64,000 bases of DNA from Jaapia argillacea MUCL 33604 (lineage: Eukaryota > Basidiomycota > Agaricomycetes > Jaapiales > Jaapiaceae), in NCBI GenBank assembly GCA_000697665.1, contig KL197710.1:542078-606077 (forward strand), given 5' to 3'. The notes under the pieces were generated by a model that saw nothing but the letters and a program-made list of their open reading frames with translations, did not search any database and was not told where the DNA came from. Made by a program: the position numbers and the translations under genes. This document shows, one piece after another, positions 1 through 64,000 of the stretch; the first letter of the stretch is position 1, and each line of letters starts with the position of its first letter.

Positions 1-890
1 TTACTGATCGTTCGCTCGTGAGTGCACCGTTGCGGAAGTTTGAGGCAGATCTGGGGTTGTTGGAGGGCGGGTTCTTGATGGCAGCCTCGATATGACGTTC
101 CTGCAGGTTGCCCTGCGCCTTTGGAGGTGCGCCTCCTTGGTTTGGCCGAGTGGCATTTCCCGTTGATAACCGCATTGACCTAACCACAGCGTGACTGTTC
201 TTATACATAGGTGCCTTTGGATGGAATTCACCTCGATTTCTTTCTCTAGTATCTGTCGGCCGCGTGTTGCCGGTACTTTCGCTGCGATTCTCACTGATCC
301 TTCGCTCGTGCGTAAACCGTCGCAAAAAATGTAAGTCAGATCTGCTGGTCACAGCGTTGAAGAACGGTTCGGGTTGTTGACAGTAACCTTGATATGGTAT
401 TCTTGTAGGTCGCCCTGACCGATATATAATTGGAGTGGTGAGTTTCAGTGGACGTTTCCCGGCCGTTGATAACCGCGTTGTTGATCTAACCACTATGTAA
501 CTCAATCCTTATAGGTGACTCCCGAACCTTTGATGATAGCCTCGATATGACATTCTTACAGGCTGGTCTGCGCCTTCAGCGTCATGCGATATCATTGAGG
601 TACGCCTCCTTGTCTGGCGGAGTGGAAGTTCCCCTGCATGACAGATCTTGTAGGTGACTCCGAAACCTTTGGGCTTTGTTATCTGTCTGTTATCTATCAG
701 ACACGTGGTGACAGTAGCTTCACTGCGATTTTTGGTTATTGTTCATTCCTGCGTGAACCGTCGCGGAGGTTTGGCGCATTGAAAATTGCCGTTGATAACC
801 GTTTGGTTGATTCAACCACTGCATTATGGGTGACTCGGAGTTCAGAAGGGGAATTTACACCGACAGGTAGCCTCGGAACTCCGTGTGAGT
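1..890. repeat. Diverged tandem-like repeat array
   Basis: Several phrases recur in the same order with many mismatches. A TTGATAACCG word lies near 163, 472 and 791, each time followed by a TGACCTAACCAC-like or GATTCAACCAC-like stretch. GCCTCGATATGAC lies near 84 and 538, each followed by a (T)CTGCGCCTT block, a GGT(G/A)CGCCTCCTTG block and a GGC(C/G)GAGTGG block. A CTTTCGCTGCGATT / CTTCACTGCGATT word lies near 275 and 715. This looks like three or more old, unequal copies of a unit of roughly 300-450 bp that continues off the left edge. No protein is readable through it, and the unit matches no element I recognise. Confidence 0.6.
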
Positions 891-899
891 AATGTGTCA

Positions 900-918
900 C
901 CCCCCCCCCCCCCCCCCC
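900..918. repeat. Poly-C homopolymer (19 nt)
   Basis: An uninterrupted run of C directly follows the degenerate repeat array. Its exact length is prone to sequencing error. It lies in non-coding DNA. Confidence 0.95.
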
Positions 919-3244
919 TCATTCTTGCGATTCATCCATCGTTTCGCTTATCAGTTGGCCACATGTTAGTAATTTCGCTCTGCGGATTCAGGTGTCGTCG
1001 TGCGTGGACCCTCGTTAAAAGTGAGAGTCTTAGCCCGGATGAGGCGACCGCTATCATACGGCTCCCGAGTCTTTTCCCGAATATCCTCCAAACATCAAAC
1101 ATCTATGACGATATCCCATTGTGATCATCTGGCTTGGGATGTGGGTTGGATGTTGACTTCCGCTTCTCTCATCTACGATTAATAGTCTTATTCCTCGGAA
1201 TTTATATAGCAGGGAGATAGCCACGAGAAGCGCGTGTTAAAGTCACGGACATCGAGATTTCAGGCCGCAGTGTCTCCCCTCGTCATCATCATCTATTCGA
1301 CCTCGCGGAGAGAGTGCGGGGACCCTGTTCTCCTGTTCGAAGCGCTGGAGATTCTATCTGCCTGTAGGGTTGGGGTGATTCTCTATTTTCTGATTTTCTG
1401 ATTTCTCATTCATCATTAATCTTCGGAGAGAAGGTGAGTTCTGAGTTCAGGGCTCTATACCCCAGACTGTTCAAGTGGCGACTTTTTCACCTGCTAGGAT
1501 GTCGTCACCATCCATGACGTTCTCTCACTCGGCGCCCTTGTCGTCCCATCGTCCAGTCTTAGCGGACACTGTGTCGCCTTCGGAAGGGCGGATTTCCATT
1601 CATCCTTCACTTACAAATTGAAAATGGCGATATGGTCAACCCAGGCGGGGCCCGTCCTTGCGGGGGAAGCAGATCTTGATACGAAGTGACTCTCTCGTTG
1701 AGTGCACGAGGAAGTGAGTTCCGTTGTTGTCGACACAGTTTTTTTGTTTGGATACGGAGATTGTTGGGGAATGCAACAGATATCGCTACGTCATCGCCAG
1801 AGCTTTTGACTAGGTCTGAAGGTTGACGAGTCGTGCGGCAGAACAAAGTAGTTCCTATCTTAGTATCTACAAATTCAGACCCCAAACCATTCCCCGCGCC
1901 TTCCGAGGGTGAGTAAGAATTTGCACGTTACGCCACTCCTTTCACCGGTGGCATGTCTGTGCGGCCGTCGCACTGGCTCCAGGTCTCGTTTTGATTCTGA
2001 AGGTCGCCTTCTCAACCTTGCTATGAATTCTCTCGTTTCTTATTCGGTTTCAACCCATCGGATACCCAATCAACTGAATCTGAATTCAACATTTGTTGGT
2101 GATGGGAAAGACAGGATAATCTTGGGTGTGCTCGTGGCTTCCTTACGGACAACAGTCCTCGAGATCGCAAGTACGTACTCCGAGTCCTTCGGGGACAAGG
2201 TCATAGGTCCAACCTCACGGTGGTATGCCCACGGAGCGGGCAACTTAGTGAGCCAGACGGTAGGAATGGGAGGCAAAGATATATTAGGGATAAAGAGCGA
2301 GATAAGGGTCTTCATGACGGACGTTGGTGTGGGTCAGCAGTTCAGTTGATGAGAAGTTGACATATACCCCACACACCGATTGGGAGAGCGTAGATCTGAG
2401 ACAACTCGACGGGCAGGGATTCTTGGGTGTAGGTGGATATCATTGCCTGCAAGACACAGTTCGTTTCCGGCGTTCAAACAAATGAATCTTTGTTGATTAT
2501 TTGCTAGGATATCCAATTAGGTCTGCCAAATGGGAGGGTGAAGGGTGTCGGGGGACTTAACGAGGACGAGCTGTTCTTGAAACTGTGGTCGGATCGAGCG
2601 ATCGCAATTGAACCCGTGGAATGAGATAGCAAATCAGCGAGCAAACATTGTCTCATACGCCGTCCGGTGTCCAAATATTGAGAGATCATTCGCGGAACCA
2701 CCGGATTGCGATTTCATTTCCAAGCAACAGGATGGGATAAAAGAGACAAAAAAAGTAGCACTCACAACAAAGAGACAAGAGATAGAACCGCAAACGGGGG
2801 CAGCTGTTGACCCTGACTACTTTGGAATTCTCATGACATAGATACCTTGACTTCAGAGGCAGTCAGTCAAGGACGTCTCTTCGGTGCCGGTGTTCAAAAA
2901 ATGCACACCTTGGCGTGGCTTTGGATCACACCTTAATATTCTTAAGCAATCAGTACGCCACCAGACAGACAATCAGTGCTCACTTGCTCACACGACTCGG
3001 ATCTGGTGATGTTCCGTGCCGTCACTCAGACGTGAGGCGATAATAATAACATTGATGCTTCAACCGGCGACTGATTGTCTCGCGATTGGAGAGTATAATA
3101 CGGCGATATTGCAGCCAGGGGAGCATACATCTACGGGCAGGGTGAAACTCCGGACGATTTTGCATCGCACCACCCTGAAATGAAGCACCGCGAGCTCATA
3201 CGAGTGGAGCGCCAGAGTTCACCAGGTATCTAAACTCGTCCTAG
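919..3244. other. Intergenic, no supported gene
   Basis: Only short open frames without convincing starts, splice partners or recognisable motifs are visible. One plus-strand frame at 1909-2349 is open for 146 codons but begins at GTG and has no upstream ATG in frame. I see no RNA gene. Old repeat-like wording fades out towards about 1,500. Confidence 0.5.
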
Positions 3245-3558
3245 TCATAGAGGCTTCTGGTCGGACGTCGTTTTTGTGTTTGCGCTCGGAGTTTCTGAAG
3301 GTTTCACTTCATTTGGAAGTGAATTCTTCGCAGCGGCCTTGCTCTCACTGAGGGGGATGAAGTTCAAACGACCCATGCCATGGGATGACGCATTGACGTA
3401 CAGAGGTGGCCCAAAACGCTCCTGAACAATGGGCTTAAAGATGTACACTCCAGACACAATACCTGACAGAGCTGGTAGGTTATGAAAACTGGGCGGCGGT
3501 CCGACAGCGTACCTGTGAGAGCGGCGATAACGAACTCTGGTCTCGAGTAGAAACGCAT
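3245..3558 (-). CDS. Small single-TM protein, conserved-looking, function unknown
   Basis: There are two exons, 3558-3513 and 3462-3245, joined by a 50-nt intron with a GTACGC donor and CAG acceptor. They give an 87-residue protein. The N-terminus (MRFYSRPEF) is followed by one hydrophobic helix at about residues 9-27 (VIAALTG..VSGVYIF). A hydrophilic Lys/Ser/Thr-rich tail follows, ending in QKPL and containing an ESKAAAKNS stretch. There is no cleavable signal peptide motif. The size and single N-terminal helix would suit an organelle membrane protein, but nothing specifies which membrane. The start is the first ATG of the frame. It lies 172 bp downstream of the first dsRBD gene, on the same strand. 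I do not recognise the family. Confidence 0.55.
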
Positions 3559-3729
3559 GCCAGAAAGAATATTCTCGACCACCAGCAGTTTTCAGCGTTC
3601 AAGGGAAGTGCTGAGAAAAGAGATCTTGGATGCGTTGTCGTTCACACAACTTGAGCAAATTGATGGGATAAAGCGGGATTACGTAATGTAAAGAAATCTG
3701 CAACAGCGAGCCCGATGAAATAATCCACC

Positions 3730-4113
3730 TCAGACGTCGACCCCAAGAGCCTTCAGAGCCTGCTTGGCAGCCTCTTCCTTGGCGACTGCCTTCTGTGTAG
3801 CGGAGGCAGTGCCCTTGGTTTCTCCACTAACTAGCGGTTTCGTCTCTTCAAGGAGCTGTCTGACATCGATATGTAGAAACCAACTCACTCTTGCAAGTCA
3901 TAGTCCAGACTTTGGCGTGAGAGGGACCAGAAGATGCCTCAACCCAACTGAGGCTTTGTACGTTTCCTTGGCCTTGAAGATCTTTGGCACGGTCAGGTGG
4001 TAGCCAGAGAAGGAACAAGAACCGCACGAACAATTATTCAATTCCACGGTATAGCCTGGTCACGGTGTCAATGCGAGCGAAACTATGGGAAGAGGATACG
4101 CACGAGTAGTCAT
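3730..4113 (-). CDS. Single-dsRBD mini-protein, copy A (80 aa)
   Basis: There are four exons: 4113-4104, 4055-4032, 3981-3889 and 3845-3730. All introns are 43-50 nt GT..AG, and the coding length is exactly 81 codons. The whole protein is essentially one double-stranded-RNA-binding motif (Pfam dsrm fold). It has helix 1 with VELNNYLQ (residues 7-14), beta 1 with LSWVE, the minor-groove loop SGPSHAK, beta 2 VWTMTCK, beta 3 with GETKGTA, and the helix-2 N-terminus QKAVAKEEAAKQAL, which carries the KxxAK-type phosphate-contacting lysines. There is no catalytic domain, signal peptide or second domain. Family knowledge: such domains bind A-form RNA duplexes without strong sequence preference. The role of this free-standing domain is unknown; a dsRNA chaperone, a competitor of Dicer, or a partner of another dsRBD protein are all inference. 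Two paralogues follow at 6.4 and 7.9 kb on the same strand. Confidence 0.85.
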
Positions 4114-6372
4114 GATTCAAGAGTGGAACTGTAGCGATGGTGTTGAATTTTCTCGCCGGTACATTCCATCGCCTTTTAAAAGCACTCTCGGCGTCTGAAG
4201 AAAATGCGAAACAAGGTGCCTCAGCCGCTGAAACATGGTCACGCCTGCAATGGTGTCAATGCAAAGCGGGTGAGCGTCCTGCATTCTTGGAGATCATCTC
4301 AGATAATAACGAACCTGTGATGGCACTTTTTTGAGGTGTTGGACGGAGAATTCAGGTGACCATATCGACAGGATCGACAAAGCTGCCTCTAGTATCAAAG
4401 TCACAACAACCTACACCGGTGCGATTATCTCCATTGTTGAAGGCGTACCTTGCATTCAAAGTCAGACTAAATCAAGTTGACCTCCGGCAAATCGGCGGGT
4501 GAGGACCAGAATTCGATTCCAGCGGCAAAACAGGGTTCCCCCAGGCCAAACGCGAGATAGCAGCAGTGTACATCCAATACAAACGAGAGTCCACCGGCTG
4601 ATAATGGGTGGCCGCCTCAGCGGTGTACGGCCCGAAGGAAGGTTCCGCGTCAGGAAAGGGTTGCCCTCAGTCTAGTTGCAATGGACATGAAATGGAGCCC
4701 TTCCGGGGGTTCGATGAGATCACAGATCGGAGGCATTCTGTAACATCAACAAACAGGCATAAAGGAACGATGGGGGATAGCAAGCAAACCAAAGAGGGTA
4801 TCAGGCGGGAGGATATCGCCGCAAAATTCTTGCGGATGGGGGAGTTCTATGAGTAGAACCGATGTAGGAGGGAGGGCATCTTACCATAAATCCGACCGAG
4901 TTAAGGACGGTCACCGAGGGCTAACCCGTCCAAACGAAATACCCATGTATAAGTTCGAGTAGAATAGAGCAATTTGTGACTTGTAACTTGTGCGGAAACG
5001 ACAACGCTCGTATACCCAGAGGCCCTACGAAGGGTGCCGTGTCGACCAGCGCGGTGGTCGAAAATTTGTTGCCGGAGTCAATCCATCCGATCTGATTCAA
5101 AAGGCACCAGTCAGGGTATTTTTTTGGAAGGGATACGGATCAGTGCTGGGATTGAGTTCATATGATAGGATGCGGAGCTTATCCTCACCCCCCAGCGGGG
5201 AAGGATCCGATGTAAGCAGCGCTAGACGCTCTCCAGTGCACTTGAAATGAAGGAACGCATGAGCAAGAATAGTTCAGCCACTACTAGAATCACCAATGTA
5301 GCGGATAAGCATGCTCGTACCTACAAACGGGTAAGTTCGTGTAGGATCTCATAACTCGGATCTGGCGAAAGAAATGAGTAAGACTGGCCATACACTGGGG
5401 GGATGCGATTTCAAAGCTGAGAACACTGTGGGAGTGCATGAGTTGTTCAAATCCCCGTAGAGAACCGCTAGAAACGGCGAAAGGAGCGAAGAGCAAGCTA
5501 TTTGTGTCCGTTCGGAGGGATCGTGGGCGCCTCACCTGATGAAGTACAGCTTGTCAGTACACAGGGTCTATCACGTTCCTTCCAAGGAATGGGAAAGAAT
5601 TGATGGGGATGAGCATGGAACCCTCAACACTTACGATGTCCCGCTGTTCCTAAATTTACCCTGCATCGTACGTACCATTTCGCGGGTTTTGCTGCTCGAT
5701 ATTATGTGACGCTCACGCAAAATGAGTGGATCAACGTAGCTTGAGGATGCCCGTAGACTAGAGACCACATCAACGCATACCATGACTCACTGAGAAGCGG
5801 CCAGAGCAACGGAAAACAAGCATAGCAGAAGCTTGGCAGAAGGTTGGGGCTTATGTAATATTATGGTTGGAGGACAGTCAAAACCAAAACCATTAAACTC
5901 AATCGACCCCGGGCCTGCCAAACTCGGAGCGCTAGACCGCCCCCAATACCTAACGGACCCTCCGGTCGACGAATGAGCTGCGGCGTTCGGGGGTACATCA
6001 GCCGGTGCAGTCTGCGCAACCATCAATCGATGGGGCGTCAATTAATGTGAACTAGTACTTAGTATTAGTCTGGCACTTCCAGCGATCCGATTTCGCGGGA
6101 ATAGGGTAAGGGTGAAATGATGATGGACGAAGCCCTGGCGAAAGGAGAGACAATAATGATTGATGGTGATGACTAGTAGCAGGTAATTACTGAAAAGTTC
6201 AACCGCGACAGGATATCACGTCAGCCCCCACGACCAGCGCAACAGATAGATGACGATGATAGGGCTGCATCGGCGGGATTATGAGGATTGTGGCATCCAA
6301 GCGGCCTGCACTGAGTGCGAACATAGAATATTGGAGATTGGAACATGAAGAACGCGGAGACTGGAGCCCAAG
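4114..6372. other. Spacer between dsRBD copies A and B, no supported gene
   Basis: About 2.2 kb lie upstream of copy A. I searched both strands for the LNN-x-LQ, GPxH and KxxAK landmarks of the neighbouring dsRBD genes and found no further intact copy. Short open frames exist, for example a minus-strand frame at 5787-6041 coding 84 residues, but none has a recognisable domain. Confidence 0.4.
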
Positions 6373-6779
6373 CTACTCGGACTCTCCGGTCAAAAACTTC
6401 AGGGCTTCTTTGGCGGCGTCGCTTTTCGCGAGGTGCTTATGGGTACCCGAACCAGTGCCCCTTGGCTCCCCATTTACTAAGAAAATCAGAGTTAGGTATG
6501 GCCACAAACCATGGAGAAGGTCCTCACTTTTGCAAACGCAGATCCACTGTGGTGCATGAGCTAGTCCAGTCGGCCTTTCTTCCCAGGTAAGAGAGGTGAG
6601 CTGTCCCTTCGCCTGGAGAACTGGATGGAATGGAAGATCGTCAATTACGGCAAAGTCAATTCGATGATAATATGAGGCATACAGTTGTTAAGTTCGACTA
6701 TTCCGTCTGAACAACAGATAGCCAGTCAGTTGGGGAGCTTGAGCGAGCAACATTGTTTCGGAGACTCACCGTTAGGCAT
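6373..6779 (-). CDS. Single-dsRBD mini-protein, copy B (76 aa)
   Basis: There are four exons: 6779-6770, 6706-6683, 6620-6528 and 6476-6373, 77 codons in total. Exons 1, 2 and 3 are 10, 24 and 93 nt, exactly the sizes and phases of copy A. The fold elements are IVELNNFLQAKGQ (helix 1), LTWEE (beta 1), TGLAHAPQW (the GPxH-type loop, with Leu in place of Pro), CVCK, NGEPRGTGSG (beta 3 turn) and HKHLAKSDAAKEAL (helix 2 with the conserved Lys pair). This is the most canonical of the three paralogues: the GTGSGTHK turn is intact. The start is the only ATG that joins in phase. It lies 2.26 kb upstream of copy A and 1.1 kb downstream of copy C. The protein is probably a soluble dsRNA-binding protein; its partner is unknown. 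Confidence 0.85.
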
Positions 6780-7892
6780 TCTCTTCCATTTGAGAAAACC
6801 AAGGAATTCTGATGAGGTTTATATTCGAGAGCGACATGTTGCATCCATGTGCATCCTCGGTCGTCACTACGTTTTGTTGGGAGTGAGCGCAGACGTAAAT
6901 GCCAAATTGACAATGTGCTTCTGCAAAGATGATGGACGCCAACGGAGGAGGGAGGACGGAAGTGATCGTGTGAGCGCTGGTGAACGCCTGCCAGAGGCGA
7001 GCGCATCTGGGTCCTCGCAGAACACCAGCGGATGGCGCCACGTCTAAAAGTGTCTGTCGCGATGGGATGGCAATACATGCCGATCATATCAGAAACGAAA
7101 AGGTCGGTGAGTGATTGTACTGACCAAAATACTTCCTGTGTTGGAAAAGGGAGCTCCATCGCTGAAAGGCGAGGAGAACCTTTGGGAAAAACATTTCGCT
7201 GTTATGCGTGGCTGTCCCGCGGCTGGTCTAAGGGCATGACCTCAGCGAGTAGAGCCGAAGCAGTGCGTGTTGCGCCTGTCTCACTTGGATAATGCCTGCA
7301 GCCTCCCAAGGGAAGCGTGAGGTCAGGAACGTGGTTGCAAAAGGCAAGTGTCGCCCTAGCCGATGGCGTCGACGAGGTAGTTTATTCCCGATATTGTCAA
7401 ATTAGAATGCTAACAACCTTGCGAGCAAGGGCGTCCTCGTTGATAAGAGAGTTAGGTACCAAGACAAAGCGAGATGAAGCAAACCAGCGATCTGGCTTAA
7501 AAGTGCTGGCGAAGCCGATATTGATGGACTTAAGAAAGTTGAACCGTCTCAGAACGAACAATGTGCTCCAGTATAGGGCGGGCCAAAGGATTCTGAGATG
7601 AATGGGGAAAAGGCTTGAAGATGCCATTGAAGGAAGGCCCTGGAAGAGCGAAGAGGAAGAAACTTGCGCGCGAGATTTCAAACTCCGAGAAGGTTTGGGC
7701 ATGGAGTTGAGCATGAAGCAACGGCCGTTGAACCCGATGGTTGTGACACTAACAGTTCGATAACTGTCTGAATCAAAGAGAGAAAGGCTCGGGAGTGATT
7801 ACACAATCGAGAAAAACAAATCTAGCAATAGATGGCGGGAGAGGACTAGTATAGTTGTGACGGGGCTACCGCTCGTCCTCAGGATCCCGTAA
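6780..7892. other. Spacer between dsRBD copies B and C
   Basis: I can defend no gene here. The plus strand at 7177-7292 encodes a short stretch with GKTFRCYAWL followed by ASRAEAVRVA. It superficially resembles the last two strands and helix of a dsRBD, but it lacks an LNN-type helix 1 and a clean splice path, so I do not call it. Confidence 0.35.
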
Positions 7893-8257
7893 TCACCGAT
7901 AGCCATCCGTTGGGACCAAAAGAGCGCTCAGAACTTGACCAGCTGCCACCTCTTTGGCAACATCTTTGTTCCCGGCAGTACCAACTCCATATTGGACCCC
8001 CTTGTCTAGCAAGATGGGCAACTATTGAGAGGGTGGAGGTGCGCAAGCCAGAAGTGATACTTACAATACGCGACGTACGTCCACGTAGGTTTGTGGAGTG
8101 GACCAACCCAGTGTTCCTCCCAAGTGAGATAGTGGGTCTCACCCCGAGCTTGGAGCCAATTGTTAAGTTCCATTCGATTATCTGAGAAACCAGGATGGAA
8201 TGAGCGGAAGTGTACGAAGGGGCCGACTGGGAGGGTCAAAAGGCACTGACGAGACAT
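7893..8257 (-). CDS. Single-dsRBD mini-protein, copy C (78 aa), one intron fewer
   Basis: There are three exons: 8257-8251, 8181-8065 and 8005-7893, 79 codons in total. The 117-nt middle exon equals the sum of exons 2 and 3 of copies A and B (24 + 93), so the intron inside the LNN codon block is absent here. Landmarks are RMELNNWLQARGE (helix 1), LTWEE, VGPLHKPTW (an intact GPxH loop), YVAYYKGVQYGVGTAG (beta 2 to 3) and NKDVAKEVAAGQVLSALL (helix 2). The Cys-Lys pair that ends beta 2 in A and B is replaced by Tyr-Tyr-Lys. An alternative unspliced 5' reading from the same ATG stays open and would add about 22 residues in place of the 69-nt first intron. I prefer the spliced form because it matches the paralogues. 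Confidence 0.8.
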
Positions 8258-10283
8258 CGCGTTCTATGCTTGGAATTAGAGGATTTGTGGTTTGTTTCGT
8301 ACGCTGTTGGCTCCTCATTGTCTGCCGCTGGATTTATAGTGGCCACTAAGCTATGCCATCGAGCAGAGCATATCTTCCAAGTATTGGAGGTATGCTGGAG
8401 GTCAGGGTGGAAGCATTCCTGTGTCGGCAGAGCAGTCGAGTCAGGAGTATCCGCCTAGGATCGTTGAATCGGGATTGTCTTTCAAGATAACTTTCCGAAA
8501 GAAAAGGCCCGTCCACTTGCCAAAGGCCGTCGCAGGGCTCGTCTGGAATCTATAGAAGCCATACACTTGTTTAGGATCGATGTATTCACCCGATGAACTT
8601 CGAACACGGAAGGCTCACTGAGGATGGGCACAAATATTACTCGTTGCACAGCAAGCCTTGATCTGACGAGCCTAAACGTAGCCCTGTCAAGAGCTGTGAC
8701 ACAGGATAACCATCGACAACTAATCAGGTTCGGCCGCTTGGTTGCAAGAACGTATTGCGACGAAAGTTAGTTAAGGTCTGGTGCCACATGGCGACCATCT
8801 CGCGGCGCATGCACTCTAGATTAACGCCCCGGAATTCTTGGGTTGCGGGGAAATAGGTTTGCTTCCCGGAATGATAGTGCAGATGACCGACGTCATCCTC
8901 AGCACAAGCTGAGTGGTTAACAAAGTCAATCTCGCAACACGATCGTGAACCGTGAGCGCGGTAATTGGTTCCACGGGCTTTGATAGGATTCCGCAGCGAT
9001 TGTTCCGCTGCTGCATAGTGCTGATCATTATTTAATGGACAGCATCCGGGATCCACATAGCCGCGGTTTCTGTTGATATTTAGTCGGAAATTATGTTCGA
9101 GTTTATGAGGGGACCCACCTTTCACCGGAAGATCGGGGGACGCAGCACATGGTGTCAGGCAATGTTGAGGAGCCGAAAAGGTCGTGGTCAGTGAGGAAGG
9201 ACCACATACAGGTCGCGCATGAGGGAAATGGCAGGTGTCACAGCAAAGCGTGAAACCTGCGTGTATTTCGGCGCCAATGTGAAACGCACAGAGAGCGATT
9301 CAATCCTTTGAGTCCGCGAGAAATAAACAAAGGGGCGGAGGGGTCGCAGGTTGTCGACGCTGACAATACGCCTTGAAGGAGATAAAGACTCTCAGTATCT
9401 GACGTGCTCAGCGCACGGTTGGACTGCATCGGAAGTACAGCATGAAGCACGCCTGCTGCGAGGAATTTTGGGACAGAGCCGGCCCCCTTGCCCAATCCGG
9501 CAAGTACAGAGAGTGATGGTGTGTCAAGGATCAGTCCGTCTCCAGGTCGCCCTGGCCATCCAGTAGAAACTATCATCACATCCGTATGGCGCTTTCGATG
9601 GCGCTCGGCTCATCCAATGATCATCTCAGGTCCAGGCAACTGGGGCTCGGGTGCACAGTGCGTTCCAGTGTAACATCACTGCACCAAACACGAGGAGTAC
9701 TAGTAGGCTTGCGCGGCTGGAGGATTTCTTGGCCTGTTCGGCGACTCAAGCTCAGTGAGTCGAATGCGCAGAGAGCATAGAATTAGAACGGAGAGAAAAC
9801 ACAGGCATTTCAACAATTCGACAGGGCGAACTTTGGAAAGGAGCCCAGGAACGGGACAAATTGAGATATTCCCGCCGCTTTCACGCGGCGCTCGAAGCAG
9901 GCCGGGAATCAGCGAGCGTCGACGCCATGTCAACCCTCCCACTGCACCAAGCTCCTGCGCCTCGACATTAATACTTTTCCCTTGTTTTCTTCGTCGCCCT
10001 CCCGTTATCCGCTTGGAACCCGTTAGTTTGAGCCCTTTTTTCTCTTCGAGACTGCAAACTGAGGTGGTCTGGCTCATCTTCCAATTCATTCCGGCTGTTC
10101 CCACGCGAAGGTCTAGCCATCAAATCACTGTTGCCCTCGCCATTTCTTCTCTTTTTCTTCTCCTTTCCATCAGGTCAGTTTGACCGCCCATTGCGCCCTC
10201 CCAATCCTCGGTGACATCTTGCTGTTGTCGACAGACTACAACTTCACCTCCCCTCATAACATCCCTCGTCGCGCTCCAAAAAC
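8258..10283. other. Spacer and upstream region of the G-beta gene
   Basis: Two minus-strand frames stand out but are not assigned: 8724-9125 (133 codons, His- and Cys-rich) and 9238-9579 (113 codons). The second contains GKGAGSVPK and LAAGVLHAVL, reminiscent of a worn dsRBD helix 2, but has no matching upstream exons. The last few hundred bases before 10284 are pyrimidine-rich on the plus strand (many TTCTC/CCTTTT tracts), typical of a fungal promoter and 5' leader. I see no clear TATA box. Confidence 0.4.
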
Positions 10284-11558
10284 ATGTCGCAGACGCAAGC
10301 AGATATCCAAGAAAGAATCGCGGCTGCTCGTAGAGAGGCGGAGAGTTTGAAGGAGAAAATCAGGGCGAAGAAGGAGTCGTCAGCTGACACCAGTCGTCAG
10401 TACCAGCTAATATCATATCTTCCGTCGATTCCGAAACTGAGCTAGATAATGGAACGATATAGTGCGCGCTATGGCCGCAGAAGTCGACCCATTGCCTCGC
10501 ATCGTCATGCGCCCTCGTCGCACTCTCAGGGGACATCTCGCGAAAATCTACGCAATGCATTGGGCAACTGACCGCCGACATCTCGTCTCTGCGTCCCAAG
10601 ACGGAAAATTGATCGTCTGGGACGCCTACACCACAAATAAAGTTCACGCCATTCCTCTCCGATCAAGTTGGGTCATGACCTGCGCCTACGCACCATCGGG
10701 CAATTTTGTTGCATGTGGTGGTCTCGACAACATCTGTTCGATTTACAATTTGAACAGTAAAGAAGGTCATGGCGCGAAGGGAGCTCGTGAATTGAGCGCC
10801 CACTCTGGTTACCTCAGTTGCTGCCGATTTATCAACGATAGACAAATCCTGACCAGCTCTGGTGATATGACTTGTATGCTTTGGGATATTGAGGCTGGTG
10901 TGCGTGTTGTGGAATTCAGTGATCACACTGGTGACGTTATGAGGTGAGCTTTCTAATCATCCCCTACTTTTCCACCGCTAACATGTGCGCTTAGTTTGTC
11001 GCTTGCGCCTAACCAAAACACCTTTGTATCAGGAGCTTGCGATGCTACCGCTAAACTTTGGGATATTCGAAGCGGTAAAGCAACGCAGACTTTCACCGGC
11101 CACGAATCTGATATTAACGCCGTATCGTGAGTACTTCGCCACCTTCAGATGGACTGGCGCCGACCCTTGTCTTGCTGCAGGTTCTTCCCCAACGGTGACG
11201 CTTTCGCAACTGGATCTGATGATGCATCCTGCCGTCTCTTCGATATTCGAGCGGATCGAGAGTTAAATTCATTCACACACGATAACATCCTTTGTGGCAT
11301 CACCTCTGTCGCCTTCTCCATCTCTGGCCGTATCCTCTTCGGCGGTTATGATGACTGGACATGTAACGTCTGGGACACCCTCAAGGGCGAGCGTGTCGGA
11401 GTCTTGACTGGTCATGAGAACAGAGTCAGTTGCTTGGGTGTGAGCGTCGATGGAATGGCGCTTTGCACGGGTAGCTGGGACAGCACGCTCCGGGTAAGTT
11501 GTCTTGTTCGGCCCCTTTCCGCTTCTCATTCTGACTGTTTTCACAGGTCTGGGCGTGA
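10284..11558 (+). CDS. GPB1: Heterotrimeric G-protein beta subunit
   Basis: There are five exons: 10284-10395, 10463-10943, 10995-11126, 11181-11493 and 11547-11558. They give 349 residues, the usual length of the family. The N-terminus is a coiled-coil helix ([18 protein letters not shown]) that pairs with G-gamma. It is followed by the seven-bladed WD40 propeller, with recognisable blade ends such as [23 protein letters not shown] and [15 protein letters not shown]. The last exon is only 12 nt and supplies the final V-W-A before the stop, completing the seventh blade. In fungi this subunit, released from G-alpha, drives mating, cAMP and nutrient signalling at the plasma membrane. The start context is AAAACATGTCG. 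Nothing is odd apart from the micro-exon end. Orthologues are called GPB1, bpp1 or SfaD depending on the species. Confidence 0.97.
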
Positions 11559-12145
11559 TTGATCTTGCTCTCAATTGAACCTGTACATTCCTCCTGGATC
11601 TTGGTGCTCTCCCTGCCTCACATTGTACCCGCTGCGCGTGCGAGCACGCGGATGCTTCCCTTTTAGCCGTCGTCCTTCCTTCTTATCTGTCATCTTATAT
11701 CCCCCTTCTTCCCTATTTGCCCGCGCCCCGCCTTCGAGTTGCGATGTCTCGGACGCCTAGAGTCTGTCGTTACAGGTTCCCTTGCACTCTTTATCGATAG
11801 GCACGGTCCCTCTTCTTGTGGTATAAATATTCTCTCGCATCTGTTCTCCTACTCCCCCCCCTGTTACCCAGCTAAACGTCTCGGCCTGTTTTCTCCATAC
11901 GCTGTCATCCGAACATACATCTATATATTTGGGAAATTCATACACTGGTGCTGTTGCACTGTTACAGGATATTGTGTCGCTTGGCGTGATAGCTGTCTGT
12001 TCCGCCGGCGGCCACGTGAGGTGACACGAAGCCGCACGAAATGAAGTTCACGTTCACCCAACCTGCGTGTCACCGTTTCGCGATCTTGTCCCAACTACCG
12101 AGAGGATTCTTGCCTTAGTTCTCTCCTAATTGACAGACGCCAGCC
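11559..12145 (+). other. 3' region of G-beta and 5' leader of golgin-like gene
   Basis: About 590 bp without coding signal. It contains pyrimidine-rich tracts and presumably the G-beta 3' UTR followed by the promoter of the next plus-strand gene. I see no discrete regulatory motif. Confidence 0.5.
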
Positions 12146-14820
12146 ATGTCCGAAGATGATCGTGCTGCCAAAGCAGCTCGAGCAAAGGCTCTGGTATGCG
12201 ATCGCTCTGCTCAGGCTACTCCATCCACACCCACTTAGATGTGTCTCCCAATAGCTCAAGAAGAGGCAAATGCAGAAGAAAGTCGGCGGCACAGCGCCAG
12301 CCAGAGCCTTTTCTCCCGCTCCCTCAGACGCTCTGGGTACTGAAGACGAGAAGAGTGACTTTGGAGACGTGTAGGTGCATTATTCTGCCTCGCCAGCATA
12401 TCTGGCCTCCCAAACCGATGTAGACTGTCGCGACGTGTTACAGATTCAGCAAAACTCCGGTTGACGGGCCAGAACCCCATTGGCTTGCTTCACTGCCAAG
12501 GGTGGAATCCAATGCTTCCCTAGGTGTACTGTCACCATCGACCAAGGCCTCCTCCCTACCTGCTGCGTCCCCACCAACTATGGCATCTCCACCAACCGTT
12601 GCATCCCCACCAACCCCCACCATCCCGCCGCATATCACTCAAGAGCTTGATGAGCTGCGTGCTTTGGCCACGAATCAGAAGCAAACGATATCGTTACTGG
12701 TGGCCGACAAGTCCTCCTTGACGGCATCCCTTGAGCAGTTGGAGGAAGTTGAGTCCAGTGAGTATATGTGCATTGCTTAATCTATGCGACTTACATTGCA
12801 TCTCTGCACAGAGTTACAGGTCGCGGAATCTGCTCTCCAAGAAGAGCGCACTGTGAACTCGACACTGCATGAGTCTGTTCAACACCTTGAAGACGACGCC
12901 AAGGCTTCCACGAATAGGATTGAACAGCTAAGCTTACTGGCTAAAGATTTGACAGAACAATGTCGTGACCAGGTGACTTCCGCCGTACTTCCTTACGCAT
13001 CACACAGCCTGATTTCAACTCGCAGGAACGAGAACTTCAACTGCTGAAGGCTACTTCGAGAGATTTACGCTCAGATTCTGAACGATACGAGCGGAGGGTT
13101 CGTGAGCTTGAGGAGCAGATTCAGAACGACGACCGTGTTGAGAGGTTAGAGGTATCATTGAAGAATACCCAGGACCGAGCGGACGAGCTGGAGTTTCAGC
13201 TTTCGAAGCTGAAACAGGTGCGTTCATTTTTGGTAGGGCCTTGGTAATCTCACTCACCTTCTTCTCTTCAAGGTCCACAGTTCCCTCAAATCAGAATATG
13301 ACGATGTCCAAACTCAAATGCAACATCACACTGAGTCTGCATTGACTTTACAAACTAAGTTGCAGGACCTCCAGGGGCATCACACCGCTTCTCAGGCCCA
13401 AATCTCCGCCTTAACCGCGGAGAGGGATGGATTCCGGCAAGACAAGTCTGCGCTTGAGTCTGCCGCTGAAACAAGCCGTGCAGCTATCGCGACGTTGCAG
13501 AAGCAGGTGACCCAAGCTGCAACAGATTTGGCGGCGGCCTCCAGGCAGACAGTAGCCGCGCAGGCAGAGCTCCGTAGTGCCCAGCGGCGAGCAGAGGAGG
13601 CGGAGAAAATCCAAGTGGACCTTCAATCTGAGGGGACGAGTCTCATGCGTACTCTTGACGAGATGCGCCCAAGGCTCGCTGAGCTTACGCGCGCTCAAGA
13701 GGAATGGGAGGAACAAAGAAAAGGTCTGGAGCACGAGATGGAGTCTAGGGATGCCACAATTGCCCAGCTCGAAGGCGAGTTGAACGAGTTGCGAGGTCAC
13801 AGGGATGAGTTGGAGCAGGAGAGGCGAGAGGCGGATGCGGCGACAACGAAGGAGAGGACATCGCTGCAAGATTCGCTGTCGGAGCTGCAGAATGCGTACG
13901 ATGATCTGCATGCGGAACTCGACAACGCCCATGGCAGCGTCCGGAACCTGGAATCTGAGCGCGCGTCTCAGCACCAGGCCGTATCTCAATTGCAGGAGGA
14001 AATCTCTCGCATTTCTGCGTCGACACGATCGAAAGATGAACAGATCACGTCCCTACGTCAAGAATTAGCTCATCAAGAACATGCGTCGAGCGAGGCTCGC
14101 GACCTTGTCGAGAATTACCAGAACGAAATCGACTTGTTACGCAACGAGCTGTCGTCCAAGGACCAGGAGATCGAACAGCTCAGATATACCGTCGCTGCCA
14201 CATCGCCAGGAGCGAGCTCCCTCGATAGCGAAATGATCAGTGCGTTGAAACAACAACATGCATTGGGCCTCTCAAACGCGCATTCTCGGATTCGTGACTT
14301 GGAGACGGCTGTATTCGAAGCAGAAGCCAAGGCGCATGGTTTACAGAAGCAAGTTAGCACCCTTGACGACCAGCTATCCCATCTTCGTTCATCGTCACGA
14401 TCTTCCCATAGGCCCTTTTCACCTTCCATACCCTCTCGTCCAGTGAGTAGAGGACTCCCCCATTTGGATGAGCAAAGGCGTCCATCCTTCAGCTCTCGCA
14501 AATCCAGCAATCTAGCTCCGCCAGTACCGCGGTCCACATTGGATCAAGATCTCTCTCCTGAGACTCGACACAAGAGGAAGGTCAGCTTAAGCATGCTCAA
14601 AGCGCGCATCGATAGCGAAATGGCGACGGCGCAACCTGGTCCTTCACCAAGAGCTATGTCCCCAGTGCCAGTGCCAAAACGATCCGCGCTGCCAACTGTC
14701 CAGGAACCGCCGACTGAAATCATATTTCCTCAAGAACACTTGCATCGTCGAGCGCAATTCCTTGATGAATCTCATATTTTCTGGTGTCACTCCTGTCGGG
14801 GCGACCTAGTCATATTGTAG
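12146..14820 (+). CDS. Golgin-like long coiled-coil protein
   Basis: There are six exons: 12146-12193, 12255-12370, 12444-12757, 12812-12972, 13026-13217 and 13273-14820. They give 792 residues. The N-terminus is a short basic amphipathic helix (AARAKALLKKRQMQKK), like the N-termini of GM130/Bug1-type golgins. A Pro/Ser/Thr linker follows, with three ASPPT repeats (about residues 127-145). A nearly continuous coiled coil runs from about residue 150 to 560 (Glu/Gln/Leu/Ala heptads). After that comes a Ser/Pro-rich tail with SRPVSRG and RKVSLSML. The last 20 residues contain FWCHSCRGDLV, a conserved-looking CxxC patch ending in an aliphatic C-terminus. I infer tethering or scaffolding at the Golgi from architecture only. 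There is no GRIP domain with the invariant Tyr that I can see, and other coiled-coil scaffolds remain possible. It converges on the next gene with 182 bp between stops. Confidence 0.7.
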
Positions 14821-15002
14821 TCATAGATCTTCAGAGTTTTATTAAGTCATTTTCACCGCAAAACGGGTTCATTGGATGAGAGGATGCAACAGGAAGTGGG
14901 CGGGTCTGCTATGGGGACATACCCTCGAGCTTCAATGGTTATCGATTAGGTATAATACATACAATATGGCGATTGTTCGCAGGAGACCGGGATTAGGTGG
15001 TT

Positions 15003-18000
15003 TTAGTTGGTTAATACGTTCCGTTTGCTCCTTAATCTCCGTAGCTTGAGCATCAAGTCCTGGAGAAAAATCAGATACGACGTGTGACTGCAATCAACAG
15101 AAACCATACCTGGACTTCGTCAGCGTTTAAATTACCTTTCCCACTTTCCTCCTCGACACCCTTCTCGATGCTCTCCAAAAGGTCGCCAATGACATCCCGA
15201 TAGTCAACACCGAAGAAGCTCGTCAACTTGGCAGCCTTGCGCCTTCGTAACTGGAACTCTGTCATTTCAGGACTGGGGGGGACGGAATTGAATTCAGACG
15301 ATAGGGAGACTATCGACGGACGAGAAGGCAACGATCTTCGGCGCTCAAGCTGCACAGACGAGCTGTTTGTTGGTTGATCGAGGTCTTCTTCACTTTCACG
15401 GCCTATAGGTGGTAATGCCCGCTCGCCGTTAAGATATTCATGAAGTTGTGCAATTGACTCCTTATCATCCTAATAAAATGTGGTTGAGCTGAGGAATTGA
15501 ACACGGTAGAAGAAACATACCCGATCAATGATAGCGTTGAGAGAATTCAGAGAATGGCGGTAGTGCATGTACACCTCGGATATCGTATCGGTACTCTCAC
15601 GGCTGAGCAAGTTGCGACTCGACTCTGGGGTAGCAGGGCGATCGTGCCGCTTCTTGCCTTTCGCCTTCGCCTTCGAATATGCCGATTGGTTCACATTGCG
15701 CTTGGTGGGTGACGACGGGAAACCCCCCGGACTCGATGACAGAGGTCCAGATGTCGGCAATGAGCCAGGAGCGAAGGTGACAGACTTTTGGCGGGTATGG
15801 TAGAGAGTTTGGGGCGGAAGCACTCCGAACAACTGAGGGGGGTCAGTAATCTGAGACAGCATGACTGTCGATGAACTCACCTTCTCCATCTTCGCCGCTC
15901 GTCGAACGTTGATAGCCTTTTCTCGTTCATCAAGATCTTCCTTGACTCGATCCACATCGGGGGACCAATTAGTGGGGAAGGCAGCGGCAGAGCTACTTCG
16001 TCGACGCTGAACTCGGCCCTTGCCAAACAAATCACTTGTCGAAGCAGCATCCGGAGCGACTGGAGGTAGGGCAGGCCCATCATCTCCGGTACCAAGGACG
16101 AGGCCTGCGGGAATCCGGGAACCCAGGAAGCGATGAAGCTTCGCCAATCGTTCACGCTTTTGCCGTCTTTCCTCCTCAGCCACCTCCTCTGGTGACATCC
16201 CATCCCAAAGAGAAGGCTTAGGCGAGCCTGGCCGGCGGCGGGCAAGCTTAGGACTCTCAGCGGTCATGATGGATGAGGTGTCATCGTGACTAAGGTCCGC
16301 CTCCTGCAGCTCCATGAACGAAGTGGGTGATTCAGCCCCGACACGCGACGGGGCTGGGATTTGGCTGGCTTCAACAGGTCCTTCATCGTCAGTTGTGGCC
16401 AAATCACGAAGACTCGCTGACAGGCTGACCACACTGTCAGATGATAAGAAGGAGATTTGGTCAGAACTGAGGGGAGTGGAGTATCTCCTGGGGTTAGCGG
16501 ATATGTATTTGGTGTCTTCCGGGGGAGGCCAAGCAGCATATGTTCCCTCATCGATGACCGAGGCGGCAAAACGATGGCGTCCGCGTTTACTGCTGGCATC
16601 GACAGGTGGAGCAAGAGCCTGCGCTACCACGGATGCTGCAGGCGTCTTACCGAAGACTTGTGTGAGTTTCCGAGTCTTTCTGATGAGCTCTGCACGTTCC
16701 TGAGGGTTGAGAACGTTGGTAGTGGGCGGTAATGACCGGACAGAACGGCCGATGTCCAGTGAGCCAGGGCGGCTTTGGGGTGAGCTCGGGGCCAACAAGG
16801 GAGAAGATCGTGCCGAAGAAGAAGGCCTAAACTTTGGTTTCGGAGCAGTGGGGACGGGGGGTTTCGGGGGCCGAGGAATTGAAGAAGAAGAGAGGGATCG
16901 CGGTGACACTGGGGGGCGTACTGGCAAAGGGTCATTCAAATCTAGGCTGGACCTTGCAGACGATGGTAAATCGGGATCTACGAAGGTTGGCATCAAAGGT
17001 GAGATATCACCGCCATTGTCGCTGTCCGCGCCCAAGAGCGGGGGCGAAGCCAACTCGATGAAGGAGTCTCGATCCTCGTTTCGATGCGGATGGCCAGAGC
17101 CCGTACGAAGCCTTGATTTTGGAATATCCATTCCCTCGAGGTCGAAATAGATATGGCTGTCTGTCGAAGGAGCGAAAGACGGGGGTCGGGATATGGAGGA
17201 CGAGACGCTGATTCGGGGAGGATCTACTGCAGAAAATAAAGAGTCGTGATTGATGTATGAAAAGGTGAAACAAGCAACGAAGCAACGAACCGATACGGCG
17301 GGCGTGGGAAATTTGCGGGGAAGCTTCCCGTCTCGTTGAGAACGGATTTTCTTGAGGCTCACAAAGTTCAAGGATATGGACCGCGTGATGATCCATCTTT
17401 GCCGAGGGTTCTTTATGACCTGCTGTTGTTCGTTAGAATCTCAAAGAGAAGAAAGTAACGATGGATACCCACTCAGTTCTTCCCCCAGCACCGGTGATAC
17501 GCGCGAAGAATGCGATATTTTCGGCAATGGTATGCTTCCTCGATAAGATAGGCCGTATTGAGCTTTCGCCTGATTGGTACTCTGCTTTGACGATCGTCCC
17601 TCGCTCGAATGCTGGCAATGCCTCGAGGTCACTGATATTGGATGAGACGTAATTGACGAATCTATCCCGAGGACTCGTTCAAACTTTGGTGGCAAAGAAC
17701 TCTGCCGGTTTGCACGCTCGAATGTTGGCGGTATTTTCGATGGCAGCGGTAGGTTGGGCCGAGAAGATGATTTCCGAGTTTCACAGACTGGAATCGGATG
17801 AAGGGAATGCAGATCGTTGGGATGGGTGGAATCCCTGGCGTCGGAGAGGTCAACTGTATGCAAAGACGACCTTGACCCCAAGAGGCTAACGGCTGACAAC
17901 GACGAAAGGCGCGGTACAGAGGGAGTGGGATTGAGGTAAGGGTTGGAGGAGGTTGGAAATGTATCAGACAATAAATTGTCCAACCGAGGAGTGTCGGCGA

Positions 18001-18379
18001 CTTCTTCAGGTGAAGTTGGACGCGACTTCGTCCTCCGCAAAGGCTTTTCTTCTGCGAATCCTGCACCACTACGTTTGTCCGACGAGGAATCTGCTGTTGC
18101 GGGTCGCGCACGAGACTTTTTCCTCGGTGGGGGAGGGAGACTTCCGAACGGATGCGCGCCGAAAGGGTCGAAAGTGTGTGGAGATATCGCTATGGGAGAG
18201 ATTGTGGGGGAGGTTCGGGCAAGCTGGTCGTGCTCCAAGAGTCCCTCGAGGTCAGGAGAGATTATGAAGGGCGACGAACGTCGAGAGTCAAAAAGGGTCG
18301 GCGAGTTTTCTCTGGGATCACAGTCTGGGGATCCAGACACGCTCTTCACACTTCCCCGTCTCGACGTTGACAGATTCAT
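15003..18379 (-). CDS. Large disordered conserved basidiomycete protein with a triplicated KL-x-FG-type motif
   Basis: A multi-exon gene. Exon 1 is 18379-17473; the last exon is short and ends at 15003 with SKRNVLTN before TAA. The first in-frame ATG gives MNLSTSRRGS. Most of the roughly 950-1,000 residues are Ser/Pro-rich and probably disordered. Three short basic/hydrophobic modules recur: IRKTRKLTQVFGKTP, ERLAKLHRFLGSRIP and KAAKLTSFFGVDYRDV. Before the last one lies a conserved-looking stretch with HYRHSLNSLNAIIDR and IAQLHEYLNGERALPP. The splice at 17.2-17.4 kb is uncertain. A 53-nt plus 64-nt intron pair keeps frame, but an alternative open frame through the region (with TRSISLNFVSLKK) is also attractive. 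A 48-nt intron near 15.85 kb has a perfect donor but is also free of stops. I do not recognise a function; it may be a polarity or signalling scaffold. Confidence 0.7.
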
Positions 18380-19019
18380 CACTGAGCCAATTGGGGGGAT
18401 AGTTTTCCGCAGACACCAGTCCGTACCCAACCTTTTTCACACAAAAAACCTATCGCTAATTTACAGCGGATGACCTTGAGCATTACAGCAGTAATAAGGT
18501 TGCCATCAACCACTAGAAGGGGGGAACCGCGGCTTGAGCGCTTGTCCGATGTTTCAGGTACAGTTAGATGAATGAGAGTGAAAAACACCATAGTGATGAT
18601 AGAGAAATGAAAGCGATTCTCGCCAACCCTGCCGATCCCAACTTCGCAGATGCAAGGGTCAAAGCCATTCCCTGTGGCGGTCATGAGGAAAGGTTGCGCA
18701 ATATCGTCCGCTACTTACGAGGAGCGTTATTGTACAGTGTACTTGAAGCTTGACAGGTCTTGATGTACCGTGATCGCTATCTAGCACTTCTGGTATGGCG
18801 GAGAACTGTGAGTGACAGAAGCACTCAGAAGCATTATGTACTGATTTCCAAAGGAAGCTGGGACCTCGACCAAGACAAGCCAAAACACCTTCGAAATGCT
18901 TCTTTTCCCTTTGCGAAGAATGGCCACAGAAGCTCCGAGTTGTCATGGAACAGCACTGCGTTGACTGTAAGAGTCTACAAGACGACGAGAAATAAGCCCA
19001 ATCACACACAGTAAGGTAA
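18380..19019. other. Intergenic, promoter side of the disordered-protein gene
   Basis: About 640 bp between two minus-strand genes. No coding signal, repeat or RNA gene is visible. Confidence 0.5.
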
Positions 19020-22000
19020 TCAAGAGAGTGTCTGCTGTCGGCGAGGGGGTAGGGGTGGCCCACGCGGTCTATCGGGGATAGCGGGCGCTGGTAAAACGGG
19101 CGGATCAATATTCCCAGACGGAGCGTCCTCAGAAGCGAGGGAACTGGGTATATGTCCATTAGCGTCCAAGGAAACCCTCCGAGAATTGTCGTCTTTGGTT
19201 ACAATGGATTTCAGTGCGGCTGAGGCAGGTGATAGAGTTTCGCTAGTTGAATTACCCGCGTCTGATATGCGATTGACGGCCGTGGAGGTAGATCGTGGAG
19301 GTAGCGGAGGAGGAGTTGGGCGTGAATGAACAGGGGGCGGCGAAGCTAGAGGGAGCGGAGGGGGATCTTCGTGAGAGTGATCAACGTCCACCTGCACAAT
19401 GGGTTCTGAGGCTGGTCGAGGAGGCTGGGGCTGAGGCGACAAGATGGGACTCTTCAGTAAGCGATATACACTTTGCATCGCCGGGTTCCTCAGTTTATTG
19501 TTATCCGACGCAGGGTTTAAGGGGGTGGTTGGAGGTGGCGCATAACCCATTGACATGACTTCTCCGCGGTGACTTGCGTGAATACCAGGAATGGTCATGG
19601 TTCGGGCCTGAGGAGGCTGGGTATGTATCGGTGGATCAGGTTCGTCGTCAACGTCGGCGCGATCATCAGGTGTGCGCGATTCGTTCGCCGAGCGAGAGAT
19701 TGCCGGGGCAGTGTACGAAGCCCTCTCGGGCGAAGTAGAACCATGACGCGAAATCTGAGGTACCTCCAGATTTCCTTCCTGCGAGTTGGCATGTTCTGCC
19801 GGAGGCGGTGATCGACTGGAGTCGCTATCGGTAGCTCTGCCAGCCCCTGGGATGGGAATAGGAGCAGAAGATTGGCCATTGTCCTCTCTGTATGGTCGAC
19901 CCCGCTCTCTCCGTTCTGTGACGGAAGCCCAGACATCTGCGTAGCTGGTCTTCGACTTGTGCGATCCATTAACAGCTTCTCCATCCTCATCCCCACTATT
20001 TCCACCCTGGAAGTTGCTCCCGCCTGTGTTTTCCCGCTTCAGCCCTCCCCAATTGACACCCCATTTCCGCATGGCCTCCTTTGCTGTATTGCTCAAAGCT
20101 TGTTTATCGCCAGCTCGAGATTTGAGTGTCGAAAAGAAAGAACTTGGACTCGTTCCAACGACGCTGCTTCGGAATTGGTTGGGTGGCTTGGATGGTGTAT
20201 GCGACGAGTCCGAATCGGCACGATTTCTATCTGATGAAGACGAAACCGATCGAGCTCGAGAAGACGACGCTGTTGAACGCTGGGAAGGTGTTCGTCGTAG
20301 GGAGTTCGTAGTGAGATGAGTGCTGGTCTCGGACTCGACTGAGCCTTCGTCGTCCTCGGTAAATTCCACTGGTTCTGTGGGGAAGGATAACTTGTCCGGA
20401 GGCGTAGAACGAGACGTATCAGAGGAAGAGATGGTGGGCGTTCTCTCAGCACTTGCCTCTCCCGACGAAGGGTCCGAAGGCGGTATGGGAATTTCTTCTG
20501 ACGGGGAAGTACGTGATCGAGGTTGTGACGACAAGCTGCTCGTTCGATCACTGCTCGGAGGTGCAGAGATGGTTGCCGTCAAAGGAAACGTCGCGGGTAT
20601 GGTGAGATCTTCTGCTGAATGAGGTCGTGCAACAGGTACAGATTCCGTTTCCCCAGGAATCATCTCGGGTATGGGAGTGGGCGGACTTGTAGCGGGTTCT
20701 CCTGATGTCGAAGGGTTGGAATCTAATGTCGGGGCATGTTCGTGACGACAAGCATCTGCCCAGATACCACCACGATGTTCGTATTTTAGACTTTCAAAGA
20801 ATGCGATATCGTCCATGTTTGGCAGAACCACAGATTCTAGAATCTAGCAGAAGATCTTAGGGTTCAACCCAACTTTGCTTGGAGGAGAGGAAAACTCACA
20901 ATCTCTTTCATTTTTGCCTCGATCGTGCTGAGAATCATACTCCAAGTGATTTGACGCTCGCTCACGACTGGTTCCACGTCTAGGACCATTTTTGGCATCT
21001 GCGTAAAGGCATACCAAATGCGATTGCTTGGAGGTCTTTTCACTTTGACCAACAAGTTCCCATCTAGCTCTCGCAATACAGCAGCCAGAACCAATTTCAC
21101 GGTGTACGATTTAAACCTCGTACCCAGGTTAATGGTCGCAGTAGCCTGAATGGTAATCCGTATCTCCCCTTTGAAATGGAGTCGCACTTCCAAGGCGGCG
21201 TCACCCTCCTTGGTAAGCTCTTTGAGCATCGGCTTGCTAAAGGTGGGCGCGGAGTCACCGACGGTGACTTCCTTCACCACGACATCGGTAAGGAAGGTTG
21301 GACGCTTCACTTTGGAGAGCTTCTTCATTAGTCGGCCAATGATGTAGGATTCCAAGGTCTGAGTCCGGTAATAGCTGAAGAATATCCGTCCGATGAGTGC
21401 GTTCAGCCAACGCATTGGGATGACGTCGGGTTGCTCGTCCAGTGTCGAAACTAGATGTTCCATGTCCGAAGGCTTGAAGATCGGTAGTAGAGGTGATAGT
21501 GTCGAGCTATTGGCAGGATGATCCGAAGCATGCACGAATGCGAGATACCAATCCTCCATTTCGACATTCGATTTAACGAAGATGAACCAGGGTGTCGATG
21601 GGTCCAGTGCTTGTTGCCTCGCCATCGCCTTGACCTTCTCTTCCTCAGCCAGTTTCTCCCTTTCCTTCTGCTTCTTCTTCACGTTACCTCCCTTCTCCTC
21701 TACCTTCTCCTCAACATTCTCAACTTCCAGCTTCATCTCTTTCGTCACGCTTGGCAGACCCGTCTCCAGAGGGGCCTTCGGTTTCAAGCAGATCGCATTC
21801 CGCTTTGCGAACAGTTCTCCGTCTAGAAGACCTTCCGGATAGATCACGACGTCGTGGCCACCCAACTCGATAGCGGCTTCGCACTCCGTCATTGCCTCAT
21901 CCTCATAGAGGTACAGCACCTTTCCCTTCAGCACCACGTACCACATGTCTTTCGGCCTCGACTTCTTGGGGTCTTTCGACCTCGCATCCAAGTAAGACCT

Positions 22001-22297
22001 CACCAGCTGAACATAAGATCCATCAGACGCAGACTCCTCAAAAGTCCTGCGGACGGTAAGCCAGCCTTTCCGGGTCTTTGGTAGGTCGTTCAAGTCTGAT
22101 GGAGGAGGTGATGGTGGGACCTCCGAGTCAGATGTCTGAGCCTCCTCCTGCAGTTTGGTCTTGACGGGTTTGTCGACATCGGGATCACCGACTGGAACCG
22201 AAGTGTAGACTGTGACGAAGATGAAGGCAAGGATGACGAGAGGGATGAAGGTGAGGCCTCCGAGAACGTAAGCGTAGACGAGAGTCTTGAAGGACAT
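19020..22297 (-). CDS. NVJ2: NVJ2/TEX2-like SMP-domain lipid-transfer protein at ER contact sites
   Basis: There are two exons, 22297-20900 and 20843-19020 (56-nt intron), giving about 1,073 residues. One N-terminal transmembrane helix (residues 6-28) anchors the protein in the ER. A split PH-like domain follows (about 75-270; [28 protein letters not shown], then [18 protein letters not shown]), interrupted by a Glu/Lys-rich insert. Then comes the SMP (TULIP) domain at about 285-480, starting with [15 protein letters not shown] and ending near [14 protein letters not shown]. Family knowledge: yeast Nvj2 and animal TEX2 tether the ER to the vacuole, Golgi or endosomes and shuttle lipids such as ceramide. 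Odd feature: about 590 residues of Ser/Pro-rich tail follow the SMP domain, with one ordered-looking island, [18 protein letters not shown] (about residue 750). Yeast Nvj2 has no such tail. The ATG used is the first codon of the TM segment (MSFKTL). Confidence 0.9.
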
Positions 22298-22807
22298 CAA
22301 CGACGAAAGAGCATGTAACTAGCAGTCAATTCTCGGTCAAAACTCGAGATCCAGCACAGTAGAGGTGAAGATGAACGCCGCCACGACACACGGACAATTG
22401 TTGGGCTCACGATCAGGTACGTCATCCACGTGTGCACAGCTGTCTCCCACAAAACGTCTCCTGCTTTCAATCCCGAGCATTCCATTGTCTTCCGAGCAGT
22501 GATCTGAGAGCATGTTGATCGTTGTAAAGTAACAATTACATGATTCTACCCTATTCATTGCCCAAGAAGTACAATGAACTATGATGTATTGTACATGAAG
22601 GAATCGCCTACTTAATTACACATCCCAACCACCTCAATCGATTAGGGGCACCGCGAACGTGCCCAACCATGCCTGCCAGATGCAGTGAGGAATGGTGATT
22701 GGTCGAGAGCTTGGGATATGAGCCATTAAGACTTCCACGTTTGGAAGATGGTCGAAAACAATGGGCGCTTCGACGGCGAGCCGTGGAGAAGCATAGACGG
22801 AAAGCCG
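22298..22807. other. Intergenic, upstream of NVJ2-like gene
   Basis: About 510 bp. No gene, repeat or RNA signal is seen. It presumably holds the NVJ2 promoter and the 3' UTR of the upstream minus-strand gene. Confidence 0.5.
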
Positions 22808-23722
22808 TCACCGATGTATCGTCCGTCGCTGCATCCTCGCCTTTCTCCTCATGTTGACGGCCTTTGAGAACATCCCCCTTCTGGCCTGCTCTTCTAATGT
22901 AGGGAGAACGGCCCACCAATGTCCGTCGATGTATCTCCACTTTTCCATACGACGGAGGGTGAGGAAAGAAGTCTGATTCGGTGCGAGGGGTGGGAAAACT
23001 TGGTTCACGGGAATATGGGTAGGCACGGGTAACCGGTTTCCGTATGATGCATCTTGGGTGGGAACCCAACATGACGTCCGCTCTAAATCAGAGGGACAGG
23101 GTGATATCACGATGGTTGGCACCCCGTTGTTGTTACTGGGAATGACCACAGGCTTGTCGAACTCCTGGAATACGCATGTAAGTTACCGAATGTGTCATAG
23201 TATTATTACACTCACCAATGCAGAACAACGCCAGCGTCTCTGCCTCCGCGGTGCTTCAAAAGCAATGCAGTCGTCATCCTCGGAGTTGGGAGGGCTCGAA
23301 GGCAGTAATAGAGGAAGTTCGTCGCCCTGAAACAGAGTAAACTTCCATCGCTATATTATCACCAAAGCGACTCACGAGGTCGTCGTCGTCATCCTGTGAC
23401 TGGGACATTTCCATGTCGGAGAATAGTTTTGTGAGATGCTCCACGTCCGTGACTATGGTGTCCTGTATTATCTTGTACATTGGGACAATGGTACTGGTAC
23501 AGATCTCAAAAACTCTGCGCCAGGGTATTTGGGGCTTGGGAAGAAGAACTTCCCGCAGAGCGGACAAGTCCAAGGACTAGACGAGACTATGAGTTCGAGA
23601 GATCAGAAATAGAAAGCAGAACCCACGACAAGAACATCCTCGTACTCTGGGGACGTGTAGCAAGTGTCATGCTCAGTCTCCAGTAGTAATCGCGCAGCTT
23701 TTCGTCTCAAGTTGGACAGCAT
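22808..23722 (-). CDS. Conserved hypothetical protein (254 aa)
   Basis: There are four exons: 23722-23627, 23576-23376, 23326-23216 and 23164-22808. All are joined in phase 0 by canonical introns (49-51 nt), giving exactly 255 codons including the stop. The N-terminus is basic and helical (MLSNLRRKAARLLLETEHD). The middle is acidic, with a run of five Asp (SQSQDDDDD). The C-terminal part has aromatic/Pro signatures (WRYIDGHWWAVLPTLEEQ) followed by a very basic tail (MRRKARMQRRTIHR), a possible nuclear localisation signal. There is no signal peptide or TM helix. I do not recognise a characterised family. The uniformly phase-0 exons and the ordered WRYIDGHW block argue for a real, conserved gene. 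Confidence 0.7.
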
Positions 23723-24876
23723 TGTGGATGAGAGAGCGTATGGTGTGAATTAATCAACTTTGTAGCCACGAGTAGCAGGGATGCTGTGTGAGGTGTCCTG
23801 CAGGACAAGGAGCGGAAGCGAGGGACATAAACAAGAGGCGAGAGAGATAGGAAAGGTTTGGTCAACAGGCAGGCAAAATACTTTGCGCCTCTGCTGGGTG
23901 TGAGGAAAGCCGGGAATACCGCCAAGGTCGAGGAGGTGGGGTATTTGAATCAAGCGTCAAATTCACGTCAAAAACCCCGCAAATACAGTATTCTCGATCG
24001 CTCACGGCATTTCCGGGTACGTTGACAGCCGGAACTTCTTGCCCTCCCTCCACCAACATTGGATGACTACGCTGTTCTATATATCTCTGCTATCTCCCAA
24101 AAATCATCGCCTGGTGTTCCCATTGGGCTGGTCATCTTCGCCTGCCTGTTGCTGTGCATCCCGAAGAACGCCCTTCACCCTGGATCTTGGAGATCGAGGG
24201 AACCCGTCCCTAAAAGGGGCAACAGCTGAAGCTAATACCAGTCATTGGCAAAGCTCAGTAAGTAATTCAAACCACACAATTGATGACTGGAACGCATCTC
24301 GTGGAGGATTTGCGAGAGCCGCTGACCTCGTGCTAGAGGTTCCTCGCTGAGCGGCTTGCGTGGAGTCGCATATTGGAGATTAGTCCGCTCTCTCTAGGTG
24401 ATTTACTCAAGCTGTCGACCCCCATCCTATCTGCGCACAGTCATACGACCCTATCTCTTGTGGTGTTGTGCCCACCCGCATTGCAATCCATGATCTAGAG
24501 CGCGACCCCCTGACGGATCACCGTTATCCATTATTATCACGGACGATCATGACTCTCCAGCCATGACTTGCTTCTCGCTCGCCGTACTCGGGCCTCATAT
24601 TTGTTATCGAGGTTCCCTGACCGTCTATTGGACGAGTCAATACTGAAGAATAATGACTGTACTTTAATTTCCGCTATGTTACCCATAACCAAGTGAAGGG
24701 AGTCCTACTGCTACAAATGCGATGAATGATGGAAAGTATGTGAATGAGAACGAAACGTATGCAGGATACAACAAAAGGACGGTGCGAGGTTCACATGGTG
24801 GTGAAACCGAATGCAATGTGACACAAACGAACTAAGATGACGAAGGAAGGAACGGGAATAACCACACCAAGTGGGA
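23723..24876. other. Intergenic, no supported gene
   Basis: About 1.15 kb between minus-strand genes. It contains some pyrimidine-rich stretches and no convincing open frame. Confidence 0.5.
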
Positions 24877-26314
24877 TTACAGTCGACGACGTTTAACTCT
24901 CGGATCGGGCATAAATGTCCAGAAGGAAGGGCAATCCGTCTCCTCATCCGCGTAACCCCTCTTCTTCGGATTGATTCGAGGGGGGAGCAGGGGATCGGAG
25001 AAAACCACTTCTTGCTGCGCAGCATCAAGAGGTTCTGGCTCTGATTCGGGGGGAAGCAACCCGGGAAACCGCAGGGAATCGGATACAGGCTGGCAAAGGA
25101 GGGAGCGTTCGGGTAACGATGTCTTCGTTGAGGAAGACGACGTGGATGATGAGGACAGCGGTTGTGTATCCGTATTCGCTGGCGGATAATATGTGACATC
25201 TTCTTCGTCAGACCATTCATCGTCACCATCGTCTTCATCCGAAAATTCGGATTCGCTATCTTCATCGTCTGCTTCTGCGTGGTGCAAAGGCTCTCCACCT
25301 GGGTCGATAACCGAGGTTGATGATGTAGCCGCCGGTGGACAGACGGCAACAGCACTCCGCTTCTTCTCCTCGACGAAATCGGCTAAATCGAAGTCGGGTT
25401 GTCTGAGCAGACCGATGGGTCGCACCGGACGAGGTTGGTAAAGGGGAAGCTTTTTCGGTGCCTCCCGCCTCAGCGAGGAGCCTGCAGGTGCTATCGGCAG
25501 TGTGGATGGAACGGAAAATGCTGTCGAATATTGCTGGGGTATAGCGTAGGTGGATAGGGGAAGTGAATGTGGAAAAGGATGGGGCATTGGTACTTCCCGC
25601 TGAAACGATCCGTCGGGCGAATAAAATGGATAGGAACCCTCAGCTAGTTGGGGTGCATAATTCGACGTCGTCGTCGTCGAACTGGTCCCATATTCCACAC
25701 CGCCTTTGACTTCCTTTCCCTCCTGATTGCTCATGTGCGGAAAGGGATAGAACATCTCCAGCATGCTATCGAGACGACTTTCCCACTGAGTGTCATTCAC
25801 GATATGCGGGAAACTCCCTTGACCATCCACGGCAGAGAATGGCGTCAGGACGGTCGGTGAGCACAACGAGGATGGAGTGTTTGCGTCCGCTCTGTGCCTC
25901 GTCGCAATGGGGAACGGGACGGATTGGAATGGGTGAGGGTAAGAAGATGTCCCGGGAGCCATATCCGGGGAGCAGAGGGAGAGGGGGCTATTGATGTCGT
26001 CTGATGGGAGACTGGGTGAATGGTGCGCCTTTTAACTATACAACGACCGACTACTCACCTGAATATGAGGACAACGGGCTGTACGGCGTTCCCGGGCCAC
26101 ACAATCGACCGCCGGGTCGTGTGGCGAGGCTGTGAGTGTCACCCTTGGTGTGAGGCTCTGATGAGCGGGGGACTGCGTAGTGCGGCCAATGCTTATGACC
26201 GACTGCGATGTCGCCGACGTGTTCCGTGGTGGCGCCACAGATGGAGGAATAGGTGTCTTGAGACGCGAGTGGCCGGCCAGAGGCGAGATTACCTCCCATG
26301 TATGAATAACTCAT
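24877..26314 (-). CDS. Hypothetical protein, acidic and Pro/Ser-rich (459 aa)
   Basis: There are two exons, 26314-26059 and 26000-24877 (58-nt intron with GTGAGT donor and CAG acceptor), 460 codons including the stop. The exon junction keeps frame only with this acceptor, which is why I start at 26314 (MSYSYMGGN) rather than at the internal ATG at 25962. The protein is rich in Ser, Pro and Tyr. It carries an acidic block at about residues 315-345 (DDEDSESEFSDEDDGDDEW) and ends in a basic PDPRVKRRRL, which could be a nuclear localisation signal. No folded domain is recognised. An acidic patch with a basic C-terminus is compatible with a nuclear regulator, but that is only inference. Confidence 0.65.
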
Positions 26315-28778
26315 GAGTATGCGGCAGGTATGACAAGAAAGAGCGAACAGAGGTGGACATTAACAACGGAGACTGAAGGGAACGCAGGCAGCTATATAAC
26401 AGTCGCCAACCCGTGGCGGTGGAAGCCTTCTGGATGTCAATAAAGTGAATAAAGAAGGTGGACAAAGCACGGACACGTTGTCGTTGAACAAATGCGAATC
26501 AAACTAAAGATGAGGCCGGAGAATGAAACGAGTACAGCTTATACAAGGCTTAGCCTTGCCAGAGATTTGGACGCTGATACAGTGGACATATCAGGCAAAT
26601 CAGCTGTTCGGATGATGTGGACCTGTGAGACAGAAGCCCAGTAGCCCGAGAAAAGAGAACAAAGACGGAAGCGGTATCTGACTCTGATGGGCCACACGAG
26701 GAGAGCGGCTCGATTCAGTGCAGTCAGTCGGCCCCAAACTGTGCACAAGATACTTGCCGAATCGATATCCCGTACGAACGTTACGTCCTAGGTGTCTCCT
26801 GAGCATTCCTCATGCCTATTGCACTGAGACGGCGCTTAGGAGATCCACTCTTATCGTGTCCAACCACGCTCATCATATGGCGTGCATGAGCTAGATGCTC
26901 TGCGGTTGACAGTAGTTTGATGACCCGTGCACGCTGGCCCAAGAAAAACCTTGTCTCAGGTGGAGACGGAATCAAAACAATTGTGGTCCTGAGGACTGAT
27001 CGAAATCGCTGGCGTTACCAAATTTCACATCTGGACCATTCTGCGGACCTATCGGTGTGACCACGCAACTCCGAGTCTCCAACGAGCAACCTCGCATAAA
27101 CTGCAACCCCATTACTTGGTGGCGGCAATCGCTCTCCGAGCCTCGTGGAACATGCAGAACGCATATGGTTCGTGCTTTGCACCCAAATGAACACCCCTCT
27201 TATTTTCCTTACGCGCAGATTACAGCCTTGACTGCGCGTTGCCACGAACAGGCATTCATATTTACTCCAATCAGCTTCCATCAAACTTCAATCCAAATCT
27301 CTCATGCTCTGCGTCTGTTGCACAATGGGTTCCTTATTACACCCCTTTTTAGCTGTTTGCTCTGCCCACTGACGCCCTTCTTCGTGATTTCTCCTCGCCA
27401 CACGACCATAGTTTCGACCCGGTCGTGCCGTATCCGCTCCTTCGTTCCTGACCGATACTTTCCCATTCAGTGCCTTCCTAGCTGTAGGCGCACCATATTC
27501 GCCGACGATTGGCACATCATGTGTCGCCATTCCATCTCGACGACATTCTAACAAACGTAACACGGCATAAACCCCACTTTATCCACCTTGGCAGGCCGTT
27601 AGGCTCGCCACCTGATTCTCTGGACCGTATCTGCGTACCGGCCTCCAATCAAGGAGTGCAATAACCCTGCCAACCCCATCTTACTGCGATTCATACTCGC
27701 AGCTGCCTCGTCGCCTTTAATAGCGCCGGTATGCCCCTGTATACTACGGTTGTGTTGCAATCCTGCCTCTGTTCAAACCTTGGTTGTGAACACATTTGAA
27801 ATCCGGATATCTGTCCCCGTGAGGCTGCTGGAGTGCACTGCCATAACTATGAGGTTCCCGAACCCCGCTTCTCCCCCGATGCCTCTCGCTGGCCGCTGGC
27901 ATGAGCGGAGTCCTCCGCAGAACCCTACCAACTCCATACTGCTCGGAGTTCTGCCATTTCGACGAGCTAACGTCAGGCCTCATTCGAAGTAGGGTAGTCA
28001 CGGTGGCTTCGGTGGCTTATCGGGATGACTGGTTCGACCAGACTTGGTCTTAACCAAATCACTCGCGGAGAATACCCCTTGCTCATCCATTTCACCGGCG
28101 TTGGCAGGCAGAGATCGTCCTCGACTCGTAAGCATCTAGTTTTACCATCAGATGTCTCTGCGCTGGCGTTCCCGTGCTCCAGACGTGGGGTAACGTAAAC
28201 CACATCTTGGGCGATCATGCTCCGAGCTGACGCAGGGTATCTATAGTGCCCTCCTTCCGACAATCCGACGTGGATCGATAAAATCTTTTGCCAGCACGAT
28301 GCTCTGGGTCATTTGGTTATGCATGTGTAGAGTGCCCGAACTTTGCCAAGTACCTTACAACGCTCAGAAATGCTTGTAAGACCCGGACTGTGCTTCCATG
28401 CTCCCCCGATATCATAATTAGGTGCAACTGCCCAATGCACGGTCGATGACGTCCCTGGCGGCTGGGTCTGGTGTGTATGGTATTATTTTCCCTTGATCTC
28501 GCCTCTCCCAAGACCGCAGTCGAAGGTCCATCTGGTGTCCAAACGACCAAAATATTTGGAGAATTTATAATGGCACAGGCCTTGGAACGTGGAGGCTGTA
28601 TCGGAAATTGTATGAATCTCGAAATCCGCTCATCCTCATTGCCATCGAATTCCCATGATGTTCGTATTCCGCGACTATTGGTAAGATCGGTCAAATTAAC
28701 AGAGACTCGGTCATACATTGGTAGCAGTCATGTCGAACCCGATAATAAATATCAACGAGATCTTTGCGATGGAAAGAA
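26315..28778. other. Gene-poor stretch
   Basis: About 2.5 kb in which every open frame is short, starts without context and lacks recognisable motifs. I see no tandem repeats, RNA genes or terminal repeats. Together with the following 1.7 kb it forms the largest gap between supported genes in the window. Confidence 0.45.
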
Positions 28779-30240
28779 TTAAAATTGGTGAGGTTGGGAA
28801 AGGAAAAAGTCGATGTCTGTGGTGGCCACGGCATCGTCACTGTATGGGTCTACGACTGCAAACGCATAGAGCACCATGAAATCACGTGGGTTACGAGGGG
28901 GATCAGCCGTGATATCGCTCTCAATGGCGCATAAACGTGTGGAGAGTCCGATAAGGTATGCGAAATGATCAGCGAGGGTGGTAAGGGAGTGAATGGGCAG
29001 GTTACATGGACTCGTGTCCAGCGACGAGGTTTGTAGGTTTGGCCATGAAGTTGCAGATCGCTCGAGATCAACGGGGAGCAGAAAACCGTGGTTGCCACTC
29101 GAGATGCGGAGGGTGATGCATGAGATTGAGTAACGGCTCCAAAACCATAACTCAAACTCATACATCTCCCTGTGAGGACTGCGCGAGCGATAGAGTCCAA
29201 TCGATCGTCGTGAGGCAGGAGCGAAATTTGAAGAGACGACTACAGCATGGAAGGTGATCCGATGCGGCCATTTACCAAGTCGTGGCCGACATAGAAACGG
29301 ATCCAACACCAGATGAAATGACGAGACACGTCACACCATTCCATGCCACTGCCGTTTGAGGAGTGTTGAAACCAGGGGTTGGTGTAAAACCGTTGGAGGA
29401 GAGCTAAAAAACGCCGGAAAATGTAACTCTGGAGAGGACGAGATATACCGATAGTATTCGGGTCCATGGTCACGGACCAATATGGCCGGGGCAGAATGAT
29501 ATCTAGCATATACGATGGAGGGAGGTTAATGAGCGGCGCCAACGACAAAAGTCGAATGTCACAGACACTCGGAGCTTTCCAAGGACCGGGCAGTGTTTAG
29601 TGAGCGAGCCTAAAAATGGTTAGAGGTACGGTCCACAATCCCAAATCACGCCGGTCGACTCCATAGCTAGGACAGGAGTTGAGACGAAACTCGAGCAACG
29701 ACGCAGCCAGAAATGGGGTTATCTGATTCAGTAGCAACTCCGTGGTGGGTATCTGATGTTGGATAAAGTGCATACAAACGAAGGAGCTCCCCGTTGCGTA
29801 GCCATCCGATGGTTTCGCAGTCCATCCAAGGGACATCATTTAAAATTAAGAACCACATACGCCGCGGGGGTGCATATCCGTCGAGGCGGGTCCACTATTC
29901 GGGGTGCGGTTCGTGCAGTGTGGACCATACAGTGAAATGAACTCGGAAATGTAAGGAAGAAAACCGCTCACCCAATTTACTTTGGTTAGAATTTATGTCG
30001 CAATTGATTGTACTAGTTCATGGCGATCCGATCGCGAAGCACAGGCTTGAAGCCTGTCCTCCGGCGTAGATCCAACGGACAGGGAATGCCCAAGAACAAA
30101 GAGCAAGATGAAGAAGCACTGATTGCCAAAGTCCAAAGTCTGAGCGCCGTAAGGTACTTGCAGAGGTGATGCACTCGATTGAAATATTCACTTGCCAGTG
30201 CCATACTCAGGCACGGAGGCAACTTGAAGTCGAAAGTCAC
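28779..30240 (-). other. Possible unassigned multi-exon gene or gene remnant
   Basis: Several minus-strand open stretches follow one another: near 30240-30013, 29858-29597, 29548-29240 and 29309-28779. Their residue composition is protein-like: Trp/Cys/Tyr-rich patches such as VPWMDCETIGWL and MEWCDVSRHFIWCWIRFY, and a plausible C-terminus ending in DIDFFLSQPHQF before a stop. I could not join them by consistent splice sites. No domain is recognised. It may be a poorly conserved gene, a decayed gene, or chance. Confidence 0.25.
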
Positions 30241-30516
30241 GGCGAGTCACAACAGGTCACAAGTGTTGTCATCACAGGCAACCCGCCAGAGTCGTGGCCG
30301 ATGTCCAACAGAAAAGGTTTTGGTGGATCTTTACCACAGCAAGTTGAACAAGTGATTCGGGGGAGAGCGCCGTTCGACTTGCTATTCCACGTCTGTCTCG
30401 CGTGTCATGGTAAATAGTATAAAACGAGGTATGATACCATATACATGTCTATGTTAACAAAACCGTCCAAGTTTGTGGCTAAACGAGAAAAACCAAGCAT
30501 GCTATCCAATGATACC

Positions 30517-32399
30517 TCAATCAAGGAAGTCATGCCAACTCCCTGGAACATCGTCCCCGCTGGGACCCCTCGTTGACCGACGCGTCGAATTCCTATTCGA
30601 AGGGCCCCGAGAATTATTGGTGGATGGAGGGGAATGACTGCTCCCATGACCTCCGAGAGGGTTCAAGTGACCGAAGATGTTACTCAGAAATCCGCCTCCG
30701 CCACCTCCACTTGAAGAGCCAGCCCCTGGAGCGGGGCCACTTCCGGATGGTGGAGGAGGGGACCTTGGTGGGCTGCCAGAAGTCCCTGAACCGCCTTGAC
30801 TAGGACCGCCGGAACCTCCTGGAGGTTGTGAGCCAGAGGCTTGTTGATCTGGTTGTGGCACCAAGGCAAACCTGGATAGGACAGATTAGGAAATGCGCGG
30901 AGGGCGCGAAACAGAAATAAGGAAGGAGTTGCCTTACCTGCAAACTGGACATGTCCCACTCGACTTCAGCCAGGGAATAATACATGGTTGGTGGAAAGGA
31001 TGGTGACAAGGAAGTGTGACAACAATCTGTTCATCCGGGTCTTCCGTCTGTAGACTGAATTGTTCTTTGCAAACTGCGCAATCCTTCTCCAGAAGTGGTG
31101 CTAAAGTAGTAGAAATGGGGGGAGTCAACGAATGACATGATATGAAGGAACAAAAGCCACACATTTCTCCTGCAGAACATCCGTATCCAACTTAGCAATA
31201 ACTTCTTCAGTGGCGGGAACAGGCCGATGTGTGTTCCCAGCCTCCATTAACTGTGTAACTATTCGATCCAAAGCTACAAAGAGATGAGATTAGGTGTAAC
31301 ATAGAGACCTGACCCAACAAACACACACCTTCTTGGCTGAACACATAATCTCCCATTCTCCCATCAGGTCCTCCGGCCATCCCTCCAAACAAAGCAGCAA
31401 AGGGGTCTTCACCACCTGCCCGATTACCAGATGCTGCACGAAGCATCTGCAGAAACTGCATCATGAGTTGTCCTTGGATTTCCCCATCCCGTGTAGGGCC
31501 CTCATTTCTGCGAATGTAACTTAGTAATGACATCCCAAGTCAGCCAATTCGACCCAAACACAAAGGTAGGGAACAACGTACTCCGACATGTTTGGTACTG
31601 GATCTACGCCAGGACCACCAGGTCTCGTCCCAGGTGTTCGACCTAATGTAGGCGCGCCACCGATGATGAAAGTACTACTTCCCCCTCCAGGTCCGCGATG
31701 CATTTCAAAACGGAAACCACTTCCCTGGGAGATACGAAACATAAATGTCAGTAAGCCTCGTAATAGGGATGAATGTTACTCACGGGGGGCGTGGATCCGG
31801 GGGAGCGAGATCGTGTTGAACCACCAAGTCCTCCAGTTGGTGAGCGAGTAGGCCCACGAGGTCCACCAAACATTGAAGGATTCACTCCGGGCGGTGGCAT
31901 TGAAAACATTTGTTCTTGAACCATTGAAAACACCCAGTCAGATAGTCACTTTAAATGCTTGGGTGGTACAAAGGGTGGAACTCACCCAGATAGTCGGGGA
32001 TCCCACCAAACCCTTCATCCCCGAGCCCATGCGAGAACTCTCGAGGATCGTCAGCAGGATTCTCCATCTGTTTGGACTCAAGTCAGCAGATGTACAGAGT
32101 AGAGGGAGCGCCTAGGTCGAGGGGTTGATCCATCTGATCTAGCGCTCCATGGTGAGACTCACCTTCTCCACAAAGGTTCCCTGACAAGATGCACAATGGG
32201 GATCTGGCATCTAAGAAATCATCCCAAGGGATGAGATCAATCATTCATTTCAATGCAAACGATCAAACGAACCATTAAAGGTCTCATCTCAGCATTACAC
32301 TGCATCCATCCAAAGAGTTATCAATCCCCGAGCTTGGTCGGAACGGCCACAGGCAAGACGCACTTCATGACAATACCACATCGGCTCCCTCGAAGACAT
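30517..32399 (-). CDS. RNF126/RNF115-like RING-H2 E3 ubiquitin ligase
   Basis: A multi-exon gene. Exons 1-3 are tiny and all in phase 0: 32399-32364, 32299-32273 (27 nt) and 32210-32163. Together they build an N-terminal zinc ribbon, CHEC at the exon 1/2 joint and CASC in exon 3, of the BCA2/RNF126 type. This is followed by NPADDPREF, a low-complexity Gly/Pro middle, and a helix-rich segment (GQLMMQFLQMLRAASG). The RING-H2 follows: CAVC, then CHHPFH, CIIPWL and CPVC (C3H2C3 spacing), and a Gly/Ser/Pro tail ending in WHDFLD. Family knowledge: animal RNF126 uses the zinc ribbon to bind BAG6-held or ubiquitinated clients and targets mislocalised hydrophobic proteins for degradation; a similar cytosolic quality-control role is inferred here. 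The start is supported by the exact phase of all three micro-exons. Confidence 0.88.
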
Positions 32400-33901
32400 G
32401 TTGGGTGGTCGTTAGAGTCGCGTTCGTCTATCAATATCGTGAGGAGAGCTGGCTAGAGATGTAGTGGTGGAGGATGAGAGGCTATGTGGCTGACCAGGGA
32501 TATCCACTTGAAGCTTCTTGAAGGTTCCTTACATCATTCGCCGGGACCAGCCGCCGGTCCACAAGAGTCCACAAGTCCTTGTCTTCAACTATTCAACTTT
32601 CAACCACTTCGACGATGCAACTTACAACATAGGCCTTTATTTCTCTAATCGTCTATACCGCCTTTCGACAACTTGTCGTATACGCTTGGCCTTTCACCCG
32701 TCTAGCTGTCTCCCATGTACACAGCACCCGATCTCACCCTGTTTCTCTGGATCCTTCACACAGCAATCAGGACTTCCAACGCCCACAACAAACGTGAGTT
32801 CCAAATCTCCTTGTTCTCCTTGTCCGTGATGAACCCCCTTTGTTCCCTATTATACGACCCCATCACATTTTTGTGTGTTTTGGCGGTATGAGATGGCACC
32901 CGGGTATCCACTGATTCGTCTCCCCTTGATCCGTACTACTACACATCTATTGTCATATTTTAGTTTACTGACTAGCCGTTCTTCTAGAAATCCAAGCGTT
33001 GCCGTTCGATGACGAGATCTGTTGTGTTGTTCCGCCACACGGAAGTGTCATAAGTCACTGAGCTAACTTATTCCAATCGATGTAGGGTTCGCATTGGGTC
33101 TAACCATACGATGAACAAGTGCCCCAGGCTCCAATATACCGACGACTTTGGTATCCCTGCCTTACTTGCATTATTACCTTGCCACCAGCGGTCTTTCCCT
33201 TTCACCACCTACTCCGAGGATTTACAAAGGTGGTTTGGCTCAAGGACAACATCGACCGAGGAACAATATCATGCCAGGATGGCGAACCAATCAAGTTACT
33301 CGCTCGCTCTCCCAACCATTTCCCTGACCCATTTTCTCCCTCCCTTCATAGCATCTTCTACTAGGGCTATCCGATCACGTGAAACCTCTTATCCCCTATC
33401 ACAAATCTCCCTTCGAGTCCATCTCATCTTGCAACTGCTCATCTCATCTCATCTCAACTCGTAGCATCTCCGAAAGAGGAAGGTTCATATCAACTGACCA
33501 TCTATCATCCGGTCATCAGATGTGTATCTATCTCGTTCCGCAGGTGCTCTCTCCATTAGATGACCCCCCGCACCAGCGAGTCTTCATCTATCTAGAAATA
33601 CCCGCTCATTTCCATGTGTCTGCATACTATAGGGAAGAATGTTGCTGCGTCCCCACCGCCTTTTGTAATCACAAGTCGCAGAAGGATAATCTCATTGGAA
33701 ATCGTCTCGCCTCGTAACAAACAAACCGTCACCATCATAATCATGCAGTTAACGAGTCCATGCTCCCACGTCCATCACATCAACCGTGCACACAAGTAAG
33801 TACCACATCCCATCACAGTCCTTCCATCCCCATAAGCTCTATGAAACAGAACCTCTAAAGCACGCAGACCATACCGTTCTAAACCACATCAAACTCAAAA
33901 C
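32400..33901. other. Intergenic, no supported gene
   Basis: About 1.5 kb. The plus strand is pyrimidine-rich with ATCTCATCTCATCTC-type short repeats near 33,440. No frame longer than about 117 codons is seen and none has motifs. Confidence 0.45.
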
Positions 33902-35146
33902 TCAAAACCCACACCAAAACCGAGCCCCATGAACACCGAACACCCTGAAGCAAACGCAAACCACCAAAAACCCAACCACCCACCCCAACTCCGACGAAGG
34001 AGCCGTTCGTGATTGTGATTTCGTCGGAGACCGATCTATCTCTTCATCAACATCGGGAAGGTCCATCATACCAGGCGCTACGAGATCCGCAAGGTCGGCG
34101 GTCTCTCGTTTCGAATCGTCCACTTCCAATCTGGAGCGTCCCATTCCGAGACTCTCAAACTCGGATTCAACACCACCATCTACATAAACCTTCCTAAACT
34201 TGTCGATTTGCCAACTTTCTTTTGCACCGATCACTATCATCCCTATCGTTCCCTGTGTTGAACCAGACATTTTTGAGGGTACGAGTCCGCGTTCGGCATA
34301 CCAATGGGAGGGGGAGATGACTCCTTCTAGGTTAATATTGATTCGTGATCGATGTGTGGTCGGTGATGATGCAAGGAGGGGAAGGGGAGAACTGCGTTTT
34401 CTCCGTGTCTGCATGGTCGGTGGTAATGGAGAGAGGATTGAACAACCATACGAAGCCAAGACTCTGTCCACCACGTCCCATATATCCCTACCGTCTTCAT
34501 AGGGAGTGAGCAGAGGGTGCGAGGAGAGGTAGTTTTGAAGCCACGCATTCGGGGTTGGGAATACCTGTATCTCAGGTCTCTTCACCTCCTTCATCTCGGC
34601 CTTCCCCTCCTCCTTTCCCACACCCCACCTACGGACCCTAGCCACGACCCCAAAAACCCACCCCACAAACCCCCAAAGTAAACTTCCGAAAACAGCCTCC
34701 CTAGCCATCCTAACCCTCTTCGCTCGTTCTCCACACGCACACCCTCTAAACCCCTCCCATTCCCAAACGCACTGGCCAAAGACTTGACTGAAATAGGCTC
34801 TGCAGTCGGCGCAACAGCTTTGGGATATTTGGCGTTCGTAGGATTTGAGAGCGGATGCGGTGGAGGTGAGGAGGGTGTTGGTGAGGGTGTGGAGGAGGGA
34901 GAGGGAGATTAGGGGGTGGAGATCGGGGGGAAGGGTTGGGAGGGGGGTTGAGGATAAACGAGGGGTGTGGGAGGAAAGTGGTTGTGTTGAGGTGGTGGGG
35001 GGCGGTGGTGATGATGTGATAGAGGTGAAGGTGAGGTAGGAGGGGTGGAGGTGGGCTAGGCATACGTGCATGAGGACGGAAGGTGGAAGAGTCAGTGTAT
35101 AGTCCGAAGGGTCCATGGTGAGTGAGTTGGGGACGGAGTGGTCCAT
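33902..35146 (-). CDS. Orphan membrane protein with Cys cluster (414 aa)
   Basis: A single open frame from ATG at 35146 to TGA at 33902. A Leu/Pro/Thr-rich N-terminal third leads into a Cys cluster at about residues 110-137 (CCADCRAYFSQVFGQC, then CACGERAKR), which could bind a metal or form disulfides. A hydrophobic helix follows directly (VFGSLLWGFVGWVFGVVA). The middle has polar, ordered-looking text (PNAWLQNYLSSHPLL, DIWDVVDRVLASYGC). A second hydrophobic helix lies near the C-terminus (LGWVVGFLVVCVCFRVFGV). Two TM segments and no signal peptide suggest an internal membrane. The 5' half is extremely strand-asymmetric: the plus strand is almost purely G-rich at 34,830-35,060. I do not recognise the family. 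Confidence 0.65.
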   Translation of the reverse strand: MDHSVPNSLTMDPSDYTLTLPPSVLMHVCLAHLHPSYLTFTSITSSPPPPTTSTQPLSSHTPRLSSTPLPTLPPDLHPLISLSLLHTLTNTLLTSTASALKSYERQISQSCCADCRAYFSQVFGQCVWEWEGFRGCACGERAKRVRMAREAVFGSLLWGFVGWVFGVVARVRRWGVGKEEGKAEMKEVKRPEIQVFPTPNAWLQNYLSSHPLLTPYEDGRDIWDVVDRVLASYGCSILSPLPPTMQTRRKRSSPLPLLASSPTTHRSRININLEGVISPSHWYAERGLVPSKMSGSTQGTIGMIVIGAKESWQIDKFRKVYVDGGVESEFESLGMGRSRLEVDDSKRETADLADLVAPGMMDLPDVDEEIDRSPTKSQSRTAPSSELGWVVGFLVVCVCFRVFGVHGARFWCGF

Positions 35147-36117
35147 TGATGTTGGTTGTTATGTCGGTCTGATCTATGCTGGGTGTTCACAGAGATTGAT
35201 TGAGGCTCTATTCGGGGATGCTTATTGAGGAGCACGTACCGAAATTAAAATTATGCGTGGTTAATAGTATAGGATGGAAGATACACGGTGTGTGATGTGC
35301 GGAGTGATTGTATTAGAGCAATGGGCAGCCCTTGCACGCCAATACTTGAAGGTGGGTCTGTGGCTGTGCAACGTGAGACGCGTACGACGGAGGCGGAGTG
35401 GTGATGGGGCCGGGGAGGTACAAAGCCTCGAAACCAAAGCGTCGCATTGCACTTCAAAACGACTGCGGTTTTATAGTCGTTTCGTGCCGCGAGCGTCGGG
35501 CGTGAGGGATCCCCAAGGTACAGGTCGCAAGGATGTCAGGGTAGAGGCCCGTAGATTGGAAGGGGAAGCCGGTGGGGAAGTTAGAAGGGGTAAACGTTGG
35601 GCTAAAAGATGGTTGGGGAGGTTGACGTGACGTGAGTTGGGCGAGTGAAGGGGATGTGAAGGGGATGTGAAGGGCGAGAATGTGTTCCGAGAGTCGAGGG
35701 GGGCCCGACGAGAGCGGCTGCCAGTGCTACATGCAGTAGGTCCCCGAGTGGCCGCTATTTTAACGAGACAAGTTAAAGATACAGGACAATTAGAGGTGTT
35801 GATCGCCGACGACGGGGAAGAGGATACGGTGGCTTGACTTCCTGACTTGGAGGATGATTCGCAGAAAGTGGAGGGGAAGCAGAACACTTGGCAAAACTGA
35901 TAAGATAAGATAATGAGCCACGTGATCGGAGAGTCGGCCGATGTGATTGGCTGGTTGTTGGATCGGACTGGGTCAAAGGTATTCCACACGCCGAGGATGT
36001 CTCCCGACCCCCTCCATCAAACGACAACGCTATAACCAATTCCGAGTGCATATAAACACCCGTCTTGATCATCCCCCCGCACTCCCCACACTCTTCTTCC
36101 TGACGTGAGCACGGACC
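35147..36117. other. Divergent intergenic region between orphan gene and 2-methylisocitrate lyase
   Basis: About 970 bp serving as the promoter for both flanking genes. It has short repeats (GTGAAGGGGAT twice near 35,650) and a C/T-rich leader before 36118. No gene or defined operator is recognised. Confidence 0.5.
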
Positions 36118-38744
36118 ATGTCGACCATCCTCAAAGCAACCCGTCCCCATCTCCGTACTCACCGTCTCCCCGCCATCCGCATGCCCTCCTCCCTCCCTCC
36201 CGTGTCTGCAACCGCGACAGTCACACCCCCGTGGTCGCTGCCCCTCGACCCCCCTTCAGTCGCAGCAGAACAATCCCACTTCACTTCCCGCGTAAACCAA
36301 CTAAAATCTTTCTTCTCCCTCCCTCGTTTCTCCTCCCTCACCCGCCCCTACACCCCAGAATCAGTCGTCTCCAAACAGGGCTCCGTCCCTCCTCTTCCTC
36401 TCCAAGGAAGTTTGATGGCGGATAAGTTGTACGGCGTTTTGGAAAGGGCTGCGAACGAGGGTAAACCCGTTCATACCATGGGTGCTATCGACCCCGTGCA
36501 GATGAGCCAGATGGCGAGGTGTGGTATTGAGGTTACATACGTGTCGGGGTGGGCTTGTAGTAGTGTTTTGACTACTTGTGATAACGAGGTTGGACCTGAT
36601 CTTGGGTGAGGACTCTTCACTTGATTTATACCTCTGCACCAGAACTGACGCGAAACCTCCGATTTGGGCAGTGACTACCCGTATACGACAGTACCCAACC
36701 AAGTCCAGAGGTTGTTCAAAGCACAACTCCATCATGACAGGAAACATTATGATGAACGCCTCTCCTCTCCTCCCGAAGCCCGCGAGAAGATGCAATACAT
36801 CGACTACCTCCGTCCCATCATCGCAGATGCCGACACAGGGTAAAGTCCCTCCCAAATCCTAAACCTCCACTCAAAATCTAACCCCATATCTCAGACACGG
36901 CGGAATCTCCTCCGTAATGAAACTAACAAAACTCTTCGCCGAAGCAGGAGCAGCAGCCATCCACCTCGAAGACCAACTCCACGGCGGAAAGAAATGCGGT
37001 CACCTCTCCGGAAAAGTCCTAGCACCAACATCAACACATACTTCTCGGTTGATAGCTGCGAGGTATCAATTGGATTTGATGCAGGGTTCTATGTTGCTTA
37101 TTGCCCGGACTGATGCGGAGAGTGCGAGGTTGGTTGGGAGTAGTGTTGATGGAAGGGATGGGGAGTGGGTTAGGGGTGTTAGGGTTAAGAGTAGTGGGGA
37201 GTTGTTGGGTGGTGGGAGGAAGGGGTTGGCTGATGTGAGTTGTCTTTTTTTGGCGGTGGTATATGCGGGTGGAGGTGGATATATGCGTCGGGCAATTACT
37301 GATTCCACCTTTTTTTTTGGTGTATGACAGGCCATCGCAGCTGCTGAAGCCCGAGGAGCCAGTGGCCCCGAAGTCGACAAAGTTGAGAAGGAGTGGATGG
37401 AAGCTAATCCTTTATGCACTTTCCACGAGGGTACGTCTTTCCTTTCCCATCTATCCCACTGGTGTATGCGTCCTAAATGTTATTCTACCACTCTAGCTGT
37501 ACAAGCAACCATCCAATCATCGTCCTCTATCGCTGCTGACGCTAAGGAATCAACCTATGCTACTTACATTGAACGGGCTACTGGAAAGACTAATGCTGAA
37601 GCGAGAGAGATTGCGAGAGAGGTTACTGGGGAGATTGTTGGATGGGATTGGGATCGTGAGTTTTTTTTTTTTGCTGGGATCTTTGGCTTGGTGGGGTTTC
37701 ATATGGAGAATGGACGTGGAGTGGACTATATGCGTTGTCATGTCTGGTTTCCGAACAACTCGCACCTGGTTCAGGAGGGCTCCCACCGTCGTTTCTTTCG
37801 TTTTCGTTTATTTGATTGGGTTGCGTTGGTATACAAAAAGTGACGTTTGTGCTGACTTCGTTTCCTGTATAGTTCCTAGGACTCGTGAAGGGTATTATCA
37901 CTACACCGGCGGTATCCAGGTCCGTCTCTCCCTTCCCTTTCCCTCTCCCTCACTCCTACCTCGAACTAACTTCACCATCCCTCACAGCCCGCAATCCAAC
38001 GCGCCCTAGCCTACGCACCCTACGCCGACCTCGTCTGGCTCGAAACCAAAACACCAGACCTAGCCGAAGCAAGAGACTTTGCTCGTCAAATTAGAGAAAA
38101 GTATCCTGGGAAATGGTTGGTGTATAACTTGAGTCCTAGTTTTAATTGGAGTGCTATGGGTTTCTCTGGTGCGTGCTTTCCATTTGGTGGACCTTTTTAT
38201 CTGTTTAGTTCTGATTGGGATTGCATCTAGATGTGGATTTGAAGAACTTCATCTGGGACCTTGCCAAGGAAGGGTGCGTTCCCCATTTTTTTGTTGTGTT
38301 CGCCAGTGATACGAGCTAAATTGCGAAAATACGATAGATTCGTCCTCCAGCTTATCTCCCTCGCTGGATTACACAGTCCCGCAGCTGCTATGGGTAAGCT
38401 CACCTCTTTGCGGTATTCCGTTCGGTGGATTTAGACCTGACTGCTTCTTGTGTTTATAGCCGAGTTAGCTGGTCGGTACAAGACCGACGGCATGCTCGCA
38501 TACGTAGAGCTCGTTCAGAGGAAGGAGAAGGAGTTGGGCTGTGACGTTTTGACTCATCAGAAATGGTCCGTCTAATTCTGTTTACTTATCCTATCCCGTA
38601 CCCCCTGTTCTGCGCGAGCTGAGTTGACGTATCCGTCCCTTTAGGAGCGGTGCCAACTACATTGACCGAATCCTCTCGACTGTGTCTTCCGGCTCGTCGA
38701 GTACTTCTGCCATCGGTACCGACTCGACAGAGCACCAGTTCTGA
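36118..38744 (+). CDS. ICL2: Mitochondrial 2-methylisocitrate lyase (methylcitrate cycle)
   Basis: There are eleven exons: 36118-36605, 36672-36839, 36895-37234, 37331-37430, 37497-37655, 37873-37919, 37988-38168, 38231-38273, 38338-38393, 38460-38565 and 38645-38744. They give 595 residues. The enzyme cleaves 2-methylisocitrate to pyruvate and succinate in the last step of propionyl-CoA breakdown. The isocitrate-lyase superfamily signature KKCGH is present within [16 protein letters not shown], with upstream ADADTGHGG binding the metal. I choose methylisocitrate over isocitrate lyase for four reasons: the HGGKKCGH context, [10 protein letters not shown], the C-terminus ([12 protein letters not shown]...EHQF), which is typical of the mitochondrial enzyme, and a basic, Ser/Arg-rich N-terminus resembling a matrix presequence. 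There is no SKL-type peroxisomal signal. It converges on the DUF4436-like gene with 159 bp between stops. Confidence 0.93.
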
Positions 38745-38903
38745 GTCGTTCGGGAGCCAAGATCGGCGATTGTACATATTAGCAGGAGTGTGGATTTACG
38801 AATGTCTTGTATGTACAACGAGGAACTATCTACAAACAACCATCCTGGCTTGAGCTTCTCTCCGCCTCGAATGTTGTGCTCCCCAAAGGAACAAAACATG
38901 TAG

Positions 38904-41034
38904 TCAAGACTCAACATCTTTAATTGGTCGCAACTCAACGAGACCGTGCGGAGGCCCCGTATACCTATCCCTGTATACCGCGAGGAGAATGAGAACCGCA
39001 AAGCAAACGAGGGTGATGATCATGCAAGGAAAGAAGCCCGCCATATCTGAAAAGTCAACACCGTCATATGTATCGCTGTCAGCTTCTAAGTGGCCGTAGA
39101 GGTGCTCAGTAGCTTACGAATGTAACTTCCTGTTGAACCCAGTTCATTAACAGCGAAAGGACATAAGAAGTACCACATACCTGCAGGAGGCGAGTCGGGC
39201 ATGCAGTCACGGAGAACAGGTATGCTTACCAGGGCTGTGAACGGAAACAGCAGGAACTCGGGTTTGATGTCGCCACCTCTCATTACGCGAAACATGTAAA
39301 AGATGGTGACGATGAGGACGGCAAAGGTTAGAACCCATTCCCCAGCCAACATCGCCCATGCCATATTCTTCACCGATGTAGATCGTAGAAGAATTATGTC
39401 CAGACGTTGCATGAGGTCAGGGAAGGTGACGTTAGAGGGAGGTGCGGTCGAATTGATGGCGGATTGGGGAAGATCTCTCCGAACACGAACACCCCACGCC
39501 CTGATGGCAAAGCCAGTTACGCTGCCGAGTACGTCCATCCAGAGAATTGGGATAGGTAGTCCTGTACTGTTGTCACGAGCAGACAGAACGATGTTCATGA
39601 GCCAGGTCTCAACCGGATACCAAGCTGTACGGGACTTGTCTGCCGCGGAGTAGATCTCGTAATCTTTGATGACGTGTGATGAACGGAAAAAGTAAGGGGG
39701 AGATCTGAAAGCATGGCTTCAAAGCAGGAATCGAGGCAAAACGGGACGGGCTTACAGTTGCAACATAGGTTGTGTTGTGTTCTCCCACCACAAGTAGAAC
39801 GCCGCCAGTTCGGGTTGAAGGTCTATCGCAGGTACCGGGGATCTGTGAACAACGTTAACAAGGCGGTAGCTCACCAAAATGCACTACTCACAAATCAACA
39901 AAAATTTGCACATGCTGTTTAACTGACCCGCACTGAGGTGCCAGCATCGGAGCCATCGAATGCCCTATGAGGTCCTTCCCACAAGCTCCGACCATCCAGT
40001 CGATCCAAAATGTACCAGTTGGCATATCGACACGTGCCAAGTGACCCAAAAGAATAATCTTATTCAGAGGCCAGTCAGTAACAGCGGAAAGGTCAATTTT
40101 GGATAGATACACACCCCGCCATCCCAAGGATACGACGAACCGAGGGGGCCGTCTGAAGAAGTTGGAATATCAATAGCGGTAGGCATTGACGGTTTGATGA
40201 CGCGAAAACCTATAATCAAAATAATGATGATTGACCAAACTAAGGCGCTGGTAAACATCTGGATCATTCGCCGTTTGAGATGGCATCGACGTAATGTGAA
40301 GAGGTGGGACAATATACGGATCTTCGAGGCTCCTTGACCGCTGGCGGGGGAAGGATCGGTCTCACCTTCAGCGTCGAGAGTAAGCCCAGCAGCTGAAGTG
40401 GACGGGTGCGTTCCTGTGTATGGTGACAATATGGGGATGTTTGAGACTCCTTGACCGTCCGCGACGGAAGGAGTCCCATCTTCGGCTTCCGAAGTAAGCC
40501 TGGCAGGTGAAGTGGATGGTTGTGTTCCTGCGTGTGGCGACAATAAGGTTATGCTCGAGGCTCCTTGACCGCTCGCGGCCGCGGAAGGATCAGTCCCATC
40601 TTCGGCTTCAAAAGTAAGCCCGTCAGATGAAGTGGGTGGGTGTGTTCCTGCGTATGGCGACAATAAGGACATGTTTGAGACTCCTTGACCGCTCGCGGTG
40701 GCGGAAGGATCAGTCCCATCTACGGCTTCGAATGTAAGCCCGGCAGGTGAAGTGGACGGGTGCGTTCCTATGTATAGCGACAATATGGGGATTCCTGAGA
40801 TTCCTGGATCGCTCGGGGCGGAAGGATCAGTCCCATCTTCGGCTTCGAAAGTAAGCGTGGCAGACGAGTACTGGTGCGTTCCTATGTTTGAACACTATCA
40901 ATGGTTAGGAGGGGGACATAGGCTCTTCGGTCCCACCAACTCACAGTAAACTCTGGGCTTGTCGCAGCTGGGTCCTCAGAGGGCGAATCTTGGGACTGCG
41001 GGGTCGGATCATCGACAGGGTTTCTGGTAGCCAT
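38904..41034 (-). CDS. DUF4436-like multi-pass membrane protein with five N-terminal tandem repeats
   Basis: Exon 1 starts at 41034 (MATRNPVDD). Exon 2 begins with CSNIGTHQ and encodes five repeats of about 40 residues (consensus YxGTHPSTSxxGLTFEAEDG). A basic stretch follows, then a TM helix (LVWSIIIILIIGF). The extracytosolic domain has the SYPWD signature of DUF4436 proteins. It resumes after a 56-nt intron (GTGTGT donor, TACTGAC branch site) as IILLGHLARVDMPTGTFWIDW and continues with VPAIDLQPELAAFYLWW, then YEIYSAADKSRTAWYP. Three further TM helices follow (IPILWMDVLGSVTGFAI, LAGEWVLTFAVLIVTIFYM and the C-terminal MIITLVCFAVLILLAVY). The stop is at 38904. Small exons near 39.1-39.2 kb are tentative. 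The family's function is unknown. The repeats are absent from relatives I can recall and are probably a lineage-specific expansion. Confidence 0.75.
40310..40895 (-). repeat. Coding minisatellite, five units of about 120 bp
   Basis: Five head-to-tail units of 38-40 codons lie in frame inside the DUF4436-like gene. Units 2 and 3 are most alike and units 1 and 5 most diverged. Length differences between units are multiples of three, so the frame is preserved. Shared words on the plus strand are CGGCTTC, CCTTGACCGCT and GTGCGTTCCT. Confidence 0.9.
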
Positions 41035-41762
41035 AGCGCGACGTGGAACAACGCAGGTGGTTTATATTGCTCCATCATCCGAGCAAGATAAGTATAGGTG
41101 AGCAGCGCAACAGGGCCCTGCCAAGACGTCAACATAGACGCTGATGAGATCCGTAGAGAACCCACCGCTACTCATTCGGTACCCACTTTGGGGTAAAATG
41201 GCGGTACGACGGAGATGGGATAACGGGAAGTCGTATCCAAGCACAGCTTCGACCAGCGTTCGCTATGTTTAGCATGCGACTGGGGGCTGGGACATTGCAG
41301 TATACGGGTGGGGGTTAGGTGGGAGTAATTGCCCGAGCTCACCATCAATGTAGATCGGGCAGGAGGATGCTCAGAATTTAGAGCTTGTGGAGTGGCTCAT
41401 GATCAACAAGCCTGCAGGATGGAGTGTGAATTCATCAAATGTGATTCGATGCAGCAGTATGTAAGGTGTCTCGACAAAGCATGGAGCATAACTAGTTTAC
41501 CTGGACGTCGACGATTAGGAGGACTGGGATATACTACTGAACTGTGGGGTATATGTACAACAAACGAAGAGCGAGTAAGAACGAAATGGTAGAGATACAG
41601 GTCTACAGAGCAACGAAAAACTACAAGAAAGAAAACGTACAACATCAACGCCGAAATATGGAATTCATAATGAAACAGTTGGAAGTCCAAGAACCGCACC
41701 CAATTAACCAGATGATTACCATAGAGGTCCATTACCGTCATTAAAAAATCATTCAATAAACA
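41035..41762. other. Intergenic, no supported gene
   Basis: About 730 bp upstream of the DUF4436-like gene and downstream of the next minus-strand gene. No coding or RNA signal is seen. Confidence 0.5.
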
Positions 41763-44147
41763 TCATAGCACGTCACCCACACGCAACTCAACGTTCAATC
41801 CACTCCTCATCCTCCCTTCCCACGCGACACCAACCAGTCTCTCCCTTCCACACCCCAACATTCCTTCTCGACCTTTACCCTCCCAAGGCATCTGCATCCT
41901 GCAGCACAGGTTATGCAAAGCCTTGAGTCGGAGAAGGACGGGATTCCCAATAGGTCGCATACGCCACTCGAGAGAGGAAGGAGGATATCGCGGACGCAGA
42001 GGTGAAGGAGTGATGTATGACGGTGGAGGACAAAGTCGCGGCTGATGTGAGGACGAGCGTTGAGAGGGAGTCGTAAGAGGAATCAGGGTATATGGCATTG
42101 GGGTGTCTGAGCCCCGACAACCAGGCAGATCGGCGGACGTCTTCGACGGAGAAGAAATGAAAATATGGACATCGGCAGAGTGGACTCTGTACCCTGACGG
42201 TTTCAAAGTCCCCTTCCCACTCAAGGGTTGATCATTCCTTGCTGGCCGTATCACCACGCTCCTCTCCCTCGACGACGAACTTGATCTTGACCTCGACCTC
42301 GAGCTAGATACACTCCTCGCGTACTCGTACAGCCCTCCTGTGGGAGAGGCAACAGAGAACAAGGTTGCCCTCACGTAAGCCTTCTGAAACTTACTGGCCA
42401 TACCCACAAATGCCTCGACAGATCTGCTAACCCGCTTCATCAACTGACCTGAAACAGCTATTGATGTCTCGAGAGCAGTGTCGCCTCGCGGTGTTGTGTC
42501 ATTCGACGTAGGGGATACGTCGTGCGAAGCTGACAGTGGACATGAGGCGAGGCTAACAGTGACCAGATGGCATGCATCATGACTAGGGCAGCGGCACCGA
42601 GGCTTCAGGTTCGTGGGCAATGGTGCTGGTTGTGACTTGAGGTCGTCAGAACCAGCATCAGATGCCAGGCTGGTGAGAGCCGTCGAAGTAGAACTGCGGC
42701 TTCCAAATGAAAGCCAAGACGCCGAATGGGATATAGGGGTAGCCGTCGTTGACGTGGAAGCAGAGCTCAGGGTGAGTCCGCTTATAGAAACCGAACAGCT
42801 GGAACACTGCGCGCAAGGGGCGGAACCGCTTTTCGAAAACAACGGCGTCCGAATGACATCCTTGCCCTTTGTTCTCCTACGTTCACCATCCTCCCACTCT
42901 ACAACCTGAAGTAACGTCTCCAGGAGGTCTGCCTGCTGAGGATCGACCTTCCCACGACCTTTCGACAGGTCGTCGAGGGAGAAAGATCGAGTACTCTCTG
43001 GCTCCGGAGGGAACAAAGGACCTTGCATGCTGCTAAGGACCGATCTGAAGGGCACGGAACGAGCTGCAGCGCGATTTACAGACTGCTGGAAAGCGAGTTC
43101 GCGTCGACGGGCCTTCGGTGAACTACCAGGGGAGTGTCGAGGAGATGGGGGGAGAGGGAGGTTGTACTGGAACAACGGCTCATCCTTGGGGGGAGAGGAC
43201 GGACGGCTGGGATCAAGAGCACCATACGAAAGTACTTCTCTTGATATCCGTTTCCCTCGTGTTCGTTCCCGCTGCGCCCGCTCTTCGGTCTCCTTCCCAA
43301 CCACATCCTTTGCCACTTTCCACCTCTCCTCCTCCAACTCCTTCACTTCCTTCACCCTCAACAGCCTCTCCTTCTCCTCTCTCATGACACGCTTTCCCTC
43401 TTCCCAAACTTTCTCGCACTCCCTCAGCCTCTCCTCCCGCATCCTCCTCTCCCATCGTTCCTTCTCACGCTTCTGACCTTCTCTTAATCTCTTCTCGTCC
43501 TTCTCTTCAAGAGCAAAGACACCCTCTGGAGCAAAAACGGGTGAGAAATCTTCGTCCCGTACCTGGGCTATTCGAGGATCATCCGAAGATGTAACTTCGA
43601 TCCCTTTGAGCTTCAACAACAAAACCCGGGCCAAATGCATGTCGTCCAAAGCATAGGCGACCTGCATCTGGTCTTCCAGAGAGCGAGGGGGTGACGGTGG
43701 AGATTCGTAGTATGCACTACATCCGATGGGTGAGAGAATGTCGGACTCCGAGGTGGCGTATTCCGAGGAGGGTGTGATGGGCTCGGGGGGTGTTGGCGTG
43801 GACGAGTCTGAACGAGAATAGGATGTGCTGGCTGATGAGTCACTGGCGTCTCGCGAGCTCGACGGCGCACAGGTTGTTATGGTTGTTGGTGATAACGGGT
43901 GGTGGATACGGAGTGCAGGGTTCAGCTGTTCACGAGGCTGCGGTTGCCGTGACGGGTAGTCAGACTGCTGTGGGAGTGTGGGCGGTCGTGACGAATATGA
44001 TGATGAGCGCCGTAGAGAGTCCTCTGAAGCTCTTCTGGCAATTGCGATGGGTGAAATGTCGCGAGAGCGACCACGACATTCCATGGTATTAGGCATAAAC
44101 GGGTGTCTGCGACGAGCGCGACTTGGAGGGGGCAGTACCGTCAGCAT
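41763..44147 (-). CDS. Conserved orphan protein with charged helical core (about 794 aa)
   Basis: A long uninterrupted frame ends at 41763. I place the start at the ATG at 44147 (MLTVLPPPSRARRR); the frame is open further upstream to 44447, and an ATG at about 44383 is also possible. The N-terminal 150 residues are Ser/Pro-rich. An ordered block begins with EDQMQVAYALDDMHLARVLL and continues through VRDEDFSPVFAPEGVFALEE. A highly charged single alpha-helix or coiled coil follows (about residues 230-330; repeats of RE, EE, KE with Trp). Then comes a long Ser-rich, Arg/Ser-containing tail (SRSRSRSSSSSRERS) and a Cys-rich patch (CAQCSSC, later CRCPSHDACH). There is no TM or signal. The conserved block near residue 200 suggests a real, basidiomycete-wide family, but the function is unknown. 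Confidence 0.65.
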   Translation of the reverse strand: MLTVLPPPSRARRRHPFMPNTMECRGRSRDISPIAIARRASEDSLRRSSSYSSRPPTLPQQSDYPSRQPQPREQLNPALRIHHPLSPTTITTCAPSSSRDASDSSASTSYSRSDSSTPTPPEPITPSSEYATSESDILSPIGCSAYYESPPSPPRSLEDQMQVAYALDDMHLARVLLLKLKGIEVTSSDDPRIAQVRDEDFSPVFAPEGVFALEEKDEKRLREGQKREKERWERRMREERLRECEKVWEEGKRVMREEKERLLRVKEVKELEEERWKVAKDVVGKETEERAQRERTRGKRISREVLSYGALDPSRPSSPPKDEPLFQYNLPLPPSPRHSPGSSPKARRRELAFQQSVNRAAARSVPFRSVLSSMQGPLFPPEPESTRSFSLDDLSKGRGKVDPQQADLLETLLQVVEWEDGERRRTKGKDVIRTPLFSKSGSAPCAQCSSCSVSISGLTLSSASTSTTATPISHSASWLSFGSRSSTSTALTSLASDAGSDDLKSQPAPLPTNLKPRCRCPSHDACHLVTVSLASCPLSASHDVSPTSNDTTPRGDTALETSIAVSGQLMKRVSRSVEAFVGMASKFQKAYVRATLFSVASPTGGLYEYARSVSSSRSRSRSSSSSRERSVVIRPARNDQPLSGKGTLKPSGYRVHSADVHIFISSPSKTSADLPGCRGSDTPMPYTLIPLTTPSQRSSSHQPRLCPPPSYITPSPLRPRYPPSSLEWRMRPIGNPVLLRLKALHNLCCRMQMPWEGKGREGMLGCGRERLVGVAWEGRMRSGLNVELRVGDVL

Positions 44148-47100
44148 AACAGGCAGAGAAGAGGGTGACGAATACGAAATACAAACCTTGGTCCTTTTGT
44201 GGGAGCAGATGAGAACGCCACGCGGAGGTTCTGATTGCGTTTGGCCTTGAGGCAATGAACAAAGCGCCCGGAGATATTCTTGGTTGGCTGTACAGAATAA
44301 AGAGATAAGGTGAATGGCTATGCTGGATGGGCAGATATATCGTCGAGCAAAGGCGCAGAAAAGACAGCCCTCGCCAAACATCCGACGTGGACCTCGTCCT
44401 CGTCGACCTCCACTTGGAGAGATATTGGCGCTGTTTGCCGATGTCAAAGCTTATTACTATCGGTTTAGCCGTTATTCAACGATAAGTTCCGTCATAATTA
44501 CAACTTGGACAACAACAACTCGCTCATCTTTCCGACCTACCAACCGTGCATACCCGGCTTTCCAGCTTATTCTATCTGATTTCATATGTCTTATCGCAAC
44601 CATGTCCCTGCTATGTTCAAGTTCGTAGTCGCAGCTTCCCGTACATTCATCTATGTATATCCGGTTGCTTTTCCCAGTTACGCTACTTTGAAACCTTCGA
44701 GCCCTCGAGGATTTGCCACACCCCGATCTTCTGCCGCTCCGCATCCAGAGTCGAGCTGGACTGCATGAACGTGCTAACCCTCCCACACCACGAAAGATGA
44801 GATCCTCGTACCCTCAAACCCTGGTAAACGGTCGCACTACTCGCACAGTATCTCCATCGGCACCAGACCGATAAGAGAGGTGACATCATTTGATTTCCTT
44901 GCATTTTCCAGACACTTACGAAAGTTTTCTTGTATCTCGGAAATGAGGTCGAAGGAGCCTGAAAAAGCAAGTTCTTTCTGCTGTAATCGCACACGATGAC
45001 CAGGAAGCTTCGGATAACAGGTCACTCTCCTTTGAACTAGGCACACATCCTTCGCAACACGATCATCATCCCGTTTTGGCTCGCCACAATGCCAGTGACT
45101 GCCTTGCATGTTCGTAGGTGCTTTCGATGCATGCATCAACTTCCAGGCCACGTTCACTCGGCTATCCCTTTCTCCTCGTCAAGTTCGCCATCTTTCTGCC
45201 TCGAGGCGCTCTAATCCCGTGCCACAATCGGACATCTCTGGTCAACTACGGCGCCTATGCATAGATTGCATCGGACCTTACCACACGTTCACTTACACGA
45301 GTCAGCCACTCCACAGCTATGTATTGCTCTGCGAAACAATGCTTTGATTTTTGTCACACGAGGCAAGCTACAAATGGTGCGAAGGAACCAAAATGCTGTC
45401 TCCATCACAACAGTCGCTCTTCATCTCAGTAGACGCTGCTAGATATGTCCAAGGACATGCCAAGTCACCCCTGGCGAACCATGTCTCGTCATTCCATACC
45501 TCCGGAGCTACTGCGCTATCAGCAACCTTCTGTGTTCCGTCTACTCGAGTCAAACAACCACGTAGGTCGACCTGTGCCGATGATGCATGGACAGTTCTCC
45601 CCCGCCCGTCTGTGATTTACAAATCACAGACTTGGTTTGATGCGCGCATAACAGTGGGCTCTCCGGCTTGGACTATCCCGTCCGAAGACATGCTATCACC
45701 ATGTCGGTTCCGAAAGCGCAGTCCAATCGACCATGGAGCTCAGTCAGAGTTTCATTCATTGGAATCCACTCCGAGGCTTGTTCCGTTCCCGCGTGTCCCA
45801 TAGTCCTCCGATAAGGCATAGCATTGTGATCCAGTGGCTAGTCATATTAACACTTGAAGCTCCAGACCACAGCTTTCCGCTGAATCCGATGCGAACGGCA
45901 TTGCTCCACTGGCCAGCCTTTGGGCGTTCAACAATTGTCTCTTTTCGCCAAACGCGTGGAAAGCTTTCTTCCCCTCGGTATAGTACCAGCAGCGATCGCT
46001 GTCCATTGGCTGGAGATCCGTTCGATATTTGGATATCGATATCCAAATTCTCGCTAATATTCAGGCCAAATTCTTGGACAACCAATCCCTTGCAAGCGAT
46101 GAAGACGACGCCAAATGGTTCTCTTCTATCTTGATCAGCCTAGCGATATATCTGGTCCGTGGTTGGCTGCACATGTTCGACGTCGGACCAATCAGCCATC
46201 AGGCGTTCTGGAACTCGACTGATGAACGCTTGAGCTGTACTGCCTACTTATCCCCGCAGAGGACTAGTTGCCCGTACCCGTCTGCTGTCTGTCAATATCT
46301 CCATTCGACGAACGACAGCCGACGTCGTACCTGAAGGTCTGAGCCCCCCGCCTGCGTCGACCTTTGCCGTCGCCTTTCGCCTCTCAAGGGCTCGAGCGAT
46401 GGTTTGCCCTTGTCATCGGCAATGTTTTTACGGGCATTACACCAAGATCAGCAGAAGATCAGGACCGAGCTTCGGATCAGTTCAATCACGGGTATCGATC
46501 TTATCTCTTCCATCTCTTCTAGGCGAAACTGTTTCCAGTACTCCTTACCCCACATTGGGGTTCAACTGGAGCTTCCTGTATCCTCCTACCTCCTCAAGTT
46601 AACCTTCGCCGACATTCCCCCTTTGTCTAGCGTTATACTATTGTGTTTTTGTGTCTTTACGAGAAGTTGCTTGTTCAATTTAACTCCAATCGTGAACCAT
46701 GTTGATAGGAGTATCATAAATGGCACACCAGTCGGACCGATATCGTGGATATCGAGACAAGCGGGGAGGTTGACAAGAGGGCCTCAGCAGAGGCGTCCAG
46801 AACGCTCTTTCCGACTTCGGCTGCTTAATACATGGCACTTCGACAGAGCTACGCTGAGATAGAAAGTAGGAAAACCTAAAAAGACAACCTAAAAAGCTTG
46901 AAGGAACAGGAGCTGGTATCGCTAGAGGCGGAACCGATAACAATGAGAGACGCCATTAGGGGTAGCGAAGGGCAGATAATGTCGGCGGGGACGGAAGAAC
47001 GCGAGCCAGATGCAACTAGAACCACTGTAGCTGCGAATTGACAGAAAATGGGATAATGTGGTCAAAAGAAACAGATATGAAGGGGTGTTTCACGAGATAA

Positions 47101-47162
47101 ATCAAAAATTTCAGACAACACAGGTTTGGCGCATATACGAGACGCAGGTGGGTAGAGCCAAA
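44148..47162. other. Gene-poor stretch, about 3 kb
   Basis: No frame above about 150 codons, no splice-linked frames, no repeats and no RNA gene signal. The plus strand is mildly pyrimidine-rich at 44.2-44.7 kb. It separates two minus-strand genes, so it is not a divergent promoter. Confidence 0.45.
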
Positions 47163-48594
47163 TTAGAAATCGCCAGTCCCAGATCTTGTCCGCTGTCGGA
47201 GAGCCCTCGCAGCAGTTGGAGCATAGGGTTTCGCTGCGGCTCTTCGCCGCCGTCGGGAGGCAGTGGTTTGTGTCGACGAAGGTCCAGACTCGGCGGGACA
47301 GAATGCGATTGAGCCTATAGAACGTCCTTGCGAAGGTCCTGCACAAGGGGAATGTGGTTGGGAGGCGACGTAGGCGAATGGAGAGCGCGGGGAATATGTA
47401 ACCGGGTGACTAGACAGCGGTGCAATGCTGGGAACGGTGACAGATTTGTGGATCGTGTCCTCCCTTTCATTGAGCACTGAATCAACAAGGATTTCCCCAA
47501 GAGAAAGCATCTGAGAGATGGGGCAGTGAAACACGGTGCAATCTTGAGGTCCAACATCTGTTTGAACCGACGAGGGGAGGCAACCATGACATGGAGATGA
47601 GCAGAGCCGATCTTGCGGCACGGTATATTCTCGAGTCCTATGATATGGCTCGAGAAGGCGTTGGTAGTAGAGATTTGAATGGTGGTTCATATATGCCCCA
47701 TACGATCCAACAGATTCTTGAATTCCGTGCGCTGGACCAATGATATTGGACAGGAAGTCATACATGGCCATTCGCTCGGCTTTTCGTAACGTGCCAAAAG
47801 GGAAAGCGCTTTCAGAGCATTCTTCTTCAGAACAGAACGTAGTGTCCCAGAGGAGGAGCGAGCGACTTGAGTTATTGATGATATGGGTTGTGGGAGTAAG
47901 GGACGACGAGTCGGTGACGGTGATGAAGGGTTGACCTGTTCCGAGGAAGTGGGAGATAGTAGAGGGATTACTTTCAAAGGTTGCATCTGGTGGACTTGAG
48001 TACAGGGCATCGAGGAAGGATCGCTCCGGAAAATGAGCCGCAAGTGGTACCGCATGTTCCGGATAGATAGGGAGATGAGAAGCTGGATGAGGGCCTCGAG
48101 GAGGAACGACCGGATGATATACCTCACATTCGAGGTAGCTGCTATTTTCGGAAGGGGTCGAAATTTGGGTGGATGTGTGATAGTTTGACTACAACGATTG
48201 TCAGTCATGGCCAACGAATCTCGACAGGGCAGAAAGAATTTACCGGGGAGGAAGATTCATATCGTTGAGATCCCGTCGGCACCCTCTTGTCTTCCTTCGC
48301 ACGCAAGCCTTTACCACGGAACCAGTCGTAGATATACCTGCGATCAACGGAATATCGGATTTGGAGCTCCTTCCTGACATCGTACGACGGCATTTCTGTG
48401 CCTCCAGGTATGACGAGTAAGTCCAGTTCGCGAATAAGTTCCGGTTCAAGACGGTTGGCAACAAGTCCAGCATTCTTGTTCTTCTTCTGCAAGCCAGTAC
48501 AAGATCTGAATGATAATGACTTGATTGGTGCCTTCGATGAGTTTGGGATGGTTCGAGTCGCCAGACTGTGCCATTGAGTATTCTCAGGGGACAT
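47163..48594 (-). CDS. Atypical homeodomain-like DNA-binding protein
   Basis: There are two exons, 48594-48244 and 48188-47163 (55-nt intron, phase 0), giving 458 residues. Residues of about 40-105 resemble the divergent three-helix homeodomain known from basidiomycetes: RLEPELIRELDLLV (helix 1), MPSYDVRKELQIRYSV (helix 2) and DRRYIYDWFRGKGLRA (recognition helix). The Trp-Phe pair of the canonical WFxNxR is kept, but the invariant Asn is replaced (WFRGKG). The rest is low-complexity, rich in Ser, Pro and His, with a basic C-terminal cluster (ASRRRRRAAAKPYAP) that should act as a nuclear localisation signal. It is probably a transcription factor, with unknown targets. The frame upstream of 48594 lacks an ATG before a stop, so an extra 5' exon is possible. 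Confidence 0.65.
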
Positions 48595-48949
48595 CGATTG
48601 TGTGGTTTGAAAGATGGAGGCGCAAGAGGTAGGTTGACAGTCCACAGGTGAAGTCGATTCGGAGGTTGAGATTAGCTGACGTATCTGCTACTAACGACCG
48701 CAATACCACGTGGCGATCCCGACGCACACGTCTCACATGGCCTCTCAACTATTGTTAAGTATAATAGCCAGTGCAACGATTGAGCAGGAGCAATAGGAGG
48801 TCGATAAGTCTGATCTCCCAGGCAAAAGTACAGAACAATGCCCGGCTCCTGGGAGATAGTATATACGAAAGGTCTGTTGATACAGTAAGAATGAACATAG
48901 CTCCTTCTAAAAGTACAAACTGGCTGCGAATACAACTGCATACTCATGG
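48595..48949. other. Intergenic between SKI2 and homeodomain-like gene
   Basis: About 355 bp. It may contain an unrecognised 5' exon of the homeodomain-like gene and the SKI2 3' UTR. No motif is identified. Confidence 0.4.
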
Positions 48950-51900
48950 TCAGTAGTGGGTGATGAGGTGGAAGTAAAGTAGCTCACTATCCCGCTTAAT
49001 CTTCAGCTGTGCCTCTTCCATCTTCTTCATCAATTCAGCATCCCCAATCACGCGAGCAGCGTCTCGGACTTCGCGACACGTCTCATCGAGTCGTGTGATG
49101 ACCCTGACAATCGTCCCTTCAGCCACATCCGTCAAAGCAGTGATTTGCTCAAAAGGCTACGCATAGTGGTCAGTGTAGATTGAGCGAGGAGGGTGAAGCA
49201 GCTTGCCATGCCCTTGGCCCATTCATACACCACCTCCATGAGCCCAAACTTTAGACTTCTGAATTCCTCGGCAGCTACTCTGTGTGCGTCTTGGATGGCG
49301 CTGACTCGATCACTGATGGCAATGATTGCGTCCCTCCCCTCTTCCAGTTTTGGTGGAATCGCAGCTTCGACCTCCGTCTTCTCCTGGAATACAAAGCAAG
49401 AAAGGAGCGCGACTACCTCTTCTGGATCGTAAGCAGCCAATGTATTTTCCAGTATGAGCTCCGTGAGGACCAGCTCATTCGCAGAGTTGATCTAGAGGAT
49501 TCGTTGAATAAAGACGAGGATGAGATGTTATACACCTACCTCACAAGCGACCCGACCTTTCAGGAGAACGGTGGAGTTCTCATCAATGAACTTCAAGCTC
49601 TGAAGAACTCCTATCCTTTGCTCATAATCAGGAATTAGCTCCAAGTTCTGGTCAGAGATGGCGAGCTTGAGAGAGGCGATGTCCGTTTTCAGCATTTTCT
49701 CCTTGTGAATGATGCCATACTGGAACGGAACTTCAGATTTGCATGCAGAGTCGAACCAAGAAGTAACGCACATGGTCGTTGAAATCACCGCAGAGGATGC
49801 AACTTTTGTTGGAGAGTCGTTTCTCCAACCCATCTCTGGATCGCAAGATATCTTGAAACTCCAGCGCACGCATTTTAGACCAATCAGTCTCAGGGATAGT
49901 CTCAGCTGTACACCACTCAGCGACCACAGCTTTCAGCCACTCGGCAGCTTCCTTCATGGGAGTGATTTTATGCCTTTCCACGATGGCGTCCACGTCAACC
50001 TGGAATTTCTCAAGGACTTGTCACGACAACCGAAGGGGAAATGGTTGCTCACCTTTGTAGAGCGACTGGTAACAAGAGAGACACTAGTTAACGGGACTCT
50101 CCTCAGTTCGTAAGTTCCATTTTCAACCTCAAGATCTTGGGGTGTCGGAGGCCAAAGTGGGGGTGGGGCTGGGGGTTCAGGTTCTGTGAAAGCGAGTCAG
50201 CAATGGTTTCCAGAGTAACTTGGAAAGATGTGCCTCGAGAACGACTCTTGGTTTCCGGGTCAACTAGCGCCAACGCCCAGTATGTCTTGACTTTATCGAC
50301 ACCCAACTCCATCACGGCTGGTTTTAGCAAAATCGCGGCGTTGGAAGCGAAATGCTATCGATGGGTATGAGACGCGACCAATCTGTGCGATTCGAGGAAC
50401 TTACACCATCTCGCAAAATAACCACACGACCCGAAGTAAAGGACTTGATACCATGAGGATGGCCAGAAGCCAGGGCCAAAAGTCTCCTGTTATAGTCCAC
50501 GAGATCGTATGAAATATCGTAAAAGATCTCTATATCCGGAGAGCAAATGTGGCAGGCTAGCTTCTGCAGTGACGCTAAGGATTTCTCGTGCTATCATGGC
50601 ATTGGCTCAGATTCGAATTGGACTGGGCCAATCACATCATACGCACCTCCGACACTTTCTTTTGCTGATCAGGCAAGAGCCTCTGAGAAGCGTTCTCCGA
50701 GAAACTACGCTTGATCATTTCTTCCACCTTCAACGCCTCGACACGAAGGAGATTGAGAATCATATTGTAAGTCAATCTGAACTGAGATTGTAACTTTGAA
50801 GGAGTCCCGAGGATCATCGTTTGCAGAGTTGTTTGCTGAAAAGTCGAATATGAGACAGTAGTTAGAAGATGCCAAACGAGAGGACTTGCCTCGGGGAGGT
50901 TGTCGCTGGAAAGGATGATTACAGTCCCTGTGGTATCTAACCCACGACGACCTGCGCGACCCGCCATCTGGGTATACTCACCAGGTAGAATATCTCGGAA
51001 GCTTCGACCGTCGTGCTTTCTGATTCCGGAAAATACAACACACTTTGCCGGCATATTGACACCCTATATCATCCATTGTGTTAAAGTGGGTTTCGAACTA
51101 GGAGAATCATAGCGTACCATGGCGAATGTTTCAGTGGCGAATAATACTTTGACCAACCCTCGGGCGAACAGGATCTCGACAACCTGTGACTGTATTGGAT
51201 ACGATCGTGCACATAAATGTGGATGGCCACAAACCTCCTTGACAATGGGTAAAAGGCCACCGTGATGGACACCAATCCCCCTTGACAACAAGTCTCGCAT
51301 CCTCCCGATCTGAGGTAATTTGCGATCTGATCCTACAAAACAAACCTACGTCAGGCAAGCCTACCTAACAAATCTCCATCAACTCACCTTTTAACCGCGA
51401 AAGCGCCTTCTCGATCGTAACATGGACCTCACTCTTCTCCACCGCAGTACACAGATCAAGGTTCACAAGCGTACCAGCGTTCTCCTCACATCGCTTCTTC
51501 GAGAATGTGAACACGACGACAGGTAACAAAGATTTCTTCTTCAGGTTTCCAAGTAGGTGAACATATAGACTCTTATCTGCGGTTTGATGGACTGTACGAG
51601 GGGCTCCACCGCCTCGGAACGGCACAGCACCGCGTTGAGGGCCACCTCGACCTGGTGCACCACCACGTTGTGGCTGCTGTCCCCTCTGTCCGCGTTGTGC
51701 AGCAGCGCCACCTCGAGCACCGAGTCGCTGGACAGGTGGGAGCCCTGCCGCCTCGCGTTCCTTGTCTTGTTTCCGTCGAAGAGCCTCACCGGCATCCTTG
51801 TACCTAGTCAAGTCAATGAGGTGCTCGCGATTAAACGAAAGCGAAAGCGAACCCTAATCCGAGGAAGTTTCGCTTGGCGTCCACGATCTTGTGCAAATCA

Positions 51901-53761
51901 CGTCCTGCATAGAGGTAATGTTCTAGCGGGACAGGTCTTTGCGCGGTTGATATTACATAGATGTCCTTTTTCTTTGTGCGCCTAAATCTCCGGTGTTAGT
52001 TTGTGGGAACACCAGGGGAGAAACGCACGCACCCGACCCAATCCGCGAATTCTTTTGTGTTGGGGACAGTCGCAGACAATAATATGATGTTCACATGGTC
52101 TGGAAGCATGATGATGACTTCCTCCCACACCACACCTCTCTATACAAATCGAGCCTCCTGTGAATACGCACCCCAGGCTCTCGAGGGAAAGGAGATTAAA
52201 CCCACCTCGGCGTCATTAACATAATGGACTTCATCAAAGATGACAAACTCAACGTCCCTGATCAAATCAGCACCTTTATAAAGCATACTCCTCAAAATCT
52301 CAGTCGTCATAACCAAACATGCTGCTTCTGGGTTAATTTGGACGTCGCCCGTCAAGATACCAACAGAAGAAGACGAGAAGGTCGTCTTGAAGTCGCGAAA
52401 TTTTTGGTTTGAGAGGGCTTTGATTGGGGATGTGTAAATAGCACTGTATAGTAGATTTAGTACGAGGGGTGACAATGTAGATGAAAGGATGGACCGTGTC
52501 ATATGCTTTTCGGCCAGAGCTATTGCGTATTCTGCTACGACAGTCTTGCCTGCTGAAGTATGTGCTGCCACGAACACCGAATCGCCCATTTCGAGGTGGT
52601 AGACGGCTTCTTTCTGGAATGTATCCAGTTCGAAAGGGTACTGAAATGGAAAGATTTTCCAAATGAGTAACTGAAGGAACAGAGAGAAGTAGGAGGGATA
52701 AATGTTACCTTGTGCGCCATTTGGGGCACCAGTTCATAGAAGTTGGTCATTGGTTTGTTGATGTCCACTACGTGAGCCCAGTCTCGCTTTTGGACTTGTG
52801 TGCGTCGGCCAGGAGGATGGGTAGACGGAACGGGGTGTAGATGCTTTCTCTAAAATAATATTATGAGACGAACCGGAGACACATCTGAAGCAACTCACCG
52901 AGGTTGGCAAAAGGTCGTCAATCTCGGACTCTTGCGGTACTTGTACCTCAGCATCAAGATCTTCGTCAATTCCGTTCGATCCACCGTTGGCCTACAGAAT
53001 AATAAGTTCCACGCTTGCTGGTCCTTGACCTGAACATACCATGCCATCATCTCCACGAACGCGACGATGTAAGATACCGTCCAACTCAGCCAAAGACTCG
53101 TCCTCCTCTTCATCTCCCGGTAGCCGCAAGCCTCTCGTGAAGCCCGGCGGGATCGTCCTCAGACCAGATGAACCTGAGGCGATGCCGAGCACATCGTCTG
53201 ACTCCTTTAAAACCGCATCCAATCCTCCAGGCCAAAAGGGGACATATCCTGATTTTCCTCTCACAAAGCTCTTGATAGGTGCAGGAGCCCGATCGAGAGA
53301 AGTAGATGTGAGACCAGTACTAGCCCGTATATTGGGGACCTGGTAACAAGACATGAGATCAGAGGCATGATCTGAAGCAGAGAAGCAGAATCCTTTACCT
53401 CAGCGTACCCTGTCACTCGTCCCTCGAGCCCTGTACGGATGAATGTCAAACTGGTTGGTGGTGGTGAAGGAGACACTTTCAAGAGAGCGGGGATGGAAAG
53501 CTTGTGATCCCAGTGTCTTTTGGTCAATCGATATCATAGGGTAGAGTTTGGATATGGGTAATTCCCGTACATTTGATAGCTGGGCAACCAATGACTAGGA
53601 AGCCTGTCTTTCGGTAGTAGCAGTTTGGCTTCAATCTCTCTGTGGACCTCTTCTCGCGTGGGCAGACCATTTAGGCCAAGGCTCGATAGAATACTTGCAG
53701 CAGCGTCTGGATGAGGATTAACAATCAGGTCTATGATTTTTTCATGCTCGGACGGATCCAT
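48950..53761 (-). CDS. SKI2: SKI2-type DExH RNA helicase (Ski complex, cytoplasmic exosome cofactor)
   Basis: A many-exon gene from ATG at 53761 (MDPSEHEKI) to the stop at 48950, roughly 1,250 residues. Helicase motifs in order: Walker A AHTSAGKT (near 52.55 kb), [27 protein letters not shown] box (near 52.24 kb), LLSATVPN (near 52.07 kb), the TETFAM of motif V (near 51.13 kb) and [12 protein letters not shown] (near 50.96 kb). The N-terminal arm with LPPGFTRGL-like text ([11 protein letters not shown]) and the C-terminal winged-helix, ratchet and DSHCT-type region are present. Family knowledge: Ski2 with Ski3 and Ski8 unwinds and threads 3' ends of mRNA into the exosome, and in yeast it represses dsRNA virus RNA. 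The insertion between the two RecA lobes is short and extremely Arg/Gly/Gln-rich (about 51.6-51.75 kb), unlike the long folded arch of Mtr4. That contrast and the DEVH box favour SKI2 over MTR4. Confidence 0.93.
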
Positions 53762-54584
53762 CTGGATGAGAAGACGCAGTCAAAGCCAAGGTGTCGAAGT
53801 TGGAGAGGAGTGGTGTCAAAGACAAATAGAACGGTGCATCTTAACATTGAGTTGTTGAGTTGTCAATTTGTCGATGTTATTGCAAGAAGTGAACAATATC
53901 CAGAACTTTGCTCCACTCTTCTTTGAATCTTTCATTTTGATCAAGGCACCATTCGCACCATACTCCTCCGGAGAAGTACTCTAAGCATAGTACTGAGTAC
54001 TGAGTACCGAGTACCGAAGCATCAAGCATGACATCACTGGATGAAATACAAGGCTGAAATTGGGACTTCTGCTTCCCTCATCCCGCCATTCCAACGACCC
54101 ATGGCTCCAGTTAGACTCAGAGCTCAGGCTCGAGAGACAGAGCTGCCGCCTCGGCGCGCCCACGAAGCTCCCTTCGATCACTCATCGACTTGGCGACGCT
54201 AGACGCTGGAGCTCCAGATTTACAATCCCCCACTCATCCCACATCCAAAACCATGTTAGTATTATGTTACTTATTCCAGCCTCTCCCCCTTCTGGCAATC
54301 CATTCATATCAGCCCAAGACATGTTGCGTGGGCATTCACTGATCCTCTTGGTTTGGCGCGGAGACGGTTACGTTCCACGTTCCACATATCGTCGGTATGG
54401 CCGAAGGTCGCACCACCGCCTTTCGTGATGAGGTGAGCTATTTTCATTCCATCAAACTTCTTTGGGACTTATAGGCAGCTCCTTGCAGGAGAATTCATTG
54501 TGTCAGTGTTGAGATCCTCCCTCGCCCGCCGTCCATTGCTCCACTGTCACCATCCCGCCGCGCAAATTGAAGAAATATCAAGGG
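53762..54584. other. Divergent upstream region of SKI2 and membrane-protein gene
   Basis: About 820 bp. It contains a short imperfect 7-bp tandem repeat at about 53,989-54,017 (TGAGTAC units). It probably also contains an unresolved first exon of the downstream plus-strand gene, somewhere in 54,250-54,440. Confidence 0.4.
53989..54017. repeat. Short 7-bp tandem repeat (T/C)GAGTAC
   Basis: Three to four adjacent units read TAGTAC, TGAGTAC, TGAGTAC and CGAGTACCG. GTAC is self-complementary, so the units form closely spaced small palindromes. The repeat lies about 230 bp upstream of the SKI2 start codon. Confidence 0.8.
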
Positions 54585-56310
54585 ATGGCAACTCCGTATT
54601 ATTTTACTGTCGATGATACCAGTGCCTTCTTGAATTACACTCCCTTTGGTTCGTTCCTGTCTTTTTCCCCGACATTCTCCATCTCATCGAATCTGCTCAA
54701 CATTCAGCCGATGGAGATCTCATTGGAGGTTGGCAAACATGGTACACGGGAACCGGTTTATATCCCCAACCAGGTGTAGGAGGTGACCCAGGAGCTGGAG
54801 ATTCATACCACAACACTTCCCACCCCGGCGCTAGTGTATCCATGAATTTCTTTGGTTGGTTCATTTCCCCCTCTTCGTTGAATTGCCACCGATGGAACTA
54901 CTTTAGGCACTGGGATCACATTGTACGGCCAAGCAAACTGTTCATATCAAGTTACAGTCGATAGCCAAGTAACAAACCAACCGCCCAATACAGGCAATGT
55001 TCTCTTCACCGTGGACGGCCTGACTGAAGGGACGCATTTTGTCACGCTCACTGCTCTACCGACAGCAGGCAGTACTGAGCAGCTTGCATTCGATAACATG
55101 ATTCTAATGAACTTAATGCCCTCCAAGTACGAGTGCTTCTCACCTTCGCCCGTTAATGTTTCACCTATATCATACTAGTGATGGCCCTCTGTCTCCCACC
55201 ATCGTCGATAACACGAACACCGCGGCTCTGACGTATTACGGAAGTTGGACTTCTAACTTCAACGACAAGATCCCCAACTCCACCCATCCTTCCGAATATC
55301 ACGAAACCAAAGCCGGTGACGCCTCCGTTGCATTCAATTTTACTGGGACTGCCGTCGTGGTTAACGGCACTGCAAACTGGGGAAACTGGGTGTACGAGGT
55401 CGTAAGTACCCGGTTTTGTCGGATTCCCAATCCCTGTTTATCTACATTTCTTTTTTTGACAGAGCCTGGACGGCCAGACCATGACGGCGAATGGAAGTAC
55501 GTGGTGGATCGTCCCTGACTCCTTGTTATTCTACAAGGACGGTTTGGACCCGAACACTACCCACCTCCTCAACGTCACCAACGTCAGCGACCAAATGAAT
55601 TTTTGGTTAAATACTATCACCGTTTACAAGCCCGCCACGCTTTCGAACACCAATCCCTCGTGAGCCGCCTCCATTATATTTCTAACGAGTGGATAAATTG
55701 CTCACTTTGCCAAATGCATTTCAGAAACAACAATGGCACTCATAAGTCCACCAACCCAGGAGTAATTGCAGGCCCAATTGTGGCGGCTGTGGTTGTCATA
55801 GCCGCTCTCATCTTCGGTTTCTTCTGGTGGAGACGTTCCCCCAAACGGGTCTCATGTGCCGAGACTGGCCAAGGCCGAGATATCCTCGGAGGAGACGACG
55901 AACCAAACACGATAGTTCGTCCATTCTACCCCGAAAACCTCGTCAATGGCGGGAACGTGATCTACTCAAATATTTCTGCCACTGGTTCTGGCACCGATTG
56001 GTCACGACCAGGAGCAACTATCCGGGAGAAGAGCAATGTCACCTTGTCATACGGTCCTACCTCTACCAATTTTCAAAACACCGGGTATCAGGGACACGAG
56101 AGTAGACCCTCTACTACTTTACAAACCGAGACCGTTGACACTCAGCCGATGACGAATTCGGGGAGTGTGCGTGCGTTGCCCTCTCCCCCACCCCAGGCAG
56201 AGCATCCACCCGTTGATGTTGATCGGATTGTGGAGATGGTTGCTCAGAGGATTGACCGATCTCCCAGGAGTCACGATCCTTCTGCACCTCCTCCAGAGTA
56301 TCGTGGTTAG
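54585..56310 (+). CDS. Single-pass membrane protein with duplicated extracellular beta-sandwich-like domain
   Basis: Exons recognised: 54585-54648, 54708-54854, 54907-55126, 55179-55401, 55463-55659 and 55725-56310. From the ATG at 54585 they give 478 residues. Two homologous extracellular units occur: residues of about 5-140 (VDDTSAFLNYTP, NTSHPGASVSMNFFGTGI, LTEGTHFVTLTALP) and about 150-310 (VDNTNTAALTYYGSW, AGDASVAFNFTGTAVVV, NTTHLLNVTNVS). There are many N-glycosylation sequons, then a TM helix (VIAGPIVAAVVVIAALIFGFFWW). A stop-transfer RRSPKR and a Ser/Pro cytosolic tail follow, with a final helix (DVDRIVEMVAQRI). This architecture is common in mushroom genomes. The repeats resemble jelly-roll carbohydrate-binding folds, but the ligand is unknown. 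No signal peptide precedes the first unit in this model, so an additional 5' exon with a signal sequence is likely. Confidence 0.75.
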
Positions 56311-56646
56311 AATCGTCGCAGTACCCACATTTCAGTGACTTAGGGTGGTTCAGGTTCGATTCACGTCGTACTTTCTTCGTGATTTTGTGGACTATCGTTA
56401 CCGTTTCTTCATCGCACTGCTAGCCTGAGATCTTCCCCGCTTTCATACCTCGGGGGAGGCGGTGGATGAAGATATGTTTGTAATGTGTAGACGGCTCGGC
56501 AGCGCCGGTGTACCATCTATACCTTGTGCTTCCGTACTCCGAATTCATGTCAACCTCAATATGCTTCGCCGAAAAGTGTCATTCAATCTCCAAGGACCTC
56601 TCCAATCCCTCCAAGCACCGGATAGTAATACGATCTCAGCTCAAAC
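56311..56646 (+). other. Intergenic
   Basis: 336 bp between two plus-strand genes. No coding signal is seen. Confidence 0.5.
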
Positions 56647-58099
56647 ATGACTGCCGAACGTGATCTTGTTCGTGTCGACCACCTCACTATAACCTTTCTC
56701 GTTGATAACACTATCGAATGGTATGCGTTCCGGTTCTCCTGGGCATCGAAGCCAATCAGTTACTTACCAACACGATGCTGCTCCTCTAGGATGACCAAAC
56801 TCCCTCCGGGATTCAGACATGAGCTTCGACATCGTATCATGGACGATCCCAAGGTCGACACTCGCACTGGGTTGCCGTTCGTCGATCTAGAGAGCTACTG
56901 CTGTGGTGCGTTACTTCCCAGATTCACGTAGCAGTGTTCCATCTCTCAATACGAAGGCGTGCAGGCGCGCATGGTTTCTCCGCTCTGATTGTGAGTGTCA
57001 CTCAGATTGATTTACCGCTACAGTCGATCAATCTGGGATGTAGGAAACGTCGATTGGAGGAGAGGACAAGCAGTACACTCTCTTTGACACTGGCCCGGAT
57101 TCTCGTTCTCTCGTCAGGAATGTACAAGGGATGAAGACACCAGTTGACAAGATCGGCTGTGTCGTCCTATCGCACTGGCATTCTGATCATTCCGGGGGCC
57201 TTCTATCCTTCCTTCGGTATCGCCGAGAGTATATGGCGAAGGAACAGATATCGGAAACTGGTCAGATTGTTATAGACCTCCACCCCGATCGACCCCTTGC
57301 CAGAGGGATATCTCCTCCTCCCTTTGATAGGGTCATGGCACGCCTTCCGGACGATCCTACATTCGAGGAGATCGAGACCGCAGGGGGTACGGTACAATTG
57401 AACAAAGTTGGACATCTTGTGGCCCGTGGCACTGTATACGTCAGTGGGGAGATCCCCCGCGTTACCTCCTACGAAGCAGGCATTCCTGGCGCTAAACGCT
57501 GGTTCGAGGAAGCTGGAACAGGCCGGTGGGAAGCGGAGCCGGTTCGTTGTAATTTTTGGATCTGTGTTTGTGGTTAAAACGACCTTGCGCACAGCACGTC
57601 ATGGATGAACGATATGCATTGATAGATGTGTTGGGAAAGGGTTTAGTTATCTTCACCGCGTGGGTTCAAATTTTTGAATCCCCCAACTTAACCCCTCATG
57701 TGCCGTCGTAGATGTTCTCATGCGGGTGTTGTCAATGTATGCCGGGATGCTGTCACGAGGTTCAATAGACCGATCCATATGGTGAGCAAGTCGATTACCT
57801 CAGTCCTCGAACGTTCGTTCTTGACCTTCACCCTTCTCAATTTGTAGGTTATTGGCGGGCTTCACCTTGCCGGACCGGAATTCGAGCCCCGGATTGGCCC
57901 TACGACCAAGTTCTTCTCGACGGACCTTCGCCCGTCTCCCACTTATGTGCTTCCCATGCACTGCACAGGATTTGCGGCAAAGGTGGCTTTGAGGGAAGCC
58001 CTGGGAGATGGCTGCGTCCCTGCAGGTACCGGTATCAAGGTGGACGTCAAAGGAGACAGAGACTTCGACCCTCGGTTGCCTCCTCCAGTAATGGTTTAA
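56647..58099 (+). CDS. Metallo-beta-lactamase-fold hydrolase (COG1237-type)
   Basis: There are seven exons: 56647-56720, 56790-56905, 56965-56990 (26 nt), 57044-57541, 57595-57659, 57712-57781 and 57848-58099. They give 366 residues. The MBL metal ligands are in place: SHWHSDHSGGL (HxHxDH), ACSHAGVVNV (third His) and MHCTGF (final His). Further signatures are TLFDTGPDS and IGGLHLAGP. These fit the cytosolic MBL subgroup annotated as 7,8-dihydropterin-6-yl-methyl-4-(beta-D-ribofuranosyl)aminobenzene 5'-phosphate synthase-like, whose real substrate in fungi is unknown. No targeting signal is visible. The exon 3/4 acceptors were chosen by frame and by restoring the GAHGFSALI and IGGEDKQYTLFDTG segments. 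It converges on the DUF6534 gene with 170 bp between stops. Confidence 0.9.
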
Positions 58100-58269
58100 A
58101 AATGTACAATGAGGCGCAGCGTCAAGAAGCAGTGTACAATCTATGTAGCGTGTATCAAAGAGACTATCAAATCCAGATGCGATTATATTTACTATTAGTC
58201 TAGCAGTCTCCATCACTTATGTGGGGCTCCCTAAGACAGCAGAATTGCAAGGTTAAAAACCCTAGGCAT

Positions 58270-60039
58270 CTACTCCAAGTGGATGGTCAAGTCGGACAAT
58301 GGTGCGCCTTCAGCATTTACGTAGAGTGTATCTGCCGGCTGCTGTGTCGTGGGTGATAGCAGGAATATCAACAGCTGTCTTGACCTGCATGGGGGCGACG
58401 TACGAAATGCTGGAGGTTCTTTCCCTCGCTCACGAGCTCGTAATTCTCAGTGAAATCAGCCGGTTCCTGTCGAGATGACCGACTTCAGTGGTGGAGCCTA
58501 TAAATTCATATTGAAGATCTTACGGTGCTGTCAATAGTCGTCGTAGTGGGCTCTTGAAAGGGTGTCTTCGCCCTGAAAGTGATATTGGTGATGTTGGAAG
58601 TCGGACGACCGTTTAGACCTTGAGCGAGAGACTTTCTTGCGTTCAACCTAGAGCATCCAATCACGTGTAAGCGAGAAGAGTTGAAGATGATTATATGGTA
58701 CGAACGTTGCCAGCACGGTGTTCACATAGACCTTGGAAAGATTGATATTCAGAGCCCAGTGGGTCAAGTTATGGTTTCCCAAAGTCCAGAAAGTCGCCAA
58801 ATCCGCAAAGGCGAGACCACTGTAACGACTGTCAAACGGTCGCCAGGAGGAAGGGGTGGTAGGTCAATACCTAGTCAGGATTGCAGTGTTCACCACCCAG
58901 GCAATGATTTTCTTCAAGACAGTGTCAGTCCTAAGTTGATCACTTTAGCTCAACAAAGACACGGAAGCAGAAGGGGAGAGACTCACTCCTTCACGCCAAT
59001 CCGCGAGTGATACAAAGTATGGGAAAGGAGGCCAGCCATAAGAATATCCATGACGGCCGTGCCCGCGATCCAAGTCGATATGATGACCTTGAAAAACATG
59101 AGGACGAGAATAAAGATGGTGGAAATGTGGAACCCTACCGTGCAATGAACGTACAACTCGGGGTTTTGAATGAAAACCATTCTGTTTATTTTCGTCAGGA
59201 AGCGGGAGCATGAGGGCAGGACTAAAGTGCTGACATAGTTGTGCATGTTACCCCCAAAGCCAGAGGAGCAAGAGATAATGATGCCTAACAACCCTTGATG
59301 AGCCACAGTCGAAACGTCAATTAACGAACCGGTACCCACCAGTAACACAGCACCAAATCTCTGCCAGTTTGAACGATTGACTAGTGGTGAGATCGACTTG
59401 AGGTGAGGGAAGATAAAGAAGAGACGAATATCTCACGTGTCCACACACGCCGCGCTACGAAACTAGGACGTCCAAGATATCTCAGTATCGACAAAAGCTG
59501 ACACAAGAGCAGAGAATCAGCTCACCATTGGACGGTGAAGGCAACTATAGCCGTCAGAGCAATGGAGGACTGAAGCCGAGCCGGGGATTAAAATCCGGAA
59601 CAATCGAGTGGCATGAGGATGAATTCAAAGGACGTACGTTGAAGCTCCACGCTTTTGGCCTCATACTAGCCGTCTGGAGCCGTTCAGTAATGGCGAAATA
59701 ATACAACATGTGCCCGGTGAAGATGGTGTGTAGCGTATCTATGGAGCACAAGAAAACCACCTGATAGCCTGGGGATGAGGTGATAAAGGATCAGAGGATG
59801 CTGGACTACAAACCATGGCTTTGAGGCGGAGAGAATCATTGGGGTAACGGTCGAAATAGATGTATGCTTGGAGTGTCTGAATTCCGAATAACCTGTATAG
59901 TTATGAAGTTGGTCAGGGATGAATGATTCGACGATACGGATAGCTAAGGGACAAACCAGAATGATATGAGACCCCCTATCAGTAATACACCGCTTGTTTC
60001 GTCGGCTGTGATTGTACTGGCACCATTTGTAGAGGACAT
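58270..60039 (-). CDS. DUF6534-family seven-TM fungal membrane protein
   Basis: A multi-exon gene from ATG at 60039 (MSSTNGAST) to TAG at 58270, roughly 330-350 residues. The order of signatures matches the family. They are GVLLIGGLISFWLFGIQTLQAY (TM1), VFLCSIDTLHTIFTGHMLYYFAI (TM2), SSIALTAIVAFTVQ (TM3), QRFGAVLL (TM4), a central helix region (FHISTIFILVLMFF), STWIAGTAVMDILMAGLLSH at the start of the DUF6534 domain, and TDTVLKKIIAWVVNTAILT. Then follow FADLATFWTL and INLSKVYVNTVLATLNAR. The tail ends in PADTLYVNAEGAPLSDLTIHLE, read through two introns chosen by frame. The family is hugely expanded in Agaricomycetes and its function is unknown. The exon between TM4 and the DUF domain (about 59.2-59.35 kb) is less certain. 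Confidence 0.85.
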
Positions 60040-60203
60040 TGATTCTGTTGTTCCAACCTGCGCGGCCAGCAACGGCCGGGGAGAGAAAAAAATGGGCAGA
60101 GAGTCGGATTTATCAGGTGGTTGTGCGCATGGAATGAGGGGAAGAGAGAGAAAGTTAGTTCCTGACGCTCACCACCACCATCACATTCAAGCCCTCCTTC
60201 CCG

Positions 60204-60955
60204 TTAGCACCAAATTGCTACGCGGAGCTCGACGGGTCGAAAGGTCGCCCCTTTCGACATAGCAGAATCTGGAAGCGTCATGATAAATATGTTGCCTGTT
60301 AATGAGATTGGATCTCTCACGTCAAAGTCGTCTATCAAAGATTGACAATCGACGAATGAAATATCAAGGGTCACGAAGAACTTACCAACTGCAGCCAACT
60401 GCTGAGTGAAGATACGGTTGAAGTCAAATTCGAAGCGATCTCCGGGTCGGTTATGGAGGCGACTGCACGCGATGGGAGGATTTTTGGTCAACATTGATGC
60501 TCCACCCAAAGTCCTTGCAACCCACTCTTGAACGTGGTGGGCGGTGGCGCGTCCGAGGGATGTCTGATCAGGCAACATTTGACCTGTCGATTCGGATTGA
60601 TTGAGGGGCCAGAGTTCCGTGCGGGTGGCCAACTTGACGGACCATGTCACGGCAGCCTTTTTCGCTTCATGCCTTGTTTCTCAGTGCCGGAAACACGATG
60701 GTAGATGCCGCTGTCGACTCGTCAAGTTGGACACCCCTTCTGGTGTTACTTACAACTCACAAAGGAAGTATGAGTGACCTCCCTTCTACTGTAAAAAGAG
60801 GTCGTGGGTAACGGTCTGCCAGGGGAGACTACAAGCGAAGGACTGATTCTCTAACAACGCTTTCACAAGGTCAAACAAAGCGCATCTGGGAGAAATTAAG
60901 ATGGACTCGGAGGAGCTCGAGGTTGTGGGAGACGTGTAAATAGTCGTCACTCATG
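60204..60955 (-). CDS. Unassigned hypothetical gene (exon structure tentative)
   Basis: The C-terminal exon block is protein-like: AAVTWSVKLATRTELWPLNQ, HHVQEWVARTLGGASML, PGDRFEFDFNRIFTQQL, then after a 54-nt intron DDFDVRDPISLTGNIFI, ending in RVAIWC and a stop at 60204. Upstream, an ATG at 60955 opens MSDDYLHVSHNLELLRVHL. Linking exons between 60.7 and 60.9 kb can be made with short introns but not uniquely. It lies upstream of, and on the same strand as, the DUF6534 gene. I do not recognise a family. The gene may be real but mis-modelled, or partly decayed. Confidence 0.4.
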
Positions 60956-61841
60956 TTTATACAAGATTATCTCGTTGAGTTCAGTACTGATGCCGGAATG
61001 CTAAATCAGTTCCGGTTCGCGGCAGGTGGTGTTGGTGATCGCGATATCGAGAGAAATACGTTGATGGCGGAGGAGGTACTTATGCGTGGCCAGCTCGGTA
61101 CGGCGGACAAGAGACACCACTGCACACAACCCGACGGGAGGCAAGCGACGGGTTTGCTCTAATTTTGATGAGGAATTCCGTTAGTAACTGGGTAAGAGGT
61201 CGATCGAAATGATACACGGAATGAATCGAATTCGGCGTTCGGCACTGGTTCACAAGAGTCAAATACCAAGGGGCGCACGCTTCGATAGATGAATGGGACT
61301 AGTCATGCTTCAGAACCCAGTACATATTCCCCAGTCGCATTCGAATCCTGTCGCACCATTCCGGCCCTCACGAGTGGATGACTTTCGAGCACAAGGCAAG
61401 GACGAGTACAGTAGGAGGAATGTGAAAATGATGACATGTTCATCTGCTGCGTTGGTCCATTCAATCTTCCAAGTTCCCACGGTCCGTCGGTTTCAGAATC
61501 GAACCTGAACATACAGCGTGTGCCTTGCATCCCCCGCCCTGGTGTGCAGCTGTACTGGTCGACGGCACAAGTGGTCTATTCCGAGTTCTTGCTTTATCTT
61601 CAAGATTATCACGCTGGGCCATCATATCTACCGCCCATCTTGCTTGGTTTTGGTTTTGGCTTCTTGTATTTTTCCGAGGAGACATCGAATACCGGATATC
61701 TAGTACCGTGCCATCCACTCACTTTATCGAAACATGTCTGACCAACTCCGTATAGGCTCATGCAAAATTCTTGAGGCATCGTTTCGATTTGGGAAACATA
61801 TCCGTTGAACGTCCTGGCTTGACGACCGGCGGCTGCCCAGT
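60956..61841. other. Intergenic between unassigned gene and conserved protein gene
   Basis: About 890 bp, the divergent promoter zone of the flanking genes. Minus-strand frames here (for example 61080-61262) could be extra 5' exons of the 60.2-kb gene, but no splice path is convincing. Confidence 0.35.
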
Positions 61842-64000
61842 ATGACCCCCACGACACGTACATCGCGGTCCAACTCTCTCCCTCGGGACTCTTCGATACA
61901 AAGTCCAACATGGGCTCCTCCTCGGGCCCCATTACCACCGCACCGCCTTGCCAAAATTGCTAATGCGCTCGGTGTATCGATGCCTCTACCCGCGGGCTAT
62001 ACTTCTTCATCCTACGGTGCACCTTCGCCAATTAACTTATCAACTTCACCTATTTCCCTCTTCCCGGACCCTCACCAACACTTATTACGCCGTTCACCAA
62101 CACCTTCCGCTGCATCTACCTCTTATACTACTTATTCGTCCACACCGACTCCTCAGTCAAAGTTTCTGCTCCACGTCGTACCTCCACTACATTTACCCCA
62201 CGACTCGACTGACAATGAGAATGGAAACGACTTCGGTGATCTAGCACCTCCGCCCTCGAGTGCGAGCGGGTACCATACTCAGTTTCGAAGGGGTACATTG
62301 GTCCCAGTTTGTCCCACTCTTCAAGCTCAACTAGGTGTCATCGCCAAAGAATACGCTCTACCAAGTACAGCCGGTATGATTCTCTACCTCGTCTCATCCA
62401 CCCCGAGCCCATCACCAGGAGCCCTGACGCCCAAAGACCCGTCCGACGGATTCGACGAACCCGGTCCTCGGATATCAGAAGAGATTTGGAGTATCGTTTG
62501 GGCGAGGGTACTCAGAGCTGAACGTGAGGAAAATGCGAGAAGCTATGCTTCTGGAGGGAACGGTACACCGCCAGGTGGTTCGTCATCAAATTTACGACCG
62601 CTGATGACACCATTACGGGTCGAAACACCTCAGCCCGCCTTTCCTTACCCACCTACACCATCACCATCGACACCATCATCCGCTTCAGACCCCCGGAGCA
62701 AATCATCGTTGGCGAATGGCAATACGCCCTCTTCCAACACGTCCCGTTCATACTCACTTAATGAGCCCGATACACCTGCTTCCTCGATCCCAACAGACCG
62801 AGATTCTCCTTCGTTGGACTTGGCACTACCTGGTCTGACCTCACCGAGTCTAATACCAATTTTGGCAAAGGTTGAGTTCGACATCGATAGGAGGAAGGCT
62901 GCAGGGTGGTATGATGCTTGGGTTAGGAGTAGGAGGGCGAACAAGGGTTGGAGGAGTGGCAGTGAGGCTGAAGTGACGAATGGGAGTGGAGGAAGAGAAT
63001 TGGAGTTGGTGAGGAAGGAGATTAGGAGGGGAGCTAGTCCTGCTTTCCTCATTGAGGATGAAGACAAGGAAAGGGAGAAGCAGAGGTTGTTATTGGAAGC
63101 CGAGGCGGAGCTGGAGAGAGTGCTTGGATTGGACGTTGAAATTGCTCTCGAGCCCGAACCCGAGCCCGAGCATGGGCTAGAGGATGAATTCGACCACGAC
63201 AACGAGGATGAACAAGACGAAGAAGCAACCGATGGTGCTTTGGGCGTTGGGGATGGCTATGCTCCCTTATCCGAATCAGAGGAGCCTTCTGGTGGCCATG
63301 ACGAGGGGGAAGAAGAGCCCGGGTCATCCTTCGAAGATGAACTCGACCAGTTCGATCCTGAAGAGTTTGACGAGCCAACTGCTCGTTTATCCTATTCTTC
63401 TCCTGCTTTGGCGGAAACAAAGGACCCTCTCCAAGACGTTTTTGGATCAGACGGTGAAGCATGGGCTGACATTCATGCTGAACTGCAGGCCTCGGCTCCT
63501 TCCCCTCATGTACCCTCCAATCCCAATATCGTCGAACTATCGTTGGATGCTGCAGCGTTGTCATCTCACCCCGACGATTTACACCTCGATGAAGAAGAGT
63601 TGATGACACCCGGTGATGATGTGCAAGATGTCGAACAACTATGGGATCAACACATGCGACCCCGCTTATCTGTGGCGATCCCCACTTCGCCTCCATCAAC
63701 CTCCTCTGCTGGTAGAAGAACGTCATCGCCCAGGACCGCAGGCACAATCAGGAGACATATTCCTCCCCCTCTTCAGATCCCTCCCATCCCCTCTGGCTCA
63801 GGAGCGGACCTGAGCATCCCCATCACCACTCCATTGCCCACTGCGGATAGTACACGACTGGCATACTTGTACAGTGATGGGACACCTACTCCGTCCACTG
63901 AGGATCCTGGATCTAGTGGGAGTTCCAAAGAGGGGTCTAGGGAACCGTCAAGGGAAAGAGGCGTTGAGGTTGGGAACGAGTCTGCGGAGTTTGCTAGGAT
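61842..64000 (+). CDS. Large conserved basidiomycete protein, 3' end cut by window
   Basis: An uninterrupted frame runs from ATG at 61842 (MTPTTRTSRSNS) to the window edge: 719 codons with no stop, so the gene is partial. Conserved-looking blocks are PLPPHRLAKIANALGVSMPL near residue 30, FRRGTLVPVCPTLQAQLG with IAKEYALPSTAGMILYLVS (about residues 150-190), EIWSIVWARVLRAEREE (about 220), and EFDIDRRKAAGWYDAWVRSR (about 345). Between them are Ser/Pro-rich linkers, followed by a very acidic region (EPEPEPEHG, then many Asp/Glu). There is no TM or signal peptide. The YALPSTAGMILYLVS block is an ordered module I have met in uncharacterised fungal proteins. The function is unknown; the layout suggests a cytosolic or polarity scaffold. 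Confidence 0.75.
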   Translation, partial: MTPTTRTSRSNSLPRDSSIQSPTWAPPRAPLPPHRLAKIANALGVSMPLPAGYTSSSYGAPSPINLSTSPISLFPDPHQHLLRRSPTPSAASTSYTTYSSTPTPQSKFLLHVVPPLHLPHDSTDNENGNDFGDLAPPPSSASGYHTQFRRGTLVPVCPTLQAQLGVIAKEYALPSTAGMILYLVSSTPSPSPGALTPKDPSDGFDEPGPRISEEIWSIVWARVLRAEREENARSYASGGNGTPPGGSSSNLRPLMTPLRVETPQPAFPYPPTPSPSTPSSASDPRSKSSLANGNTPSSNTSRSYSLNEPDTPASSIPTDRDSPSLDLALPGLTSPSLIPILAKVEFDIDRRKAAGWYDAWVRSRRANKGWRSGSEAEVTNGSGGRELELVRKEIRRGASPAFLIEDEDKEREKQRLLLEAEAELERVLGLDVEIALEPEPEPEHGLEDEFDHDNEDEQDEEATDGALGVGDGYAPLSESEEPSGGHDEGEEEPGSSFEDELDQFDPEEFDEPTARLSYSSPALAETKDPLQDVFGSDGEAWADIHAELQASAPSPHVPSNPNIVELSLDAAALSSHPDDLHLDEEELMTPGDDVQDVEQLWDQHMRPRLSVAIPTSPPSTSSAGRRTSSPRTAGTIRRHIPPPLQIPPIPSGSGADLSIPITTPLPTADSTRLAYLYSDGTPTPSTEDPGSSGSSKEGSREPSRERGVEVGNESAEFAR

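Follow-up and report, generated by a model that had tools for sequence, protein, structure and literature searches.

Gene models

The window (the whole 64,000-nucleotide stretch of DNA analyzed here) contains three minus-strand genes, W1, W2 and W3, each of which encodes a single dsRNA-binding domain (dsRBD) with very little added sequence. The preliminary description had proposed this arrangement, and it is borne out by matches to the Pfam dsrm profile and by the recovery of three spliced loci. W1 (3730–4113; 75 aa as corrected) has exons at 4113–4104, 4055–4032, 3981–3889 and 3830–3730, with introns of 48, 50 and 58 nt. The exons of W2 (6373–6779; 76 aa) lie at 6779–6770, 6706–6683, 6620–6528 and 6476–6373 and are separated by introns of 63, 62 and 51 nt. 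W3 (7893–8257; 78 aa) is built from exons 8257–8251, 8181–8065 and 8005–7893, with introns of 69 and 59 nt. All of these introns are phase 1.

The first set of exon models, giving 80, 76 and 78 aa, could be rebuilt exactly with GT..AG introns and stands except for the size of W1, for which 75 aa is better than 80 aa. In the spliced-profile alignment, intron 3 of W1 ends at 3831 rather than 3846 (intron 3888–3831, 58 versus 43 nt), which probably puts the true acceptor 15 nt beyond that of the first model. The acceptor at 3846 was therefore replaced: it carried a 5-residue insert and a lower dsrm score. At this junction corrected W1 reads CK-I-SGETKG and W2 reads CK-I-NGEPRG. We are unsure of the first exons of the window genes (7–10 nt), which were placed by family resemblance only. 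W3 has a possible alternative start at an internal in-frame ATG (MELNN).

That the genes lie in accessory DNA, as also proposed, is weakly supported. None of ten chosen ORFs at 1–9.6 kb reached the Pfam cut-off, but one of them probably represents a small, conserved gene of PIGBOS1-like type, and the GC content at 1–10 kb (0.49–0.52) is close to that at 10–24 kb (0.51–0.54).

Domain identity

The suggested check against Pfam PF00035 (dsrm, curated cut-off 23 bits) placed all three proteins above the cut-off: corrected W1 at 33.5 bits, W2 at 43.1 bits (E 6.3e-11) and W3 at 33.0 bits (E 9.2e-8). W1 as first modelled scored 22.6 bits (E 1.7e-4), slightly below it. Of the 66 profile positions, the alignments start at 4 or 5 and end at 65 or 66.

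When the window was scanned with a profile built from nine relatives, W1–W3 excluded, exactly three spliced loci were found, at 83.2, 73.6 and 55.6 bits. The next match scored 20.6 bits, and the best control (three shuffles and one reversal) 21.7 bits. This profile is partly dependent, in that its members were found via W1 and Pfam dsrm and were aligned jointly with the window genes. Family-profile scans gave no match above control level for a fourth such gene within the window. A candidate at C2:565888 (21.3 bits) was dropped as inside the control range (maximum 22.9 bits).

At E up to 0.01, the family profile matched 41 distinct sequences in the PDB, and every one bears the name of a protein known for its dsRBDs. 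Its best-scoring solved relative is PKR dsRBD1 (1qu6), matched over profile positions 2–64 of 65 (whole-sequence E 2.6e-14, best stretch 29.6 bits). The dsRBD fold is assigned to the window proteins by alignment with such solved domains, and the identity of W1–W3 as dsRBD genes is secure.

RNA-contact residues

Canonical dsRBDs contact RNA through helix 1, the GPxH loop and KKxAK. The motifs described as kept in W1–W3 are present in all three for LNN..LQ, KxxAK and the loop His, but the loop Pro is present in only two (loops GPSH, GLAH and GPLH). Across the six free-standing genes of the genome (see below), a by-eye count finds LNN and the Gln of LQ in every gene, the loop His in 5/6 (lost on C3), the first Lys of KxxAK in 5/6 (lost on C16) and the last basic residue in 6/6 (four Lys, two Arg). 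The second Lys of KKxAK is gone in five of the six, leaving KxxAK. By residue identity, the RNA-contact features of these small proteins appear largely kept.

The proteins could instead be interaction modules that keep the fold for dimerisation and have no real RNA binding, by analogy with the third TRBP dsRBD, which serves dimerisation. The missing second Lys and the individual losses on C3 and C16 would fit such a role. However, dimerisation-only dsRBDs lose RNA-contact positions, and here the opposite is seen at most of them; we regard this explanation as very improbable.

Genome-wide set of dsRBD genes

Free-standing LNN-type genes number six, at four loci. The window does hold a cluster of three, but it is not a lone cluster, with three more free-standing genes on C3, C16 and C29. 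All six models are open from ATG to stop and have a common intron plan. The C16, C29 and C3 genes have a phase-1 first intron (first exons of 19, 10 and 76 nt, respectively) and a phase-1 intron also at the beta2/beta3 site. The LNN-type genes belong to an old stand-alone dsRBD family with a short first exon, phase-1 introns and one dsRBD of about 65 residues.

A second dsRBD type occurs in pairs and has a phase-1 intron site as in the mini-dsRBD genes. This beta2/beta3 site is common to both types, being found in 23 of the 25 domains with a modelled intron; the two exceptions are a C7 domain (phase 0), where the local fit is probably poor, and a C17 domain (gapped fit). The pairs are preceded by kinase-motif exons in five genes and elsewhere by a Pro-rich or RNase-III-like segment. 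The free-standing count leaves out a C8 member, located in a 230-aa open frame, and three C7 members, one of which matches across an in-frame stop and another of which is followed by a further stretch that looks dsRBD-like by eye. C11 carries a partial single-exon copy.

Age, selection and tree

The family had been described as strongly diverged and as old or fast-evolving; an old age is upheld by amino-acid identities of 39–48% among the window genes and by dS values near or at saturation among five mini-dsRBD genes. Rough NG86 estimates gave dN/dS of 0.30–0.41 in the 6/10 computable pairs, where dS is 1.2–2.4 and so near saturation; dS is saturated in the other four pairs. Differences between W1 and W2 by codon position are 26/27/50, third positions being the commonest. 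This pattern of change fits purifying selection. A recent tandem duplication was rejected given the 39–48% identity, the lack of a direct repeat covering the window genes at the settings used, and the pairing of W3 with the C16 gene.

Of 29 spliced genome matches, the tree comprised the 20 with at least 60 residues, plus four hand-assembled second domains. The nine rows left out were C1, C11, C7:1435.5k, a noise match and five C17 pieces, two of which re-enter as hand-made second domains. The tree separates the LNN type from the paired type (100/97). W3 groups with the C16 gene, on another contig, and not with W1 or W2, with modest support (83/76). The free-standing label, set on five rows, requires three changes on the tree. 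Given this split and these changes, kinship between the types is not close enough to imply common ligands or partners. As a probe for a viral origin, a comparison of W2 alone with viral contigs yielded 52 stretches that fit a pattern and no relative.

The mini-dsRBD genes might also be leftovers, fragments of larger dsRBD genes drifting to pseudogenes. Copies do seem to die, judging from the partial C11 copy and the C7 copy with a stop. In addition, the second donor of W1 (GTTCGT) is weak, and a YTRAY branch-like motif 10–40 nt from the 3' end is found in five of the eight window-gene introns and missing there in three. Against this stand six open frames with a common intron plan, the third-position excess between W1 and W2 and the computable dN/dS values. 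Paralogues so diverged would hardly be expected to stay open without selection, and we consider decay quite improbable.

Kinases with C-terminal dsRBDs

Each of the five kinase genes carries the main protein-kinase motifs and then a C-terminal dsRBD pair. The C17:712k model (642 aa) matches PF07714 (E 1.3e-40) and, in two stretches, dsrm (E 2.2e-14); the rougher model at C23:217k likewise has a kinase domain and two dsRBDs. The first dsRBD gives only a weak match at C17:717k (27.2 bits with the family profile) and at C17:732k (36.3 bits), against a control maximum of 22.9. The best solved match of the C17:712k kinase is EGFR, followed by CTR1 and TNNI3K, with RIPK1 also present and no eIF2alpha kinase among the best 60 of 1186 PDB matches. 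By sequence, this kinase is of the TK/TKL type.

By analogy with TRBP and viral E3, which hold PKR in check, the mini-dsRBD proteins might be built-in inhibitors or adaptors of these kinases, pairing with the kinases' dsRBDs or stripping dsRNA from them. The occurrence of the five kinase genes in the same genome and the common beta2/beta3 intron site are consistent with such a link. The two dsRBD types are nevertheless split in the tree, none of the kinase genes shares a contig with the window and the first dsRBD is weak in 2/5 candidate kinases. We view such an inhibitor or adaptor role as unlikely.

RNA-silencing machinery

Argonaute and RdRP loci are present in the genome, as are two Dicer-like loci in which RNase III domains are paired. 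The readable unspliced pieces of the Dicer-like C-termini gave no dsrm or Dicer_dsRBD match at E up to 0.1 and at best 17.1 bits with the family profile (control maximum 22.9), and none of the 22 genome dsrm matches at E up to 10 falls at either locus. Part of one C-terminus resembles a dsRBD by eye, so the Dicers may not lack the domain. Within the window there was no match to Piwi, RdRP or RNase III, nor, at E up to 1e-5, to a kinase C-lobe query; the mini-dsRBD genes thus show no linkage to a partner.

TRBP, PACT, Loquacious and plant DRB proteins are Dicer cofactors. The mini-dsRBD proteins might, like TRBP, Loquacious and plant DRB, be Dicer helpers that provide in trans a dsRBD missing from the Dicers. 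The two paired-RNase-III loci, whose C-terminal pieces lack a dsRBD match, point this way, and in a survey covering 1592 fungal proteomes, 1825 Dicers (62.7%) are classed as having neither PAZ nor dsRBD (PMC12663654). The same survey cautions that domains scored as missing may be divergent, not lost (PMC12663654). In Jaapia, the comparison covered unspliced Dicer pieces, and one C-terminus looks dsRBD-like by eye. Moreover, the known helpers have at least two dsRBDs against one here, and the mini-dsRBD genes are unlinked to Dicer genes. A helper role also seems rather unlikely.

Proposed role

The likeliest reading, which we hold tentatively as a real possibility short of an even chance, is that the mini-dsRBD proteins bind dsRNA in trans and tune dsRNA users, acting as competitors or adaptors that shift the threshold of a dsRNA response. 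Action in trans is suggested because the proteins have no catalytic part. Contact with dsRNA would run through helix 1, the G-P-x-H loop and the basic residues that open helix 2, and each protein would cover the dsRNA or pair with other dsRBDs. The proteins could then set the dsRNA supply to dsRBD enzymes (TKL kinases, RNase-III-like proteins) or to Dicers seemingly without a canonical dsRBD, and the net effect may be to raise or lower the threshold at which the fungus responds to RNA of mycoviral, transposon or antisense origin. Since the affinity of a single dsRBD for dsRNA is weak, free monomers might compete poorly. A broader version, a dsRNA-sensing pathway that arose independently of vertebrate PKR, with the TKL kinases bearing two C-terminal dsRBDs as sensors and the dispersed mini-dsRBD proteins as tunable competitors or adaptors, is a more doubtful proposal.

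Fungal dsRNA sensing apart from Dicer cutting is, to our knowledge, poorly understood. Among the matches listed in the open-access literature, neither fungal families of free-standing dsRBDs nor dsRBD-TKL kinases are described. Single-dsRBD genes and dsRBD-kinase fusions in one genome are concrete candidates for fungal dsRNA sensors or modulators, and together they hint at a little-described fungal way to handle or sense dsRNA.

Comparison with known systems

The mini-dsRBDs resemble a canonical dsRBD such as PKR dsRBD1 in their near-complete profile match, GPxH-type loop and basic helix-2 start. They differ in that the domain is approximately the entire protein and KKxAK is cut to KxxAK. Like TRBP, PACT, Loquacious and plant DRB proteins, they are small, non-catalytic dsRBD proteins for which trans action is possible; however, those proteins have two or three dsRBDs, whereas each 75–78 aa mini-dsRBD protein has one. 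Poxvirus E3 has an N-terminal Z-nucleic-acid domain plus a dsRBD, an arrangement not seen in the window proteins, which have just 7–8 residues ahead of LNN.

For the kinases, a study of the basidiomycete Laccaria bicolor describes a large, expanded TKL kinase set, and its main text nowhere uses the terms dsrm, dsRNA or double-stranded (PMC2838846). Both species are basidiomycetes with TKL kinases, and the dsRBD fusion is the feature seen in Jaapia. PKR is a dsRNA-activated kinase with two dsRBDs. The C17 and C23 proteins likewise combine two dsRBDs with a kinase domain that appears active, but with the domain order reversed, kinase first. PKR is also an eIF2alpha kinase, and the C17:712k kinase domain does not appear to be of that type. 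The PKR-like domain combination may be of independent origin.

Gene models in the window

The genome searched comprises 43.7 Mb in 95 contigs, of which C2 contains the window. The three spliced minus-strand genes proposed in the preliminary description, gene 1 (3730..4113), gene 2 (6373..6779) and gene 3 (7893..8257), were reproduced exactly. For gene 1 the gene itself stands and one boundary changes: spliced-profile alignment places the end of the third intron most likely at 3831, not at 3846 as first described. With this correction the predicted products are 75, 76 and 78 aa, with introns of 48–69 nt and first exons of 10, 10 and 7 nt, and gene 1 reads CK-I-SGETKG where gene 2 has CK-I-NGEPRG.

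A search for the double-stranded RNA-binding domain (dsRBD) with Pfam dsrm (cut-off 23 bits) gives 43.1 bits for gene 2 and 33.0 for gene 3, and the correction raises gene 1 from 22.6 to 33.5. These scores are independent. Our nine-relative profile is not wholly so, because gene 1 and Pfam dsrm served to retrieve its members, which were then aligned together with the window genes. Scanning the window with this profile (window genes excluded) found exactly three spliced loci, at 83.2, 73.6 and 55.6 bits; the next match scored 20.6 bits and the top control 21.7 (three shuffles and one reversal).

Next to gene 1, a small gene-like minus-strand ORF (3245-3598) has a PIGBOS1-like match of 22.5 bits (cut-off 27, E 1.3e-4). 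Positions 1-820 contain an irregular array of several short direct repeats (25-47 nt, identity about 68-88%), which may be a repetitive stretch that has degraded.

A dispersed family

The family was surveyed by single-protein and Pfam genome searches followed by spliced scanning of the fetched loci. Only the best candidates are scored in a genome search, so the family counts are lower bounds. The survey separates two dsRBD types: the LNN type (LNNxLQxxG...) of the window genes, and a type found in pairs. The LNN type occurs at no fewer than ten places: the three window genes, three copies on C7, and one each on contigs C16 (near 759 kb), C29 (300 kb), C3 (870 kb) and C8 (251 kb). Complete free-standing small genes (minis) could be modelled at six of these places. 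The free-standing single-dsRBD genes first described in the window are not a lone cluster: three more complete models lie on C16 (81 aa, first exon 19 nt), C29 (84 aa, 10 nt) and C3 (116 aa, 76 nt). Models outside the window rest partly on our choice of splice sites. The first intron is phase 1 in all six minis (boundaries chosen by eye for C16, C29 and C3), as is the intron at beta strands 2/3.

The C8 domain (L038) lies within an open frame of 230 aa; upstream of this frame is a 280-aa ORF that has no match in Pfam. On C11 near 372 kb, a partial single-exon remnant (L025) carries an LNN-like dsRBD, with no upstream exons recognised, and the match to one C7 copy runs across a stop; these two sequences suggest that family copies also decay.

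Genes 1 and 2 pair in the tree (84/82), in keeping with one further intron common to both. Gene 3 pairs with the C16 mini (83/76); the window cluster is therefore not a fresh tandem array, in agreement with the earlier view that the copies are not a fresh duplication. The two dsRBD types separate in the tree (100/97), and one intron site, at the same codon and phase, is present in 23 of the 25 domains with a modelled intron, in both types.

Selection and RNA contacts

Across 75 codons, genes 1 and 2 differ at 26 first, 27 second and 50 third positions. NG86 dN/dS is 0.30 to 0.41 in six of the ten pairs among five minis, a rough ratio given dS values of 1.2 to 2.4; dS is saturated in the other four. 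The reading frames of the minis are all open. These observations fit long-standing purifying selection.

The family profile and the first dsRBD in PKR align almost from end to end. The RNA-binding motifs were said to be kept in every window copy. Counted by eye across the six minis, LNN, the helix-1 Gln and the last basic residue of KxxAK are kept in 6/6 each, and the loop His and the first Lys of KxxAK in 5/6 each. The textbook dsRBD motif is KKxAK, and its second Lys is present only in the C3 mini. Judging from the contact residues kept and lost, the minis likely bind dsRNA, perhaps less strongly than PKR does.

Candidate partners

Single-dsRBD products would be able to act in trans only. 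We tentatively propose, somewhat short of even confidence, that the minis are trans-acting dsRNA binders that tune the genome's dsRNA users. Searches identified at least five Piwi loci and eight RdRP loci; RNase III domains occur as a pair at two loci and as a single match at three others, one of these below the cut-off. The readable stretches that follow the RNase III pairs gave no dsRBD match, although one of them resembles a dsRBD by eye. In a survey of fungal Dicers the majority are stated to be without a recognisable dsRBD, with the caveat that some may be divergent, not lost (PMC12663654). A narrower reading, that the minis serve specifically as Dicer helpers, seems unlikely.

Other dsRNA users may be encoded by the paired-type loci. 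Of these, C17 and C23 carry three each, C6 has three that are nearly identical, and C2 has one (1008 kb), whose gene includes an RNase-III-like stretch (Pfam 17.3, cut-off 35). In five of the six C17 and C23 loci the dsRBD pair follows exons with a kinase glycine loop, VAVK, HGDLR, DFG and APE, motifs read by eye; the upstream part of the sixth is unreadable. These five genes (C17 near 712, 717 and 732 kb; C23 near 217 and 221 kb; loci L014, L017, L019, L021, L028, L033, L067-L071) run from the main active-kinase motifs through a Pro/Ser-rich linker to two dsRBDs. The 642-aa model at C17 712 kb matches PF07714 (E 1.3e-40) and dsrm in two stretches (E 2.2e-14), as does the rougher model at C23 217 kb (9.6e-33 and 1.5e-20). 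The first dsRBD is weak at C17 717 kb (27.2 bits) and 732 kb (36.3 bits) with an in-house profile whose control maximum is 22.9; in the unspliced frame of the latter Pfam missed it and detected only the second.

Among the best 60 of 1186 solved matches to the C17 712 kb kinase, EGFR ranks first, ahead of CTR1 and TNNI3K, both TKL kinases, and RIPK1 and RAF come lower; 'TKL' for this kinase is our label. One kinase C-lobe has 29 genome matches at E up to 1e-5, pointing to many TKL-like kinases. Taken with the short introns and the RNAi genes, this suggests a fungal genome, probably that of an agaricomycete. That the minis specifically modulate the dsRBD kinases is, like the Dicer reading, improbable; these two are the main alternatives to the preferred, broader tuning of dsRNA users.

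The C6 genes (near 482, 488 and 494 kb; L013, L016, L030) have two dsRBDs each, preceded by a Pro-rich N-terminus as observed in L016. Near-identical neighbours, they are probably recent tandem duplicates.

Comparison with known systems

dsRBDs are among the best-known RNA-binding folds. Hypothetical proteins with a single dsRBD are probably common in agaricomycete databases. Among the papers listed in searches of the open-access literature, we found neither free-standing dsRBD families in fungi nor dsRBD-TKL kinases described. An expanded set of TKL kinases has been published for a basidiomycete (PMC2838846), in a paper whose main text has zero occurrences of dsrm, dsRNA or double-stranded. 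The C17 and C23 genes have a domain combination like that of PKR, with the order reversed in the fungal genes.
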